Assembly: GCF_009834025.1 (NCBI RefSeq)
Contig: NZ_CP047156.1
Coordinates: 248,001-312,000 of the forward strand
Origin: Epidermidibacterium keratini
Lineage (GTDB): Bacteria; Actinomycetota; Actinomycetes; Mycobacteriales; Antricoccaceae
Direction: 5' to 3'
DNA: 64,000 nt
The notes under the pieces were generated by a model. The model was not told the DNA's origin. It ran no database searches and worked only from the letters and a program-made list of their open reading frames with translations. Positions 1 through 64,000 of this stretch are shown here, one piece after another; positions within the stretch are counted from its first letter, which is position 1; the number at the start of each line of letters is the position of its first letter. The translations under genes and the position numbers were made by a program.

Positions 1-547
1 GGCCGTACTCGGCTCCGCGATCGATGAAGATCTCTGAGCTCGGACCGCAGGGACCGGGCACGCCCATATCCCAGAAGTTGTCCTTGCCCAGCCGCTGGAT
101 GCGCGAGGGGTCGAGCCCGATGACGTCACGCCAGATGCGCTCGGCCTCGTCGTCGGTCTCGTAGACCGTCACCCACAGGTCGCGCTCGGCGAAGCCCAGC
201 CCGCCGTCGGCCTGCGAGCCGGTCATCAGCTCCCACGCGAAGCGCGCGGCGCCTTCCTTGAAGTAGTCGCCGAAGGAGAAGTTGCCGCACATCTGGAAGA
301 ACGAGCCGTGCCGGCTGGTCTTGCCGACCTCTTCGATGTCGATCGTGCGGACGACCTTCTGCACGCTGGTGGCGCGGTTCCACGGCGGCGTCTGCTCGCC
401 GAGGAAGTAGGGCTTGAACGGCACCATGCCGGCGTTGACGAGCAGCAGGGTGGGATCGGGGCTGACCAGGCTGGCGCTGGGCACCACGGTGTGGCCGTTC
501 TTCTCGAAGAACTTCAAGAACCGCGAACGGATCTGCGATGTCTGCAT
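1..547 (-). CDS. alaS: Alanyl-tRNA synthetase, N-terminal part (runs off window start)
   Basis: Charges tRNA-Ala with alanine in the cytoplasm. Only the first ~182 residues are present; the gene continues beyond base 1. The N-terminus [19 protein letters not shown], followed by the AlaRS class II core text [13 protein letters not shown] near residue 45 and [12 protein letters not shown] near residue 90, is diagnostic. The ATG at 547-545 is chosen because it begins this conserved block and lies 2 nt after the stop of the upstream DUF6167-like gene, which suggests translational coupling. The order DUF948 - DUF6167 - alaS is the usual actinobacterial one. Confidence 0.95.
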
Positions 548-549
548 GG

Positions 550-828
550 CTACTGCGGTGTCCTTGGTGTCCTCGGGTCGAAGTCCTCGGGGCGAGCGCG
601 AAGGTCGCCGTCGAGGCCGGTGTCCTCAAGCAGCTCGGCCTCGCGCTGGCGCATCGCCACGCGTACGTCGGACCAGAACGACTTGGCTTGATGGCCGACG
701 TCGGCCACGCCTCGGCCGGTGCGCTCGGCGAGCGCGTTGGGCTTGAGCTGGTTGGCGGCACTCTGCAAGCGGCGCATCACCATGATGCCCATGGTGATGC
801 CCATGGCGAGCCAGAAGATCCTGCGCAT
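550..828 (-). CDS. DUF6167-like small protein upstream of alaS
   Basis: A 92-residue protein of unknown function. It starts with a short hydrophobic segment (residues ~3-20, [20 protein letters not shown]), so it is probably anchored by its N-terminus, followed by a charged region containing [17 protein letters not shown]. Size, N-terminal segment and position between DUF948 and alaS match the actinobacterial DUF6167 family. The ATG follows a GGGGAGG formed by the end of the preceding gene. Spacing is 5 nt to the gene before and 2 nt to alaS, so it lies in one operon. No enzymatic motif is visible. Confidence 0.7.
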
Positions 829-833
829 CCTCG

Positions 834-1187
834 CTACCTCCCCGACCGCTTCGACGCGGCCTTGCGTACGCCGTACGTGAACGAGGCGACCTTGACCAGC
901 GGGCTGCCAACCGTGCTCGCCACGACCGAGGTCAGGGCGGCGGCGTTCTGCGACATGCTCTCGGCGTTGGTGGTGATGCCGTCGACGCGCTCAAGGTTGG
1001 CATTGACGTGGCGCACCGTGTCGACGGCGCCAGACAGCAGCGGCGTGGCACCTTCATGCGTCTTGCGCACGGCGAGGGTTGTCTCGTCGAGGGTCCGCCC
1101 CAGCTTTAGGATCGGGACAGCCAGCAGCAGGACAAGCAGCAGAAAGGCACCTGCCGCGATCAATGCTGCGATCTCGCCACCGCTCAC
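834..1187 (-). CDS. DUF948 domain membrane protein
   Basis: A 117-residue protein with one N-terminal membrane segment (residues ~6-28, rich in L/A/V) and a helical cytoplasmic part containing NLERVDGITTNAESMSQN, typical of the DUF948 family whose members look like simplified chemoreceptor-style coiled coils. The GTG start at 1187 has AGGAG seven nt upstream. It is the first gene of the DUF948 - DUF6167 - alaS cluster. Function is not established. The 128 bp between it and rarA hold nothing I recognise. Confidence 0.75.
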   Translation of the reverse strand: MSGGEIAALIAAGAFLLLVLLLAVPILKLGRTLDETTLAVRKTHEGATPLLSGAVDTVRHVNANLERVDGITTNAESMSQNAAALTSVVASTVGSPLVKVASFTYGVRKAASKRSGR

Positions 1188-1315
1188 TGGTTACTCCTGT
1201 CATCGCTCGTGACATGCCTGACGGCATGCGGACATGCAACGGCCTCCCGCCGGAGCGAGATGCCGAACGCCAAGCCTACCGTGGCTTACAGCGCACGCTG
1301 GGCGGCGTACTAGCT

Positions 1316-2677
1316 CTACTTGCGATCGCGCAGCATCGATCGAATCTTCGCCAGCCGAGTGGCGATGTTGGCTTCGACGCCGCGCCCGGTCGGCTCGTAG
1401 TAGACGGTGCCGTCGACGCCGTCGGGGGCGTACTGCTGGCCCGCGACTCCCTCGTCGAGGTTGTGCGGATAGATATAGCCCTGCGCGTGGCCCAGCTTCT
1501 TGGCCCCGGAGTAGTGCCCGTCGCGCAGATGCGCTGGTACGGCGCCGATCTTGCCATCACGCACCTCGGCGATCGCCGCGTCGATGGCCTTGTAGGCAGC
1601 GTTGGACTTCGGTGCGCAGGCGAGGTGTACGACGGCCTCGGCGAGCGGGATGCGGCCCTCAGGCATGCCGATGAACTGCACCGCCTGCATCGCGGCGACC
1701 GCGGTCTGCAGCGCTGACGGGTCGGCCATCCCGATGTCCTCGCTGGCGCTGATCACCAGCCGCCGGGCGATGAAGCGCGGGTCCTCCCCCGCCACGATCA
1801 TCCGGGCGAGATAGTGCAGCGCCGCGTCGACGTCAGAGCCGCGGATCGACTTGATCAAGGCGCTCGCTACGTCGTAGTGCTGGTCACCGTCGCGGTCGTA
1901 CTTCACTGCCGCGACGTCGATCGCCCGCGCGACGAGCTCGGCGTCGATCTGCGCGATCCCGTCGCCTGCGGCGATATCGGCTGCCGCCTCGAGCGAGGTC
2001 AACGCGCGGCGGGCATCGCCGCCTGCGGTACGGACGAGGTGCTCGCGGGCGTCGTCGGTGAGCTCGAACGCTCCATCGAGTCCGCGCTCGTGCGTCAGCG
2101 CCCGGTCAATCACCGTCGCGACGTCGTCGTCGCTGAGCCCTTCGAGGGTCAGCAGCAGCGAGCGCGACAGCAGCGGCGAGACGAGCGCGAAGAACGGGTT
2201 CTCGGTCGTCGCGGCGATCAGCGCGACGGTGCGCTGCTCGACCGCCGCGAGCAAGGAATCCTGCTGTGTCTTGGAAAAGCGGTGGACCTCGTCGATGAAC
2301 AGCACCGTCTGCTCACCGCCACGCTGGCGCCGCTTCCTGGCCTCCTCGATGACCGCTCGCACGTCCTTGACGCCGGCATTCAGCGCCGACAGCTCGACGA
2401 AGCGCCGGCCGGTAGCCGCGCCGATGACATGCGCGAGGGTGGTCTTGCCGGTGCCGGGCGGCCCGTAGAGGATCACCGACATGGCGGTATCGCCCTCGAC
2501 GATGCGCCGCAGCGGCGTACCCGACCCGATCAGCTTGCTCTGACCCACGACCTCATCAAGGGTGCGCGGGCGCATCCGCACGGCAAGCGGCGCCGACGGG
2601 TCGAAGGCCGCGGGCGCGGCTGTGTCACCGGTCTCCTCGGGCTCATCGCCGGACCGGATCTCAAACAGCGTGGACAT
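1316..2677 (-). CDS. rarA: Replication-associated recombination protein A (AAA+ ATPase)
   Basis: RarA/MgsA family ATPase that acts at stalled replication forks. Visible: [17 protein letters not shown] near residue 30, Walker [10 protein letters not shown] at ~72-80, Walker [10 protein letters not shown] at ~126-134, sensor text AATTENPFF, and the C-terminal MgsA domain with [12 protein letters not shown] and [12 protein letters not shown]. At about 453 residues it has the family length. A GTG ten codons further upstream is possible. I chose ATG 2677 because TACCAT lies 7 nt before it and no Shine-Dalgarno is seen, as expected for a leaderless gene. It stands alone, divergent from the PQQ-like gene. 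Confidence 0.93.
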
Positions 2678-2751
2678 CGTCTCGATGGTAGTCGCGGACA
2701 CCGACACGTCGGCACCTGCAACGATCGACCCGTCGCCACGAAAGGCCTCAC

Positions 2752-3837
2752 ATGCTGCGCAAGCTCGCTGCCAAGGACCGCCGCTTCGTCGACACCCTCG
2801 CGCGGGTGCGCAAGCCGAAGGTCAAGCGACCGGTCATCGACGGCGACCGGCTGCTGGTGACGCGTGGATGGGCACCGCCGGGCTCGACGAAGTTCTTCGA
2901 CGCCGGCGACCTGCGGGCGCTGTCGTTGGCCGACGGCTCACCGGTGTGGGAGGTCACTGAGGAGGGCACCTCCGGGTATGAGGTGGGGCGGTTAGGCGAG
3001 GTCATCTGGTGGTTCGGCTTCTTCGGGGAGGTCACCCGCCTGACGCGAGATGGTGAGCGGCTCAGCCGCACCGAACTGGTCACCAGCAGCGGGAAATACG
3101 ACCAGTTCAGGTCGGTGCAGATCACCCCCGATGCCGTCGTCGCGGCGACCGCCGATAGCCGCCTGGTGTGGTTTGCCGACGACGGCGATATCTCCCGCAC
3201 GGTCGAGCTCGACGGCACTGCGGCCTGGCCGGCGGTCGCTGGCGGCATCGTCATCTCCGGCTGGAACCGCTGGGAAGGGTCGGCGTGCGACGGTCACTTC
3301 GTCGGCTTCGATAGCCAGAGCGGTGCGCAGCGCTGGTCCGTACCTGCCGACGGTTACGCGCAAGCTGCCGATGTCATCGGGGCGTATGCCCGACTGCTGA
3401 ACAGTGAAGGCGAGGCGCGCGTTGTCGAGGCCGCGACCGGCGAAGGGCGCAAGTGGAGCGGCCCCGCGCTCGGGCCGATCCTGAACTCCCCGACCGGGCC
3501 CGACGAGCCGATCTTCGCCCTGGCCAAGGATCCTGAAGTACTCGTCTGCCTCGGCCCGGCACCGGAGCTCTCGGTGAGATGGCAGTCGACCCGGCTTGGC
3601 GCACCCGGGACGTCGGTCTGCGTCGTCGATGACACCGTGCTCGTGCTGACCGGCGACGGCCGGCTCAGTGCGCTGGACGCGGCCGACGGCAGCCTCGGTT
3701 GGCAGATCAGCCTCGGCGCGGCGAAGTTCGGCAGCCCGCCAGAATCGCACGTAATCGGACCGGGCTACCTGCTCGGCGCACCGGGGCAGCTCGTCATCGC
3801 GCAGGGCCGGTCCGTCGCGGCGTACACCTTGCCCTAA
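2752..3837 (+). CDS. PQQ-like beta-propeller repeat protein
   Basis: A 361-residue protein without a signal peptide or membrane segment, so probably cytoplasmic. It holds recurring propeller-blade signatures: [15 protein letters not shown] near residue 55, [15 protein letters not shown] near 185, and [15 protein letters not shown] near 305, the A-x-D-x-x-x-G-x-x-x-W pattern of PQQ/WD-like blades. No catalytic PQQ dehydrogenase features are present, so a binding or scaffold role is more likely than an enzyme. GAAAGG lies upstream of the ATG. Substrate unknown. Confidence 0.7.
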
Positions 3838-3889
3838 TCCCGGTCTATCCAGCGCTTTTGGTGCTCGCCGGCTCTGACATGCTCGTGCC

Positions 3890-4564
3890 ATGACGATGAC
3901 AATCACGGTCGCCGGTTCGGCGTCGGCGACGTATCCACCCGAGCGCGCGCGGGTCAGCCTCTCGGTCAGGGCGGCCCGGCCCGAGCGCGAGACGGCGACG
4001 AGCGAGGTCGCCACGGTCCAGACCCGGCTGCGGGGCGAGCTGACGGAGCTTGAGTCGAGCGGCGCGCTCACGACGTGGTCGAGCGGCAACGTCTCCAGCT
4101 ACTCCTACCGGCCGTGGGACCGCGACGGCAACCAGCTCGACACCGAGCACGTCGCGCAGGTCGAAATCGAGGCGACTTTTGCTGACCTGGAAGCGATCTC
4201 GCCCGCGGTCGATCGCTGGCTGCGCGACCCGCTGGTCACGATGCACGACGTCTACTGGCATCTGACCAAGGACAGCAGGCATCGGCGCTCTGCCGAGGTA
4301 CGCCGGACCGCAGTCGAGGATGCGGTGATGAAGGCGCAGGCGTACGCCGATGCCCTCGGCGCCGGGACCGTGGAGCCGGTCGAGATCGCCGACCAGGGAA
4401 TGCTGCAGCGCGGTACGCCGGCCGCCGGGCCACGCCAGGCCTACGCGATGGCGGCACCCGGCGGCCCACCGGGAGGCTCAGCGCCCGACGCGATCGAGCT
4501 GTCGCCGAAGAACATCACCCTTCGAGTCTCGGTCGAGGCCCGATTCTCCGCCCAGATCCGCTGA
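3890..4564 (+). CDS. SIMPL domain protein (DUF541)
   Basis: A 224-residue protein beginning TITVAGSASATYPPERARVSLSVRA, the typical first strand of SIMPL/DUF541 proteins, with the C-terminal ALGAGTVEPVEIAD and ISPKNITLRVSVEARF-like text also typical. Unlike many Gram-negative homologues (periplasmic BP26/YggE) it has no signal peptide. Members form oligomeric rings, but cellular role is poorly defined. It is convergent with the aminotransferase, with only 15 bp between the stops. The exact start among the clustered ATGs is uncertain. Confidence 0.75.
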   Translation: MTMTITVAGSASATYPPERARVSLSVRAARPERETATSEVATVQTRLRGELTELESSGALTTWSSGNVSSYSYRPWDRDGNQLDTEHVAQVEIEATFADLEAISPAVDRWLRDPLVTMHDVYWHLTKDSRHRRSAEVRRTAVEDAVMKAQAYADALGAGTVEPVEIADQGMLQRGTPAAGPRQAYAMAAPGGPPGGSAPDAIELSPKNITLRVSVEARFSAQIR

Positions 4565-4579
4565 CTGCTTAGGGATAGG

Positions 4580-5692
4580 TCAGCGGGTGGCTTTGATCGC
4601 CTCGTCGATCGCACCGAGCAGCAGGGTCACGCTGGCCGGGTTGGCGTTCGGGCCCATCAGCCCGATCCGCCACACCGTGTCGGCGTACTTGCCGACACCT
4701 GCGCCGATCTCGATCTCGAAGTTCTCCAGCAGGTAGCCGCGCACCTTCGCTGAGTCGACCCCGTCAGGAACTTTCACCGTCGTGAGCTCGGGAAGCCGCG
4801 AGCCCTCCTGGGCAAACAGCTCAAATCCCTGCTCCTGCAGGCCATCGTGCAGCGCCTTGCCCGCGGCTTCGTGGCGCGCCCACACGTTGTCGAGGCCTTC
4901 GGCGAGGATCCGCTTGAGACCCGCGTGCAGGCTGCACACCATCGCGACCGGTGCGGTGTGGTGGTAGGTGCGCTTGCCTTTGGCCTCGCCGACGTACCCG
5001 CCGAGCATCCCAAGATCGAGGTACCACGACTGCGGGTTCTCGATGCGACGTTCGAACGCGCGGTCGTTGATGGTGAACGGTGCGAGACCCGGTGCGACAC
5101 CAATGCACTTCTGCGTTCCGGCATAGCCGATGTCGATGCCCCAGTCGTCGGCGCGCAGCTCAATGCCGGCGATCGAGGTCACCGCGTCGGTGAGCAGCAG
5201 CGCATCGCCCTTGATCGCACCTATAGCAGCGATGTCGGAGCGTACGCCGGTCGATGTCTCGGCGTGCACTGCCGCGATCACCTTCGGTGACGGGTGTGCC
5301 GCGGCGAGGGCGTCGGCATCGACCGGCGTGCCCCACTCGAAGTCGACCTGCACAACCTCGGCGCCACAACGACCAGCGACGTCGACCATGCGCTGACCGA
5401 AGAGTCCGTTGACCGCGATCACCGCGACGTCTCCCGGTCCGACCGAGTTCACGAACGCGGCCTCCATGCCCGCCGAGCCGGTCGCCGACAGCGGCAGAGT
5501 GCGAGCGTTCGACGTACTCCACACAGTGCGCAGGTCTTCGCAGGTCTCGTCCAGGATCCGGATGAACTCCGGGTCGAGGTGCCCGAGCAGCGGCAGCCCG
5601 AGCGCCGCCGTCGCCTCGGCGTACGGGTTGGTGGGCCCGGGCCCAAACAGCTTGCGCTCATGAATGATCGAGGGATTCATCGCTGTCGTCAT
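4580..5692 (-). CDS. Class V pyridoxal-phosphate aminotransferase (alanine/serine-glyoxylate type)
   Basis: 370 residues, fold type I PLP enzyme of the alanine-glyoxylate / serine-glyoxylate aminotransferase group. N-terminal LFGPGPTNP is the substrate-loop hallmark, D169 in LLLTDAVTS contacts the PLP ring, and K195 in GTQKCIG forms the Schiff base. The exact amino donor cannot be read from sequence. The gene stands alone. TAAGTT lies 6 nt before the ATG with no Shine-Dalgarno, so a leaderless transcript is likely. Convergent with the SIMPL gene. Confidence 0.85.
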   Translation of the reverse strand: MTTAMNPSIIHERKLFGPGPTNPYAEATAALGLPLLGHLDPEFIRILDETCEDLRTVWSTSNARTLPLSATGSAGMEAAFVNSVGPGDVAVIAVNGLFGQRMVDVAGRCGAEVVQVDFEWGTPVDADALAAAHPSPKVIAAVHAETSTGVRSDIAAIGAIKGDALLLTDAVTSIAGIELRADDWGIDIGYAGTQKCIGVAPGLAPFTINDRAFERRIENPQSWYLDLGMLGGYVGEAKGKRTYHHTAPVAMVCSLHAGLKRILAEGLDNVWARHEAAGKALHDGLQEQGFELFAQEGSRLPELTTVKVPDGVDSAKVRGYLLENFEIEIGAGVGKYADTVWRIGLMGPNANPASVTLLLGAIDEAIKATR

Positions 5693-5800
5693 GCCCCAAA
5701 CTTACCGCCGCCAAAACTCGATTGACCGAGCCGGGAGGGGCGCGCGATCATCGACGGCAGCCGCGGACCCGCCCGGCGCGAACCCAAGGAGGTGGACCTG

Positions 5801-5911
5801 ATGACGGTCATCACGCATGCCCCCATGTCACCTGCCACTTTCCTTGGAGTGCACCGAGATGTTCAACAAAGTCTGGTCCGAGTCCGAGGGCGCGTGGGTC
5901 GCTCTTCCTGA
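5801..5911 (+). CDS. Candidate 36-codon leader ORF overlapping the RIO kinase start
   Basis: An ATG at 5801 follows a near-perfect Shine-Dalgarno AAGGAGG (5786-5792) at normal spacing. The frame stays open for 36 codons, ends at TGA 5909-5911, and overlaps the first ~17 codons of the RIO gene in another frame. The peptide (MTVITHAPMSPATFLG...) resembles nothing I know. It could be a leader peptide coupling or regulating translation of the kinase gene, or the strong ribosome site could be fortuitous. It is listed because the initiation signal is better than that of the main gene. Confidence 0.3.
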   Translation: MTVITHAPMSPATFLGVHRDVQQSLVRVRGRVGRSS

Positions 5912-6680
5912 CGATCAGCGACACGCGTCCTACCCCGATCTGGAGAAGGGCCAGCGCGGCCCGACCCCGATTCCGAGCTGGCTGCCGGTCGGCGACGGCA
6001 TGATCGACACCGAGTTCGGGATGCTGAAGACCGGCAAAGAAGCCGACGTACATCTCATCGAGCGATCCGAGGGCACCCGGTCCTGTCTGCTCGCTGCCAA
6101 GCGCTACCGCACGACCGAGCATCGCGACTTCCGTCGCTCGGCGGTCTACACCGCGGGCCGCGTCGAACGCCGCAGCCGCGACCAGCGCGCCATCGAGAAG
6201 AAGACCGGCTATGGCCGATCGGTCGCAGCCGGGCAGTGGGCCGGCGCCGAGTGGGGCATGCTGCGCGAGCTGTGGAACGCTGGCGCACCGGTCCCCTATC
6301 CCGTGCAGATCGACGGCACCGAGATTCTGATGGAGTACGTCGCCGACCCGGACGATCCACTCGCGGCCGCGCCTCGGTTGCACGCGGTGCGAGCCGATCG
6401 GCGTACCGCCGAGTTGCTGTGGGAGCAGGTGCGCGAGGCCATGCACCTGTTGGCGCGGATGGGCTATGCGCACGGGGATCTCTCGCCGTACAACATGCTC
6501 GTCGCCGGTGAGCGGCTTGTCGTGATCGACCTCCCCCAGGTGGTCGATATCGTGGCCAACCCGTTTGGCGCCGACCTGCTGCAGCGCGACTGCGTCAACG
6601 TCTGCACCTGGTTTGCCGCGCGCGGTGTCGATGCCGACCCCGACGGGTTGTTTGGTGAGCTTCTGGCCTCGGCGTACTGA
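5859..6680 (+). CDS. RIO-type serine/threonine protein kinase
   Basis: A 273-residue RIO1-like kinase. N-terminal MLKTGKEADVHLIER replaces the glycine loop, K81 in AAKRYR is the ATP-contacting lysine, HGDLSPYN (205-212) is the catalytic loop with the catalytic Asp, and D224 in VVIDLPQ is the metal-binding Asp of the RIO family. Bacterial RIO kinases have no firmly assigned substrate. I chose ATG 5859 because TTGGAG lies 9 nt upstream; an in-frame ATG at 5817 has no ribosome site. See the overlapping 36-codon ORF. Confidence 0.88.
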   Translation: MFNKVWSESEGAWVALPDDQRHASYPDLEKGQRGPTPIPSWLPVGDGMIDTEFGMLKTGKEADVHLIERSEGTRSCLLAAKRYRTTEHRDFRRSAVYTAGRVERRSRDQRAIEKKTGYGRSVAAGQWAGAEWGMLRELWNAGAPVPYPVQIDGTEILMEYVADPDDPLAAAPRLHAVRADRRTAELLWEQVREAMHLLARMGYAHGDLSPYNMLVAGERLVVIDLPQVVDIVANPFGADLLQRDCVNVCTWFAARGVDADPDGLFGELLASAY

Positions 6681-6701
6681 CCTTGGGCGCTAGGCTCAGC
6701 G

Positions 6702-7403
6702 ATGTCACGTCCGATCGCACGAGATACCGAGGCCCGCGTGAGCGAGATTAATGAGCTGCTTTCCCAGATCCCGATGAACGAGGTCGCCGCCGAGCTCGGC
6801 GTCGACGAGCAGACCGCGCGGCAGGCGGTGGAGGCAGCGGCACCTGCGCTGGTGCAGGGCATGGGTGCCAATGCGCAGGACCCGGCCGGTGCGCGGTCGC
6901 TTGCCTCGGCGTTGGATGGTCACGCCTCGGCGCCGGGCATTAGCTCGCTGGCCGATGTCGACCAGCAGGACGGCGCGAAGATCGTGCGCAACGTCTTTGG
7001 CTCCAACGAGGAGGCTGTCGTCAACCGGCTCTCCGGTGCGCAGCCGGCAATCGGTGGCGACCTGATCGCCAAGGTGCTGCCGATCCTCGCGCCGCTCGTG
7101 CTGAAGTGGCTGGCCAGCAAGTGGACTCAACGCGGCGGGTCGGCGTCGGGCTCGGGCGGTTCGAGCGGTTCGGGTGGTTCGGGTGGCACGGGCCAGGCGC
7201 CGCGTAACTTCCCTACCCGTGACGACGCACCGGCGCAGCCGCAGCCCGAGCCGAAGCAAGCCCCGGAGCAGCAGTCCGGCGGCCTCGGCGGCGGGCTTGG
7301 TGATCTGCTCGGTCAGGTGCTTGGCGGCAGCAAGTCCGGCGGCGGGCTCGGCGGTGGCCTGGGCGATCTGCTGGGTGGGCTGCTCGGCGGCGGAAAGCGC
7401 TAG
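6702..7403 (+). CDS. DUF937 domain protein with Gly-rich tail
   Basis: 233 residues. The DUF937 signature is INELLSQIPMNEVAAELGVDEQTARQAVEAAAPALVQGM, followed by a conserved GAKIVRNVFG-type segment. After a Gly/Ser linker (~residues 147-165) the C-terminus has two copies of GGGLGGGLGDLLG, a common tail in this family. Function unknown. TAGGCT stands 5 nt before ATG 6702, which favours that start as leaderless; an internal GTG at 6738 begins the conserved domain and is an alternative. Convergent with the hydrolase, 6 bp apart. Confidence 0.75.
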   Translation: MSRPIARDTEARVSEINELLSQIPMNEVAAELGVDEQTARQAVEAAAPALVQGMGANAQDPAGARSLASALDGHASAPGISSLADVDQQDGAKIVRNVFGSNEEAVVNRLSGAQPAIGGDLIAKVLPILAPLVLKWLASKWTQRGGSASGSGGSSGSGGSGGTGQAPRNFPTRDDAPAQPQPEPKQAPEQQSGGLGGGLGDLLGQVLGGSKSGGGLGGGLGDLLGGLLGGGKR

Positions 7404-7409
7404 CGACGC

Positions 7410-8093
7410 CTACTCGCCAAGCAGCGCAGCAAAGCGGGCCGGGTGGGTCAACGGCAGATAGTGCCCCGCTCCCGGCACGACGCGCAGGCTGCCCTGCTGA
7501 CAGGCGCGCAGGAACCTGCGCTCCTGCAGTCGGAAATGGTCGTGCGCTCCGTTGATGAGCCGCACCGGGCCGGGGTAGGCGGCGAGCTCGGCCAGCGGAT
7601 CGAATCGCGCCGCCGCGCTCATCACGTCAGGCACGGCCTCGGTGGCCACGCCTGCCTCGATGACCTCGTCGGCAACCTGACGGGGCAGCGTACGCCGCAG
7701 CACCCGCGCGCTGACCTGCTCCCCGCGATCGGGTAACCGCGACAGCAGGGTGCTCGCGGTCGAGAACGCGCCACGCAACAGGGCGCCCGGCACGAGCGTG
7801 CAGCCCGCACCGACCAGCTGCGCGACGAGCTGCGGATCCCGCGCGGCCGTGGCGATCGCGGCGTACCCGCCCATCGAGTGACCGACGAGCACCGCCGGCC
7901 GGCCAGCGGAGTCGATCGCCGTGCTCACGACCTCGACGGCGCCGTCGATGGTGAAGCGCTCGCCGCGCCGCGACCCGTGACCGGGCAGGTCGACGGCGAT
8001 CACCTCGCGCCCGGGCAGGTGCTCACGCACCTGCACCCAGCACGCCGACGACAGCCGGATCCCGTGGACCAGCACGATCGGCGTACTCGTCAC
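7410..8093 (-). CDS. Alpha/beta hydrolase fold protein
   Basis: 227 residues with the alpha/beta-hydrolase plan: N-terminal IVLVHGIRLSSACW (oxyanion HG), AVDLPGHGS, nucleophile elbow GHSMGG with S73, an acid in NGAHDHF and the catalytic His in GAGHYLPLTHP near the C-terminus. Substrate is not predictable. It follows aspS by 11 bp on the same strand, so it is probably the third gene of the hisS-aspS operon. The GTG start lacks a clear ribosome site and may depend on coupling. Confidence 0.82.
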   Translation of the reverse strand: MTSTPIVLVHGIRLSSACWVQVREHLPGREVIAVDLPGHGSRRGERFTIDGAVEVVSTAIDSAGRPAVLVGHSMGGYAAIATAARDPQLVAQLVGAGCTLVPGALLRGAFSTASTLLSRLPDRGEQVSARVLRRTLPRQVADEVIEAGVATEAVPDVMSAAARFDPLAELAAYPGPVRLINGAHDHFRLQERRFLRACQQGSLRVVPGAGHYLPLTHPARFAALLGE

Positions 8094-8104
8094 GGGGTGA
8101 GCCG

Positions 8105-9916
8105 CTACTTTTCGGTGGGCACGTCTGCTGCCTCGGCATGCGGTGCCGGGGCGTTCTGCTTCGGCTTCGCGTCGATGCCGGCCTCCTTACGCTGCTGCGC
8201 GGTGATCGGCGCGGGCGCGGAGGTCAGCGGGTCGAACCCGCCGCCAGACTTCGGAAACGCGATGACGTCGCGGATCGAGTCCGAGTGGTGCAGCAGCGAG
8301 ACGATGCGGTCCCAGCCGAACGCGATGCCGCCGTGCGGCGGCGCGCCGTACTTGAACGCCTCCAGCAGGAAGCCGAACTTCTCCTGCGCATCGTCCGGTG
8401 AGAGTCCCATGACCTCGAAGACCCGCTTCTGCACGTCGTCGCGGTAGATACGGATCGAGCCGCCGCCGATCTCGTTGCCGTTGCAGACGATGTCGTAGGC
8501 GTTCGACAGTGCGCTGCCGGGGTCGGTGTCAAACGTGTCGAGGTATTCCGGCTTCGGCGCGGTGAAGGCGTGGTGCACCGCGGTCCACTTGCCAGCGCCG
8601 ACCGCGACGTCGTCGGTCTCAGCGGCGAGCTCGAACATCGGGGCGTCGACTACCCACAGGAACGACCAGGCGTCCTCGTCGATCAGCCCGACGCGGCGCG
8701 ATACCTCAAGGCGTACGGCGCCGAGCAGCTCGCGCATCGGCTTGACCGCGCCCGCGGCGAAGAAGACGCAGTCGCCTGGCTTCGCGCCGACGTGTTCGGC
8801 GAGCCCCGCGCGCTCGTCGTCGGAGAGGTTCTTCGCGACCGGCCCGGACAGCTCGCCGTCATCGCCGATCAGCACGTAGGCCAGTCCGCGGGCGCCGCGC
8901 TGCTTGGCCCATTCCTGCCAGGCATCGAGCTGACGGCGCGGCTGCGATGCTCCACCAGGCATGACGACCGCGCCGACGTACGGCGCCTGGAATACCCGGA
9001 AGGGGGTGTTCTTGAAGTAGTCGGTGCACTCGACGAGCTCGAGGTCGCTGCGCAGGTCGGGCTTGTCCGATCCGTAACGACGCATTGCCTCCTCGTAGGT
9101 CATCCGTGGGATTGGCAGCGGCACCTGGACGCCGATCAGCGACCACAGCGCCGCGACGATCGCCTCGCCGAGATCGATCACGTCTTCTTGGTCGACGAAC
9201 GACATCTCGATGTCGAGCTGGGTGAACTCCGGCTGCCGGTCGGCACGGAAGTCCTCGTCGCGGTAGCAACGCGCGATCTGGTAGTAGCGCTCCATCCCGG
9301 CGACCATCAGCAGCTGCTTGAACAGCTGCGGGCTCTGCGGCAACGCATACCAAGACCCGGGCGAGAGGCGGGCCGGCACCAGGAAGTCGCGCGCACCCTC
9401 AGGCGTCGACCGGGTCAGCGTCGGAGTCTCGATCTCCACGAACCCGCGCTCATCCAGGACGCCACGTGCGGCTTTGTTTACCCTGCTGCGCAAGCGAAGT
9501 GCGTCACCGGAGCGTTGGCGGCGCAGGTCGAGATAGCGGTACTTCAGGCGGGTCTCCTCCCCCACCTCGCCGCTGAAGGTCTCGATCGGGAACGGCAGCG
9601 GCGCCGACTCGGACAGGACGTCGAGCTGGTCGGCGTACACCTCGATCTCGCCGGTGACGAGGTCCGGGTTCTCGTTGCCCTCGGGGCGCGCCTCGACCGT
9701 GCCGGTCACTGCGATGCAGTATTCGGCGCGCAGCCGGTGGGCCTGCTCGGCCATCTCGCCCTCGCGGAAGACGACCTGGACGACGCCGCTGGCATCGCGC
9801 AGGTCGATGAAGATCACGCCGCCGTGGTCGCGGCGCCGGGCCACCCATCCAGCGAGCGTCACGGTCTGGCCGACCTTGGTCGCGTCCAGCTCGGCGGCTA
9901 CAACGGTTCGGATCAC
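8105..9916 (-). CDS. aspS: Aspartyl-tRNA synthetase
   Basis: 603 residues, bacterial-type class II AspRS. Order: OB-fold anticodon-binding domain ([23 protein letters not shown], residues ~17-40), catalytic motif 2 region ([21 protein letters not shown], ~220), GAD insertion domain, and motif 3 [10 protein letters not shown] near the C-terminus. Whether it also charges tRNA-Asn depends on GatCAB, not visible here. The GTG start overlaps the hisS stop by 4 nt (GTGA), indicating translational coupling. The lysine/alanine-rich C-terminal tail is unremarkable. Confidence 0.96.
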
Positions 9917-11244
9917 GAATTCTCCTTGTGGGGGTGGGAAAGTCGAGGCCGCAGGTCGGCCTCAGGCGGCATCCAGGTCGCCGGATCGGCGTCGACCTGG
10001 TCACCGGAACGGATGTCTTTGACCTGATGGGTGCCGTCGTCCTGGGTGAACCAGACGAACGGGATCTGTCGCCGGTCGGCGTACTTGATCTGCTTGCCAA
10101 ACTTTGCGGCGCTCGGCGAGACCTCGACACTGATGCCGCGGGAGCGCAGGCTGCTCGCTAGCGCATTGGACTCGGCCCGCTGCGCCTCATCACCGACGGC
10201 AAGCAGCACGCAGGTCGGCACGCCGCGGGTGACGTCGGCGATGCCGTCGCGCAGCAGCACGGCCATGACGCGCGAGACGCCGACCGAGACACCCACGCCC
10301 GGATAGGTGTTTTTGCCATCGCTAGCCAGCTCGTCGTACCGTCCGCCGGAGCACACCGAACCCAAGGACTCAAAGCCCTCCAGGTTGGTCTCGTAGACGG
10401 TGCCGGTGTAGTAGTCCAGCCCGCGCGCGATGCTGAGGTCGGCGAGTACGACGCCCTGCGGGGCGGCCGCGATCGCGGTCTGCATCACCGCTTCGAGCTC
10501 GGCGAGTCCCTCATCAAGCAGCGGGTGCTCGACGCCAAGGGCACGCACCCGCTCGCCGAAGCTCAGGTCGCTGGTGCGGATCTTGGCCAGTGCCATGATC
10601 TTGTCGGCCTGCTCGTCACCGACCTCGTCGGGCAGCTGCTCGCGGACGCGGTCGCCGATCTTGTCGATCTTGTCGATCGCGCGCAGAACCCCTGCGGTGT
10701 CGGCGATGCCGAGCCCGCGGTAGAAGCCTTCGGCGACCTTGCGGTTGTTGACGCGGATGACAAACGAGCCGATGTCGAGCCGGGAGAAGATGTCGGCGAT
10801 CAGCAGCACGACCTCAGCATCGAAGTGTGTCGGCAGCTCGCCGCGCCCGATGATGTCCGCGTCGGCCTGCAGGAACTCGCGGAACCGGCCGAACTGCGGC
10901 CGCTCGCCGCGCCAAGCCTTCTGGATCTGGTAGCGGCGAAACGGGAATTCGAGCTTGCCGGCGTTCTCCAGCACGTAGCGCGAGAACGGCACGGTCATAT
11001 CGAAGTGCAGCGCCATCTGGTCGGCGTCGGACTCGTCGGCCTGGATCCGGCGTACGCCGTAGACCTCCTTGTCGATCTCTCCCTTGCGTAGCAGGAAGTC
11101 GACCGGCTCGACGGCGCGCGTCTCGATGCTGGAGAAGCCGTGCAGCTCGAAGGTCTCGCGCAGTACGTCGAGAATCTGCTGCTCGACAAGACGCTCCCGC
11201 GGGAGCCATTCAGGAAAGCCGGTCAGCGGAGTGATCCGGGACAT
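9913..11244 (-). CDS. hisS: Histidyl-tRNA synthetase
   Basis: 443 residues, class II HisRS. Visible: SGFPEWLP-like N-terminus ([15 protein letters not shown]), motif 1 region [34 protein letters not shown], motif 2 [17 protein letters not shown], the histidine-specific [13 protein letters not shown] segment (here [11 protein letters not shown]), and the C-terminal anticodon-binding domain. The ADADIIG version seen here is shared by a subset of actinobacteria. GAAAGG precedes the ATG. First gene of hisS-aspS-hydrolase; the MBL hydrolase lies 27 bp upstream on the same strand. Confidence 0.95.
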
Positions 11245-11271
11245 CGAAGCCTTTCGATATGCGAGGCGGCG

Positions 11272-11946
11272 CTAGCGAGTGCGCAGGTACTCAAGGATGA
11301 ACGGGTTGCTCTGACGTTCGGCGCCGATCTGCGTCTGGGGTCCGTGCCCGGGCAGTACGACGGTCTCGTCAGGGTAGGACAGGCACACGTCGACGATCGA
11401 GCGCATTTCGGTCTCGTGGTCTCCGCCGGGCAGGTCGGTGCGCCCGATGCCCTGGTTGAAGAGGGTGTCGCCGGACAGCATCACCTTTGCCTGCGGGTGA
11501 TCGAGCAGCAGGATCGACGAACCGAGGGTGTGTCCGGGAGTGTGCCGCACGTCGAGGCCGACGCCGTCGACCTCGATCCGGTCGCCGTCGACGTACTTCT
11601 CCACCACGTCGAGCACCGGTGCCTCTTCGCCGGACTGCGCGATGATCTGCTGGATGCCCGGGCCGTGCCACTGCAGCGGGTCGGCGACCATCGGCTGGTC
11701 TTCGGCGTGGATGTAGACCGGTACGTCGTACTCCTCGAGCAGCGTGGGCACCGACCAGGTGTGATCGAAGTGGCCATGCGTGAGCACGATCGCCGCCGGG
11801 GTCAGCTTGTGCTGCGCGATGAGCTCGCGCAGCGGCTCCACGGCATCTTGGCCGGGGTCGACGATGATGCACTCGCGCCCCTCGTCGGCCGCGATCACAT
11901 AGCAGTTGGTCTGAAACGCACCTGCGGGAAATCCAGTTAGTAGCAC
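11272..11946 (-). CDS. MBL-fold metallo-hydrolase (glyoxalase II-like)
   Basis: About 224 residues of the metallo-beta-lactamase superfamily. The metal motif THGHFDH is at ~56-62, with further ligands in TPGHTLGS and LSGDTLFNQGIGRTDL. Small proteins of this type next to hisS/rel are common in actinobacteria and often called hydroxyacylglutathione hydrolase-like, but true glyoxalase II activity is unproven. Homologues begin at VLLTGFPAGAFQTNCYV. A TACCCT box sits 6 nt before that GTG (11946), so I prefer it, as a leaderless start, to the GTG at 11973. Confidence 0.85.
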   Translation of the reverse strand: MLLTGFPAGAFQTNCYVIAADEGRECIIVDPGQDAVEPLRELIAQHKLTPAAIVLTHGHFDHTWSVPTLLEEYDVPVYIHAEDQPMVADPLQWHGPGIQQIIAQSGEEAPVLDVVEKYVDGDRIEVDGVGLDVRHTPGHTLGSSILLLDHPQAKVMLSGDTLFNQGIGRTDLPGGDHETEMRSIVDVCLSYPDETVVLPGHGPQTQIGAERQSNPFILEYLRTR

Positions 11947-11974
11947 CTGTCCAGGGTAGGCGAATGTCCCCACG

Positions 11975-11980
11975 TAGAAT
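11975..11980 (+). promoter_or_regulatory. Probable -10 element for the cyclophilin gene
   Basis: TAGAAT matches the sigma-70-type -10 consensus at five of six positions and would start transcription about 30 nt before the TTG start of the cyclophilin gene. No convincing -35 is visible, as is usual in actinobacteria. Confidence 0.4.
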
Positions 11981-12018
11981 GTCCGGGTCTATCTGCGCAG
12001 GTCATCAGGAGATCGCAA

Positions 12019-12798
12019 TTGGCTACCGAGAAGCAACGCCGCGAGGCTGCCCGCCGCAAGCTCGAACGTCAGATCGAGCGGCGTGAGGAGCTCGAGCGGC
12101 AGCGTAAGAACCGGCTGGCCTGGATGTGGGGCGTCGCCGGTCTCGTCGTAGTCGCGCTCGTGATCTTCCTCGTGGCGGTCAACACCAGTGACTCTGGCTC
12201 TGATAACCAGGCCAGCGGTCCAGAAGGCTGCGACTACCAGGCCGATCCGACCTCCGATCTCGCCGTCGGGCTGCCACCGGCAGAAGACGTACCCACCGAG
12301 GGCACCGTCACGCTCAACGTGGCTACGAGCGCCGGGCCGATGGTCTTCTCGCTCGATCGCGCCAGCGCTCCCTGCGCAGTCAACAGCTTCGAGTTCCTTG
12401 CCCAGCAAGGCTTCTTTGACGGATCGCCCTGCCACCGGATGACGACTGAGGAGGCCGGGTTCGGCGTACTGCAGTGCGGTGACCCGACCGGCACCGGAAG
12501 TGGCGGGGCTGGCTATCGGTATGCCGAGGAGCCGCCGACCAGTAGCGACCCCTACCCCGAGGGCACGCTCGCGATGGCTAACAGCGGCCAGCCGAGCTCG
12601 ACCGGCAGCCAGTTCTTCATCTGCTACACCTCGTGCTCGTCGCTGCCGCCGAACTACTCGGTGGTCGGAACCGTGAGCGAGGGCCTCGACGTGGTCAAGC
12701 AGATCGCCGCCGCCGGCGTCACGGTGACCGATCCGAGCCGCCCGGGCGATGGCGCACCCACGACCCCGGTCACCCTCGACTCGGTCACCGTCGCCTAA
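12019..12798 (+). CDS. Membrane-anchored peptidyl-prolyl isomerase (cyclophilin type)
   Basis: 259 residues: basic coiled N-terminus (MATEKQRREAARRKLERQ), one membrane segment (~35-54), then a cyclophilin domain from ~85 with NSFEFLAQQGFFDGSPCHR and PEGTLAMANSGQPSSTGSQFF, the latter matching the cyclophilin active-site loop (SQFFI). It should fold secreted proteins on the outer membrane face. The start is TTG at 12019, supported by AGGAGA (12007-12012) at good spacing and by the N-terminal sequence usual in this family. Convergent with rel across the 21-bp repeat cluster. Confidence 0.88.
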   Translation: MATEKQRREAARRKLERQIERREELERQRKNRLAWMWGVAGLVVVALVIFLVAVNTSDSGSDNQASGPEGCDYQADPTSDLAVGLPPAEDVPTEGTVTLNVATSAGPMVFSLDRASAPCAVNSFEFLAQQGFFDGSPCHRMTTEEAGFGVLQCGDPTGTGSGGAGYRYAEEPPTSSDPYPEGTLAMANSGQPSSTGSQFFICYTSCSSLPPNYSVVGTVSEGLDVVKQIAAAGVTVTDPSRPGDGAPTTPVTLDSVTVA

Positions 12799-12802
12799 CC
12801 GC

Positions 12803-12941
12803 AATCCGAACGTTAATCCCGGCGATCCGAACGCTAATCCCGGCGATCCGAACTTTATTTCCGGCGATCCGAACGTTGTTGCGCGACAACGTTCGGATCT
12901 GCGGATTTAATGCTCGGATGTGGCGAATTAACGTTCGGATC
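12803..12941 (+). repeat. Cluster of 21-bp repeats, direct then inverted
   Basis: Three direct units of about 21 bp beginning GATCCGAACGTTAAT start at 12803, 12824 and 12845. A fourth at 12866 runs into its inverse, and further inverted copies end at 12899 and 12941. The whole region is therefore a large imperfect inverted repeat lying between the convergent cyclophilin and rel genes. The same unit forms a tandem array at 39940. No spacers, so not CRISPR. Confidence 0.85.
12866..12899. terminator. Hairpin between convergent cyclophilin and rel genes
   Basis: A perfect 14-bp stem (12866-12879 with 12886-12899) and a 6-nt loop, made from one direct and one inverted copy of the 21-bp repeat. 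It has no T-tract, but actinobacterial terminators often lack one. Position between two gene ends suits bidirectional termination. Confidence 0.6.
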
Positions 12942-12946
12942 GCGGG

Positions 12947-15247
12947 TTATTCGGTGACGCGGTAGGCGTCGTAGACGCCGTCCACAGAGCGGACGTTGCG
13001 CAGCACGTTGACCAGGTGCTTGGCATCGCCGAGTTCGAAGGTGAACCGGCTGACCGCGATGCGGTCCTTGCCGATCTGCATGTTCGCCGACAGGATGTTG
13101 ACCTTCTCATCGGCGATCACCCGCGTGACGTCCGAGAGCAGTCCCTGCCGATCCAGCGCCTCGACCTGGATCGCGACGAGGAAGACGGCCGAGGTGCCGG
13201 CATCCCACTCGACCTCGATGAGCCGCTCGGGTTCGGCACGCAGCGACTTGCTGTTGGTGCAGTCCGACCGGTGCACCGACACCGCACCGCCGCGGGTGAT
13301 GAAGCCGAGAATGTCGTCGCCGGGCACCGGGGTGCAGCAGCGCGCGAGCTTGACCCAGATGTCGGTATGCCCTTTCACGACCACACCGGTGTTGGTGGGG
13401 TCGCGGCGGCTGCGGCGCGGCTTCTCGATGACCGCGTCCTCGGCCTGGACGGCATCGACGGCCGCCCGGTCTTCATCGGCGAGTACGCCGACCACCTTGG
13501 CGGTCACGCTCGTGGCGCTGACGTGGTTTTCGCCAATCGCCGCGTAGAGCGCGTTGGGGCCGTCGTAGGAAAGCTTGTGCGCGACCTTGTCGATCGCGTC
13601 GCCGGCAAGGGTACGCCGCACCGGCACGCCGGCCTTGCGCAGCGCGCGGGTCAGCGACTCGCGGCCGTTCTCGATCGCGTCCTCGCGCCGCTCCCGGGCA
13701 AACCAGTGCCGGATCTTGGTGCGCGATCGGGGCGAGGCGACAAACTGCAGCCAGTCGCGCGATGGCGCGGCGGCGTCGGACTTCGACGTCAGGATCTCCA
13801 CGACATCGCCGTTGTGCAGCTTGGAGTCCAGCGGTACCAGCGATCCGTTGACCCGCGCGCCGACGCATCGGTGCCCGACCTCGGTGTGTACGGCGTACGC
13901 GAAGTCGACGGGCGTGCCACCCTCCGGCAGCCGGATCACCGAGCCCTTGGGCGTGAAGGCGAAGACCTCCCCCGCGCCGAGGTCCTCCTTGAGCGCGTCG
14001 ATGAAGTCCCCGGACTCGTGGGTGTCGCTCTGCCACTCGAGCATGTGGCGCACCCACTGCGCGTCACCGGCCTTGCCGGCGGCGCCGCGGGACTTGTAGC
14101 GCCAGTGCGCGGCGATACCGTATTCGGCCAGCCGGTGCATCTCCTCGGTGCGGATCTGCAGCTCCACCGGCCGCCCGCTCGGGCCGATCATCGTGGTGTG
14201 CAGCGACTGGTACATGTTGAACTTCGGCGTCGCGATGTAGTCCTTGAACCGCCCCGGCATCGGCGTCCACGTCGAGTGGATCAGCCCGAGCGCGGCATAA
14301 CAGTCGTGCACGTTGTCGACGATGACGCGTACGCCGACCAGGTCATAGATGTCGTCGAACTCCCGGCCGCGCACGACCATCTTCTGGTAGATCGAGTAGT
14401 AGTGCTTCGGCCGCCCGGTGACTTCGGCGTGGATCCCAGCGTCCTTCAGCCCGCCGCGAACCTCGTCCATGAAGGTGCCCAGGAACGAGTCGCGCGAGGG
14501 CGTGCGCTCGGCGACGAGGCGGGCGATCTCGTCGTACCGCTTGGGGTGCAGGGTCGCGAATGCGAGGTCTTCGAGCTCCCACTTGACCGTCGACATACCG
14601 AGTCGATGGGCCAGCGGGGCGAGTACGTCGAGGGTCTCGCGGGCCTTCTTCTCCTGCTTGGCCGGAGGCAGGTGACGCAAGGTGCGCATGTTGTGCAGCC
14701 GGTCGCCGAGCTTGATGACGAGCACGCGCGGGTCCTTGGCCATGGCCAGGAGCATCTTGCGGATGGTCTCGGCCTGCGCCGCGTCGCCGTACTTGACCTT
14801 GTCGAGCTTGGTGACGCCGTCGACGAGGTGAGCGACCTCCTGGCCGAACTCGGCGATCAGCTGCTCGAGGGTGTATTCGGTGTCCTCGACGGTGTCGTGC
14901 AGCAGCGCGGCGACCAGCGTCGTGGTGTCCATGCCGAGGTCGGCCAGGATCACCGCCACGGCCAGCGGATGGGTGATGTAGGGATCGCCCGAGCGACGCC
15001 TCTGGTCGCGGTGGTAGTACTCGGCCTTGTCGTAGGCCAGCTGCAGCTTGGCGAGGTCAGCGTCCGGGTGGTGCGCCAGGTGGGAGGCGACCAGCGGCTC
15101 GAGTACGGCGGCGACGCCAGAGCCGCGCGGGCCGGGAGCAAACGCGCGGACCAGCCGGTTGCGCACGCGTCTGCGCCGCGACCGGCCTTCTCCGCTCACC
15201 TCGATGGCGGGATCGGTCGTCGGCGTTGTCGTCGGTTCGGTACTCAC
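12947..15247 (-). CDS. rel: Bifunctional (p)ppGpp synthetase/hydrolase
   Basis: 766 residues, long RSH enzyme of the stringent response. Domains in order: HD hydrolase with HDTVED (117-122); synthetase with [23 protein letters not shown], and MYQSLHTT; the RFKD motif is the RxKD type of bifunctional enzymes rather than the ExDD type of synthetase-only RelA; TGS domain ([21 protein letters not shown]-type); zinc/RIS region with [15 protein letters not shown]-terminal ACT domain. All key residues are present. GTG start 15247 has GGAGGGG upstream. It follows apt, as usual in actinobacteria. Confidence 0.95.
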
Positions 15248-15353
15248 CGCGCTCCCCTCCAGCCCAGAGGGTCAAGTCTAGCCACGTCGGGCATCACCCG
15301 CCGCGACATCGAGCGACGCCAGCTGCGCCCGACCTCGCCACAAGACCAAGGAT

Positions 15354-15896
15354 TTAGGCGGCCCAGGCGGACTTGTAGGGAATCTCGTTGTCGGCCAGCG
15401 CCTTCGCGCCGTGCAGGTCCAGCAGTTCGAAGAGCACCCACGAGTCGATGATCTCGGCGCCAAAACGACGCAGCAGCGACGCCGCGGCCACCATCGTGCC
15501 GCCAGTAGCGAGTACGTCGTCAACGATCAGCACACGATCGCCCGGACGCAGGAACCCGTCGCGGATCTCGATGGTCGCTTCGCCGTACTCCAGCGAGTAG
15601 GTCTCGGTGACCGTCGGCGACGGCAGCTTTCCGGCTTTGCGGATCGGCAGTACGCCGGCGCCGAGACGGTAGCCGATTGCCGAGCACAGCAGGAAGCCAC
15701 GCGCCTCGATCCCGGCGACAACATCGACGCCGCCCTCGGCGTCGATCTGCTCGCACATCAGGTCAACGGCGCGCTTGAACGCCGGGCCGTCGGCAAACAG
15801 TGGAGTGAAGTCGCGAAACAGCACACCCTCAGAAGGGAAGTTCGGCGTCTCGTGCACGTGGTCTCGAACTATCTGCTCAAGCTCGGAGGCAGGCAT
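15354..15896 (-). CDS. apt: Adenine phosphoribosyltransferase
   Basis: 180 residues; salvages adenine with PRPP to AMP. The 5-phosphoribose/PRPP loop VLIVDDVLATGGT (near residue 120) and the adenine-side text GIEARGFLLCSAIGYRLGAG and RKAGKLPSPTV are intact. It lies 3 bp after the secF stop and ahead of rel in the conserved secD-secF-apt-rel order, so it may be co-transcribed with both. Confidence 0.95.
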   Translation of the reverse strand: MPASELEQIVRDHVHETPNFPSEGVLFRDFTPLFADGPAFKRAVDLMCEQIDAEGGVDVVAGIEARGFLLCSAIGYRLGAGVLPIRKAGKLPSPTVTETYSLEYGEATIEIRDGFLRPGDRVLIVDDVLATGGTMVAAASLLRRFGAEIIDSWVLFELLDLHGAKALADNEIPYKSAWAA

Positions 15897-15899
15897 GCG

Positions 15900-17615
15900 T
15901 TAGCGCTTTCTCTTGCGGGTGGGCTTGGCGCCGGGCTTCGGCGTGGTGCCCACGTTACGGCGTACCGGCGGCGCCTCAGGCACTGCATCGCCCTCAAGCA
16001 CGTCGGCGTCCTCGCGCTCAGCCACTGCCGTGCTGGTCCCGGAGGCACGCTCCGTAGCGGCCCGCGGGCCTGCCTTGGCCGGGCGAGCCGGGGCGTTCTT
16101 GACACCAGGCCGCTTGGCAGTGGTGCGCTTGGCCGCAGACTTGTTCTTTGCCTTGTTTTTGCCGCCGGTCGCCTTCTTGCCCTGCCGGCGCGCCCGAACC
16201 CGGTTGGTCAGCTCGATGTACTCCGGCTGCCGCTCGGTGATATCGCAGGCAATCGGACCGGCGAGGAAGATCGACGAGTAGAGGCCCGCCGCCATGCCGA
16301 CGAACAGCACGAGCGCGAGGTCCTTCAGCGTGCCAGCGCCGAGCAGCCCAGCGCCCACGAACAGCAGCGCGGCGACCGGTAGCAGCGAGATGACCGAGGT
16401 GTTGATCGAGCGGACCAGGGTCTGGTTGATCGCCAGGTTGGCGGCCTCGCTGTAGGTCATCCGACTGCCGCCGAGCAGGCCGCGGGTGTTTTCGTCGGTC
16501 TTGTCGAACACCACCACGGTGTCGTAGAGCGAGAAGCCGAGAATGGTGAGCATGCCGATGACCGTGGCCGGCGTGACCTCGAACCCGATCAGCGCATAGA
16601 CGCCCGCGGTCACGATGAGGTCGTGCAGCAGCGCGACCAGGGCGCCGGCAACCAGACCCCAGCGATACCGGATCCGCAAGAAGATCGAGACGGCGAGCAA
16701 GAACCAGAACAGCGCCCAGAGCGCCTTCTCCGAGACATCGCTGCCCCAGGTCGCATCGATCGCCTGGTTGGAGACTGCCGCGGTCACGGCCTGGTCGGTG
16801 ATCGGGGTGCCGGCCGCGGTGAGCCGCTCTTCGATCTGCGGCCGAAACTCCTCGGCGAGCCGGTTGGAGATGTCGGTCGCCGCCTGTGGGCTGACCTCGC
16901 TGGTCTTGATGAGGATCGACGTCTCGCTGCCGGTCCCGACGACCTGGGACGTGGCGATCTCCGCGGCTTCGGCCTCCGGGTTGTCGGCCTGCGCCTGCTG
17001 GTTGGCGTCGGAGAGTCCCTGGCGTACGACGCTCTCGGCGCGGCCGAGATCGCTCGATGCGGCCGGCACCTCGAAGGTGTTGCCGCCGGCGAAGTCGATG
17101 CCGAAGTTCAGACCCTTGAAGATGATGAGCGCGATGCTGGCGGCGACCATGAGCGCCGAGACGACGTAGGTGATCTTGCGTTTGCCGACGAAGTCGAATC
17201 CGGACTCGCCGGTGTAGAGCCGGTTGGACCAGCTCGCGCGGCGCGGCTCGGTGGGTTCTTTATCGGGGCGGGTACGCCGCTTCGAATCGCCCGCTGTCGC
17301 TGCCGCAACCGGCTGTGATTCGTCGGTGTCCTCGTCGGAGTCGAGCGCCTCGATCGTCTCGTCGTCCTCGACGGGATCATCGTCGAGGCGGTCCTCGTCT
17401 TCAACGGGCTCGTCGATCAGCTCGTCGTCGGCCAGCTCATCGTCAGTGCCTTCAGCCTCCGAGGTGGCGTCGTCGGCAACCGGCTCGGTCTCGGCGACCT
17501 CGCCGGCCTCGCGGTCCTCGGCAGTCTCGTGATCCTGGTCGGCGTCGTGCTCCAGGGCGGCGTCGTCGATCGCCTCGGGTTCTTCGTCGCGGCTGCGCAT
17601 GCGCTTCTTCGGCAC
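15900..17615 (-). CDS. secF: Protein translocase subunit SecF with long charged extensions
   Basis: 571 residues, against ~320-440 in typical SecF. The core spans ~131-450: FDFVGKRK, first membrane segment, GIDFAGGN, the P1-like periplasmic domain, and five more membrane segments including FSLYDTVVVFDK and the conserved NQTLVRSINTS. Before it is a strongly acidic region (~10-115, runs of E and D with few hydrophobics); after it a Lys/Arg/Ala-rich tail (~460-571). SecDF uses the proton gradient to drive late protein export. Two bp separate it from secD. Confidence 0.92.
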   Translation of the reverse strand: MPKKRMRSRDEEPEAIDDAALEHDADQDHETAEDREAGEVAETEPVADDATSEAEGTDDELADDELIDEPVEDEDRLDDDPVEDDETIEALDSDEDTDESQPVAAATAGDSKRRTRPDKEPTEPRRASWSNRLYTGESGFDFVGKRKITYVVSALMVAASIALIIFKGLNFGIDFAGGNTFEVPAASSDLGRAESVVRQGLSDANQQAQADNPEAEAAEIATSQVVGTGSETSILIKTSEVSPQAATDISNRLAEEFRPQIEERLTAAGTPITDQAVTAAVSNQAIDATWGSDVSEKALWALFWFLLAVSIFLRIRYRWGLVAGALVALLHDLIVTAGVYALIGFEVTPATVIGMLTILGFSLYDTVVVFDKTDENTRGLLGGSRMTYSEAANLAINQTLVRSINTSVISLLPVAALLFVGAGLLGAGTLKDLALVLFVGMAAGLYSSIFLAGPIACDITERQPEYIELTNRVRARRQGKKATGGKNKAKNKSAAKRTTAKRPGVKNAPARPAKAGPRAATERASGTSTAVAEREDADVLEGDAVPEAPPVRRNVGTTPKPGAKPTRKRKR

Positions 17616-17617
17616 GA

Positions 17618-19510
17618 CTAACCCTCCTTCAACGCGGCGCGGCGTGCCGCGGCACGCTCTTTCGCGCTCTCACTCGCGGCGGCGCCGGCGACCTTCTTAC
17701 GGCTCGACCGGGCGCGGTCTACCTTCGAGCCGGCGCGCTCGGTCGCCCCATGGTTGCCTCGGCCAAGTCCGGAGACCAGCGGCGATGAGAACCACGAGAA
17801 GCGCGAGAGCCACGACACGATCGGGTGGGTAAACAAGAACACGATCACCAGGTCGAGCACGGTCGACAGGCCGAGGGTGAAGGCGAATCCGCGCACCTCA
17901 CCGACGGTGAGGAAGTAGAGGATCGCGGCGGCGAGGAAGCTGACCGCGTCCGCCGAGAGGATGGTGCGCTTGGCGCGCGTCCAGGCACGTGGCACGGCCG
18001 AGCGCATACTTCGCCCCTCGCGCACCTCGTCTTTTAATCGTTCGAAGAAGACGACGAACGAGTCGGCGGTGATTCCAATGGCGACGATAAAGCCGGCGAT
18101 GCCGGACAATGTCAGCGTCAACCCGATGCCACGCCCAAGCAGCACGAGTACGGCGTACACCAGTGCCGCCGACAGCGCGAGGCTGATGATCGTCACGATG
18201 CCGAGCACGCGGTAGTAGATGAGGCAGTAGAGGACGACGAGCCCGATGCCGATCGCGCCGGCGATCAGGCCGGCCTGCAGCTGGCCGAGGCCCAGCGTCG
18301 CCGAAACAGTGCGTGCTTCGGACTGGGTGAAGGTCAGCGGGAGCGCGCCGTACTTCAGCGAGTTGGCGAGGTTGGTCGACGTCTCTTGGGTGAACTGTCC
18401 GGTGATCTGGGTGGGCCCTGAAATTCGCTGCTGGATGACCGGGGCGGTCAGCACCTGCTGGTCGAGGGTGAAGGCGACCCGCGCACCGACGTTGGCGCCG
18501 GTGTAGTTGGCCCAGGTGGTGCTACCGGCGTTGTCGAACTCGACCGAGACGATCCAGCCTTGGCCGGTCTGGGTGTCATAGCCCGACGACGCGTCCTTGA
18601 CCTGGGTGCCTTTGATCAGCACGGGCCCGAGCACGTATTTGCCGTCGGGCCCGCAGGCGGCCATGTACTGCTCGGCACCCGGAGGTGTCGCGTTCAGGTT
18701 GGCGACGGTGCAGTCAAGCTGCGCCGCGATCGCCGCGGCCTCCTCCTGGGTCGCGGCACCAAGCGGGATCGACTGGGTCGGCGCGGCGGACTCGGTGGGA
18801 TTGGGCGCCGCGGGGTCGCCAGTCGCCGGGGGCTCGGTCGCGCCGTCCGTCGCCGGCGCGTCGGTCGCCGGTGTCTCGGTCGCGGGGGCGTCGGTAGCGG
18901 GCGTATCGCTTGCCGGCGCCTCGGTCTGAGCCAGCGGCGGCAGCGGGCGGGCGTTGGCCGTCTGGTCGGCAGCCGCCGGTTGCGCGGTCGGCTCGCCGGT
19001 CGCCGGCGCATTCGGGTCGGCCGGTGCGTTCGGGTCGGCCGGTGCGTTCGGGTCGGCCGGTGCGTTGGGATCGGCCGGTGCCACCTCACCAGTCGCCGAC
19101 GGGTCGCCGCTTCCCGTGGCCGCGCCGAGAGTCTGCGGGTCGAGCACGACCGGTCGCAGCTCCAGGAGCGCGGTCGCGCCGAGCTGCTTGACCTGCTCGC
19201 CGCCCTCCCCCGGCACCGAGATCACGATGTTGCGGTCGCCTTCGGTGGTCACCTCGGCCGAGGCGACGCCGAGTCCGTTGACGCGGTCCTCGATGATCTG
19301 GCGGGCGACCTGCAGGTCCTGCGCGTTTGGTGCGTCGCCGCTCTCGGTCAGCGCTCGCAGCGTGACGGTGGTGCCGCCGCGTAGATCGAGCCCGAGCCGC
19401 GGCGCGTTGCTGCCGTTGCCGAGGAACAGTGCGGCGTACAAGACGCCCAACAGCAGGAAGAGGGTGACGAAGTACCGGGCGACCGGCATGAATCCGTGAG
19501 GTCGGGCCAC
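17618..19510 (-). CDS. secD: Protein translocase subunit SecD with low-complexity insertion
   Basis: About 630 residues. Core features: N-terminal membrane segment (YFVTLFLLLGVLYAALF), RLGLDLRGG, the periplasmic P1 domain, and the C-terminal membrane bundle with VAIGITADSFVVFFERLKDE. Between ~136 and 255 is a Pro/Ala/Thr/Asp-rich insertion, including tandem PADPNA units. Such insertions occur in other actinobacteria but vary in length. The start is uncertain: GTG 19510 (MARPHGFMPVARYF) fits homologues; TTG 19525 is the alternative. Operon yajC-secD-secF. Confidence 0.92.
   Translation of the reverse strand: MARPHGFMPVARYFVTLFLLLGVLYAALFLGNGSNAPRLGLDLRGGTTVTLRALTESGDAPNAQDLQVARQIIEDRVNGLGVASAEVTTEGDRNIVISVPGEGGEQVKQLGATALLELRPVVLDPQTLGAATGSGDPSATGEVAPADPNAPADPNAPADPNAPADPNAPATGEPTAQPAAADQTANARPLPPLAQTEAPASDTPATDAPATETPATDAPATDGATEPPATGDPAAPNPTESAAPTQSIPLGAATQEEAAAIAAQLDCTVANLNATPPGAEQYMAACGPDGKYVLGPVLIKGTQVKDASSGYDTQTGQGWIVSVEFDNAGSTTWANYTGANVGARVAFTLDQQVLTAPVIQQRISGPTQITGQFTQETSTNLANSLKYGALPLTFTQSEARTVSATLGLGQLQAGLIAGAIGIGLVVLYCLIYYRVLGIVTIISLALSAALVYAVLVLLGRGIGLTLTLSGIAGFIVAIGITADSFVVFFERLKDEVREGRSMRSAVPRAWTRAKRTILSADAVSFLAAAILYFLTVGEVRGFAFTLGLSTVLDLVIVFLFTHPIVSWLSRFSWFSSPLVSGLGRGNHGATERAGSKVDRARSSRKKVAGAAASESAKERAAARRAALKEG
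19003..19081 (-). repeat. 18-bp tandem repeat inside secD
   Basis: About four near-identical 18-bp units, ggtgcgttcgggtcggcc on the plus strand, encode repeating PADPNA. They are in frame, so gain or loss of units would lengthen or shorten the periplasmic insertion without disrupting SecD. Confidence 0.85.
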
Positions 19511-19552
19511 TTGCTTAAGATCCAAACGACGGCGTGGGCGCGAAGCGCCAGG

Positions 19553-19945
19553 TTAGTTGTCCTTGCGCTGCGTGCCCGGCGGGTTGCCGTCGGGATCGTC
19601 ATCAATCTCGCGCGGGTCGGCGCCGGTGATGAGGTCATCGCCGGGAGTCTGCGCGCTCTGGTCGACGCGCATGACGGCCTGCTTGAGCACCGTCACGGTC
19701 GTACCCGGGGCGATCTCGACCCGCACGTTCTCGCCGTCGACCGACTCGACGGTGCCCTTAAAACCGCTGGTCAGCACGACCGGCGTGCCAGCACTGAGCT
19801 GGGTGTACATCGCTTGCTGCTGGGCCAACTGCTTCTTGCGCTGCCGCGAGGCAAACACCATGAAGAGGGCAAAGAGGCCGACCATCGCCAGCAGCGGGAG
19901 GTAGCTGGACAGGCTGGTCGTCTGTTCGGCGGCGAGGAGAGTCAC
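19553..19945 (-). CDS. yajC: Preprotein translocase accessory subunit YajC
   Basis: 130 residues: one membrane segment (~15-33, YLPLLAMVGLFALFMVFA), then a small cytoplasmic domain with QQQAMYTQLSAGTPVVLTSGFKGTVESV, typical of YajC, and an acidic Asp-rich tail. It associates with SecDF. First gene of yajC-secD-secF; the GTG start has no strong ribosome site. The 175 bp upstream, before the ruvB stop, must contain the promoter, but I cannot place it. Confidence 0.93.
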   Translation of the reverse strand: MTLLAAEQTTSLSSYLPLLAMVGLFALFMVFASRQRKKQLAQQQAMYTQLSAGTPVVLTSGFKGTVESVDGENVRVEIAPGTTVTVLKQAVMRVDQSAQTPGDDLITGADPREIDDDPDGNPPGTQRKDN

Positions 19946-20102
19946 TGGAAGGTATCCCTAGTGGTGCGGTGAGCCAGTCGTGCGGCAGGCATGGTCAATG
20001 GAGCAGCGAAATCAGCAGTCGCGACGGCACTCGCCGCGCGGCGCTCGGGTACGCCAGCGAGCCAGTCTATGTCACCAGCGGTCGCAATTGCCTTAAGGGG
20101 CG

Positions 20103-20122
20103 AGCTCACGACCCTGTGAGCT
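20103..20122 (-). terminator. Short hairpin at the end of ruvB
   Basis: AGCTCAC and GTGAGCT form a 7-bp stem with a 6-nt loop overlapping the ruvB stop codon. It is weak and without a T-tract, so termination is only suggested. Confidence 0.35.
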
Positions 20123-21185
20123 AGAAGAGGCGCGCCTCGTCATGCGGCAGGGGTACGCCGATGTGCTCCCACGCCGCCCGCGTCGCGATTCGCCCGCGTG
20201 GGGTGCGCGCCAGCAGCCCGGCGCGCACCAGGAACGGTTCGGCGACCTCCTCGACGGTCTGCACCTCCTCGCCCACGGCCAGCGCAAGGGTCGAGACACC
20301 GACCGGCCCGCCGTTGAACTGCCGGACGAGCGCGTCGATGACCATCCGGTCGAGGCGGTCCAGGCCCATCTCGTCGATGTCGTAGACGTCCAGTGCGGCG
20401 CGGCAGACCTCCAGGCTGAGCCGCCCGTCAGCGCGCACCTGCGCGAAGTCGCGGGCGCGACGCAGCAGCCGGTTGGCGATGCGCGGCGTACCCCGCGAGC
20501 GGCGGGCGATCTCGGCGGCCCCGTCGGGCTCTATCTCAATGTCGAGCAGCCGGGCACTGCGCGCAATCACCGACTCGAGTTCAGCGTCGGCGTAGAAGTC
20601 CATGTGCGCGACGAAGCCGAACCGGTCGCGCAACGGGCCGGTCAGCAGCCCCGAACGAGTGGTCGCCCCGACCAGCGTGAACGGCGCGACATCGAGTGGG
20701 ATCGCCGTCGCCCCAGGGCCTTTTCCGACCACGACGTCGACTCGGAAGTCCTCCATCGCGACATACAGCAACTCTTCGGCCGGCCGGGCGATGCGGTGGA
20801 TCTCGTCGATAAACAGCACGTCACCCTCGTCGAGGGTCGAGAGCATGGCGGCGAGGTCGCCGGCGCGCTCGATCGCCGGTCCGCTGGTGACGCGGATTGA
20901 CGCGCCGAGGTCGGCGGCGATGATGAAGGCCAGGCTGGTCTTGCCAAGACCGGGCGGTCCAGACAGCAGGATGTGGTCCGGCGGCTGGCGCCGGGCCTTG
21001 GCGCTGTCGAGTACAACGCCCAGCTGCTCGCGCACGCGGCCCTGCCCGACGAACTCCTTCAGCGACTTCGGCCGCAGCGAGGTCTCGACGTCGCGTTCGT
21101 CGACGGCGGCGTACGGCGAGACGACCTCCTCGGAGGTCCGCCCGGGATCGCCGGTGAGGTGTTCGTCGGTTCCCATCGCGGCCAA
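20121..21185 (-). CDS. ruvB: Holliday junction branch-migration helicase RuvB
   Basis: 354 residues, AAA+ motor of RuvABC. Visible: [13 protein letters not shown], Walker [10 protein letters not shown] (76-84), Walker B LFIDEIHR, sensor text [19 protein letters not shown] (arginine finger region), and the C-terminal winged helix. The TTG at 21185 has AGGAA five nt upstream and is preferred; ATG 21176 would give [10 protein letters not shown] but lies too far from that site. Last gene of ruvC-ruvA-ruvB, 8 bp after ruvA. Confidence 0.95.
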
Positions 21186-21193
21186 GGGTATTC

Positions 21194-21814
21194 CTACTTC
21201 GACAGCGAGCGCAGCGCCGCCCGCAGCAGGGGTGCGACCTCGACCGGGCGGCCCTCGGCCAGCGCCTCGTCAGCCTGCGGTGCGACTGCTTCGGCGGCGT
21301 CCTCGGCCTCCTTGCCCGACCAGCCCAGCCCCACGAGGGCGCCCACGAGCTGGTCACGCCACGGCGCGGCGGGAGCGACCGGCGAGTCAATACCGCCTGC
21401 GGAGTTGTCGGCCAGCAGCCCGATCTTGTCCTTGAGGTCGATGACGAGCCGTTCGGCGCCCTTCTTGCCGATGCCCGGCACCTGGGTCAGTGCCACGTGG
21501 TCGCCGGTCGCGATCGCGCGGCGTACCTCCCGTGGCGGCAGCGTTGCGAGCACCGCTTGCGCGACCTTGGGTCCCACGCCGTTGGCCGACTGCAGCAGCT
21601 CAAACAGCGAGCGCTCCTCGTCGTCGGCGAAACCGTAGAGGGTCAGCGAGTCTTCGCGCACGACGAGGCTGGTCGACAAGGATCCGACCTGGCCCACGCT
21701 CAACCGCGCGAGCGTTCCAGGAGCGGCGTGCACGAGCATGCCGACTCCCCCGACCTCGATGACTGTCGAGCTCGTTCCGAGGCTACGCACCATGCCGGTG
21801 ACCGAGGCGATCAT
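21194..21814 (-). CDS. ruvA: Holliday junction DNA-binding protein RuvA
   Basis: 206 residues. N-terminal OB-fold ([25 protein letters not shown]), helix-hairpin-helix region with [18 protein letters not shown] and [21 protein letters not shown], and a C-terminal UBA-like domain ([15 protein letters not shown]) that contacts RuvB. The ATG overlaps the ruvC stop by 4 nt (ATGA), so translation is coupled. Confidence 0.95.
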
Positions 21815-22434
21815 CGGCCGGCCTGCCGGGCAGCGAGCGCGGCGCGGGCTTTGGCGGCATACACGCCTTGGGTGCGTGCGACCTGCGCCTGCGCGTCGGC
21901 GAGCCGGGCGTCACGCGCCTGCTCTGCCGCCTCGGAGCGACGGGCGATGCTTGAGCCACGCCAGATGTGGCAGGCGGCGATCGCCAGCGCGTCGGCGGCA
22001 TCGGCGGGTTTAGGTGGGGAGTCCAGCCGCATAATCCGCGCGATCATCGTCTGGACCTGCGACTTGTCGGCCCGTCCGCTGCCAGTCACGGCCGCCTTGA
22101 CCTCCGAAGGGGTATAGACCGAGATGGGTACGCCGGCCCGCTGCGCCTGCAGGATCGCCACGCCGGAGGCCTGAGCGACACCCATGACGGTCTTGATGTT
22201 GACCTGGCTGAAGACGCGTTCGATCGCCACCGCCGCGGGCTGGTAGATCTCCAGGTGATGCGCGACCGCTTCGGCGATGGCATCAAGCCGCTCACCGATG
22301 GGTGCGTCGGCCGGCGTACGCGCCACCGCGTGGTGCAGGTGCAGCAGCGGTTTGCCAGGGCGACCCTGCACCACGCCGAAACCGCACCGGGTCAGCCCTG
22401 GGTCGATGCCCAGCACCCGGAGCCCTGCCGTCAT
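21811..22434 (-). CDS. ruvC: Holliday junction resolvase RuvC
   Basis: 207 residues. LGIDPGLTRCGFGVV carries the first catalytic Asp; AIERVFSQVNIKTVMGVAQA and the later D-x-x-D pair in KPADAADALAIAACH complete the RNase H-like site. A C-terminal tail of ~40 Ala/Arg-rich residues exceeds the E. coli enzyme (173 residues). First gene of the ruvCAB operon, downstream of the Pr6Pr-like gene with an 81-bp gap. Confidence 0.95.
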   Translation of the reverse strand: MTAGLRVLGIDPGLTRCGFGVVQGRPGKPLLHLHHAVARTPADAPIGERLDAIAEAVAHHLEIYQPAAVAIERVFSQVNIKTVMGVAQASGVAILQAQRAGVPISVYTPSEVKAAVTGSGRADKSQVQTMIARIMRLDSPPKPADAADALAIAACHIWRGSSIARRSEAAEQARDARLADAQAQVARTQGVYAAKARAALAARQAGR

Positions 22435-22515
22435 GGAAGCTCCTCGATCTAGAACGCGTGTTCGAGATCGAGACTAGGGCACCGGTCGGCGTACGCCGCG
22501 AACCAACACGCCGAG

Positions 22516-23268
22516 CTAGCGGCGGGTGCGATAACGGGCGTCGTACTCGGGGTCATAGGCGCTCTGTCGGCGGCCCCGCCCGACGCCCGTGCGGGCCACC
22601 CGATGGATCAGTCCGAGCACTAACAGCAGGTAGCCGAAGAGCACGACGGCGATGATCATCACGCCCAGGAACATGAAGAAGTCCGAGCGCCCTGGGTCGA
22701 GGAAGTAATAGAGCGGCGTCCCGGTGTCCGAACCACGCCAGAGCGCGACGCCGAGATAGGCAAGCGGCGCGACGAGCCCGATGAACGGGTGCCAGCCGGC
22801 CATATCTTCCTGATTGCGCCCAAACAGACACCAGTCGACGATCACCATCAGCGGCACGACCAGGTGCACCGCCAGGCTCTCGAACCCGGAGACGTCGCCG
22901 CTCATCCGGGCGAAGTAGACCCCGCACGTGATGCTGGTGAGTATGACGATCCACAGCCGCACCACCGGGCTGGGCTCGTCGACGCGCCGCCGCGGAATCC
23001 AGGCATAGATGGCGAGTACGCCGAAATAGACGCCGGCGATCAGCGCCGACAGCTGCGAGAGGTTATAGAGCGAGTCGACGCCGTTGTCGCTGACCGTGAG
23101 ATAGACGGCGTACAACGCGATGATCGCGATCGCCAGCCGCCACAGCGACGTGACAGCCCGGGTCAGGACACTCGGCCGATCGGGATCGAGGGTGCGCGGC
23201 GGCGTACTCGACGTCGCGAGCGCGCCGGGTGGGGGCAGCGGTGCGGCTCCGGCGGGATGTGGCTGCAT
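22516..23268 (-). CDS. Pr6Pr-like six-helix membrane protein
   Basis: 250 residues with a Pro/Ala-rich cytoplasmic N-terminus (~45 residues), then about six membrane segments. The core LAVHLVVPLMVIVDWCLFGR and the later PLAYLGVALWRG ... YYFLD text resembles the Pr6Pr (predicted six-helix) family. Function unknown. The short basic C-terminus contains repeated Tyr-Asp/Arg (YDPEYDARYRTRR). AGGGGG lies upstream of the ATG. It sits 15 bp after yebC and before ruvC on the same strand. Confidence 0.65.
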   Translation of the reverse strand: MQPHPAGAAPLPPPGALATSSTPPRTLDPDRPSVLTRAVTSLWRLAIAIIALYAVYLTVSDNGVDSLYNLSQLSALIAGVYFGVLAIYAWIPRRRVDEPSPVVRLWIVILTSITCGVYFARMSGDVSGFESLAVHLVVPLMVIVDWCLFGRNQEDMAGWHPFIGLVAPLAYLGVALWRGSDTGTPLYYFLDPGRSDFFMFLGVMIIAVVLFGYLLLVLGLIHRVARTGVGRGRRQSAYDPEYDARYRTRR

Positions 23269-23283
23269 CGTGCCCCCTGACGG

Positions 23284-24036
23284 TTATGCGTCGACTTGCG
23301 CCATTACCTCGTCTGAGACGTCGAAGTTGGCAAAAACGTTCTGCACGTCGTCGCTATCTTCCAACGCGTCGATCAGCTTGAACACTTTCGTTGCCGATTC
23401 GGCATCAAGCGGCACGGTCACGCTCGGGACGAACGACGACTCGGCCGAGTCGTAGTCGTGGCCTGCCTCTTGCAGCGCCGTACGCACGCCGACGAGATCG
23501 GTGGCCTCGCTGATCACCTCGAACGACTCGCCCAGGTCGTTGACCTCCTCGGCGCCGGCATCGAGCACCGACTCGAGCACGTCGTCCTCGGTCAGCCCGG
23601 CCTTGGGCACGATCACGACGCCTTTGCGCGAGAAGAGGTAGGACACCGAGCCCGGGTCGGCCATCGTGCCGCCGTTGCGGGTCATCGCGGTGCGGACCTC
23701 GGACGCGGCGCGGTTCTTGTTGTCGGTGAGGCACTCGATGAGTACGGCGACACCCGACGGGCCGTAGCCCTCGTACATGATCGTCTGGTAGTCGGCGCCG
23801 CCGGCCTCTTCGCCGCCGCCGCGCTTGCGGGCGCGCTCGATGTTGTCGTTGGGGACCGACGACTTCTTGGCTTTCTGGATGGCATCAAACAGCGTCGGGT
23901 TGCCGTCGGGATCGCCTCCACCGGTGCGTGCGGCCACCTCGACGTTCTTGATCAGCTTGGCAAACAGCTTGCCGCGCTTGGCGTCGATGACCGCCTTCTT
24001 GTGCTTGGTGGTCGCCCACTTGGAATGTCCGCTCAT
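23284..24036 (-). CDS. yebC: YebC/PmpR family protein
   Basis: About 250 residues. [28 protein letters not shown] is the family N-terminus, then [24 protein letters not shown] and FSRKGVVIV. Family members have been described as DNA-binding regulators and, more recently for some, as translation factors helping ribosomes through polyproline stretches. ATG 24036 is chosen over GTG 24042 because GAGGGG lies 8 nt upstream and homologues start there. Between pdxT and ruvC as in many actinobacteria. Confidence 0.94.
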
Positions 24037-24085
24037 GGACACATCCCCTCTACCGTCTCGGTTCCTGGGTGCGGCCGGGCCTCGC

Positions 24086-24691
24086 TCAGGTCGCGTCCTT
24101 CACGATCGACACAAAGTGATCGTGCACGCGAAGGTCGCCAGTGACCTCCGGATGGAAGGAGGTGGCGAGGAGGTTGCCCTGCCGGACTGCGACGATTCTA
24201 CCGGCAGCGGGTCCGGACTCGACGCGAGCGAGTACGTCGACCTCCCCGCCGGTCTTCTCCACCCACGGCGCGCGGATGAAGACGGCCCGGAACGGCTCGC
24301 CGCCGATCTGCTCGATCTGCACCTCGCCCTCGAAGGAGTCGACCTGCCGGCCAAATGCGTTGCGGCGTACCACCATGTCGATGCCGCCGATCGTCTGCTG
24401 GTCGGCCATCCCACCCTCGATCTGGTCGGCGAGCAGGATCATCCCGGCACACGAGCCGTACGCCGGCATGCCATCGGCGATCCGCGCACGCAGCGGTTCC
24501 ATCAGCTCAAAGGCACGCAGCAGCTTGTCGATCGTCGTCGACTCGCCGCCGGGCAGCAGCAGGGCGTCCACGGCCGCGAGCTCCTCAGGTCGGCGTACTC
24601 GTTGGGCCTTCGCTCCCCCGCGTTCGAGCGCCCTTAGGTGCTCGGCGACATCGCCTTGCAGGGCGAGTACGCCGATGGTCGGTGTCGTCAC
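24086..24691 (-). CDS. pdxT: Pyridoxal 5'-phosphate synthase glutaminase subunit
   Basis: 201 residues; releases ammonia from glutamine for Pdx[23 protein letters not shown], nucleophile C81 in [11 protein letters not shown], and the His/Glu of SFHPEVTGD are all present. GTG start with GAAGGAGG upstream. Its partner pdxS lies about 8 kb away (32.3 kb) rather than adjacent. yebC follows 49 bp downstream on the same strand. Confidence 0.95.
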
Positions 24692-24784
24692 GATCCTCCT
24701 TCGTCGCAGTGCTCAATATGCAACCCGCGCCTCGGGGACGATGTTCCCTTCGGGTGCCAAATTTGGATGGATACGGTACTGCGC

Positions 24785-25795
24785 ATGGATACTCCGGTCA
24801 GCGACGAGCGCCGCTGGCGCGCTGTCGCCGAGCTCTATCACGCGTTCTTCACCGGCATCGTGCTCGGCGCCTCGATGCGCCTCGGCGCGCAGACTGGCGC
24901 TGAGCTCGTCTTCGAAGTCTTCAGCCGTCAGCGTGAGCAGAAGTTCCTCGCCGGGCTGGACAAGCTCGGCATTGCCGACGAGCCGCCGGCGGTCGCCGCC
25001 GCGAAGTACCACTACCTCTCCAACCAGATCGGCGGGGTCGAGGTCGAGTTCATGCCTGAGTCCGATCGCAAGGCGTGGATCCGCTACGGCACCCCGCGCT
25101 GGGCCTGGGAAGGGACGGCGCTGTGCGGTATCCCGCCGGAGGTCTCGGTCGCGATGCTGCGCGGCTGGCACGCCCGCAACGGCGTCTCGCTGGGCAACCC
25201 GCGCCTCGGGTTCGTGTGCACCAAGCAGGCGGTCGATGGCGACAGCGCGCTGGAGGGCTACTACTACGAGTACGACGAGGATCTGGAGCCCCATCAGCGG
25301 CTGCGTTTTGACCGCACCGCTGATGCCCCCGACTTCGATGCCACGCGCGCGCCGGTGCTGCCGACCACGACGTGGCCGCGTGAGCGGCTCGCGAAGGCAC
25401 ATCGCAACTACGCGATGACCTACCCGCAGACCGCGCTCGGCGCGGCGATCGACCTGTGGGGGCCGGAGCGGGCGGTCGGCGTACTCGGCATCGTCGCCAA
25501 GCAGGTCGGCATGCAGCTCTATCCGTCACTGCTGGCGATCATGGGAGTGGCTCCGGAGCGTACGCCGCACGGCGCGGCTCTCGTTTTTGGCGAGCTGCTG
25601 GCCGGGCATGGCCCGGGTTACACGGTCTCGGGTGCGGACGACGTGGTGCTGGAGCTCGAGGGCCCGGCGTTCGTGAGCGACGGAGCGCACCCCGCGACCG
25701 AGACGATCTGGGCGCGACTCTTTGACGGCCTGCTCGCGACCCACCACCACCGCTTAGGGCTGCAGCGCGACGGTCTGCGCTGGACGATCCGCTGA
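24785..25795 (+). CDS. Conserved protein of unknown function
   Basis: About 336 residues, divergent from pdxT. No signal peptide or membrane segment. Conserved-looking stretches include AAAKYHYLSNQIGGVEVEFM, CTKQAVDGD, YYYEYDEDLEPHQRLRF and AKAHRNYAMTYPQTALG, suggesting a folded globular protein rather than a false frame, but I cannot assign a family. TACGGT lies 7 nt before ATG 24785 with no Shine-Dalgarno, so it may be leaderless; ATG 24767 is the alternative start. The stop codon overlaps the first base of a palindromic repeat. Confidence 0.7.
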   Translation: MDTPVSDERRWRAVAELYHAFFTGIVLGASMRLGAQTGAELVFEVFSRQREQKFLAGLDKLGIADEPPAVAAAKYHYLSNQIGGVEVEFMPESDRKAWIRYGTPRWAWEGTALCGIPPEVSVAMLRGWHARNGVSLGNPRLGFVCTKQAVDGDSALEGYYYEYDEDLEPHQRLRFDRTADAPDFDATRAPVLPTTTWPRERLAKAHRNYAMTYPQTALGAAIDLWGPERAVGVLGIVAKQVGMQLYPSLLAIMGVAPERTPHGAALVFGELLAGHGPGYTVSGADDVVLELEGPAFVSDGAHPATETIWARLFDGLLATHHHRLGLQRDGLRWTIR

Positions 25796-25854
25796 CCTGC
25801 GGCACGTTTGTGCTGTCTCTAGGGCCTCTAGGGGGCACAAACGTGCCGCAGGTC
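25794..25854. repeat. Palindromic element, copy 1
   Basis: Perfect 20-bp inverted repeat, GACCTGCGGCACGTTTGTGC at 25794-25813 with its complement at 25835-25854, and a 21-nt loop. It starts inside the stop codon of the preceding gene and lies between two convergent genes, so it may also terminate both. Three further copies are at 48996, 56924 and 58058. Confidence 0.9.
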
Positions 25855-25862
25855 GCGCGGCT

Positions 25863-25871
25863 TGTGGATAA
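25863..25871 (-). promoter_or_regulatory. DnaA-box-like 9-mer beside palindrome copy 1
   Basis: TTATCCACA on the minus strand is the exact consensus DnaA box. It sits 8 bp after palindrome copy 1; the same 14-bp stretch (gtggataactcgg) recurs after copy 3. Chance occurrence of a single box is possible. Confidence 0.4.
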
Positions 25872-25879
25872 CTCGGGGC

Positions 25880-26089
25880 CTACTCGACGGCGAGGCCGAC
25901 CTCGGTCGCCTTGACCAGCACCGTGACGACCGAGCCCTCGGCCAGGCCGAGGTCCTCGGCGGCGTCGCGGGTGATCGCCGACGTGATCGTCTGGCCCCCG
26001 TCGAGCTCGACCTTGACGACCGCCATGGCCTCGCCGGTGGTGACCGAGACGACCTTGCCGGGTAGCTGGTTGCGGGTGGACAGACGCAT
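25880..26089 (-). CDS. TOBE-domain molybdenum-pterin binding protein (molbindin)
   Basis: 69 residues, a single Mop/TOBE domain: LSTRNQLPGKVVSVTTGEAMAVVKVELDG through ITSAITRDAAEDLGLAEGSVVTVLVKATEV. Stand-alone proteins of this kind oligomerise and store molybdate or tungstate in the cytoplasm. AAGGAG lies 5 nt before the ATG. No molybdate transporter or cofactor gene is adjacent. Confidence 0.92.
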   Translation of the reverse strand: MRLSTRNQLPGKVVSVTTGEAMAVVKVELDGGQTITSAITRDAAEDLGLAEGSVVTVLVKATEVGLAVE

Positions 26090-26206
26090 GCGGTTCTCCT
26101 TGCATAGGTGGGATTTCCGCCATGAATCTAGACGCGCTCGCCGGCCGCTGTCATCTTCGCTGCGCAGGTGCGCTCCGATGGCCTGTGCCCTTGCGCGAAT
26201 GCGTCG

Positions 26207-26887
26207 CTACGCAGGCGTTTCGGTTTGCTCAGCGCGGCGGCGTACGTCGACCGCATCGACCGCGACCCATGGGAGCACGAGCTGGATCACCGGACCGATC
26301 GTCAGCGCAAACAGCACCGTGCCGACGCCTAGACCTCCACCGAGCAGATAGCCGGTGACGAGTACGGCGAGCTCGATGCAGGTGCGGATGAGCCGGATCG
26401 AGCCGAAGCCACGCGCGTGCAGGCCGGTCATCAACCCATCGCGCGGGCCCGGGCCGAGCCCAGCGCCGATGTAGATGGCAGCCGCGACGCCGGTGATCAG
26501 GATGCCCACCAGCATCATCGGGATGCGGGCGGCGAGCGCGTCGGTCGGCGGGATGAGGCGCAGCGTCAGGTCGGCGCCGATGCCGACCAGCGTCGCGTTA
26601 CCGAGCGTGCCGATGCCCGGCCGCTGCCGCAGCGGGATCCACAGCAGCAGTACGACGACGCTGACCGCGATGATGACGGAGCCGAAGCTCATCCCGGTCA
26701 GTCGCGCAATGCCCTCGTGCAGCACGTTCCACGGGTCCACACCCAGAGCCCCGCGGACCTGCAGGCCCATCGCTACGCCATACAGCGCGAGCCCGAAAAG
26801 CAGCTGGGCGAAGCGGCGAGTACGCCGATCGCGTGGGATCGGCAGCAGCAGACGGCTGGCGCGGAGACTGGACTGACTTCGGGACAC
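26207..26887 (-). CDS. YczE/YyaS/YitT-family membrane protein
   Basis: 226 residues with about five membrane segments. RRFAQLLFGLALYGVAMGLQVRGALGVDPWNVLHEG and IYIGAGLGPGPRDGLMTGL are the hallmark repeats of the YczE group. Function unknown, probably a membrane transporter or regulator of membrane enzymes. GTG start at 26887 is the best available. The 117 bp between it and the molbindin gene hold nothing I recognise. Confidence 0.8.
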   Translation of the reverse strand: MSRSQSSLRASRLLLPIPRDRRTRRFAQLLFGLALYGVAMGLQVRGALGVDPWNVLHEGIARLTGMSFGSVIIAVSVVVLLLWIPLRQRPGIGTLGNATLVGIGADLTLRLIPPTDALAARIPMMLVGILITGVAAAIYIGAGLGPGPRDGLMTGLHARGFGSIRLIRTCIELAVLVTGYLLGGGLGVGTVLFALTIGPVIQLVLPWVAVDAVDVRRRAEQTETPA

Positions 26888-26968
26888 TCCGTCATTGTGC
26901 CGCCCGACGTCGCGCTGCCCTCTGGCGTCCTCTCGCCGCCCGACGCCCGCGCGCTAGGCCGGGTGCGC

Positions 26969-28501
26969 TCAGCGCAGCGGGTCTCCCCACTCGGTTTCCT
27001 TACGCAGCGGCGGCTTGAGCACCTTGCCACCGGGGTTGCGCGGCAGTGGCTCGTCGGTGATGACGACGTACTGCGGGATCTTGAAGTCGGCCAAGTTTCC
27101 CTGCAGCGCTTGAATAATCCCGTCCGCGGTGAGCTCCGCGCCGGGTGCGGGTACGACGATCGCGCCGACCTTCTCCCCCATCACCTCGTCGGCGACCGCG
27201 ACCACGGCCGACTCGGCGATTCCGGGTACGGCGGCGAGTGCGTTCTCGACCTCGACGCTGTAGACGTTTTCACCGCCGCGGTTGATCATGTCCTTCGCTC
27301 GGTCGACGACGTACACGAAACCCTCGTCATCGACGCGGGCGAGATCGCCGGTGTGCAGCCACGAGCCGTCGAACGCATCGAGCGTGGCATCGGGCTTGTT
27401 CCAGTAGCCGCTGGTGATGTTGGGCCCGCGGGCGAGCAGCTCACCAACGCCGCTCTCGTCGGGCAGGTCGACGGCAAGATCCACTACGGGGCAGGCAAAC
27501 CCGACCGAATCGGGATGCTCGGCGGCGTACTCGTCGGGCAAGACGGTTAGCAGCGAGGCGGTCTCGGTCATACCGAACCCGTTCTTGAGCTTGACGCCCG
27601 GCAGCGCATCGCGCAGCTGGGCGACGAGCGCCGGCGCGATCGGTGCGCCGCCGTAGCCGGCCCATCGCACCGAGCTTAGGTCGTAGTCGCCGAAGCTCGG
27701 GTTCAGCATGAGCAGCTTGTAGATCGCCGGCACCGTCGTGAGCGAGGTGATCTTCTCCTCCTGCACCGTGCGCAGCAGCGTGGGGATATCGAGCTCGGGC
27801 AGGATCACCGCCGAGCCGCCGAGATACATCGCCACGAGCAGCTGGCTGTTGGTGCCGGTGACGTGAAAGAGCGGCACCGAGATCAGCGTGCGGCATTCGG
27901 CGCCCTGTTCCTTCGGCAGCTCGATCGCGCGCACCATGTTCTCGCAGTTCGACAAGAACGCCTCGTGGCTCGTCAGCGCCCCCTTGGGCCGACCCGTCGT
28001 ACCACTCGTGTAGAAGATCGCGGCCAGGTCGCCGTGCTCCTTGCCGGTGGCGACGTACGGCTCGTCGTCGGGCAGGTCGGCGCCGGGCTGGAAGGTGTAT
28101 GCCGCACCGCTGTCCTCGATGACGTAGTCGATCTCCGGCTGCGCGAAACGCGTGTTGACCGGCACGGCGACCGCGCCAGCGAGCAGGATGCCCCAGAACG
28201 CGACGACCCACTCGTTGCCGGCCGCAGTCAGAATCGCGACCCGATCGCCGCCCCGAACGCCCTCAGCGCGAAGTCCGCCGGCAACCCGAGCGGCCCGGTC
28301 CCACAGCTGCTGGTAGGTCAGCCGCTCGCCGCCGACCTCCATGACAACCTCGGCATCGGGCGTCTGGGCAACCCAGCGCGCGAACATGTCCAACAGCGAT
28401 GCCGGCAGGTCCGTGTAGTGCGCGACGCCATCTTCGTCGCGTTCGATGCCTTCGGTGTTCATCGGGTTGATGCCGCGGGGACGTGCGGTGATCTCGGTCA
28501 A
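26969..28501 (-). CDS. Acyl-CoA synthetase / AMP-dependent ligase
   Basis: 510 residues of the ANL superfamily. AMP-binding loop FYTSGTTGRPKGALTSHEAFL (near residue 170), SVPLFHVTGTNSQL, WAGYGGAPIAPAL, NGFGMTETASL, the hinge YVVDRAKDMINRGGENVYSVEVE, and the C-terminal catalytic lysine in PRNPGGKVLKPPL. It activates a carboxylic acid as acyl-AMP and CoA ester; chain length or substrate is not predictable. TTG at 28501 is chosen because AAGGAG precedes it at ideal spacing; the first in-frame ATG upstream has no such site. Confidence 0.9.
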   Translation of the reverse strand: MTEITARPRGINPMNTEGIERDEDGVAHYTDLPASLLDMFARWVAQTPDAEVVMEVGGERLTYQQLWDRAARVAGGLRAEGVRGGDRVAILTAAGNEWVVAFWGILLAGAVAVPVNTRFAQPEIDYVIEDSGAAYTFQPGADLPDDEPYVATGKEHGDLAAIFYTSGTTGRPKGALTSHEAFLSNCENMVRAIELPKEQGAECRTLISVPLFHVTGTNSQLLVAMYLGGSAVILPELDIPTLLRTVQEEKITSLTTVPAIYKLLMLNPSFGDYDLSSVRWAGYGGAPIAPALVAQLRDALPGVKLKNGFGMTETASLLTVLPDEYAAEHPDSVGFACPVVDLAVDLPDESGVGELLARGPNITSGYWNKPDATLDAFDGSWLHTGDLARVDDEGFVYVVDRAKDMINRGGENVYSVEVENALAAVPGIAESAVVAVADEVMGEKVGAIVVPAPGAELTADGIIQALQGNLADFKIPQYVVITDEPLPRNPGGKVLKPPLRKETEWGDPLR

Positions 28502-28570
28502 GGCGAGCTCCTTCGGCGTACGACGGGACTCCCCGACCGTAGCGCGTCGCACTCGCTACTCAAGCAGCCA

Positions 28571-28690
28571 CGAGCCCCAGAATCGGTGGTCGATCAGGTG
28601 CGAGCCCCGGAATCGGTGGTCGAGCAGGTGCGAGCCCCCTGGGGCGAGCACCGTCCGTCGAGACCACTCGCAAGCAGACCGCGCATCGCA
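28571..28690 (+). repeat. 30-bp tandem repeat and inverted GTCGAG element
   Basis: Two 30-bp units (28571-28600, 28601-28630; CGAGCCCCGGAATCGGTGGT then CGAGCAGGTG) and part of a third, running into an inverted arm (GTCGAGACCAC, ~28658). A related element with GGTGGTCGAGCAGG is at 39391. The 204-bp gap between the ligase and DUF2207 genes is mostly filled by this; the remainder (to ~28757) is rich in CTCGCTCG and shows no gene. Confidence 0.8.
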
Positions 28691-28757
28691 CCACGGGATC
28701 TCGACAACCGCTCACTCGCTCACGCTCGCTCGCTGCTCGATCACCGAGAGCGCCGGG

Positions 28758-30719
28758 TCACCAAGACCCGCCGCCACCACCACCGCCACCGCCGCCGGAG
28801 AAGCCACCGCTAAAGCCGCTCGAACCGCCGAAGCCCGTGCCACTTCCGCCGACCGACGACGAGGGCATCGGCGGTGCGGAAGCCGTTGACGAGCTGACAT
28901 TGCTGTTGAACGCGGCGACCCAGACATAGGTATGCATCGGATCCCAGGGTCCGGAGTACCACGCCGGCTGCGCGGGGATCCTGCCTTCGGCGATCAGCTG
29001 CGAGCACACTCGCGACCAGCGATGCGTGATGTCGAAGACGACAGCCCACGGCAGATACCGCGAGTAGATGTCCTCGCCCTCCTCGAACTTCAGCTGGTCG
29101 GCTTCGGCAGTTCGCAGATATAGCTCGAATCCCTCGATCTGGTCCATCACCGCGCGCCCCACCGCTGTGCGGCCCTGGCCTTCGCCGGTGCGCGAGAGCA
29201 CCAGCAGGATGATCCCGGCGATCAGGGCGACCAGTCCCCACCAGGTGAAGGCGGTTGCGCCGCCGGGCTCGGAAGTCGTCATGAGTCCGAAGAACGCCCC
29301 GATGGCACCGGCCCCGATCAGCAGCCAGCCGAACGCCGCGAGCGCCTTTCGTCCGCCGCCAACCACCGGGCCGTTGAAGAACTTGTCTTGCGCGATTCGC
29401 TCGACCAGCCCCGACTTGAACACTTCCTCGGCTTTGTTGAGCGGTCCCGCGACTCCTGGCTTCGGCTCGTAGTTCAACGAGACCTCGGTGCGCCCACCGC
29501 GGAACAGTGCGTTGACGAGCCGCTTCTCGTGCGCTGCCGTCGCGCGCGAGAGGTCGGCGGCGACGAGCGTGCGGTCGTCGTCATCGTCGCCGACGATCCG
29601 GATCGCGCCGCGATACGCCAGATCCAGGATGGTCGCTGCAAGCTGGTCGCTGTCTGGTCCTGGACGCCGCAGATAGCTGGCCTCAGCCGGCGATACGTCG
29701 CGTGGCGGCGAGAAGGCCACTGGAGGGTTGATCGTGCCGTCGTCGGGTTTCTGCCCGACTCCGTTTCCGCGGGCCTTCAGTTCCGCGGCGCTCGGCACCA
29801 CACCGGGTGGTACGCCGACGAACCGCATGTCGCGTGCCCGCCGTTGCGAGCGGACGCCGTACGCCGAGACAAGACCGAGGGCTACGACCCCGAGTCCAAT
29901 GTTGACCGGCGTAAAGCCGTTACGGTCGGTCCAGCTCGGTGGTGACTCGTACACCGGGTTGGCCGCGACCTCGGCGGGATCAAGACCCGCGACGATGGTC
30001 ATTTCTGAGCCATAGCTGAGGTTTGACGCTGAGTACGACGCGTCCTCTCCGCTGATCTCGGCGCTCTCGCACGGATCTTCCGAGCCGCGAGGGCCGGCAA
30101 AACAGGTGACCTGCTGCACCCCTCCGGGCGCGGTCACCGCCACGGTGACTGCTTCGATGTCGGCATCCCACTGGTTGCCTGTGGCGTTCCAGTACAGCTC
30201 GGTGTCGGCGTTCTCCTGCGGGTTCAGCGCACCGCTGATGGTGTACGTGAGCACGTAGGTCTCCGCCTGGTCGACGGTCAGGTCCTGCGACCCGATCTGG
30301 TACTTCTCGTAGTAGGTTCTCCCGTCGTCTGCGACCTCGGTCGACTCGCTGACGTCCGTCGGCGCCCCGGTCGGGCTGCTCACCGAGAAGCCACTGATCT
30401 CGTAGACCCGGTCGCGGTCGGCATCGGCCTCGCCACGGGTGATCAGGTAGCGATAGATGCCGTGGCGGCCGTATCCGGCGAAGGAGTAGTCGATCGTCTC
30501 GGTGACCTTGACGTCACCGTTCGCCTGCACGTCGTACTGGATGTCGTACGACGTGATCCGGTCGCCCGGTTCGGCGTACGACGGGCTGGCGGCCGCAAAA
30601 AGCGCCGCATAGATGGCAAGTAGCGACAGGAGTACGACGGCCGCAGTCCGGCGTACCGCTGTCAAGCGCTGTGGGCGCGGGTTGTGCGAGATAGGTGACG
30701 ACAGACCAGCCAGACGCAT
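28758..30719 (-). CDS. DUF2207 domain membrane protein with Gly-rich C-terminus
   Basis: 653 residues. Signal peptide ~20-49 ending ASPSYAE; an extracellular DUF2207 domain with ITSYDIQYDVQANGDVKVTETIDYSF and RHGIYRYLI; a membrane segment near 280; a cytoplasmic domain with SPAEASYLRRPGPDSDQLAATILDLAYRGAIRI; two membrane segments (~450-500); a conserved DIYSRYLPWAVVFDITHRWS; and a C-terminus ending GGGGGGGGGSW. This is the standard plan of the family, whose function is unknown. Its ATG lies 2 nt after the PH-domain gene stop, so the two are coupled. Confidence 0.88.
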   Translation of the reverse strand: MRLAGLSSPISHNPRPQRLTAVRRTAAVVLLSLLAIYAALFAAASPSYAEPGDRITSYDIQYDVQANGDVKVTETIDYSFAGYGRHGIYRYLITRGEADADRDRVYEISGFSVSSPTGAPTDVSESTEVADDGRTYYEKYQIGSQDLTVDQAETYVLTYTISGALNPQENADTELYWNATGNQWDADIEAVTVAVTAPGGVQQVTCFAGPRGSEDPCESAEISGEDASYSASNLSYGSEMTIVAGLDPAEVAANPVYESPPSWTDRNGFTPVNIGLGVVALGLVSAYGVRSQRRARDMRFVGVPPGVVPSAAELKARGNGVGQKPDDGTINPPVAFSPPRDVSPAEASYLRRPGPDSDQLAATILDLAYRGAIRIVGDDDDDRTLVAADLSRATAAHEKRLVNALFRGGRTEVSLNYEPKPGVAGPLNKAEEVFKSGLVERIAQDKFFNGPVVGGGRKALAAFGWLLIGAGAIGAFFGLMTTSEPGGATAFTWWGLVALIAGIILLVLSRTGEGQGRTAVGRAVMDQIEGFELYLRTAEADQLKFEEGEDIYSRYLPWAVVFDITHRWSRVCSQLIAEGRIPAQPAWYSGPWDPMHTYVWVAAFNSNVSSSTASAPPMPSSSVGGSGTGFGGSSGFSGGFSGGGGGGGGGGSW

Positions 30720-30721
30720 CG

Positions 30722-31153
30722 TCAGCGGTCGCCCGCATTGAGCTGAGCGACGTTCTTCACTGCCAGCCCCATGAAGTATCGATACAGGTCGGCGATGTCG
30801 AACTTGCGCGGGAACTCGAAGGTGTAGCTGCTGTAGGTCACCTGCGGAGCCCGCAGGCGTGGCGTCTCGATGTAGACCAGGGTGATCTCCGAGTCATCCA
30901 TCGGCCCTGCGGACTCTGCGGTGACGTCAACGATGGCGTGCAGCGGAATCGACTTCACCCGCGTCTTCTTTCCCGTCGCACCTTGGTGGTCAAGGCTGAT
31001 GATCCGGGTATTCGTGATGCAGAAGCCATCTCGAAGCATCTTGTAGGCGCTTTGTACCTGTTCACCCTCAAGGAGCCACGGCCCATACTCGGCAGCGGCC
31101 TGCTGCGGGTCGATCTGCTGCATGTTGCCGGCAAGCCCCTGAAGAAAACCCAT
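30722..31153 (-). CDS. PH-domain protein (bacterial PH fold)
   Basis: 143 residues. EYGPWLLEGEQVQSAYKMLRDGFCITNTRIISLDHQGATGKKTRVKSIPL is typical of the small bacterial PH family (YvbH-like): strand-rich and lacking a signal. Role unknown, probably membrane-associated scaffolding. TACGAT lies 6 nt before ATG 31153, fitting a leaderless start. It precedes and is coupled to the DUF2207 gene. The 221-bp gap upstream separates it from the divergent VOC gene and must hold both promoters. Confidence 0.8.
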   Translation of the reverse strand: MGFLQGLAGNMQQIDPQQAAAEYGPWLLEGEQVQSAYKMLRDGFCITNTRIISLDHQGATGKKTRVKSIPLHAIVDVTAESAGPMDDSEITLVYIETPRLRAPQVTYSSYTFEFPRKFDIADLYRYFMGLAVKNVAQLNAGDR

Positions 31154-31374
31154 GGTCAGATCGTAAGCGTGCGACCCATGGATCGTAAATGTCACACGCG
31201 TGCACGAACGTCCGCGAGGCATGACGGAAACGGCACCAATCGCCCACCGCATCGCCGGCGAACGCATGGTGCAAGCTACAGCGCGCAGCGGCATCCATTC
31301 TGCCGCCGCGGCGGTTAGCACCAGCCGCGCTCGGCACCTTTCGGCCAACGACCGCCGCGAGTAGCGTTTCGCAC

Positions 31375-31755
31375 ATGGAGTCGGTGACAGGGATCGGCGG
31401 GCTCTTCTTCCGTGCACGCGACACGGCCGGGCTGGCTGCCTGGTACGAGCAGCATCTTGGGGTCCCGCGGGCTCCCGAGACCTATGACGAGAGGTCCTGG
31501 GAACAACAGGCCGGACCGACCGTGTTTACGCCGATGGCGACCGACTCACCGCATTTCGCAGCACCCGAACAGCAGTGGTCGATCAACTTCCGGGTGCGCG
31601 ATCTTGACGCGATGGTCGGCCAGTTGCGCGCTGCGGGGATCGAGGTGGCCGAGCATGATCAGTCCTACCCGAACGGTCGCTTCGCCGAGCTCACCGACCC
31701 AGAGGGCAACTTGATTCAGTTGTGGGAGCCTGCCGGGGCCGACGCCGTCGACTGA
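31375..31755 (+). CDS. VOC/glyoxalase-fold protein
   Basis: 126 residues, one VOC module: IGGLFFRARDTAGLAAWYEQHLGVP at the start, INFRVRDLDAMVGQLRAAGIEV in the middle, and YPNGRFAELTDPEGNLIQLWEP at the end with the metal-ligand Glu of that last strand. Substrate unknown. TAGCGT lies 7 nt before the ATG and there is no ribosome site, so likely leaderless. Confidence 0.85.
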   Translation: MESVTGIGGLFFRARDTAGLAAWYEQHLGVPRAPETYDERSWEQQAGPTVFTPMATDSPHFAAPEQQWSINFRVRDLDAMVGQLRAAGIEVAEHDQSYPNGRFAELTDPEGNLIQLWEPAGADAVD

Positions 31756-31847
31756 CCGGTGTCGATTTGACGTGCAGCGCGCGGTCTTGCGGGCGCTCGC
31801 CTGGGGGTTCGGTATCACCTACGACCCCTCGCTTGGAGGAGAAGGTC

Positions 31848-32276
31848 ATGAGCCGACTGTCGCCGCGGCTGGCGGAGATCGTCAATGCGCTGCCGTTGAA
31901 ACCTGGAATGCGGGTGCTCGAGATTGGCGGAGCACCTGGTGCTGCCGCGCGCGCCGTTTGTGAAAGCATTGCACCCGGCGGGCACATCCTCGTCATCGAC
32001 CGCTCCGCGAAGGGCATCGGACAGATCGAACGCAACGCCGCAGCGGAGATCTCAGCAGGACTGCTCAGCGCACGCTGTATCGCTGTCGAGGAATTCACAC
32101 TCCAGCCCGATGAGGAACGATTCGACATCGCCTTCGGCGTTCGTGTGGGTGCACTTGACGGTCGCCACCCCACCGCTGGAGTCGCCGCGCGCGCACGAAT
32201 CCACGAAGCGCTTCAGCCCGGCGGACGCCTGTACATCGACGGCGGAACCCCGTTGCGCGTCAGCCCACTCGAATGA
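31848..32276 (+). CDS. Class I SAM-dependent methyltransferase (short)
   Basis: 142 residues. Motif I is LEIGGAPGAAARAV with a following acidic strand VIDRSAKGI; later FDIAFGVRVGAL and EALQPGGRLYIDGG match the class I order. It is short for a functional methyltransferase and has little space for a substrate domain, so substrate is unknown. ATG 31848 is fixed by GGAGGAGAAGG just upstream. Convergent with pdxS. Confidence 0.78.
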   Translation: MSRLSPRLAEIVNALPLKPGMRVLEIGGAPGAAARAVCESIAPGGHILVIDRSAKGIGQIERNAAAEISAGLLSARCIAVEEFTLQPDEERFDIAFGVRVGALDGRHPTAGVAARARIHEALQPGGRLYIDGGTPLRVSPLE

Positions 32277-32291
32277 CACAGGGATTCAGCT

Positions 32292-33209
<918 letters not shown>

Positions 33210-33274
33210 AGGTGTTCCTTAGCTGCGATAGTGAGTACGCCGTACTCGCGTCTCGGTGCGGCGTACCGTCGATT

Positions 33275-33814
33275 CTACGGGTGTACGGCAGCAACGATCC
33301 CGGCGCCGTCGTCGATATCGAAGTAGTCCGGCACCGGCCGTGAGCGGCCCAGGCGAAGCACGCGCGGCAGGCGCTGGGCGCGCAGGTTATGGGCCGCGCG
33401 GACGGCGTCGTTGTAGAACGTGCGAGCGACCTGGACCCGGACACACGCCTCGGTGAGCTCGGCGCTCAACCCGCTGCTCGCGGGGGTCTGGGCAGGACCC
33501 GGCGGTGGCGCCGTCAGGTCGGTGATCGCGGCGGAGATCGCGTTTTCAACGGCGGCCCGCTGCGGACGAGGGGCCTGACCTGCCGAGGCCGCAAGCGCAT
33601 GGATGCCGTCGGCGGCCGGCGTACTGCTGATCAACGGGTCGCGATCCACGACTGCCGCGAGCGCCTTCGACCGACGAGTGAGCGCCGCGTCCAGGCTCAG
33701 CCAGGCTGACTCGCACCGCGCCGCGAGCCGGTCGATGCGCATGGCCGTCCACGTCACCCACGTCGCGACCAGCACGACGACGACGAGTACGACGATCAAC
33801 CACTCCACGGGCAC
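33275..33814 (-). CDS. LemA-like N-terminally anchored membrane protein
   Basis: 179 residues: one membrane segment at residues ~4-22 (rich in V/L/I), then a helical region with DRLAARCESAWLSLDAALTRRSKAL and ACVRVQVARTFYNDAVRAAHNLRAQRLP, resembling the helical repeats of LemA proteins, here split by a Pro/Ala-rich linker. Function unknown. Proteins of this type lie between pimA and pdxS in other actinobacteria. TAGGGT is close to the two alternative GTG starts (33814, 33808). Confidence 0.6.
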   Translation of the reverse strand: MPVEWLIVVLVVVVLVATWVTWTAMRIDRLAARCESAWLSLDAALTRRSKALAAVVDRDPLISSTPAADGIHALAASAGQAPRPQRAAVENAISAAITDLTAPPPGPAQTPASSGLSAELTEACVRVQVARTFYNDAVRAAHNLRAQRLPRVLRLGRSRPVPDYFDIDDGAGIVAAVHP

Positions 33815-33882
33815 CTACCCTACGGAAGTCCGGTTCGTCAGCGCAGAACGCGGGGCCGGACGATCGGTCGGCGGCCGATCGC

Positions 33883-35001
33883 TCAGCCGATGACGGTCTC
33901 GTAGACCCCGAGCACCCGCGCCGCAACGACACTCCAGTCGTACTGCTGCACGGCCTTCGCGGCGTACGCCGCCCGCTGCGCGGTCGCCTCGCGGTCGCCC
34001 AGCGCGCTCACCAGCCCGGCGCCGAGCGCGGCACTGTCACCCACGCGGGTGAGCAGTCCGGCGCGCCCGTCATCGAGCACCCGGCGGAAGGCATCGAGCT
34101 CGCTGGCCACGACCGGCGCACCGGCGGCCATCGCCTCGGTCAGGATGATCCCGAACGACTCGCCGCCGGTGTTGGGCGCGCAGTAGACGTCGACCGACTT
34201 CAAGAACCGGGCCTTGTCTTCCTCGCTCAGCGGTCCAAGCAGCTCGACGTGGTCGATGAGCTCCAGCGCCAGCTCCTCGCGGAACTCGTCGGCATCGCCG
34301 CGACCGGCGACCAGCAGCCGCACCGAGGGGTACGCCGCCACCACAGCCGGTAACGCGCCGAGCAGCACGCTCATCCCCTTGCGCGGTTCGTCGTACCGCC
34401 CGAGGAATCCGACCTTCAACCCCGGCCCAAGGTCATCCAGCGGCTCGGCCGAGGCGAACGAGTCGACAAACACCCCGTTGGGGATCATCACCGCGTCACC
34501 GCCGAGGTGCTCCACCTGCAGGCGGCGCGCCAGCTCCGAGACCGCGATCCGCCCGGAGATCCGCTCCAGGAACGGCTGCAGCAGGGCCTGGGTCGCGGCC
34601 AGCCACTTCGAGCGGTCGGTCGCGGCATGCACGGTCGCAACGATCGGGCTCGTCGCCATCATGCACGTCAGCAGCGACAGGCTCGGTGTCTGCGGCTCGT
34701 GCACATGGACGACATCGAAGTCGCCGTCGGCCAGCCATGCGCGCACCCGCCCGGCCGACAGCAGTCCGAACTGGATCCGCGCGACCGAGCCGTTGTAGCG
34801 GATCGGGACCGCACGGCCGGCATCGACGGCGTACGGCGGCAGCGAGTGCGAGTTGCGCGCCGGGGTGAGCACCGAGACGTGATGGCCCTGACGCAGCAGC
34901 GTCTCGGCGAGGTCGCGGATATGAAACTGCACGCCACCAGGCACATCCCACGAGTACGGCGAGACCATCCCGATGCGCAACGGGCGGCCTGCGACAGCCA
35001 C
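33883..35001 (-). CDS. pimA: Phosphatidylinositol alpha-mannosyltransferase
   Basis: 372 residues, GT4 glycosyltransferase adding the first mannose from GDP-mannose to phosphatidylinositol on the cytoplasmic face. Features: MVSPYSWDVPGGVQFHIRDLAETL at the N-terminus, HVHEPQTPSLSLL, VGFLGRYDEPRKGMSVLL (phosphate/nucleotide loop), and the C-terminal E-x7-E motif in APNTGGESFGIILTEAMAAGAPVV. Next to the acyltransferase and pgsA in the conserved PIM operon; spacing is 3 bp. Confidence 0.94.
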   Translation of the reverse strand: MAVAGRPLRIGMVSPYSWDVPGGVQFHIRDLAETLLRQGHHVSVLTPARNSHSLPPYAVDAGRAVPIRYNGSVARIQFGLLSAGRVRAWLADGDFDVVHVHEPQTPSLSLLTCMMATSPIVATVHAATDRSKWLAATQALLQPFLERISGRIAVSELARRLQVEHLGGDAVMIPNGVFVDSFASAEPLDDLGPGLKVGFLGRYDEPRKGMSVLLGALPAVVAAYPSVRLLVAGRGDADEFREELALELIDHVELLGPLSEEDKARFLKSVDVYCAPNTGGESFGIILTEAMAAGAPVVASELDAFRRVLDDGRAGLLTRVGDSAALGAGLVSALGDREATAQRAAYAAKAVQQYDWSVVAARVLGVYETVIG

Positions 35002-35004
35002 GAC

Positions 35005-35928
35005 TCAGACTCCGGGCCAGATCGGCTGCAGCATGTGCCAGTCCTCGGGATGAGCCCGGAAGGCCTCGGTGTAGCAGTCGGCCACCTGCTGCTGAGCGAT
35101 GCTGATCCGCTCCCGCAGCCGGCCCTCAGTAGGGATCTTGACCTCGGGAAACCAGTCGAGTCGCCACCCGATCTCGGTGAAGGACAGTCCGAGCGGCAAC
35201 AGCGCGGCGCCGGTCTGGATCGCCAGCAGTGCCGGCCCTCCCGGGATCGTCGTCTCGCGCCCGCACAGCGTGACCGGGATGCCGCGACCGGCAAGGTCGC
35301 GGTCGCCCAGCAGCGTGACCATGTTGCCCTCGCGCAGATAGCGCTGCATCAGCGCGGTCGCGGGCTGGTCGTCACCGGACAGTGCCGCGACCTCCATCCC
35401 GAGGCTCTCGCGGTAGCGCTTGAAGCGTCTAAAGAGCGATTCGGGCTTGAGCCGCTCGGCGACGGTCGCCATGGGCACACCGAGGCCCTTCACGACGTAC
35501 ACCGCGGCGGCGTCCCAGTTGCCGGAGTGCGTCAGCGCGACGATGACACCGCGACCGGAGTCGAGGTGGGGCTGGACGTAGGCGTCCCACATCGGAGATT
35601 CGGTACGCCGCAGCACATCTTGCGGATCCATACTCGGCAGCTGGAAGGCCTCGCGCCAGTAGCGCAGGTACGACGAGACGCCCCGGCGCACGAGGTCGTC
35701 GAGCTCGGGCTCGGGCATCTCGTCGCCGACGACAACGCGAAGGTTGCGGCGCAGCTGGTCGAACGAGCCCGGCCGAGCGGCGGCGATCGCGGCTGCGCGG
35801 TCAAAAAGTCCGCTCGCCACCGGTCGCGGCAGACGCGGGATCACCGACCACCCGGCCGCGAAGCCAGCATCGACAAGGTGCGGTGCGAAACCCTGTGCTC
35901 GAGTACGCAGATCGGCAACGACGCTCAT
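35005..35928 (-). CDS. Phosphatidylinositol mannoside acyltransferase (HtrB/LpxL fold)
   Basis: 307 residues. The HxxxxD active-site motif is in ALTHSGNWDAAA, with the family landmarks RGVIVALTH and PVTLCGRETTIPGGPALLAIQTGAALLPL. It transfers an acyl chain to the mannose of PIM, as in the mycobacterial homologue (PatA). No signal peptide; peripheral membrane protein. Start overlaps the pgsA stop by 4 nt, and pimA follows 3 bp after its own stop. Confidence 0.92.
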   Translation of the reverse strand: MSVVADLRTRAQGFAPHLVDAGFAAGWSVIPRLPRPVASGLFDRAAAIAAARPGSFDQLRRNLRVVVGDEMPEPELDDLVRRGVSSYLRYWREAFQLPSMDPQDVLRRTESPMWDAYVQPHLDSGRGVIVALTHSGNWDAAAVYVVKGLGVPMATVAERLKPESLFRRFKRYRESLGMEVAALSGDDQPATALMQRYLREGNMVTLLGDRDLAGRGIPVTLCGRETTIPGGPALLAIQTGAALLPLGLSFTEIGWRLDWFPEVKIPTEGRLRERISIAQQQVADCYTEAFRAHPEDWHMLQPIWPGV

Positions 35929-36683
35929 GCGGCTCCGGGCTGCCCGTGCAGCGGGCGCTTGGTCGGCGGCTCGTCGGGCGCGAGCGTCTCATCCCGCGCG
36001 ATCGTCTCGTCGGTCACGACGGTCTCGCCGGCGATCTCGACCGTGCCCTCGGGCACCGGCGGGGCGTCCTCAAGCTCGGCGGCCGACACCCGGTAGACCA
36101 GCGCCAGCCGCTGCCAGACGGTAAACGCCGACACGGCGCTCAACGCCCACAGCGCAATCTCCAGCACGTAGGGCACGCCCAGGCCCTGCAGGCCCATCCC
36201 GACGAGTACGACGATGAGCCGCTCGGCGCGCTCGGCGATCCCGACGTTGCACGAGATCCCCACGCCCTCGGCACGGGCCTTCACGTACGACGTGGCCTGG
36301 CCGAGGATCAGGCACAGCAGCGCAGCGGTCATCACCCAGCCGTCGTCGCGGTTGAGGGCAAACCAGAACGCGATGCCGCCGAAGATCGCGGCATCCGAGA
36401 GCCGGTCTCCGGTCGCGTCGAGTACGGCACCAAACTTCGAGACCCGTCCGCTCGCGCGCGCCATCGCCCCGTCGAGCAGGTCGAGGAAGACGAAGAACGT
36501 GATGACCATGCAGCCGGCAAACAGATGGCCGCGGGCGACCAGCAGCACCGATGCCAGGATCACCCCGAACGTGCCGACAATCGTCACCACGTTCGGGTGC
36601 ACGCCGACCCGGCTGAGCGCCTCGCCGATCGGCGTAAACGCCCGGCCGAAGAAGTCACGCGCCGGGGAGTCGTTGAGCATCAA
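35925..36683 (-). CDS. pgsA: Phosphatidylinositol phosphate synthase (CDP-alcohol phosphatidyltransferase)
   Basis: 252 residues, several membrane segments. The CDP-alcohol motif DGAMARASGRVSKFGAVLD followed by DRLSD preserves DGxxARx8Gx3Dx3D. It makes phosphatidylinositol phosphate from CDP-diacylglycerol and inositol phosphate for PIM synthesis. A ~40-residue charged C-terminal extension exceeds the family core. Co-transcribed with the HIT and acyltransferase genes. Confidence 0.93.
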   Translation of the reverse strand: MMLNDSPARDFFGRAFTPIGEALSRVGVHPNVVTIVGTFGVILASVLLVARGHLFAGCMVITFFVFLDLLDGAMARASGRVSKFGAVLDATGDRLSDAAIFGGIAFWFALNRDDGWVMTAALLCLILGQATSYVKARAEGVGISCNVGIAERAERLIVVLVGMGLQGLGVPYVLEIALWALSAVSAFTVWQRLALVYRVSAAELEDAPPVPEGTVEIAGETVVTDETIARDETLAPDEPPTKRPLHGQPGAA

Positions 36684-36737
36684 GCCTCACAAATCGTCAA
36701 CTCTCACAGTAACGCCAGCAGTACCCATTTCGCGGGC

Positions 36738-37271
36738 CTACGCGATCTCGTTCCACGCGTTCGCGAGCAGCTCGCGGGTGTCGCCGAGCAGCTGCGGCAG
36801 CACGCGGGTGTGCGCGATCAGCGGCATGAAGTTGGTGTCGCCGCCCCACCGCGGGATGACGTGCTGGTGCAGGTGCGCGGCGATCCCGGCGCCACCGACC
36901 GCGCCCTGGTTCATCCCGATGTTGAAACCTTGCGGTCCGGACACCGACCGGATGACACGCATCGCCTTCTGGGTGAAGGCCGAAAACTCAGCCACCTCGT
37001 CCACCTCGAGGTCGGTGTAGTCCGGCACGTGGCGGTACGGGACCACCATCAGATGCCCGGCGTTGTAGGGATAGAGGTTGAGTACGGCGTACACCCGCTC
37101 GCCGCGCGCGACGATCAGTCCGTCCTCGTCGCTCATGGTCGGGATCGTGCAAAACGGGCAGTCCGTCGGGTCGGCGCCACCGGACTTCGGCTTGTTTTCG
37201 CCCTTGATGTAGGCCATCCGGTAGGGCGTCCACAGCCGGTCGTAGCCGTCGTCGAGCGGCTCCTGGCTCAT
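36738..37271 (-). CDS. HIT-family nucleotide phosphorylase/hydrolase
   Basis: 177 residues. The active-site triad motif is [13 protein letters not shown] (HxHxH), preceded by [12 protein letters not shown]-terminal CPFCTIP provides Cys-x-x-Cys zinc residues. Homologues between thrS and pgsA in mycobacteria act as Ap4A phosphorylases. The start overlaps the thrS stop by 4 nt, so the two are coupled. Confidence 0.9.
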
Positions 37272-39331
37272 TCGGAGGCCTCTGCGGTCGGCGCGTCGTT
37301 GCGGCGTGACTGCGCCCAGTCGGTGATGTAGGCGATGGCCTCGTCGACCGGTACGCCGTTGCGCTGCGTGCCGTCGCGGAAGCGGAACGAGACCGCTCCG
37401 GCCTCGACGTCCTTGCCGCCGGCGAGCAGCATGAACGGGACCTTCTGCAGCGTGTGGGTGCGCACCTTCTTTTGCATCCGGTCGTCGGAGTGATCGGCCT
37501 CGGCACGAATTCCCTTGCTGCGCAGGCGATCGACGATGTCCTGGATGTAGTCACCCTGCTCGCCGCTGATCGGGATGCCGACGACTTGCACCGGTGACAG
37601 CCACACCGGGAACGCTCCGGCGTAGTGCTCGGTGAGGACGCCGAGGAACCGCTCGATCGAGCCGAACTTCGCCGAGTGGATCATCACCGGCTCCTGCCGG
37701 GTGCCGTCGGCGGCCTGGTACTCCAGCTCAAATCGGGCCGGCTGGTTGAAGTCGAGCTGGATCGTCGACATCTGCCAGGTGCGCCCGATCGCATCGCGGG
37801 CCTGCACGGAGATCTTCGGCCCGTAGTACGCCGCACCGCCCGGATCGGGCACGAGCTCAAGGCCGCTCTCGATCGCGACCTCCTCAAGCACGCGGGTCGC
37901 CTCGTCCCACTGCTCCTGCGAGCCGATGAACTTGTCGGAGTCATCGCGCGTGGACAGCTCGAGATAGAAGTCGTCCATGCCGAAGTCACGCAGCAGCGAG
38001 AGCACGAAGTTCAGCAGGTGGCGGATCTCGGCCGGGGCCTGCTCGCGGGTGACGTAGGAGTGCGAGTCGTCCTGAGCGAAGCCGCGCACGCGAGTCAGAC
38101 CGTGCACGACGCCGGACTGCTCGTAGCGGTAGACATGCCCAAACTCGAACAACCGCAGGGGAAGTTCGCGATACGAGCGCCCGCGGCTGCGGTAGATCAG
38201 GTTGTGCATCGGGCAGTTCATCGCCTTGAGGCGATACTCGCTGCCGGCCTTGGTGACCTGGCCCTGGTCGTCGTACTCGACGTCGACGTGCAGCGGCGGA
38301 AACATCGTCTCGGCGTAGTAGGGCAGGTGCCCGGAGGTGTGAAACAGCCCGTCCTTGGCGATGTGCGGGGTGCCGACGTACTCGAAGCCTTCTTCGATGT
38401 GGCGGCGGCGGACGTAGTCCTCCATCTCGCGTTTGATGACCCCGCCCTTGGGGTGGAAGACCGGCAGTCCGGAGCCGATCTCGTCGGGGAAGCTGAACAG
38501 GTCGAGCTCGGCACCGAGCTTGCGGTGGTCGCGCTTCTCGGCTTCGGCGAGGCGCTCGAGGTAGGCATCCTGGGCCTCGGTCGACTCCCACGCGGTGCCG
38601 TAGATGCGCTGCAGCTGCGGGTTTTTGTCGTTGCCGCGCCAGTACGCCGCGGCGTTGCGGGTGACCTTGTAGGCCGGCAGGTAGCGGGTGCTGGGCACGT
38701 GCGGGCCGCGGCACAGGTCGCTCCACATGCGCTCGCCAGTGCGCATGTTGAGGTTGTCGTACGCCGTCAGCTCGCCGTCGCCGATCTCCATGACCTCGCT
38801 GCGGTCGAGGTCGGCGTCGGTGCCGGCGCCCTTGTCGTCGATGAGCTCGAGCTTGAACGGCTCACCGGCGAGCTCGGCGCGCGCCTCGTCGAGGCTGGCG
38901 TACTTGCGGCGCGAAAACCGCTGCCCGCTCTTGATGATCTGCTTCATCCGCTTCTCGATGGCCTGCAGATCCTCAGGGGTAAACGGCTCGTCGACCGCGA
39001 AGTCGTAGTAGAAGCCGTCGGTGACGGGCGGGCCGATTCCGAGCTTGGCATCCGGATGCAGATCCTGCACGGCCTGGGCCATGATGTGTGCCGCCGAGTG
39101 TCGGATGACCGCGCGCCCGTCCGGAGTGTCGGCGGTGACGACGGCGACCTCGGCGTCGGTCTCGGGCACCCACGCGAGGTCGCGCAGCGTTCCGTCGTCC
39201 TCGCGGACGACGACCGCGGCCTGCGGTCCCTTCTGCTCGAAACCGGCCTCGTTGACGGCGGTCTGCGCCGACGTACCTGCCGGGACCTTCACGCGCGCAG
39301 CGGTCGTCGGACGGGCAGCAGACACGGACAC
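37268..39331 (-). CDS. thrS: Threonyl-tRNA synthetase
   Basis: About 687 residues. TGS domain ([29 protein letters not shown]), second additional domain with the HxxxH editing site ([12 protein letters not shown]), then the class II catalytic core with [30 protein letters not shown], motif 2 [16 protein letters not shown] and the anticodon-binding C-terminus. GTG 39331 is preferred (GAAAGAAG 7 nt upstream); TTG 39352 is the alternative. First gene of thrS-HIT-pgsA-acyltransferase-pimA. Confidence 0.95.
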
Positions 39332-39390
39332 GTCAGCACTTCTTTCGCTCAAGGGGATAACCGTCTAATCGTATCGAGCAGCCAGCCCTC

Positions 39391-39460
39391 GGTGGTCGAG
39401 CAGGGCCGAGCCCCCCAAGGGCTCGGCGCGGCTGTCGAGCCGCCTCCGACCGACAGCTCG
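39391..39460 (+). repeat. GGTGGTCGAGCAGG-type palindromic element
   Basis: Same family as the element at 28571. It holds a perfect 9-bp hairpin, GCCGAGCCC at 39405-39413 with GGGCTCGGC at 39419-39427, followed by GTCGAGCC and CCGACCGACAGCTCGG arms. It fills the 131 bp between the thrS start and the thioesterase stop and may act as a terminator for the latter. Confidence 0.75.
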
Positions 39461-39462
39461 GC

Positions 39463-39921
39463 TCAGCGGGCGCCGATCTGCGCGCTGCGGCCGGTGAAGA
39501 TAGCGATGAGCGCCCCGTCGCCCTGGCGGGTGACCGGTACGTCGTACAACCCGGACCGATCGCCCTTGCCATAGCGCATCCGCTCGGTGGCGGTGGCGAT
39601 GAGTACGTCGCCGGTGTGCGCGGGTGCGACGTACTGGATGTCAGCGGCCGCAGCCACATTGAGTACGCCGCCGGAGTTACACGCGTAGGAGAAGGCGATG
39701 TCGGCGAGGGTAAATATCGCGCCGCCGTGGGCTGTGCCATGACCGTTGGTCATGCCCGAGCCGACCGGCATCTGCACGGTTGCAGCGCCCGAGCCGATCG
39801 CCGTACACACCGCACCCATCTCGCGTGCCGTCGCATCGCCGGCCACCATCGACCGCACGTGCTCGTTGGGGAACTCCAGCGACGCGGCAGCAGTCCGCCG
39901 TTCCTCAGACGCCTCGCTCAT
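39463..39921 (-). CDS. PaaI-family hotdog thioesterase
   Basis: 152 residues. GHGTAHGGAIFTLADIAFSYACN is the PaaI signature (the HGG loop with the catalytic Asp after it). Acts on acyl- or aryl-CoA esters; substrate unknown, and no phenylacetate genes are near. TAGGTT lies 6 nt before the ATG, so it is likely leaderless. Upstream lies the 21-bp tandem array. Confidence 0.85.
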   Translation of the reverse strand: MSEASEERRTAAASLEFPNEHVRSMVAGDATAREMGAVCTAIGSGAATVQMPVGSGMTNGHGTAHGGAIFTLADIAFSYACNSGGVLNVAAAADIQYVAPAHTGDVLIATATERMRYGKGDRSGLYDVPVTRQGDGALIAIFTGRSAQIGAR

Positions 39922-39939
39922 CCGCCCAACCTACCCGCC

Positions 39940-40031
39940 GATCCGAACGTTAATCCCCGCGATCCGAACGTTAATCCCCGCGATCCGAACGTTAATTCCG
40001 CCGATCCGAACGTTAATTCCGCCGATCCGAG
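39940..40031 (+). repeat. Four-unit 21-bp tandem repeat
   Basis: Units at 39940-39960, 39961-39981, 39982-40002 and 40003-40023, each beginning GATCCGAACGTTAAT and differing only in the last six bases (CCCCGC or TCCGCC), plus a partial fifth to 40031. Same unit as the cluster at 12803. All units point the same way here. No spacers between units. Confidence 0.9.
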
Positions 40032-40040
40032 AGAAACTGC

Positions 40041-40676
40041 CTAGCCGGCAAGCAGGCTCGGGCGGTTCGAGTCGGCTAGGTGCCCCCACTGTGAGCCAGA
40101 GAGGCGCTGCGCCATCCCCTCCCGATCCTTGGTCTGCAGCACCCAGTCGATCTCATCGGGACGCAGCGGCGTCACTGGCACCAGCAGGATCGCTTCCTTC
40201 TGTCGCCCCACCGGGATATGCGACGGTCGGCCGGATACGGGTACGCCGGTCAGCGCGCCGACGTTCTCGTCCGGCAGCATCCAGCCCTGCGGTGCGCGGG
40301 TATTGCCGATCCGCATCGTCGTGTGCCGGTAGGTATCGAAGGTGGGCCGGTAGCGCTGTCCGCCGATGTGCGCCGCGGCGGTGATGAGCGCACGCACCAT
40401 CCAGTGGTCGTGCAGCTGCTCCATCGGTCGATTGAGCTCGGGTGACTCGATAAACAGCTCAAGCTCGTCGCCGAAGTCTTTCCGCCCGTACGGCGAGGAA
40501 AGTCCGTCGGTGGTGACGATGCCGGTGGTCGGCGTACGGATCAGGATGTGGTTTTCGGCCATGCCCGGCCAGGCGCTCATCGGTCCGTTTGTAGGGCCAA
40601 ACCAGGCTTGGGTGCTGACCTCGCCGTACTGCGACCAGAACTTCGTGCGGGCCTTTGCGTTGCGTTCGATCGACAC
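40041..40676 (-). CDS. Orphan protein, weak resemblance to suppressor-of-fused (SUFU) domains
   Basis: 211 residues, no signal or membrane segment. GIVTTDGLSSPYGRKDFGDELELFIESPEL resembles the SUFU core (threonine-rich turn, then a strand with E-L-E), and ILLVPVTPLRPDEIDWVLQTKDREGM the C-terminal strand-helix. The assignment is tentative. GTG 40676 is fixed by AAGGAG 8 nt upstream, giving MSIERNAKARTKFW; the ATG at 40694 lacks such a site. It stands downstream of the tRNA operon terminator. Confidence 0.6.
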   Translation of the reverse strand: MSIERNAKARTKFWSQYGEVSTQAWFGPTNGPMSAWPGMAENHILIRTPTTGIVTTDGLSSPYGRKDFGDELELFIESPELNRPMEQLHDHWMVRALITAAAHIGGQRYRPTFDTYRHTTMRIGNTRAPQGWMLPDENVGALTGVPVSGRPSHIPVGRQKEAILLVPVTPLRPDEIDWVLQTKDREGMAQRLSGSQWGHLADSNRPSLLAG

Positions 40677-40699
40677 CGAGCTCGCTCCTTGCATAACAA

Positions 40700-40748
40700 A
40701 TCTGCGGTGGTCAACCAAACCTTAAATGTCTGGCTGACCACCGCAGAT
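40700..40748 (-). terminator. Terminator of the tRNA operon
   Basis: Perfect 14-bp stem (40735-40748 with 40700-40713) and 21-nt loop, followed on the minus strand by TTGTT. It starts 5 nt after the CCA end of tRNA-Val. Confidence 0.75.
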
Positions 40749-40752
40749 GAGG

Positions 40753-40827
40753 TGGTGGGCGATACTGGGTTCGAACCAGTGACCCCTTCGATGTCAACGA
40801 AGTGCGCTACCGCTGCGCCAATCGCCC
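40753..40827 (-). tRNA. tRNA-Val(GAC)
   Basis: Reads GGGCGATTGGCGCAGC at the 5' end; anticodon loop TTGACAT gives GAC; T-arm GGTTCGAAC. The acceptor stem pairs GGGCGAT with ATCGCCC, discriminator A, and CCA is encoded (40753-40755). Confidence 0.97.
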
Positions 40828-40856
40828 AAGCTGTGCAGTTTTATGTGTCGCTTCCG

Positions 40857-40930
40857 TGGAGGTGGCGACGGGATTTGAACCCGTGTACACGGCTTTGCAG
40901 GCCGTTGCCTCGCCTCTCGGCCACGCCACC
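40857..40930 (-). tRNA. tRNA-Cys(GCA)
   Basis: Acceptor GGTGGCG pairs with CGCCACC; anticodon loop CTGCAAA gives GCA; discriminator U and encoded CCA (40857-40859). Single Cys tRNA of the operon. Confidence 0.97.
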
Positions 40931-40959
40931 GTGACGATAACCCTGAGCGGGTCATTGCG

Positions 40960-41032
40960 AGCGGACGACGGGATTCGAACCCGCGACCCTCACCTTGGCA
41001 AGGTGATGCTCTACCAACTGAGCCACGTCCGC
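40960..41032 (-). tRNA. tRNA-Gly(GCC)
   Basis: Acceptor GCGGACG pairs with CGTCCGC; anticodon loop TTGCCAA gives GCC; T-arm GGTTCGAAT; discriminator U. CCA is not encoded, unlike the other two tRNAs of the operon. First gene of Gly-Cys-Val. Confidence 0.97.
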
Positions 41033-41066
41033 ATTGCCAACCCACTGTCGTGAGCAGCGAGAAAGA

Positions 41067-41072
41067 ACAATA
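41067..41072 (-). promoter_or_regulatory. Possible -10 of the tRNA operon
   Basis: TATTGT on the minus strand lies about 35 nt before the tRNA-Gly 5' end. No clear -35 is seen. The rest of the 172 bp up to the next gene has a GGGTGGG-CATT-CCCACCC hairpin near 41100-41120 of unknown role. Confidence 0.35.
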
Positions 41073-41204
41073 CCTGACGCCGCGCCACCCCTGCCACCCG
41101 GGGTGGGCATTCCCACCCGTGGAACCAGATCACCTGTGCATTTCGTTTGAGAAGATGTTCCAGGCGAGTACGCCGCGACATCTCGACCGTCAAGGAAGTG
41201 CGCC

Positions 41205-41714
41205 ATCACCGAGAAGCAGACTCAGGCTCCGAAGCCGGCCAGCGCCGTCGATCCGGCCCCGCCGGACCCCTCGCCGACCCCTGAGCCCGTCGGCGCTACG
41301 GCGTACCCCAACGAGCCCGGCTTGCTCGATGACGTTGCGACGAAGCTGAAGTTTCGCGATCGGATCGAGCAGAATCCCGCGCTAAAGCACAGCTACAAGG
41401 TCGGCGTCGGCATCGTCGGATTTCTCGTCCTGGGCGCCGGCATCGTGATGATCCCGCTTCCTGGACCGGGCTGGCTCGTGGTGATCGCAGGCTTGGCGAT
41501 CCTCTCGACGGAGTTCGAGTGGGCCGAGCGGCTGCTGAAGTTCACCAAGCGCAACGTGCTCGCCTGGACCCGATGGGTCGCTCGGCAGTCGCTGTGGGTG
41601 CGCATGCTGATCGGTCTCGCGACGCTAGCGTTCGTGTATGGGGTCATCGTGGTGACGCTGCACATCACCGGCGTGCCGCATTGGGTCCCCGACTGGGTGC
41701 CCCTCTGGCGTTAG
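41205..41714 (+). CDS. PGPGW/TIGR02611-type membrane protein, probable AUC start
   Basis: The C-terminal ~130 residues have two membrane segments, the hallmark IPLPGPGWLVVIAGLAILSTEFEWAERLL and a final YGVIVVTLHI helix, the TIGR02611 pattern. No ATG, GTG, TTG or CTG opens the frame upstream of a TTG at 41322, which lacks a ribosome site. An ATC at 41205 has AAGGAAG 6 nt upstream and would give ITEKQTQAPKPASAV, a normal Pro-rich cytoplasmic extension. I therefore extend the gene to 41205 (169 residues); 41322 is the conservative choice. A position beside the Gly-Cys-Val tRNAs is common in actinobacteria. Confidence 0.7.
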   Translation: MTEKQTQAPKPASAVDPAPPDPSPTPEPVGATAYPNEPGLLDDVATKLKFRDRIEQNPALKHSYKVGVGIVGFLVLGAGIVMIPLPGPGWLVVIAGLAILSTEFEWAERLLKFTKRNVLAWTRWVARQSLWVRMLIGLATLAFVYGVIVVTLHITGVPHWVPDWVPLWR

Positions 41715-41876
41715 CCGCGTGCCGCCAGGATTCTGAACCAATTCCGCAAAGCAAAACGCACCCCACGGGAAATACTGCCTGAGCCCCTACGTGGTGTGCG
41801 GTTGTGGTGCCGCCGGCGGCGAGTCGGCCATCGGGAAGCGAGGCCGAGGGATAGCGAGGGTGCGCGGTAATGAGGG

Positions 41877-41948
41877 TGGGCGATACTGGGTTCGAACCAG
41901 TGACCTCTTCGGTGTGAACGAAGCGCGCTACCACTGCGCCAATCGCCC
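41877..41948 (-). tRNA. tRNA-Val(CAC)
   Basis: Nearly identical to tRNA-Val(GAC) 1.1 kb away, but the anticodon loop TTCACAC gives CAC. Acceptor GGGCGAT/ATCGCCC, discriminator A; CCA is not encoded. It stands outside the Gly-Cys-Val operon, downstream of the PGPGW gene on the opposite strand. Confidence 0.96.
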
Positions 41949-41970
41949 GTGCGAGCGACAACGATACCGC

Positions 41971-42012
41971 ACGCAGAAGGCCAGGACCCGAGCGGGTCCT
42001 GGCCTTCTGCGT
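41971..42012 (-). terminator. Strong terminator after the lipoprotein gene
   Basis: Perfect 19-bp stem, 41971-41989 with 41994-42012, and a 4-nt loop (GAGC). It follows the lipoprotein stop by 13 nt on the minus strand and separates it from tRNA-Val(CAC). No T-tract. Confidence 0.85.
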
Positions 42013-42025
42013 GACTACGTTGACG

Positions 42026-42679
42026 CTAGAACGTCATCATGAAGTTAGCCTCATCGATCGATGAGGCGTCCGGTGAGTCAAAGATGACCGTTACCAGGCA
42101 CGGTACGCCGACCGAATCCTGCTTAATCGCAACCTCGAGACGGTAGGTTCCGGACTGGCCGCCGGTCAGCTGGGCCGGTCCGGTGTCATCGGTCGAGTTC
42201 CAGTTGAGAATCCACTGCGAGCCGGTGCCTGGGCACTCCACCGTCGAGTCGTTACGGTAGGTCGACATATCGATTGTTGCGGTGCTCGGGTTCTCGATAG
42301 TGATGTTGACGATGCGACCGGTTTCGTCGCTCAATATCCCATCGAGGCTATCGTCAACAATCGGCGCAGCAAGGCTGACCTTGACGCCGTTGTCGTATTG
42401 GTAAGCCTCTCCGGGCGCCTGCGCCGGCGGGTTGCTCGGGTCGGTCGAGACTGACCCTCCGCCTCCGCCTTCGGCGGTCGACGTCTCCTCCGTGGTCTCT
42501 TCGGACGAAGAAGAAGACTTCTTGCTTGAGCTCGACGACTCCTCGCTGGAGGTGTTCCCCGCGCCGGAGTACGTCGCCGAGCCGCTGACGGTGCTTGAGC
42601 ACGCGGCACCGAAGAGCAGAATGCCGACCGCGCTCGCGGCGCCTGCGATCTTCTTCTTAGAGGAGTCAGTTAGTGACAC
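42026..42679 (-). CDS. Lipoprotein with Ser/Thr-rich linker
   Basis: 217 residues. Signal peptide with lipobox LFGAAC (Cys ~27), then a Ser/Glu/Thr-rich linker (~33-80), then a strand-rich domain from ~92 (YQYDNGVKVSLAAPIVDD, RIVNITIENPSTATIDMS, YRLEVAIKQDSVGVPCLVTVIFDSP) resembling telokin-like DUF4352 modules. Two Cys in that domain may form a disulfide. GTG start with GAAGGG upstream. Monocistronic, followed by a strong terminator. Ligand unknown. Confidence 0.8.
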   Translation of the reverse strand: MSLTDSSKKKIAGAASAVGILLFGAACSSTVSGSATYSGAGNTSSEESSSSSKKSSSSSEETTEETSTAEGGGGGSVSTDPSNPPAQAPGEAYQYDNGVKVSLAAPIVDDSLDGILSDETGRIVNITIENPSTATIDMSTYRNDSTVECPGTGSQWILNWNSTDDTGPAQLTGGQSGTYRLEVAIKQDSVGVPCLVTVIFDSPDASSIDEANFMMTF

Positions 42680-42748
42680 GTCCGGTGCCCTTCAGTTCGT
42701 GATTGTTTGTCGCGCGTCTCCGGCCGGAGCCCGAGGTTCGATGCCAGA

Positions 42749-43627
42749 CTACCGGCTTGCGTTCCATAGAGCGCGCACCCGGTATCCGACGTCCGGATCG
42801 GCGCTGCGATACGTCTCGGCATCGACCGGAAACCAACCGGCTCGGCTCAGCGCACCCTGCACCTCGTCGGCGTTTGCCGCACCCGCGTCAATGTCGAAAC
42901 CCTCGCTGTGGTGCGAGACGACTCCCCCGCTTGGCTCGACCGCTACCCGCAGCCGCGCCTCCACTCGCTGCCACGCATCGGCGTCGACCGGCGGCACAGG
43001 TTCGGCGGCCTGACCTGCGGCGATGTTGGCGGCGTACGGCGTAATCCGTTCGGTCCAGACCATCTCGACCGCCGAGTCGAGCTGCTGCTGAGTGCCACTG
43101 TTGTCGATCACCACGTCGGCGATTGCTCGGCGCTGCTCATCGCTGGCCTGCGAGGCGATCCGCGCCTTCACATCCTCAGGGTTCATCCCGCGCGCGGCGA
43201 CGAGCCGTTCGAGGCGTACGTCGGCCGGCGTGTCGACCACGATGACCAGGTGGAACGCCGGCGCCATCTGCCCCTCGGCCAGCAGCGGGATGTCGTTGAC
43301 GATGATCGCCTCGGGCCCGGCAGCCTCGATGAGCTCGGCGCTGCGCGCCCGCACCGCGGGGTGCACGATCGCGTTGAGCTTGGCGCGCGCGGAGTCGTCG
43401 TCGAAGACAATCGCCGCGAGCGCGGGCCGATCCAGTGCGCCGTCCTCACGCAGAATGCCCTCGCCGAACTCCGCAACGACCGCAGCAAGTCCCTCGGTGC
43501 CGGGCTCGACCACCTCGCGAGCGATCTTGTCGGCGTCGACGACGACCGCACCAAGCGCATCGAGTCGTTCGCTGACCGCGCTCTTGCCCGAGCCGATACC
43601 CCCGGTCAACCCGATGTTCAGCAACAC
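42749..43627 (-). CDS. coaE: Dephospho-CoA kinase with C-terminal extension
   Basis: 292 residues; final step of CoA synthesis. P-loop GLTGGIGSGKS (7-17), VVDADKIAREVV, FDDDSARAKLNAIVHP and VVDTPADVRLERLVAARGM match the CoaE core (~200 residues). Actinobacterial CoaE proteins often have a GrpB-like C-terminal domain; here residues ~203-292 form a shorter extension not obviously of that fold. GTG start 43627 with GGAGGAGCC upstream. The ribosome site and start are tandemly duplicated (see the upstream repeat). Confidence 0.9.
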   Translation of the reverse strand: MLLNIGLTGGIGSGKSAVSERLDALGAVVVDADKIAREVVEPGTEGLAAVVAEFGEGILREDGALDRPALAAIVFDDDSARAKLNAIVHPAVRARSAELIEAAGPEAIIVNDIPLLAEGQMAPAFHLVIVVDTPADVRLERLVAARGMNPEDVKARIASQASDEQRRAIADVVIDNSGTQQQLDSAVEMVWTERITPYAANIAAGQAAEPVPPVDADAWQRVEARLRVAVEPSGGVVSHHSEGFDIDAGAANADEVQGALSRAGWFPVDAETYRSADPDVGYRVRALWNASR

Positions 43628-43672
43628 AGTCCGGCTCCTCCGAAGTTCAACAGCACAGTCCGGCTCCTTCAG
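43616..43672 (-). repeat. Tandem duplication of the coaE translation start
   Basis: Two ~29-bp copies (43616-43644 and 43645-43672) of the ribosome-binding site plus start region differ at only a few positions. Each contains GGAGCCGGACTGTG, so there are two GGAG-plus-GTG initiation sites 29 nt apart in different frames. Confidence 0.85.
43618..43656 (-). CDS. 12-codon upstream ORF overlapping the coaE start
   Basis: The upstream copy of the duplication has AAGGAG before a GTG at 43656, encoding MLLNFGGAGLCC and ending at TGA 43620-43618, inside the first codons of coaE. Ribosomes ending there would be at the coaE start, so coupling is possible. Whether it is translated is not known. Confidence 0.35.
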   Translation of the reverse strand: MLLNFGGAGLCC

Positions 43673-43770
43673 CGCCTACGGCGCGTCGCACCGGCGTACA
43701 CCGGCCGTGGAATCTATCCTTAACCACGAAGATAACTATCACTTAGCAGCACCCGAAAGGAGGCACTCGC

Positions 43771-44001
43771 ATGTCCCGACACGCCCTCCCGCGCGAACGC
43801 GCAGGCCGGCATCGGTTCGGCCGGGCCGACCGGGTCTACTGCCGCGAGCTGCCTGCCGCACGCGAGTACTACGCCGTGCACAGCCGCCCGCGTCGCTGGT
43901 ATGACCTGTTCCGCGCGACCCGGGCCCGCCACTCGCTGGCCTGGCTGCGCAAGACCGGACAGCAGCCTCGCCCCGCGTTCGCCTTGATCATGTCGCTCTA
44001 G
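43771..44001 (+). CDS. Small basic protein of unknown function
   Basis: 76 residues, Arg-rich with several Trp and Tyr (RRWYDLFRATRARHSLAWLRK), no membrane segment, no known family. Supported by a strong ribosome site, GAAAGGAGG, ending 8 nt before the ATG, a TATCCT hexamer at 43715, and a hairpin terminator after the stop. Divergent from coaE. It could bind nucleic acid or lipid, but that is only a guess from composition. Confidence 0.6.
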   Translation: MSRHALPRERAGRHRFGRADRVYCRELPAAREYYAVHSRPRRWYDLFRATRARHSLAWLRKTGQQPRPAFALIMSL

Positions 44002-44054
44002 CGGGCAGTACGCCGGCCGCACCGCGCAACCGGTGTACTCACCGCACTATACGA

Positions 44055-44089
44055 ACGAGCCCCGACACCATCATGGTGTCGGGGCTCGT
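44055..44089. terminator. Hairpin between the small gene and rpsA
   Basis: Perfect 16-bp stem (44055-44070 with 44074-44089) and a 3-nt loop, placed between two convergent genes; likely serves both. Confidence 0.8.
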
Positions 44090-44103
44090 GCGTGATGAAC
44101 TGA

Positions 44104-45588
44104 CTACTGCGAGCCGCCGGCGAGCTTCTCGCGCAGTGCCGCGAGCGCCTCGTCCGAGGCGAGCGTGCCCGAGCCGGACTCCGACTGCGACGAGTAGGAA
44201 CCGCTGCTGGGAGCGGCGCCCTCTTCCTCGGCAGCCTTCGCGTCGGCCGCGCGCGCCTCGTCGATCTGGCGCAGGTGCGTCTCGTAGCGCGCCTGTGCGG
44301 CGGCGTACTCGCGCTCCCACTGCTCACGCTGCGTCTCGTAGCCGGGCAGCCACTCCTCGGTCTCCGCGTCGAAGCCCTCGGGGTAGATGTAGTTGCCCTG
44401 GTCGTCGTACTGGGCTTCCATGCCGTAGGCCTCGGGGTGGAACTCCGGCTTCTCGCCGTTGTCGCCCTCGTTGGCCTGCTTCAGCGACAGGCTGATGCGG
44501 CGGCGCTCCAGGTCGATGTCGATGACCTTGACCATGATCTCGTCGCCAACCTGCGCGACCTGCTCCGGGATCTCGACGTGGCGCTCGGCCAGCTCGGAGA
44601 TGTGGACCAGGCCCTCGATGCCGTCTTCGACGCGCACGAACGCACCGAACGGCACCAGCTTGGTGACGCGACCCGGCACGACGTGCCCGATCTGGTGGGT
44701 GCGAGCGAACTGGCGCCACGGATCTTCCTGGGTCGCCTTCAGCGACAGCGAGACCCGCTCGCGGTCCAGATCGACCTCGAGCACCTCGACGGTGACTTCC
44801 TGGCCAACCTCGACGACCTCGCCCGGGTTGTCGATGTGCTTCCAGGACAGCTCCGAGACGTGCACCAGACCGTCGACGCCGCCGAGATCGACGAACGCGC
44901 CGAAGTTGACGATCGAGGACACGACGCCCTTGCGGACCTGGCCCTTCTGCAGCTGGTTCAGGAACTCGCTGCGGACCTCGGACTGGGTCTGCTCCAGGAA
45001 CGCGCGGCGCGACAGGACCACGTTGTTGCGGTTCTTGTCGAGCTCGATGATCTTGGCCTCGATCTCCTTGCCGACGTACGGCTGCAGATCGCGGACGCGA
45101 CGCATCTCCACCAGCGAGGCGGGCAGGAAGCCACGCAGACCGATGTCCAGGATGAGGCCGCCCTTGACGACCTCGATGACCGTGCCCTTGACCGGCTCGT
45201 CGGCTTCCTTGAGCTCCTCGATCTTGCCCCAGGCGCGCTCGTACTGCGCACGCTTCTTGGACAGGATCAGGCGGCCTTCCTTGTCCTCCTTCTGCAGGAC
45301 AAGTGCCTCGACCTCGTCGCCAACCTCAACGATCTCGTTGGGGTCGACGTCGTGCTTGATCGACAGCTCGCGCGACGGGATGACGCCCTCGGTCTTGTAG
45401 CCGATGTCGAGCAGCACCTCGTCGCGGTCAACCTTGACGATGGTGCCGGAGACGAGGTCTCCGTCATTGAAGTACTTGATGGTGGCATCGACGGCGGCGA
45501 GGATGTCGTCAGCCGAGCCGATGTCGTTTACGGCGACCTGCGGGGTCGTCGAGGTGGTGCCGGGTGCGCTCTCGGTGGTAGCGGTCAT
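44104..45588 (-). CDS. rpsA: 30S ribosomal protein S1
   Basis: 494 residues with four S1 RNA-binding modules: DGDLVSGTIVKVDRDEVLLDIGYK, GTVIEVVKGGLILDIGLRGFLP, KGVVSSIVNFGAFVDLGGVDGLVHVSE and GRVTKLVPFGAFVRVEDGIEGLVHISE. After ~390 comes a flexible acidic/Ser-rich tail. Four modules, against six in E. coli, is normal for actinobacteria. ATG 45588 (MTATTESAPG) is the standard start; an upstream extension to 45753 is out of keeping with the family. Confidence 0.95.
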   Translation of the reverse strand: MTATTESAPGTTSTTPQVAVNDIGSADDILAAVDATIKYFNDGDLVSGTIVKVDRDEVLLDIGYKTEGVIPSRELSIKHDVDPNEIVEVGDEVEALVLQKEDKEGRLILSKKRAQYERAWGKIEELKEADEPVKGTVIEVVKGGLILDIGLRGFLPASLVEMRRVRDLQPYVGKEIEAKIIELDKNRNNVVLSRRAFLEQTQSEVRSEFLNQLQKGQVRKGVVSSIVNFGAFVDLGGVDGLVHVSELSWKHIDNPGEVVEVGQEVTVEVLEVDLDRERVSLSLKATQEDPWRQFARTHQIGHVVPGRVTKLVPFGAFVRVEDGIEGLVHISELAERHVEIPEQVAQVGDEIMVKVIDIDLERRRISLSLKQANEGDNGEKPEFHPEAYGMEAQYDDQGNYIYPEGFDAETEEWLPGYETQREQWEREYAAAQARYETHLRQIDEARAADAKAAEEEGAAPSSGSYSSQSESGSGTLASDEALAALREKLAGGSQ

Positions 45589-45941
45589 GTAGTGGGTTGC
45601 TCCGGACATGGATTTGATTGCTGGCTGCGCGCGAGTCGTTTTCGAGCGCGTATCCAACGATCCAGAACTACCCCTTGATGACTCTTGGGAATTCGAGGCG
45701 TCGACGTCAGCGTCGAGCGCGGCCTGCTCCATACCGAGACAGCGCAGACTCACAGCGCACCAACAATGTTACGCCGTCGTTGCCTACGCCACTACCCCGC
45801 CTCAGACTGGGGGTACGTCGTACAGGTCACAACCTGGTCAGTTAACCACAGGCAGCGCCACCCCGGAACCAGGTTGCGCCGCTTCGGGTCGGACCGCTCG
45901 CGTGGCAACAGTAAGCCCCACGTGAAACGAGGCCCCCTTCG
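45589..45941. other. 353-bp intergenic region between rpsA and a divergent surface-protein gene
   Basis: Holds the rpsA leader and presumably both promoters. I see no gene, RNA or convincing -35/-10 pair. The rpsA side (about 165 nt) keeps an open frame, probably by chance. Confidence 0.5.
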
Positions 45942-47102
45942 ATGGTCAGTGACGACGCGCCCGCCACCGCCGGCGTCCCCGGTGGGGACGCCGGCACGCC
46001 TGATGATGCGGCTCCCTCGACCCAGCGTTGGTCGCGGCCGGCGACCTGGTCGATGCCACAGCGGCTCGCGGCGCTCGGCGTACTCGTCGCGCTGATTGCC
46101 GGCGTCGTGTTGGTCGTCCACCTCAGCCGCGACGACGAACCCACACCCCAAACCGGTGACATCATCGCCGATGCGTACCCGTTTTCGTATGACGACGAGC
46201 AGGTCGAACGCGAGATCAAACTACCGTCGGGCTCCCTCTACTTGCGGTTTACCGACCCGGTCCCCAGCGCGCCGCCCAGCGAAGACCAGCAGGCCGACCC
46301 GCTGAGCGTCGAGGGGCACGCCCTGCTGCCGTTCGAGTGGCAGTACGCCAATCTCTACCGGTTCCAGGCTGCCGCGGCGCAGGCCACGATCACCCTCGCC
46401 GTCGGCGACGCGCGGTACGAGCTCGGCAACGTCCTCCCCCTTGGCCCACGCTCCCCGGCGCAGTCCGGTTACCTGGTGCTCCCCGGCGCGGCCGATTCGC
46501 TCTCGCTGGAGGATGTGACCATCGAGGTGCTGTTTGACGGTCAGCTCCAGACGGTGAACGCGGGCACCGGCGAAGGCGACTTCGGATCCGCTCAGGCGCT
46601 CTATGACCGGCCCGCGACGAACACCAGTTTCACGCCGGGCGGCTGCGCCGCGGACCCGGCATCGACGCCGATCGATGGCCAGCTCGTCACGGTCACCGAT
46701 TGCCTGCTGGACTCGATCAGCGTCGAGCCGTACGTCGATGGTCTCGGCTGGGTGAGCGCGGGCACGACCTGGGTGACCGTCAATTGGACGATGCGCGTCG
46801 ACGTCCGGCTCGCGAACGATGCCGAGGACTCGCTCTCGGTGTACACGCTGTCCTCGGCAGCACTCGAGCCGACTCTGGACGGGATTGCGCCGGCGAAAGT
46901 GGACCAGTCGCTCGATACCAGCCGGACGCTGAAACTGACCGCTACCTACCCGGTCACTGAGCTGGTCGGCGTACATCAGCTCGCCACGTCCGGCACGATC
47001 TCGGGCGAGCTGCGCTACCCGGACTCCCCGGAGGTCCAGGGACTGCCCGCAGCGCTCACCGCGTCCTGGTCGGCGCCGATGTCGTTCGAGGTGACCGCGT
47101 GA
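45942..47102 (+). CDS. Membrane-anchored extracellular protein, paralog A
   Basis: 386 residues: Asp/Pro-rich cytoplasmic N-terminus, one membrane segment (~42-60), then a strand-rich extracellular part. GSLYLRFTDPVPSAPPSE, EGDFGSAQALYDR and VSAGTTWVTVNWTMRVDVRL line up with FGTLRFTIRDVADELPS, DEIGAAEGLYQP and GDGRTYTWLGLELDA of the next gene, so they are paralogs. No known family. Preceded by a GGCCCCC-rich stretch. The next gene overlaps by 4 nt. Confidence 0.7.
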   Translation: MVSDDAPATAGVPGGDAGTPDDAAPSTQRWSRPATWSMPQRLAALGVLVALIAGVVLVVHLSRDDEPTPQTGDIIADAYPFSYDDEQVEREIKLPSGSLYLRFTDPVPSAPPSEDQQADPLSVEGHALLPFEWQYANLYRFQAAAAQATITLAVGDARYELGNVLPLGPRSPAQSGYLVLPGAADSLSLEDVTIEVLFDGQLQTVNAGTGEGDFGSAQALYDRPATNTSFTPGGCAADPASTPIDGQLVTVTDCLLDSISVEPYVDGLGWVSAGTTWVTVNWTMRVDVRLANDAEDSLSVYTLSSAALEPTLDGIAPAKVDQSLDTSRTLKLTATYPVTELVGVHQLATSGTISGELRYPDSPEVQGLPAALTASWSAPMSFEVTA

Positions 47103-48118
47103 GGCGGCGGTGGATCGCGATCGGGATCGTTGTCGCGATAGCGGCGAGCCTGGTGTGGGTGTTTGTGCTGCGCGATCGCGGCACCGTCGAGCCGGGACGC
47201 GCCTTTGCGTTGGCCACCGACCCCGCGACCGGGCCGCGGGCCGACGTCGAGGTCAAGGTTCCTTTTGGGACGCTCCGCTTCACCATCCGCGACGTCGCCG
47301 ATGAGCTGCCGAGTGACTACCTGGCCGACCCGTCGGCGGTCGCCGACGACCAGCTCGTCGCCGGGTCCGGGTCGTCACTGATCGTGGTGCGGTCGTCTTA
47401 TGCGCAGAGCGTGCAACCGATCGCGGGTGCCGAGCTGATGCAGCCGCCGGCGGTTGACTCGGTCGAGGTGGCGGTAGCAGGTGGGCAGTCTGTCCAGATT
47501 CCGGACGTCGTTGCGGCACCCAGCGGGCAGACGTGGGTCGTCGTCGTTCCCGAAGCCGATGCCACGCTCGATGACCTGCTGCTGGTGGTGACGGTTGCTG
47601 GCGAGTCGCAGATCGTGTCGGTCACCGGGGCGCAGCCGGACGAGATCGGCGCAGCCGAAGGGTTGTACCAACCAAATCTGCAAGCGAGCTTTAGCTGCGA
47701 CCAACCATCGCCCCCAGCTGGGACAACCGTCGCCGCGGCGACGTTGGGGTGCCAAGCAAGTCTCGGTCGGGCGCCGTACCAGCCCGATCTCGGCTGGGCC
47801 GGCGACGGACGCACGTACACCTGGCTGGGGCTCGAACTCGATGCGACCGACTGGCAGGAGGAGACTCAGGACTCGGGGCTGTGCGACGAGCTGAGCGTCG
47901 AAGCCAGCGCGACCATCGGTAACGAGCAGTCCACGCCAGCCGGCCTCCAGGGCCTCAGCGGTATCCCGGTCTGGCGTGCCGTGGTGGTCGTCCCGAGCCC
48001 CGTCGACGATCCGCCCGACGAGGTGTCGCTGTCCGTCACCTTGACGTGCACTCCAGGTCCAGACGGCACCCCGCTCACCGAGACGTTTACTGGCACCTAT
48101 CCGCTGAGCTGGATGTGA
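47099..48118 (+). CDS. Membrane-anchored extracellular protein, paralog B
   Basis: 339 residues with an N-terminal membrane segment (~4-24) and an extracellular domain related to paralog A, with Cys residues near 190, 210 and 245 that could form disulfides. GTG start overlaps the previous stop (GTGA), so the pair is co-translated. No family or catalytic motif is recognised; a two-component surface complex is a plausible inference. Confidence 0.7.
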   Translation: MRRRWIAIGIVVAIAASLVWVFVLRDRGTVEPGRAFALATDPATGPRADVEVKVPFGTLRFTIRDVADELPSDYLADPSAVADDQLVAGSGSSLIVVRSSYAQSVQPIAGAELMQPPAVDSVEVAVAGGQSVQIPDVVAAPSGQTWVVVVPEADATLDDLLLVVTVAGESQIVSVTGAQPDEIGAAEGLYQPNLQASFSCDQPSPPAGTTVAAATLGCQASLGRAPYQPDLGWAGDGRTYTWLGLELDATDWQEETQDSGLCDELSVEASATIGNEQSTPAGLQGLSGIPVWRAVVVVPSPVDDPPDEVSLSVTLTCTPGPDGTPLTETFTGTYPLSWM

Positions 48119-48172
48119 TCTCGGGCTCCAGCCGCATTCCGGGTGAGAACGCATGCGCCGTATGTTGTGGCG

Positions 48173-48997
48173 ATGCAGGACGAGCTGGGCAGTTTCGATC
48201 ACGTCGGCCTTCGCGACGTCACCGGTGACGAGGCTCGTCGCGCTAGTCGGCACTGGTGGGATGCCGAGTCCGACGACTACCTTGCCGAGCACGGCGCGGA
48301 CATCGGCGACGCCGACTTCCTCTGGTGTCCGGAGGGGCTGCGGGAGGACGACGCGCGGCTACTCGGTGACCCCGCTTCGCTCGCCGGGCTCCTGGTGCTT
48401 GAGGTGGGCTGCGGGAGCGCCCCGGTCTCGCGCTGGTTGGCCGCCCACGGTGCGCACCCGGTCGGGCTGGACCTGTCCGGCGCCATGCTGCGTCGCGGCG
48501 CCCAGATCGGTCGGCGTACGTCGGCCGAGGTGCCGCTGGTGCAGGCCGACGCCGTACAACTGCCGTTTGCGTCGGAGGCGTTTGACTTGGCCGTCTCGTC
48601 GTTCGGGGCAATCGCGTTTGTCGCTGACCCCGCCGCCGTGATGCGCGAGGTCGCGCGGGTGCTGCGCCCCGGCGGCCGGTGGGTCTTCTCGACCAACCAC
48701 CCGATGCGGTGGGTGCTGCCGGACAGCCCATACGTCCGCGATCTGCGGGTGCGATCGTCGTACTTCGACGACCGCGCTTACGTCGAGGCCGACGTCTCCG
48801 ACCGCCCGGTGTACGTCGAGACGCATCGCACGATGAGCCAGCGGGTGCGCGACATCCTCGCAGCCGGGCTGGTGCTCGATGACCTCGTCGAACCGGAGTG
48901 GGTGGCCGGCAACGACCGCACGTGGGGGCAGTGGAGCCCCGAGCGTGGCGCGTTGGTGCCGGGGACGGTCATCTTCAGCGCCCACAAGCCCGCCTGA
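48173..48997 (+). CDS. SAM-dependent methyltransferase
   Basis: About 274 residues, class I. Motif I VLEVGCGSAPVSRWLA, then GLDLSGAMLRRG, VQADAVQLPFASEAFDLAVSSFGAIAFV, and VARVLRPGGRWVFSTNHPMRW. Similar to UbiE/small-molecule methyltransferases; substrate unknown. TATGTT lies 6 nt before ATG 48173 and there is no ribosome site, so leaderless; an upstream GTG at 48143 is less likely. A palindromic element begins in its stop codon. Confidence 0.88.
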   Translation: MQDELGSFDHVGLRDVTGDEARRASRHWWDAESDDYLAEHGADIGDADFLWCPEGLREDDARLLGDPASLAGLLVLEVGCGSAPVSRWLAAHGAHPVGLDLSGAMLRRGAQIGRRTSAEVPLVQADAVQLPFASEAFDLAVSSFGAIAFVADPAAVMREVARVLRPGGRWVFSTNHPMRWVLPDSPYVRDLRVRSSYFDDRAYVEADVSDRPVYVETHRTMSQRVRDILAAGLVLDDLVEPEWVAGNDRTWGQWSPERGALVPGTVIFSAHKPA

Positions 48998-49056
48998 CCT
49001 GCGGCCCGTTTGTGCTGGCTCTGGGCCGTGTAGGGGGCACAAACCTGCCGCAGATC
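48996..49056. repeat. Palindromic element, copy 2
   Basis: GACCTGCGGCCCGTTTGTGC at 48996-49015 with an imperfect complement at 49037-49056. Begins inside the TGA of the preceding gene, exactly like copy 1, and lies between two genes on the same strand. No DnaA-box-like 9-mer beside it. Confidence 0.85.
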
Positions 49057-49120
49057 GCGGCCGGTGTCACCTCGTCGGTTACGGTGACGCACGGACAAGC
49101 AGGCTCAAGGGATCAGACTG

Positions 49121-50296
49121 ATGACCGACCCACAGGAGTCGATACTGCCGCCGCTCGACGATGGCGACATCTATATCTACGCTCACAGCAACGGTGGTAT
49201 CAGCCTCATCCGAAGCGGCGGCGATCTTCGCGCCGTGACCCTCGCTGGTGCTCTCCTGGCCGCTCGGGCAACGCACGAGTCGGGCGATCGCGTCTTTGTC
49301 GGCGGCGACAACGCGCCGCTCTCGATCGACGTCATCCAAGTGCTGCGTTCACTCGGATGGCCCCTGGAGCTGTTCGGCGCACCGGCGCGGCCGCAGCACT
49401 GGCCAGGGGGCAAGACGGCCGTGATGACGGCCACCGAGGCCGGCGCAGAGGACATCTTGGATGATCTGATCGCTCGGGGAGCAGATGTGCACCGCGCGGA
49501 CTCGATGGGCTCGACCGCACTGCACCACGCAGCAGCGGCAGGGAACTCCGCGGCCGTCGACGCGCTCATCGCCGCTGGTGCGCGCGTGGACCTGCCCAAC
49601 GGCAAGGGCGCGACCCCGCTGCATATCGCCTCAACCCTGGGCCACCGCGAAGCTGCTGAGAGGCTTCGCTATCACGGAGCATACGAGCCGTCGGCGCCCC
49701 TGCACAGCACGTCGACGACCACTTCGAGCTCTGACAAGCTGTTCTCACGCATGCACTTCCTGGTGCTGTATGTCTGGCTTGTCCCGCTGATAGTGGCCGC
49801 GCTGGTGCTGATCCTCGCCTGGCCGCCAGAAGTTCAGGACTCTGTCGCCATCACGATGCTCCTCCTTCTGCCCTGGATCGCGGTTGCCCCACCACTCGCG
49901 TTCTGGCGTGGCGGAGTTCCCCGCCGCATCGACGGCTCGGCGCTCATGCTGCGCACCCTCATCGGTCGGCGGCGTGTGGTGGACCTCGATCAGGTGACCT
50001 TCATCGCCGCCGGCGGGTCGCCGCACCGGCGCCGGCGTAATACCGGCGGATGGTTACTGCTGGGGCTCGCAGAGGGTGCGTCGATCTCTCGCCGGTCACT
50101 GCGCCGCCTGTTCATCCCGGATGGGGACCGTGACGCAGTCGCCGCCGCGGTCGATCGCGCCGTCGTCGTGGTTCTCCACGGCCCGAACCGCGAGGAGGTC
50201 TTGCTGCCGATCGCCACGATTGCTGCACGGCGCGGCACACGAGTTACACCAACCGTGCGCCGGCTGTTCGCCGCCTCAGGCCGAGGGTCTGGATAA
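49121..50296 (+). CDS. Ankyrin-repeat membrane protein with PH-like tail
   Basis: 391 residues. Two to three ankyrin repeats at ~105-190 (MGSTALHHAAAAGNSAAVDALIAAGARVD, GATPLHIASTLGHREAAERLRYHGA), then two membrane segments (~212-260), then a domain (DGSALMLRTLIGRRRVVDLDQVTFIAAGG) resembling bacterial PH folds. AAGGGA precedes the ATG. The combination suggests a membrane-localised interaction protein; partners unknown. Confidence 0.75.
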   Translation: MTDPQESILPPLDDGDIYIYAHSNGGISLIRSGGDLRAVTLAGALLAARATHESGDRVFVGGDNAPLSIDVIQVLRSLGWPLELFGAPARPQHWPGGKTAVMTATEAGAEDILDDLIARGADVHRADSMGSTALHHAAAAGNSAAVDALIAAGARVDLPNGKGATPLHIASTLGHREAAERLRYHGAYEPSAPLHSTSTTTSSSDKLFSRMHFLVLYVWLVPLIVAALVLILAWPPEVQDSVAITMLLLLPWIAVAPPLAFWRGGVPRRIDGSALMLRTLIGRRRVVDLDQVTFIAAGGSPHRRRRNTGGWLLLGLAEGASISRRSLRRLFIPDGDRDAVAAAVDRAVVVVLHGPNREEVLLPIATIAARRGTRVTPTVRRLFAASGRGSG

Positions 50297-50310
50297 GTAG
50301 GCAGACGCGC

Positions 50311-50994
50311 TCAGACGGGGGTCGCGCCGAACCCGCTCGATGGCGCCGCAGGCGGCGCACTCGCCGACTCCGGTGGCTGGTTCATCCGCTCCTTGCCAGC
50401 TGCCGCGATCGAGCCGAGGGCTCCGAACGCGAGCAGCAGGTAGCCGAGCGGGATGAGCCAGCCGTAGAAGCGGAACGAGACCGCATCGGTGCTCGACAGC
50501 ATCAGCCAGATCGACAGCCCGAGCCCAACCAGCGCCAGCACGGCCCCAATGATCGCGACCCGCCACACGCGCTGGCGGACGGCAAGGAACGCGAAGATCA
50601 GCATGAGTACGGCGATGACGATCGCGGCATAGAACGCGATCGTCTCCCCTTGCTGGCGGGCCTGCGTCGGAGACCACATCCGCCACGCGATCCAGCCGAG
50701 AAGCCCCGCGAGTACGACGTAACCGAGTACGGCGATCCAGCGGTTGGCGCGCGAGTTGAACATCGCGAACAAAGTGGTGGCCGCCAGCAGACCGCCCAGC
50801 GCGGCGTACCCCGCGATCGCGTAGTAACCGAGCACCGTCGGCAGCCCCAGGTTGTCCGATGCGGCGTACACCGCCTGGCCGAGCTCGATCGACGCGAGCG
50901 TGTTGCCGCCGGCGTCGGCGTAGGGAAGCACGAACGCGGTGAGCGCGAGAAGCCCCGCACCGAGCCAGGTCAGCAGGAACGCGATGAGCACCAT
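50311..50994 (-). CDS. Multi-pass membrane protein, group with the gene at 52990
   Basis: About 227 residues with around six membrane segments and a Pro/Ala/Ser-rich cytoplasmic tail. The GTG/ATG choice is settled by GGGAGG upstream of ATG 50994. The final transmembrane part (FYGWLIPLGYLLLAFGALGSI) matches the end of the gene at 52990 (LAWAWLMPISYLLLLAGAILVI), so the two are probably paralogs. They flank a lipoprotein pair. Function unknown. Confidence 0.65.
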   Translation of the reverse strand: MVLIAFLLTWLGAGLLALTAFVLPYADAGGNTLASIELGQAVYAASDNLGLPTVLGYYAIAGYAALGGLLAATTLFAMFNSRANRWIAVLGYVVLAGLLGWIAWRMWSPTQARQQGETIAFYAAIVIAVLMLIFAFLAVRQRVWRVAIIGAVLALVGLGLSIWLMLSSTDAVSFRFYGWLIPLGYLLLAFGALGSIAAAGKERMNQPPESASAPPAAPSSGFGATPV

Positions 50995-51141
50995 GGCCCC
51001 ATCCTCCCTGGTCCGTTGCCGCTCTGCCACCGCGAGATCTGTGGAGCACCTGTCTGAGGCGCGGAGTCGGTCGTTATCGTGATGGCGGCTACTACCCCGC
51101 TTCGGATTGCAGCCCTGACCACAGTTTTAGATGGAGGATCC

Positions 51142-52020
51142 ATGCGAAAGTCGCTTCTCGTCGTATCCGCCGCGCTGCTCGCAGTCACCGCTGCCTGCTC
51201 GTCGGATATCAGCGACGTCGCCGACCAGGCATCAAGCGCGCCGTCGAACGGTTCCTCTGCGACGCTGTCGGGCGATTCGGTCGACACGCTGGTCAGCGCC
51301 GTCGAAGAGGAAGGTCGGGACTGCGTCGCCGTCGAAAACCCGACGAACATGCGTGTCTGCATTGGCGACAACATGTTTTTGCCAGTCCTCTACGTCTTCA
51401 ACGACGACGAGGGGAATCCCGAGCGAGTGTTCGCCGTCGATGACACCGGCACGTACGGCCCCGTCCTGAACCTTATCGTCGAGAACCTCCTGCCGGACGT
51501 CCCGGCGCAGGAACGCACCGACGCACTTGCCGACGACAAGGTGACCGAGTTCGGGGATGTTGCGGTCAAGGGCGGCGACGAGTACGTCGTCATCGCCGCC
51601 GACCCGGCGTTGGCCGAGGAGCCGTTCCCACAACTGCCTCAGCTCGACGGTGATGCGGTCGCGCAGTCGCTCCAACAGACCTTGGGCCTGCAGTGCAAGG
51701 GGACGGCGCCGGACCACAACTGCAACGGGCCCGGCGGCGAGGCCAACATCGGCCCCGTCAGCGGTCCCGACAGCCCAGTGACGATGATGGCGCTCGTTGA
51801 TGTAACTACCGAGGGCGAGTACTTCGGTGGCGTACCGGAGTTCTTCGAAGCGGCCGGCATCCCCCTTACCGAGCAGTCGATAACGGATATCGCCGAGTGC
51901 CAACCGAAGGCCGACATGTGCACGCCAACTGCCGTCACCGAAAGCGGACTGCTCACCCGGCTAATGCCGAACTTTGAGATGACGCAAGTCGACGTCTTCC
52001 CGATGCCGACCTTCGAGTAA
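51142..52020 (+). CDS. Lipoprotein, paralog 1
   Basis: 292 residues. Signal with lipobox AVTAAC; then a domain shared with the next gene: LYVFNDDEGNPERVFAV, LLPDVPAQERTDAL, VTEFGDVAVKGGDEYVV, EEPFPQLPQLDGDAVAQSL and GTAPDHNCNG. Several paired Cys in the mature part could form disulfides. Start ATG 51142 with GGAGGA 3 nt before it; upstream in-frame ATGs would lack a signal peptide. Divergent from the membrane protein at 50311. No known family. Confidence 0.8.
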   Translation: MRKSLLVVSAALLAVTAACSSDISDVADQASSAPSNGSSATLSGDSVDTLVSAVEEEGRDCVAVENPTNMRVCIGDNMFLPVLYVFNDDEGNPERVFAVDDTGTYGPVLNLIVENLLPDVPAQERTDALADDKVTEFGDVAVKGGDEYVVIAADPALAEEPFPQLPQLDGDAVAQSLQQTLGLQCKGTAPDHNCNGPGGEANIGPVSGPDSPVTMMALVDVTTEGEYFGGVPEFFEAAGIPLTEQSITDIAECQPKADMCTPTAVTESGLLTRLMPNFEMTQVDVFPMPTFE

Positions 52021-52027
52021 GCCCCGC

Positions 52028-52906
52028 ATGAGCGTTCTCCTGCGGCTCTTGAACCTACCGCTCGTCCTGGTCGCCGTCTTGGTCGCGGGGCTGACAGGGT
52101 GTTCGTCGACGGATGGAGGTTCGTCGACCGAGGTGTCGGGTGATCTCTCTGCGGCGGCGGTAGACGAGCTCATCGGTGCTCTCGAGGCGGACGACAAGGT
52201 TTGCCTCGAGACGCAAACTCCGAGCAACCTGCGCACGTGTATCGACGGCCAGCTCTCGTCGAGCTTCCTATACGTGTTCTATGACGACAAAGGTCAGCCC
52301 GAGCGGGTCTTCGCGGCGAGTGTGGTTTACGGCCAGTACCGTGACGTGGCCGCCAAGGCGCTGCTCCCCGACGTGCCCTCGTCGGACCTCGACGAGGCCA
52401 TGATGGACGAGGGCGTCACCGAGTTCGGGGAGGTCGCGGTGAAGGGCGGAGTCGACTACGTGGTGTTCGCGCGGGACCCTGCCTCAGCCGAGGAGCCGTT
52501 TCCCGAGATGCCGCAGCTCGACGGGGATGCCACCGCAGCAGCACTCGAGCAGGCCTACGGCATCCAGTGCGAGGGGACCGCTCCGGAGCACGACTGCGCG
52601 GCGAGCGGGGTGATGGCCACGATCGGACCAGAAGCATCGATCGTCGATGACGATCCTCCGATCGCGATGACCGTCAAGATCGAGCAGGAGTACTCCGGCG
52701 ATACCAAGATCGCCGGTGTGCCGGAGTTCTTCGCGGCTGCGGGAATGCCGCTCTCGGAGGAGTCGATGCAGCTCATCACCGACTGCGACGCCGCGAGCAC
52801 CCTCTGCAAACCAACCTTCGTGAACGGCGACGGGCTGCTGGTTCGAATCGACCCGAGCAACCTCGGCACGAAGATCGAAGTCGGCCCGCTGGTCCCGGTC
52901 TCATAG
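52028..52906 (+). CDS. Lipoprotein, paralog 2
   Basis: 292 residues, lipobox VAGLTGC. Collinear with paralog 1: LYVFYDDKGQPERVFA, LLPDVPSSDLDEAM, VTEFGEVAVKGGVDYVVFA, EEPFPEMPQLDGDATAAAL, GTAPEHDCA. It lies 7 bp after paralog 1 on the same strand, so the two are co-transcribed and arose by tandem duplication. Surface-located, ligand unknown. Confidence 0.8.
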   Translation: MSVLLRLLNLPLVLVAVLVAGLTGCSSTDGGSSTEVSGDLSAAAVDELIGALEADDKVCLETQTPSNLRTCIDGQLSSSFLYVFYDDKGQPERVFAASVVYGQYRDVAAKALLPDVPSSDLDEAMMDEGVTEFGEVAVKGGVDYVVFARDPASAEEPFPEMPQLDGDATAAALEQAYGIQCEGTAPEHDCAASGVMATIGPEASIVDDDPPIAMTVKIEQEYSGDTKIAGVPEFFAAAGMPLSEESMQLITDCDAASTLCKPTFVNGDGLLVRIDPSNLGTKIEVGPLVPVS

Positions 52907-52989
52907 CGACGCCGATCGGCCCTAGTGCGGCCGGGTGCGGAGCAGACTCCAGCTCCCTTGTATGACCAGCGCGTCGGCGTACTCCTCGC

Positions 52990-53688
52990 TCATCCGCGCG
53001 CCTCTAGATTCGGCGAGGTCCGGTGGCGCTCGACGATCACGAGGATCGCGCCCGCCAGCAGGAGTAGGTACGAAATCGGCATCAGCCAGGCCCAGGCAAG
53101 GAAGGTGTATTCGGCACCCGTCGCATTGTCGATCAGCACGGCCAGCGACCCCAACAGCCCCCATGCGGCGGCGGCAAGGACAAGCCAGGCAGTCCAGGCC
53201 GTCCATCGCTTGAACACCAGTAACAGCAACACGAGCCCGACGATCAGGAAGATCGTTAACGACGCGACAATATCGGCGATCGGACGCGGCGTGTCGTCCG
53301 CGAACTGATTGATCAGGCCGCCGGTGACGAGCGTAAACACCAGTACGCCAATGAGGATCATCGCGACCTTGCGCAGGGGTTCGGCGTACGCCCAGCACAC
53401 CAGGCCCAGCAACCCACTCGCGACGGCCGCAATGATCCATCCGCCGTCAAGAAAAACCCCCGACAAACCTGCCCTCGAATACCGACCAGGCTGGGCAAAC
53501 TCGGCGAAATGCCTCGAGTCCGAACCAAGCACACCGGCCTCGATCCACGGCAGGACCGCGGTCGACACGAACATCAGCACGACACCGACGACGAGCAGTC
53601 CGGCGGCCAGCCACTGCCGCTTGATCGACGGGCGAGCTCGCACCGGACTTGCACCACTGCTCACGCCCGCGCCTGACGGCTGATACAT
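52990..53688 (-). CDS. Multi-pass membrane protein, group with the gene at 50311
   Basis: 232 residues, about six membrane segments with short loops and a basic C-terminus. Shares the final YLLLLAGAILVI-type segment and general plan with the gene at 50311. Divergent from polA's operon direction only by position: both read on the minus strand, with polA ending 60 bp downstream of its start. Function unknown. Confidence 0.6.
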   Translation of the reverse strand: MYQPSGAGVSSGASPVRARPSIKRQWLAAGLLVVGVVLMFVSTAVLPWIEAGVLGSDSRHFAEFAQPGRYSRAGLSGVFLDGGWIIAAVASGLLGLVCWAYAEPLRKVAMILIGVLVFTLVTGGLINQFADDTPRPIADIVASLTIFLIVGLVLLLLVFKRWTAWTAWLVLAAAAWGLLGSLAVLIDNATGAEYTFLAWAWLMPISYLLLLAGAILVIVERHRTSPNLEARG

Positions 53689-53748
53689 CGGCGTACGCCT
53701 CTCGGGTTCGTTGAACCGGTCGCTGACCGGCGCGTTTGCCGACAGATG

Positions 53749-56442
53749 CTAGTGGGCGGCGTCCTCCCAGTTGGGACCGACACCGACCGAGACCTCCATC
53801 GGTACGTCGAGGTCGGCGGCCGCGGCCATCTGCTCGTGCACAATCGCCTCGACCTGCTCGCGCTCACCGGGCGCGATCTCCAGCACGAGTTCGTCGTGCA
53901 CCTGCAGCAACACCCGCGACTGCACGCCGGCCTCGCTCAACGCGCGCTCGACCCCCAGCATCGCCACCTTGATGATGTCGGCGGCCGAGCCCTGGATCGG
54001 CGCGTTGAGCGCCATCCGCTCGGCCATCTCGCGGCGCTGGCGGTTATCGCTGTTGAGGTCGGGCAGGTAGCGCCGGCGGCCCATGATCGTCTCGGTGTAG
54101 CCGGACACGCGGGCCTCAGCGACGACGTTGCGCAGGTAGTCGCGCACGCCGCCGAACCTCTCGAAGTAGGCCTCCATCTGCTCGCGCGCCTCGGCGGGCG
54201 TGATTCGCAGCTGCTGCGACAATCCGAAGGCAGACAGCCCGTAGGCAAGCCCGTAGGACATCGCCTTGATCCGCCGCCGCGTCTCGCCGTCGACATCTTT
54301 AGGCTCGATCCGGTACGCGCGTGCCGCGACAAACGTGTGCAGATCTTCGTTGGAGTTGAACGCCTCGATCAGCCCCGCATCACCGGAGAGGTGCGCCATG
54401 ATCCGCATCTCGATCTGGCTGTAGTCGGCCGTCATCAACGACTCGAACCCGGCTCCGGGCACAAACGAGCGCCGAATCTGCCGTCCCTCGGCCGAGCGCA
54501 CCGGCACGTTTTGCAGGTTGGGGTCGGTCGAGCTGAGCCGGCCGGTCGCCGCAATCGTCTGCTGGAACGTGGTGTGCACCCGGCTCGCGTCGTCGGCCAG
54601 CGGCATCAGCCCGTCGACCACGCTCTTGAGCCGACTGATGTCGCGGTGGCGCATCAGTGCGACGAGGAACGGGTGCTCAGTCTGCTCCAGCAATCCCTTC
54701 AACGCGTCTGCGTCGGTGGTGTAGCCGGACTTGATCTTCTTCGTCTTCGGCAGCCCGAGCTCGTCGAACAGCACGACCTGCAGCTGCTTGGGCGAGCCGA
54801 GGTTGATCTCGTGCCCGATGATCGAGTACGCCTCGCTCGCTACGTGTTCGACCTCGCCGCCGAACTGCTTGGACAGCTCCTGCAGGTAGTCGAGATCGAC
54901 CGCGATCCCGCGGCCTTCCATCGTGGCCAGCATCTGCGCAAGCGGCAGCTCCATATCGGCCAGCAGTCCCGCGGCGTTGCGGTCGATCAGCTCGCCGTCG
55001 AGCACGTCGCGCAGCTGGCCGGTCGCGACGGCCCGCGAGATCTGCTCGGCCGCGATCGCCTCGTCGGCCTCGTCTTCTCCCCCGTCGAGCGTGAGCTGCT
55101 CGGCGCCGGCCTGCGCCTCGGTGTGCAGCTCACGGTGCAAGTACGCCGATGACAGCGCGCCCAGGTCAAAGGTGCGCCGGCCGGGGTTGACGAGGTACGC
55201 CGCGAGCGCGGTGTCCGAGACCAGCCCCGCGAGCTCCCAGCCGCGGGCGGTGATCGCCAGCAGCGGGCCCTTCACGTCATGCACGATCTTGGGCTGCTTC
55301 GCATCGGCCAGCCACTGCCCCAGCGCCTTGTCGTCGTCGGGATCGACCGTGTCGCTGGTGATATCGGCGTACGCCGTGGTGCCGTCGACGCTGAACGCGA
55401 TCCCGGTCAGCTCGCCGGTGCCGCGGCCCCATGACCCGCGAAATGACACCGCGGTCGGCATACCGCTCGAGGCGTTGTCCTTCAGCCACGCGCCCATCTC
55501 GCCGGACGGGATCGTCTCGACGTCGATCTCGATCGCCTCGGCGACGGCCGGCTCGTCAGGGGCGAGTACGGCGTTGAGCCGGTCGCGGATCTGCCCACGG
55601 AACTGCAGCGTGTCGAAGATTTTGTTGACCGCAGGACCGTCGAGTACGTCGATCGTCAGCTGGCCGGGGGCGAGGTCGAGCTCAAGATCATCGCGCAGTT
55701 GGTTGAGCTCGAAGTTGCGCTGCACCGACGGGAGGTGATCGCGCAGTGACTGCCCGGCCTTGCCCTTGATCTGATCCAGGTGCTCGATGATCCCGTCAAC
55801 GGTGTCGTACGCCGTCAGCCACTTGGCCGCCGTCTTCGGCCCAACGCCGGGGATGCCAGGCAGGTTGTCGCTGTCTTCACCGACGAGCGCCGCGAGGTGG
55901 CGGTAGCGGTTGGGTGGTACGCCGTACTTGTCCTCGACCGCCGGTGCGTCCATGCGGCTCAGCACCGACACGCCCTGCACCGGATAGAGGACCGTCACCT
56001 CGTCGCCGACCAGCTGGTAGGAGTCGCGGTCGCCGGAGCAGATCAGCACCTCCATGCCGTCGGCCCGTGCCTGCGCGGTGAGGGTGGCGATGATGTCGTC
56101 GGCTTCGTAGTTTTCCTTCGTCAGCCAGCGGATGCCCATCGCATCGAGGACGTCCTGAATGAGGCTGACCTGCCCCTTGAACTCGTCCGGGGACTTGCTG
56201 CGCCCGGCCTTGTATTCGGCGTACGACTCGGTGCGAAACGACACCCGCGACAGGTCGAAAGCGACACCGACATGGGTCGGCTCCTCGTCGCGCAGCAGGT
56301 TGATCAGCATCGAGGTGAAGCCGTAGACCGCGTTGGTCGACTGGCCGGTCGTCGTCACGAAGTTTTCGGCAGGTAGGGCGAAGAAAGCGCGGTAGGCGAG
56401 GGAGTGTCCGTCAAGAAGCAGAAGTCGTTGCGAGTTGCTCAC
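53749..56442 (-). CDS. polA: DNA polymerase I
   Basis: About 897 residues. N-terminal 5' nuclease (RLLLLDGHSLAYRAFFALP ... GDRDSYQLVGDEVTVLYP), a middle 3' exonuclease-like domain in which the catalytic acids appear not to be conserved (as in many actinobacteria), and the polymerase domain with ATGRLSSTDPNLQNVPVR, motif A TADYSQIEMRI, the O-helix RRRIKAMSYGLAYGLSAFG and motif C QVHDELVLE. Translation starts at GTG 56442 (MSNSQRLLLLDGH), with TAGACT 7 nt upstream; leaderless and divergent from the thioesterase. Confidence 0.95.
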   Translation of the reverse strand: MSNSQRLLLLDGHSLAYRAFFALPAENFVTTTGQSTNAVYGFTSMLINLLRDEEPTHVGVAFDLSRVSFRTESYAEYKAGRSKSPDEFKGQVSLIQDVLDAMGIRWLTKENYEADDIIATLTAQARADGMEVLICSGDRDSYQLVGDEVTVLYPVQGVSVLSRMDAPAVEDKYGVPPNRYRHLAALVGEDSDNLPGIPGVGPKTAAKWLTAYDTVDGIIEHLDQIKGKAGQSLRDHLPSVQRNFELNQLRDDLELDLAPGQLTIDVLDGPAVNKIFDTLQFRGQIRDRLNAVLAPDEPAVAEAIEIDVETIPSGEMGAWLKDNASSGMPTAVSFRGSWGRGTGELTGIAFSVDGTTAYADITSDTVDPDDDKALGQWLADAKQPKIVHDVKGPLLAITARGWELAGLVSDTALAAYLVNPGRRTFDLGALSSAYLHRELHTEAQAGAEQLTLDGGEDEADEAIAAEQISRAVATGQLRDVLDGELIDRNAAGLLADMELPLAQMLATMEGRGIAVDLDYLQELSKQFGGEVEHVASEAYSIIGHEINLGSPKQLQVVLFDELGLPKTKKIKSGYTTDADALKGLLEQTEHPFLVALMRHRDISRLKSVVDGLMPLADDASRVHTTFQQTIAATGRLSSTDPNLQNVPVRSAEGRQIRRSFVPGAGFESLMTADYSQIEMRIMAHLSGDAGLIEAFNSNEDLHTFVAARAYRIEPKDVDGETRRRIKAMSYGLAYGLSAFGLSQQLRITPAEAREQMEAYFERFGGVRDYLRNVVAEARVSGYTETIMGRRRYLPDLNSDNRQRREMAERMALNAPIQGSAADIIKVAMLGVERALSEAGVQSRVLLQVHDELVLEIAPGEREQVEAIVHEQMAAAADLDVPMEVSVGVGPNWEDAAH

Positions 56443-56449
56443 GCCTGCG

Positions 56450-56459
56450 AGTCTAGGGT
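56450..56459. promoter_or_regulatory. Overlapping divergent -10 elements of polA and the thioesterase gene
   Basis: Plus strand TAGGGT (56454-56459) lies 6 nt before ATG 56466; minus strand TAGACT (56455-56450) lies 7 nt before GTG 56442. Both fit TANNNT and share the TA at 56454-56455. Neither gene has a Shine-Dalgarno. Confidence 0.6.
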
Positions 56460-56465
56460 TGGGCC

Positions 56466-56909
56466 ATGACATCCGAGGCAACCTACACCCCCACTCCGCC
56501 GCCGGCCGAGTGGGAAAACCGCACAACGCCCGACGGGCAGCTCAACGACAAGTGCGGCATCGAGGTCATCGACTTCAACCCGGCGCGTGTTGTCGCGACG
56601 ATGCCGGTCGCCGGCAACCTGCAGCCCTACGGGCTGATGCATGGCGGGGCGTCCGCCGTACTCGCCGAAGCCGTGGGCTCGACCGCCGCGGTGCTGAACT
56701 CCGAACCGGGCACCGTCAGCGTGGGCACGCAGATCATCGCCACCCACCACCGCGCCGTACGCTCCGGGGTTGTCACCGCGGTCGCGACCCCACTGCACGT
56801 CGGTCGCACCTTGAAGACGTTCCGCGTGGATATCACCGACGAAGACGGCAAGCTGGTGTGTACGGCGCAACTGTCGGCCATGACGATGCCCCAAGCCCCC
56901 GGCGCCTAA
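56466..56909 (+). CDS. Hotdog-fold thioesterase
   Basis: 147 residues. DKCGIEVIDFNPARVVATMPVAGNLQPYGLMHGGASAVLAEAVGS carries the HGG hotdog loop and the catalytic Glu that follows it, with a QIIATHHRAVRSG strand. Acyl-CoA thioesterase of the PaaI/4-hydroxybenzoyl-CoA type; substrate unknown. Leaderless start at 56466, divergent from polA. Confidence 0.87.
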   Translation: MTSEATYTPTPPPAEWENRTTPDGQLNDKCGIEVIDFNPARVVATMPVAGNLQPYGLMHGGASAVLAEAVGSTAAVLNSEPGTVSVGTQIIATHHRAVRSGVVTAVATPLHVGRTLKTFRVDITDEDGKLVCTAQLSAMTMPQAPGA

Positions 56910-56923
56910 CCACGACATTCCAC

Positions 56924-56984
56924 CACTTGCGGCAGGTTTGTGCTGGCTCTGAGGCCTGTAGCCAGCACAAACGTGCCGCAGGTG
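56924..56984. repeat. Palindromic element, copy 3
   Basis: 25-bp arms (56924-56948 and 56960-56984) with two mismatches, 11-nt loop; arm sequence CACTTGCGGCAGGTTTGTGC then TGGCT. Lies upstream of the AbiEi/nuclease-like gene. A DnaA-box-like 9-mer follows at 56993. Confidence 0.9.
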
Positions 56985-56992
56985 ACGGAGTC

Positions 56993-57001
56993 TGTGGATA
57001 A
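56993..57001 (-). promoter_or_regulatory. DnaA-box-like 9-mer beside palindrome copy 3
   Basis: TTATCCACA on the minus strand, 8 bp after the palindrome and about 40 bp before the AbiEi-like ATG. The same 14-bp stretch follows copy 1. Confidence 0.4.
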
Positions 57002-57039
57002 CTCGGAGTACGCCGACCTCCATCGCTCACAGTGAAGCG

Positions 57040-58056
57040 ATGCGAAAAGACGCTTTCGACGCCAACGACATCGGGGCTCGACTCGATACTCCTGGAATCA
57101 GCACACGCGCCGAGTGGTTGGCCGCCGGGGCGAGCCGAGGGATGTTCGACGACGGGCGGCTCCACCAGGTGGTCCGCGGCGTTTGGGCGAGTACGACGGC
57201 CCTCGGCAAGCCACGCGAACTGCTCGACCGGCTCGGCCCTTTCATCTCACCCGATAGCGCTCTTAGCGGCTGGGCGGCAGCCCTGCTGCACGGCGTACGC
57301 GACGCCGGGCCGACGATGCGCACAACCAATCCCGAGCCCGTCCAGGTGTGTCAGCCGCGGTCGCAGCACCGCGCCCCACCCGGACAGTCAACCTTGCGAG
57401 TCGACATTCCTCCGCAAGAGTTCATCACGATTGCGGGAGTGAGGGTGCCTACCCTCGCGAGAACGGCGTACGACATGGTGCGGTTCAGCCGCGACCCGGA
57501 GGTCGCCGTCAAGCTCCTCGACTGCTTCTTGCACGACCTCAATCCCACGCCGTTGGAACGCCCGGCACTTGCCGAGATCGTGCAGTCACACCCACGTGCG
57601 CGCGGCAACCCTCGCGTCCGGGACGCGCTTGAGTGGTCCACATCCCGCACACGCTCGCCGGCGGAATCGCGAACGCGCTACCTGTGGCTGCGCGCCTTCG
57701 ATTTGCGGCCGCATCTCATGCTGGTCAACCCGCTGCTACAGATCGAAGGTCTGATCGCCGAACTCGACCTTGTCGACCTCACGTCGGGGACTGTCCTGGA
57801 GTACGACGGCGGGCATCATGCCGATAGTCACCAGCGTGCACGCGATGCGCGCAAAGATGCCGCCGTACACGACCTCAAACTCACGATGTTGCGCGTCAAC
57901 GCCCCGGATCTGCGTCGGCCACACGGTGTGCTCATCAACCAGTGGGGCAGGCGACGCGACCAAGCGAGGCGTGAGGGCGGAGCTCATCGGGTGGGGTGCC
58001 TCGTCGCGGACGGCGTCCTCCGCGAGCATCCGTTGAAGCGATATCCACAGGGTTGA
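57040..58056 (+). CDS. AbiEi-like protein with DUF559/PD-(D/E)xK-like C-terminal domain
   Basis: 338 residues. N-terminal half resembles the AbiEi antitoxin winged helix (ARLDTPGISTRAEWLAAGASRGMFDDGRLHQVVRGVWA, ~13-50). C-terminal half has IAELDLVDL (E241, D243) and VLEYDGGHH (E254, D256) with spaced R/D/K residues, the pattern of DUF559-type endonuclease domains. Such fused proteins are expanded in actinobacteria; no AbiEii partner is adjacent, so a classical toxin-antitoxin pair is not supported. Bracketed by palindromes 3 and 4. Start chosen as the only ATG; weak ribosome site. Confidence 0.75.
   Translation: MRKDAFDANDIGARLDTPGISTRAEWLAAGASRGMFDDGRLHQVVRGVWASTTALGKPRELLDRLGPFISPDSALSGWAAALLHGVRDAGPTMRTTNPEPVQVCQPRSQHRAPPGQSTLRVDIPPQEFITIAGVRVPTLARTAYDMVRFSRDPEVAVKLLDCFLHDLNPTPLERPALAEIVQSHPRARGNPRVRDALEWSTSRTRSPAESRTRYLWLRAFDLRPHLMLVNPLLQIEGLIAELDLVDLTSGTVLEYDGGHHADSHQRARDARKDAAVHDLKLTMLRVNAPDLRRPHGVLINQWGRRRDQARREGGAHRVGCLVADGVLREHPLKRYPQG
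58041..58049 (+). promoter_or_regulatory. Near-match DnaA-box 9-mer before palindrome copy 4
   Basis: ATATCCACA differs from TTATCCACA at one position and overlaps the last codons of the AbiEi-like gene. Confidence 0.25.
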
Positions 58057-58057
58057 T

Positions 58058-58117
58058 CACCTGCGGCAGGTTTGTGCTGTCTTTAGGGCCTAGAGCCAGC
58101 ACAAACGTGCCGCAGGT
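58058..58117. repeat. Palindromic element, copy 4
   Basis: CACCTGCGGCAGGTTTGTGCTG on the left (58059 onward; first 20 bases as in copy 3) and a matching right arm (~58097-58117). Placed right after the AbiEi-like stop and before the livF stop, between convergent genes. Confidence 0.85.
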
Positions 58118-58163
58118 CAGCGGGTGCGGCGAGCGGATGAGTGGGGTACGGCGGGCGGCGGGG

Positions 58164-58877
58164 TTAGGCGACGCCGAGGTAGGCCTCCATGACGGCCGGG
58201 TCGTTTAGCAGGTCCTTGCCCGAGCCGGTCTTGGTGACGGTGCCGGTCTCCAGGATGTACGCACGGTTCGAGCGCGACAGCGCACCTTGGGCGTTCTGCT
58301 CGACCAGCAGGATCGTCGTACCCTCGGCGTTGATCTCACTGATGATCTTGAAGATCTGCTGGATGATCTTCGGCGCGAGGCCCAGTGAGGGCTCGTCGAG
58401 CATCAGCAGTTTCGGGCGTGACATGAGCGCACGACCGATCGCCAGCATCTGCTGCTCGCCGCCGGACATCAGCCCGCCGCGCTGCTCCTTGCGCTCGCCG
58501 AGGCGCGGGAACAGCTCGAAGATGTGCTCGACGAGGTCGTCGTACTCCTTCTTCGAGCCGACCTTCCGCGCAAACGTGCCCATGTCGAGGTTTTCCAGCA
58601 CCGTCATGCCGGGGAAGATCCCGCGGCCCTCCGGCGCCTGGCAGATTCCCATGGTCACGCGCTTGTGTGGGGCGAGCTTGGTGATGTCCTTGCCCTCGAA
58701 GACGATCCGCCCCGTCGTGAGCGGCCGGATGCCGGAGATCGCCCGCATCGTGGTCGACTTGCCGGCACCGTTGGCGCCGATCATCGAGACGACCTCGCCC
58801 TCGTTGACCTGCAGATCGATGCCGTGCAGCGCCTCGATCGCGCCGTAGTTGACGACGACGTTTTCTAGCTCAAGCAT
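58164..58877 (-). CDS. livF: Branched-chain amino-acid ABC transporter, ATP-binding subunit LivF
   Basis: 237 residues. Walker [15 protein letters not shown] signature [15 protein letters not shown], Walker [15 protein letters not shown], and the LivF-type [15 protein letters not shown]. Energises import with LivG. ATG 58877 is fixed by GGAGG 6 nt upstream and by its 8-nt overlap with the livG stop; a longer reading frame upstream is not needed. Confidence 0.95.
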
Positions 58878-59772
58878 CTTCATCCTCCTCGTCGGCATCG
58901 CCGGTGCCGAGGTACGCCGCGATGACGGCCGGGTTGGCGCGGACCTGCTCGGGCGTGCCCTCGGCGATCTTGCGACCGAACTCGAGTACGACGATCCGAT
59001 CGGTCACGCCCATCACCAGGCGCATGTCGTGTTCGATCAGCAGCACGGTGTAGCCCTGGTCGCGGATCTCCTGGATCAGCCCCATCAGCTGCACCTTCTC
59101 GACCGGGTTGAACCCAGCCGCCGGCTCGTCGAGACAGAGCAGCTTGGGCTCGGTGGCCAGCGCACGCGCGATCTCCAGACGCCGCTGGTAGCCATACGGC
59201 AGCGACCGCGCCGGCTCGTTGGCCCGATCGGCGATGCCGACGAACTCCAGCAGCTCCATGCCCCGGTCGTAGGCGATCCGCTCTTCGCGTCGGTGCCGCG
59301 GTGAGCGGAATACGGCCCCGGCGATCGAGGTCTTGTGCCGGGCATCGACGCCGACGGCGACGTTTTCGAGCGCCGTCATCGAGGCAAACAGCCGGATGTT
59401 CTGGAAGGTGCGGGCAATGCCCATCCGGGTGATCTGGTTGCGCTTCATCTTGCGGATCGGCGTGCCGTCGAAGACAACCTGTCCGCTCGTCGGGGTGTAG
59501 ACGCCGGTCATCGCGTTGAAGCAGGTCGTCTTGCCGGCGCCGTTCGGCCCGATAAGCCCGAGGATCTCGCCGCGCTTGATGTCGAAGCTCACCGAGTCCA
59601 TGGCCTTCAGGCCGCCGAACTGCATTGTGACGTCCTGCAGGCTGACCAGCGTCTCGCCGACGCCAGCGTGCACATCACGCTCGAGGTGGATGTCCATCGC
59701 CGACTGGTCGACGTCGGTGAACGTGTCGACGGGGTGCTCGGCGTCGGGGGTCGCCGGGTTCGGCGCGCTCAT
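58870..59772 (-). CDS. livG: Branched-chain amino-acid ABC transporter, ATP-binding subunit LivG
   Basis: 300 residues. Walker [17 protein letters not shown], LivG-type [18 protein letters not shown], signature [15 protein letters not shown] (the LivG form of LSGGQ), Walker [14 protein letters not shown] and IEHDMRLVM. ~42 extra N-terminal residues and an acidic C-terminus are unusual but not disruptive. Start overlaps the livM stop by 4 nt. Confidence 0.95.
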
Positions 59773-61250
59773 CGTGCTCCTCCCACATCGGGATTGGTCG
59801 GGCCGTCAGGGTCGCCGTCCGAGGGCGGACGCTGCGGCGTCGCCCCGTCGCCAGACGGCGTTGCGCCACCCGACGTGGTCGCGCCACCCGACGGCGTTGC
59901 GCCACCCGATGGGCTCGCGCCGCCGGTCGGCCGGCTATCTGGCCGATCAACGGGCACCGGCAGGTCGTCGCCTGCCTTGCCATCGAGATCGCCTGGACTC
60001 TCGCGGTCGCGCCGACTTCGGCCGTCACCGCCCTCGGTCTTGTGCAGCGGCGACGTACCCGGCTCCACGTGCGTCGTCTCGCCGAGGTCGTCGGCGTCGG
60101 GTTCGACGTGTCCGGTAATCACCGGGTCGGTGACAGGTGGTACGTCGGGACCGGCCCCCATCAGGCGGTGGCGCGCCGGAAGGATGCCCTGCGGGCGGAA
60201 CAGCATCAGCATGATCAGCACGGTGCCGAAGATGAGGTACTTGTATTCCGACAGTCCGGCAAAGCGGGCCGGGACGTAGGCCACGATGACCGCGCCGATG
60301 ATCACGCCGAACTTGTTGCCCTGACCGCCGAGTACGACGGCCACCAGGAACAGCACCGAGGAAATCACGTCGAACTTCTGGTTGTTGACGAACTGGACCT
60401 GACCGGCCATGAAGGCGCCAGCAAGGCCGCCGACACCCGCGCCGAGCGCGAACGCCCACACCTTGTACTTGAAGGTCGAGACGCCCATGATCTCGGCGGC
60501 GTCTTCGTCCTCGCGCAGCGATATCCACGCACGACCGACCCGCGAGCGCTCAAGGTTGCGCGTCGCCAACAGCACCAGAGCAATGGCGACCATCAGCGCC
60601 CAGTACCACCAGACGCCGTAGTTCAACGTCTCGTTGTTTCCGGCGAAGAACGGCCCCTGCGGCCACGACTCAGTGGTGAAGGGCTTCGGGAACGCGATCT
60701 CCTTGAAGCCGGTCTGACCGCGCAGCAACGGAATGTTGTCAGCACCAAGGCGCACCAGCTCACCGAAGCCGAGCGTCACGATCGCGAGGTAGTCACCGCG
60801 CACGCGCAGCGTCGGGATGCCGAGGATGAGCCCGGAGATCGCGGTGATCACGATCGCGAACGGCACCGCCATCAGCCAGCCGGTCGACCAGAAGTCGCTC
60901 AGGTCGCTGCCGGGAGCAGTCAGCAACGCGACGACGTACGCGCCGATCGCGAAAAAGCCGATATAGCCCAGATCCAGCAGTCCGGCGAGCCCGACCACGA
61001 TGTTCAACCCGAGCGCGATCAGCGCGTAGCGCGCGCATTCGGCGAGCACGAGCGAGAACGACGTCGGCCCGCCGGCGATGCCCGGCGGCTCGATGATCGG
61101 CAAGAAGATCAGCAGTACGACGAACGCGAGCGTGGCGAGGATCTTGACCGGCTTGGCCAGGTTGTCCCACCACCGCACGAGCGGGTTCGGGTGCGTGCTC
61201 TTGACCGGCTCGGAGGTATCGACGCGCTGAGAGGCATCAGTAGTAGTCAT
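59769..61250 (-). CDS. livM: Branched-chain amino-acid ABC transporter permease LivM with long tail
   Basis: 493 residues, longer than usual (~320-380). Core ~20-375 has about nine to ten membrane segments with the BPD_transp_2 landmarks [45 protein letters not shown] and [18 protein letters not shown]. The last ~110 residues are a hydrophilic tail rich in D/G/P/S with repeated GGATPSG units. Spacing 3 bp to livH upstream. Confidence 0.93.
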
Positions 61251-61253
61251 GTC

Positions 61254-62261
61254 CTACACCCGCGCCTTTCCAAGAGACTCGCCCAGGATTCCGGTCGGTC
61301 GGAACATCAAGATGAAGATCAGCAGGATGAAGGCGATCGCGTGCTTCCACTGATCGCCGATCAACGCCGAACCCCAGCTCTCAGCGACACCCAGCAGCAA
61401 GCCGCCGAGCAGGGCGCCGCGCAGGTTGCCGATGCCGCCGAGTACGGCGGCCGCAAATGCCTTGAGCCCCAGCAAGAAGCCGGCGTTGAAGACGAGTGTC
61501 TGCGGCACGTAGAGGCTGTAGAGCAGGGCGGCCGCGCCGGCGAGTACGCCGCCGAACAGGAACGTGATCATGATGACCCGCTGCGGGTTGACGCCCATCA
61601 GCGTCGCCGTCGTCTCGTCCTGCGAGACCGCGCGGATGCCGCGACCGAGCTTGGTGCGGTTGACGAAGATGTCGGCGATGATCATCATCACCACGGCCGC
61701 GCCCACGATCACCAGCTGCCGGTTGTCGACGTCGGCGCCGAAGATCGAGAACTGCACTTCGGGGCTGACGAGCTTGATCGGCGGTTCGGGTACGCCGCCG
61801 CGCCACACGAAGAAGATCTGCTGCAGCACAAAGGATGCACCGATCGCGGTGATCAAGAAGACGAACGGTGGGGCGCCCATCTTGCGTAAGCGGCGATAGG
61901 CCACGCGTTCGACGAGCAACGCTGTGCCGCCAGAGGCGAGCATCGCCACGAGCATCGCGGCAAACAGATAGACGATGGTGAGCGCGATGCCTTCGTCGTA
62001 CGTGTCGGCGTTGGGTGTGAAGCCCATGGCTTGCAGCGCGAAGTACTGGGCAAAGAGCCCGACGAGGAAGACCTCGGAGTGGGCGAAGTTGATGAGGCGC
62101 AGTACGCCGTACACCAGCGTGTAGCCGATCGCGATCAGCGCGTAGATCGCGCCGACGGTCAGTCCGCCGAAGGTGTAGGAGGCGAAGTTGCGAAACAGCT
62201 TCTCGTAATCGAACGAGATCCAGTCGGCAGCGAGGATGGCCGACGAACTAGCGAGAATCAA
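61254..62261 (-). CDS. livH: Branched-chain amino-acid ABC transporter permease LivH
   Basis: 335 residues, about eight membrane segments. TVGAIYALIAIGYTLVYGVLRLINFAHSEV is the family N-terminus; GIRAVSQDETTATLMGVN is the coupling loop to the ATPase. Partner of LivM. The TTG start at 62261 has no clear ribosome site. 145 bp separate it from livJ, holding a hairpin. Confidence 0.94.
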   Translation of the reverse strand: MILASSSAILAADWISFDYEKLFRNFASYTFGGLTVGAIYALIAIGYTLVYGVLRLINFAHSEVFLVGLFAQYFALQAMGFTPNADTYDEGIALTIVYLFAAMLVAMLASGGTALLVERVAYRRLRKMGAPPFVFLITAIGASFVLQQIFFVWRGGVPEPPIKLVSPEVQFSIFGADVDNRQLVIVGAAVVMMIIADIFVNRTKLGRGIRAVSQDETTATLMGVNPQRVIMITFLFGGVLAGAAALLYSLYVPQTLVFNAGFLLGLKAFAAAVLGGIGNLRGALLGGLLLGVAESWGSALIGDQWKHAIAFILLIFILMFRPTGILGESLGKARV

Positions 62262-62340
62262 GAGGGTTGCTCCGTAGCTGGGTTCGACGGAAGGGCCGGC
62301 GGTTGCGCCGATGCCCTACCAGCGAGTTCTGGTCAGCGGT

Positions 62341-62375
62341 CCGGGGTGCGTGAGGTTGTGCCCCACGCACCCCGG
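62341..62375 (-). terminator. Hairpin between livJ and livH
   Basis: 12-bp perfect stem (62341-62352 with 62364-62375) and an 11-nt loop. Placed after the binding-protein gene, it may reduce read-through or stabilise its mRNA so that livJ is made in excess, as is usual for such operons. Confidence 0.6.
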
Positions 62376-62406
62376 TCCCCTGTTGTGAGCCGAAGCCCGG
62401 CGCGAA

Positions 62407-63627
62407 CTACTTAACTTCGTACATCCAGATGTTCGTCGCCTCGAGCTCGCCGGTGTCGCTCCACTTGTAGTTGCGAGCCAGACCCTGGCCGTCGTAGTTC
62501 TTCACGAACTCGAGCATCGCCTCGCGGGTCGTGACGCCGGAGTCAATGCCCTTGAGCATGATCGTGGTCAGGTCATAACCCTCGACGGAGTAGACGCCAG
62601 GAGCGGTGCCGCCGGAGACCTCTTCGTATTCGGATGCGAACTCGTCAGGAGCCGGACCACACGGGCACGACAGGATCGCGCCTTCGGACGCCGAGCCAGC
62701 GCCGTCAACGAACGCCGGGTCGTTGACGCCGTCGGCCGAGATGAACTTGCCTTCGAACCCGCCATCACGCAGCTGCTGCACCAGCGGTGCGGCCTCGGCG
62801 TAGTAGCCGGCGTAGAACACCGCGTCCGCACCAGAGTCCTTGACGCTGGTGACGACCGAGGTGAACTCCTTGTCCTTGGTCTTCACATCGGCGGTGTCGG
62901 TGACCAGGTCGCCGAGGCCGCCGGAGACTTCCTCAGCCAGGCCCTTGCCGTATGCCGAGTCGTCCTGGATCAGGAAGACCTTCTCAGCCTTGACGTCGTT
63001 CTTGATGTACGCCGCTACCGACGGACCCTGCACCGCGTCGTTGGCCAGGCCGCGGAAGAAGACCTTCCAGCCGTTCTCCGACAGCGTGGTCGCGGTCGCC
63101 GATGCCGTCAGCGCGGGCAGGCCCGCCGCGTCGAGCTGCCCGTCGATGGCCTCGCTCTCACCGGAGAACGCCGGGCCGAGCAGCGCGATGATGCTCTGGT
63201 CACCGGTGATCGTCGGCGCGACCTGCGTCGCCTTCTCCGGCGTACCCTCCGTGTCGAAGTCCTTGACCTCAACCTGGCAGTTCGGGTTGGCGTCGTTGTG
63301 CTTCTTCAGCGCCAGCTGCATGCCGTACTGGATGTTCTTGCCGAGCGCAGCGTTGTCACCGCTGAGGGCGCCGGCGAACCCGAGGGCGATGCCCGAGCAG
63401 GTCGCGTTGCCATCACCGGCGGGGTCTGCGGCATCCGACGTGCTCGGCGCCTCGACCTCGTTGCCTTCGGAGTCGATCTGCTTCAGCGGCTGGATCGACA
63501 GGTCGCTGCCGCCTCCGCCACCTCCGCCTGAGCTCCCTGATCCGGTTTCTTTGCTTCCGCATCCGGCGAGGGCAAGGGCAAGGATGGCGCCCGTTGCTAC
63601 CACACCGCGGACCGAACGACGCGTCAC
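62407..63627 (-). CDS. livJ: Branched-chain amino-acid substrate-binding lipoprotein (LivJ/LivK type)
   Basis: 406 residues. Signal with lipobox LALAGC, Ser/Gly linker, then a periplasmic-binding type I fold with IALGFAGALSGDNAALGKNIQYGMQLALKKHNDANPNCQVEV, IALLGPAFSGESEAIDGQLDAAGLPALTASATAT and FISADGVNDPAFVDGAG. It delivers Leu/Ile/Val or other amino acids to LivHMGF. GTG 63627 has GGAGGT upstream; TTG 63639 would lie inside that site. First gene of the operon. Confidence 0.95.
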   Translation of the reverse strand: MTRRSVRGVVATGAILALALAGCGSKETGSGSSGGGGGGGSDLSIQPLKQIDSEGNEVEAPSTSDAADPAGDGNATCSGIALGFAGALSGDNAALGKNIQYGMQLALKKHNDANPNCQVEVKDFDTEGTPEKATQVAPTITGDQSIIALLGPAFSGESEAIDGQLDAAGLPALTASATATTLSENGWKVFFRGLANDAVQGPSVAAYIKNDVKAEKVFLIQDDSAYGKGLAEEVSGGLGDLVTDTADVKTKDKEFTSVVTSVKDSGADAVFYAGYYAEAAPLVQQLRDGGFEGKFISADGVNDPAFVDGAGSASEGAILSCPCGPAPDEFASEYEEVSGGTAPGVYSVEGYDLTTIMLKGIDSGVTTREAMLEFVKNYDGQGLARNYKWSDTGELEATNIWMYEVK

Positions 63628-63632
63628 GCGTA

Positions 63633-63650
63633 CCTCCAAATATTAGGAGG
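63633..63650 (-). promoter_or_regulatory. Possible hairpin masking the livJ ribosome site
   Basis: On the minus strand CCTCC-(8 nt, TAATATTT)-GGAGG forms a 5-bp stem whose right arm is the Shine-Dalgarno of livJ. Short and weakly stable; could tune translation. The remaining gap to 63815 shows no gene. Confidence 0.3.
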
Positions 63651-63815
63651 GGTAGCGCGTGATTGCGCTCACCCCGGTTCTCCTAGCGGAACAAAGTAGC
63701 GCACCACTATGTCAGGCGTGTAACGCGGCTCACCGTCGTGATCTAACGGAAACTTTGTGGCCACCCCGGCTGTCCGCTGGTCGCATGGCGCACACGTGGC
63801 CGGTTGGCGGCGGGG

Positions 63816-64000
63816 TCAGGTGGTGGCCTGGTGATCCAGAATCGCGGCCGCGACCTGTTTCATCGTCGTACGCCGCTCCATGGCCGCCTGCTGGATCCAG
63901 CGAAACGCAACCGGCTCGGTGAGCTTGTGCTCGGTCATCAGGTATCCCTTGGCCCGCTCGATCAGCTTGCGCGTCTCGATGCGATCAGACAGGTCGCTGA
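63816..64000 (-). CDS. ANTAR-domain response regulator, C-terminal part (runs off window end)
   Basis: The last 61 residues, ending at TGA 63818-63816: LSDRIETRKLIERAKGYLM ... LTEPVAFRWIQQAAMERRTTMKQVAAAIL. This is a complete ANTAR RNA-binding domain, as in mycobacterial PdtaR next to polA. The receiver domain lies beyond the window. ANTAR proteins act as transcription antiterminators. Confidence 0.93.
   Translation of the reverse strand, partial: SDLSDRIETRKLIERAKGYLMTEHKLTEPVAFRWIQQAAMERRTTMKQVAAAILDHQATT

Follow-up and report, generated by a model that had tools for sequence, protein, structure and literature searches.

Promoters of the PafBC type (RecA-NDp, recA P1 type) direct the mycobacterial response to DNA damage, and their motif has been published as tTGTCRgtg-8nt-TAnnnT (PMC5656591) and as TGTCGG-N10-TANNNT, with TGTCAG and TGTCAC as variants of the element in M. 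tuberculosis (PMC8151990). PafBC is switched on by single-stranded DNA and is located between the promoter DNA and domain 4 of SigA, and it is PafB that reads the -26 element (PMC11804915). Bacterial bidirectional promoters are defined by transcription start sites 7-25 bp apart (PMC10268837), and those described by Warman, Grainger and colleagues are based on the symmetry of the -10 sequence. The divergent genes prpD/Rv1129c of M. tuberculosis both have leaderless mRNAs (PMC3898074). Bidirectional promoters, divergent leaderless pairs and PafBC promoters are each already known.

The locus studied here lies in a stretch of 64,000 nucleotides from Epidermidibacterium keratini (the window), in which polA and a thioesterase gene diverge with 24 bp between their start codons and positions 56440-56468 read CACGCCTGCGAGTCTAGGGTTGGGCCATG. 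Its features are the following.

53749..56442, minus strand: polA, DNA polymerase I (NCBIfam TIGR00593, Pfam PF00476), GTG start at 56442
56466..56909, plus strand: gene of a hotdog-fold (4HBT/PaaI-like) thioesterase (Pfam PF03061, NCBIfam TIGR00369), ATG start at 56466
56450..56455, minus strand (read 56455-56450): polA -10 box TAGACT, 7 nt from the GTG
56454..56459, plus strand: thioesterase -10 box TAGGGT, 6 nt from the ATG, the same in 5/5 family genomes
56454..56455, both strands: shared TA step T56454-A56455, at -12/-11 of each -10 box
56466..56471, minus strand (read 56471-56466): TGTCAT, PafBC/RecA-NDp type -26 element of polA, coinciding with the thioesterase ATG ACA
56442, minus strand: predicted leaderless transcription start of polA, placed by the 7-nt spacing and the genome-wide peak at 6-7 nt
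56466, plus strand: predicted leaderless transcription start of the thioesterase gene, placed by the 6-nt spacing and the same genome-wide peak
56448..56461, no strand: 14-base block CGAGTCTAGGGTTG, invariant in the family and flanked by two variable spacers

The first-pass annotation of the window had reported the overlapping TAGGGT and TAGACT near the starts of polA and the thioesterase gene; the coordinates were correct, and Pfam and NCBIfam confirmed the identities of both genes. It had interpreted the hexamers as the equivalent -10 boxes of two divergent leaderless promoters. Spacing across the genome and the conservation seen in five genomes speak for a leaderless promoter on each side, but the equivalence of the boxes does not hold. 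The main element, a PafBC-type TGTC on the polA strand, had been overlooked, and the equal treatment of the two sides was wrong because the polA side is of the PafBC/RecA-NDp type; its -26 element overlaps the start codon of the thioesterase gene and renders the whole element asymmetric. We consider it probable that the locus is a compact bidirectional leaderless promoter, in which the polA side would be PafBC-type and damage-inducible and the two directions would be mutually exclusive. The positions, the spacing, the conserved -26 element, the PafBC-like gene pair and the motif sites at other repair genes are read from the sequence.

Like the mycobacterial PafBC promoters, the locus has TGTC-N12-TANNNT on the polA strand, a PafBC-like gene pair in the genome and sites at repair genes. 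Unlike them, it has AT as the third pair of bases (TGTCAT), and its element falls on the start codon of a gene that is divergent and predicted to be leaderless. With the -10-symmetry promoters it shares opposed -10 boxes having key bases in common and, as judged from sequence and predicted starts only, start sites within 7-25 bp of each other. The common form of these promoters has an 18-bp distance and pairs -11A and -7T reciprocally, whereas the window has 24 bp and shares the TA alone; it is also predicted to give two leaderless mRNAs, with an activator element on one side. The prpD/Rv1129c pair resembles the window in its divergent orientation and its leaderless mRNAs on both sides (predicted in the window), while the available part of its description mentions neither a shared TA nor a PafBC overlap (PMC3898074). 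The main texts consulted do not list polA among the PafBC targets, and they contain neither the combination with an activator element on a start codon nor the wide occurrence of the PafBC-type element at polA.

Gene statistics were obtained with a simple home-made gene finder from a sample of 864 kb that covers about 21 % of the genome. In this sample, TANNNT was found 58 times at 6 nt and 36 times at 7 nt from candidate ATG or GTG starts, while other spacings nearby had about 3 each, and about 12 % of the 766 called genes had the leaderless signature. The leaderless spacing stands out strongly in the host genome, and both polA (7 nt) and the thioesterase gene (6 nt) have the TANNNT at 6-7 nt from the start codon that is typical of actinobacterial leaderless promoters. 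Divergent pairs that are leaderless on both sides are ordinary in this genome, with 9 among 104 pairs in the sample and about 6 expected under independence.

The ATG at 56466 is the sole plausible thioesterase start in 5/5 family genomes. For polA, TANNNT was present 6-8 nt from the GTG or ATG start in 192 of 197 actinobacterial loci. The sequence TAGGTT-N7-ATG at 56472-56485 is in frame and looks like a second leaderless polA start; if it were used, polA would be expressed from the upstream ATG at 56472 via TAGGTT (56485-56480, minus strand), its transcript would start within the thioesterase gene and polA would have no use for the shared TA. We regard this as very improbable. The upstream start is not conserved, in-frame stops between the position of the ATG and the GTG back the GTG start in two of the four family relatives, and 180 of 192 loci have retained the GTG together with a -10 box 6-8 nt away.

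The window's family was represented by five genomes from three genera, all of which read TCAC-N5-CGAGTCTAGGGTTG-N4-ATGACA; the named parts are invariant and both spacers vary. The exact mirror pattern CAY-N6-7-ANNNTANNNT-N6-7-RTG was found 9 times in the genome compared to 4 times in the reversed control, a mild enrichment on which it was rejected as a generally enriched class. The polA site stands above chance because its exact form is kept in all five family genomes.

The polA strand reads TGTCAT-N10-TAGACT, similar to the published TGTCRG-N10-TANNNT, and TGTCAT lies at about -29 to -24 relative to the predicted polA start. The TGTC is 12 nt upstream of the TANNNT -10 box (TGTCATGGCCCAACCCTAGACT in the window), exactly the distance found at 146 of 192 actinobacterial loci, with at most 4 loci at any other distance. 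The TGTC element was ruled out as a sigma-70 -35 box for polA, since the spacer would be 10 bp. Most other actinobacterial polA promoters have RG(TG) after TGTC, whereas the window and all four relatives have AT at this place; the site is therefore called PafBC-type here and is no certified member of the class. It is possible that the response to PafBC is weakened or lost at TGTCAT, since this form differs from TGTCGG and TGTCAG and from the published M. tuberculosis variants.

Alternatively, the locus would be a plain leaderless pair whose -10 boxes overlap and which is free of damage control, the TGTC motif having decayed to TGTCAT in the family and PafBC being inactive there. The change of RG to AT in all five family genomes agrees with such decay, as does the near-absence of TGTCAT from leaderless motif sites of the family other than polA. 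We find this explanation rather improbable, as the element is conserved at polA class-wide and the TGTC has been retained in 5/5 family genomes in spite of its cost in codon choice. ATGACA forms the first two thioesterase codons and reads TGTCAT on the opposite strand, and TGTC is kept because the second codon is ACA. This rare codon accounts for 341 of 7,718 Thr codons (training set) and 6 of 137 Thr second codons in the 864-kb sample; it is used in all five family genomes, which are not independent of each other, and a simple probability is merely indicative.

A tandem pair of WYL genes was found in all five family genomes. The NCBIfam models of PafB and PafC gave no match to this pair; its identity came from a PDB sequence search, in which the first protein of the pair (genome G000) matched the PafB/PafBC structures 9fnd, 7p5x and 6sj9. 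The tandem genes and the PDB matches together indicate that PafBC is present in the genome. Sites of the form TGTCRGTG-N8-TANNNT numbered 18 in G000 and 1 in the control, and the leaderless form TGTC-N12-TANNNT-N6-7-RTG was found 41 times in G000 and not at all in the control. The genes behind the motif sites of the family include uvrA, uvrB, uvrD, RarA/MgsA, an exonuclease with GIY-YIG and DUF222-HNH repeat proteins, a set that from its predicted products is a DNA-repair regulon, as expected for PafBC.

The window itself has a full-consensus PafBC-type site, TGTCGGTG-N8-TACCAT, at 2685-2706 on the minus strand; the ATG of a gene for a RarA/MgsA-like AAA+ ATPase follows after 7 nt, again in a leaderless arrangement. 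HNH/DUF222 repeat-family genes, multicopy in the family genomes, lie behind PafBC-type sites at L106, L108, L113 and L126. Six identical copies of TGTCTGGGCCTAGTTGTAGCGTGTGGGTATG (G000:C1:2273058, 2879527, 2895301, 3282241, 3323551 and 3844944) are probably a mobile element whose leaderless promoter has TGTC at the distance typical of PafBC sites. At G000:C1:3834763-3835416, about 7 kb from the PafBC-like pair, lies a second gene of the 5'-3' exonuclease type.

The thioesterase direction has no PafBC element; the corresponding position reads CTCA in the family alignment. Given the polA -10 box, the plus -10 box needs just T56459 and a well-placed start codon, because the TA common to the opposed boxes is palindromic. 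That a single base is enough to create it could mean that the polA direction alone is real, PafBC-type and leaderless, that TAGGGT is the palindromic TA plus one chance T, and that thioesterase transcription starts upstream, inside polA. The mirror pattern, at 9 compared to 4 in the control, would agree with this, as would most Micrococcales, in which the plus -10 is missing while the polA element persists. T56459 is, however, A at -4 on the polA strand, a base found at 1 of the 41 other distinct PafBC-type sites of the family compared to 5/5 polA sites. Its counterpart is present at 52 of the 129 loci that have a divergent thioesterase in reach and at 1 of the 63 that lack one, and where the thioesterase start is at +12 from the TA the T at +5 is present at 9 of 10 loci, compared to 43 of 119 others. 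The GGGT and the 6-nt spacing to the ATG are invariant in five diverged genomes in which both spacers vary, and the T-bearing -10 with the same mirror geometry was found in four families outside the order (L260, L261, L263 and L264). In our judgement it is unlikely that the polA direction alone is real. The evidence for the plus direction is good at the level of sequence comparison, with few independent lineages behind it; in a relatedness-corrected test of independent pairs, the link between the plus -10 and a divergent thioesterase had 1-2 informative pairs and no power.

The divergent polA/thioesterase neighbourhood was found at 129 of 192 sampled actinobacterial loci and, by this distribution, is much older than the window's family. 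In other lineages the plus -10 is retained and the thioesterase start is further off, as at many Amycolatopsis and Kutzneria loci. At four Micrococcales loci (L022, L025, L030 and L081) the shared TA and the apparent thioesterase ATG are just 8 nt apart, which is too little for a leaderless start there, and ATGACNGACA encodes the PafBC box on the opposite strand.

In the proposed mechanism for the bidirectional promoter, a SigA-type RNA polymerase would bind the symmetric core AGTCTAGGGT facing either gene, and each mRNA would begin at its own start codon, so that both would be leaderless. Upon DNA damage, single-stranded DNA would activate PafBC and polymerase would be recruited toward polA via the TGTC, provided that PafBC uses the TGTCAT form. 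With both directions active, polA would go up and the thioesterase down in a reciprocal switch. The -26 element covers the start codon of the thioesterase gene, and polymerases bound for either direction would have overlapping footprints, so that each direction should exclude the other; given how large the polymerase is, both predicted starts, with 24 bp between them, would not be occupied together. In E. coli, strong activation of one direction can repress the other, but at basal levels the activity does not suffice for competition (PMC12825309), and this weakness of basal bidirectional promoters counts against the proposed exclusion. More tentatively, and with the odds in our view somewhat against it, PafBC sitting on the thioesterase start codon may capture polymerase at the shared -10 core, turn it to polA and shut off the thioesterase gene. 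If this were true, the same six bases would be both a start codon and the recognition element of an activator.

The locus unites leaderless mRNAs, -10 symmetry and a PafBC damage response, the last as predicted here, in less than 35 bp. As a prediction not stated in the main texts consulted, DNA polymerase I would belong to the PafBC-type regulon of most Actinomycetes. The locus also lends itself to a natural test of an activator's ability to steer RNA polymerase to one or the other orientation of a single core promoter.
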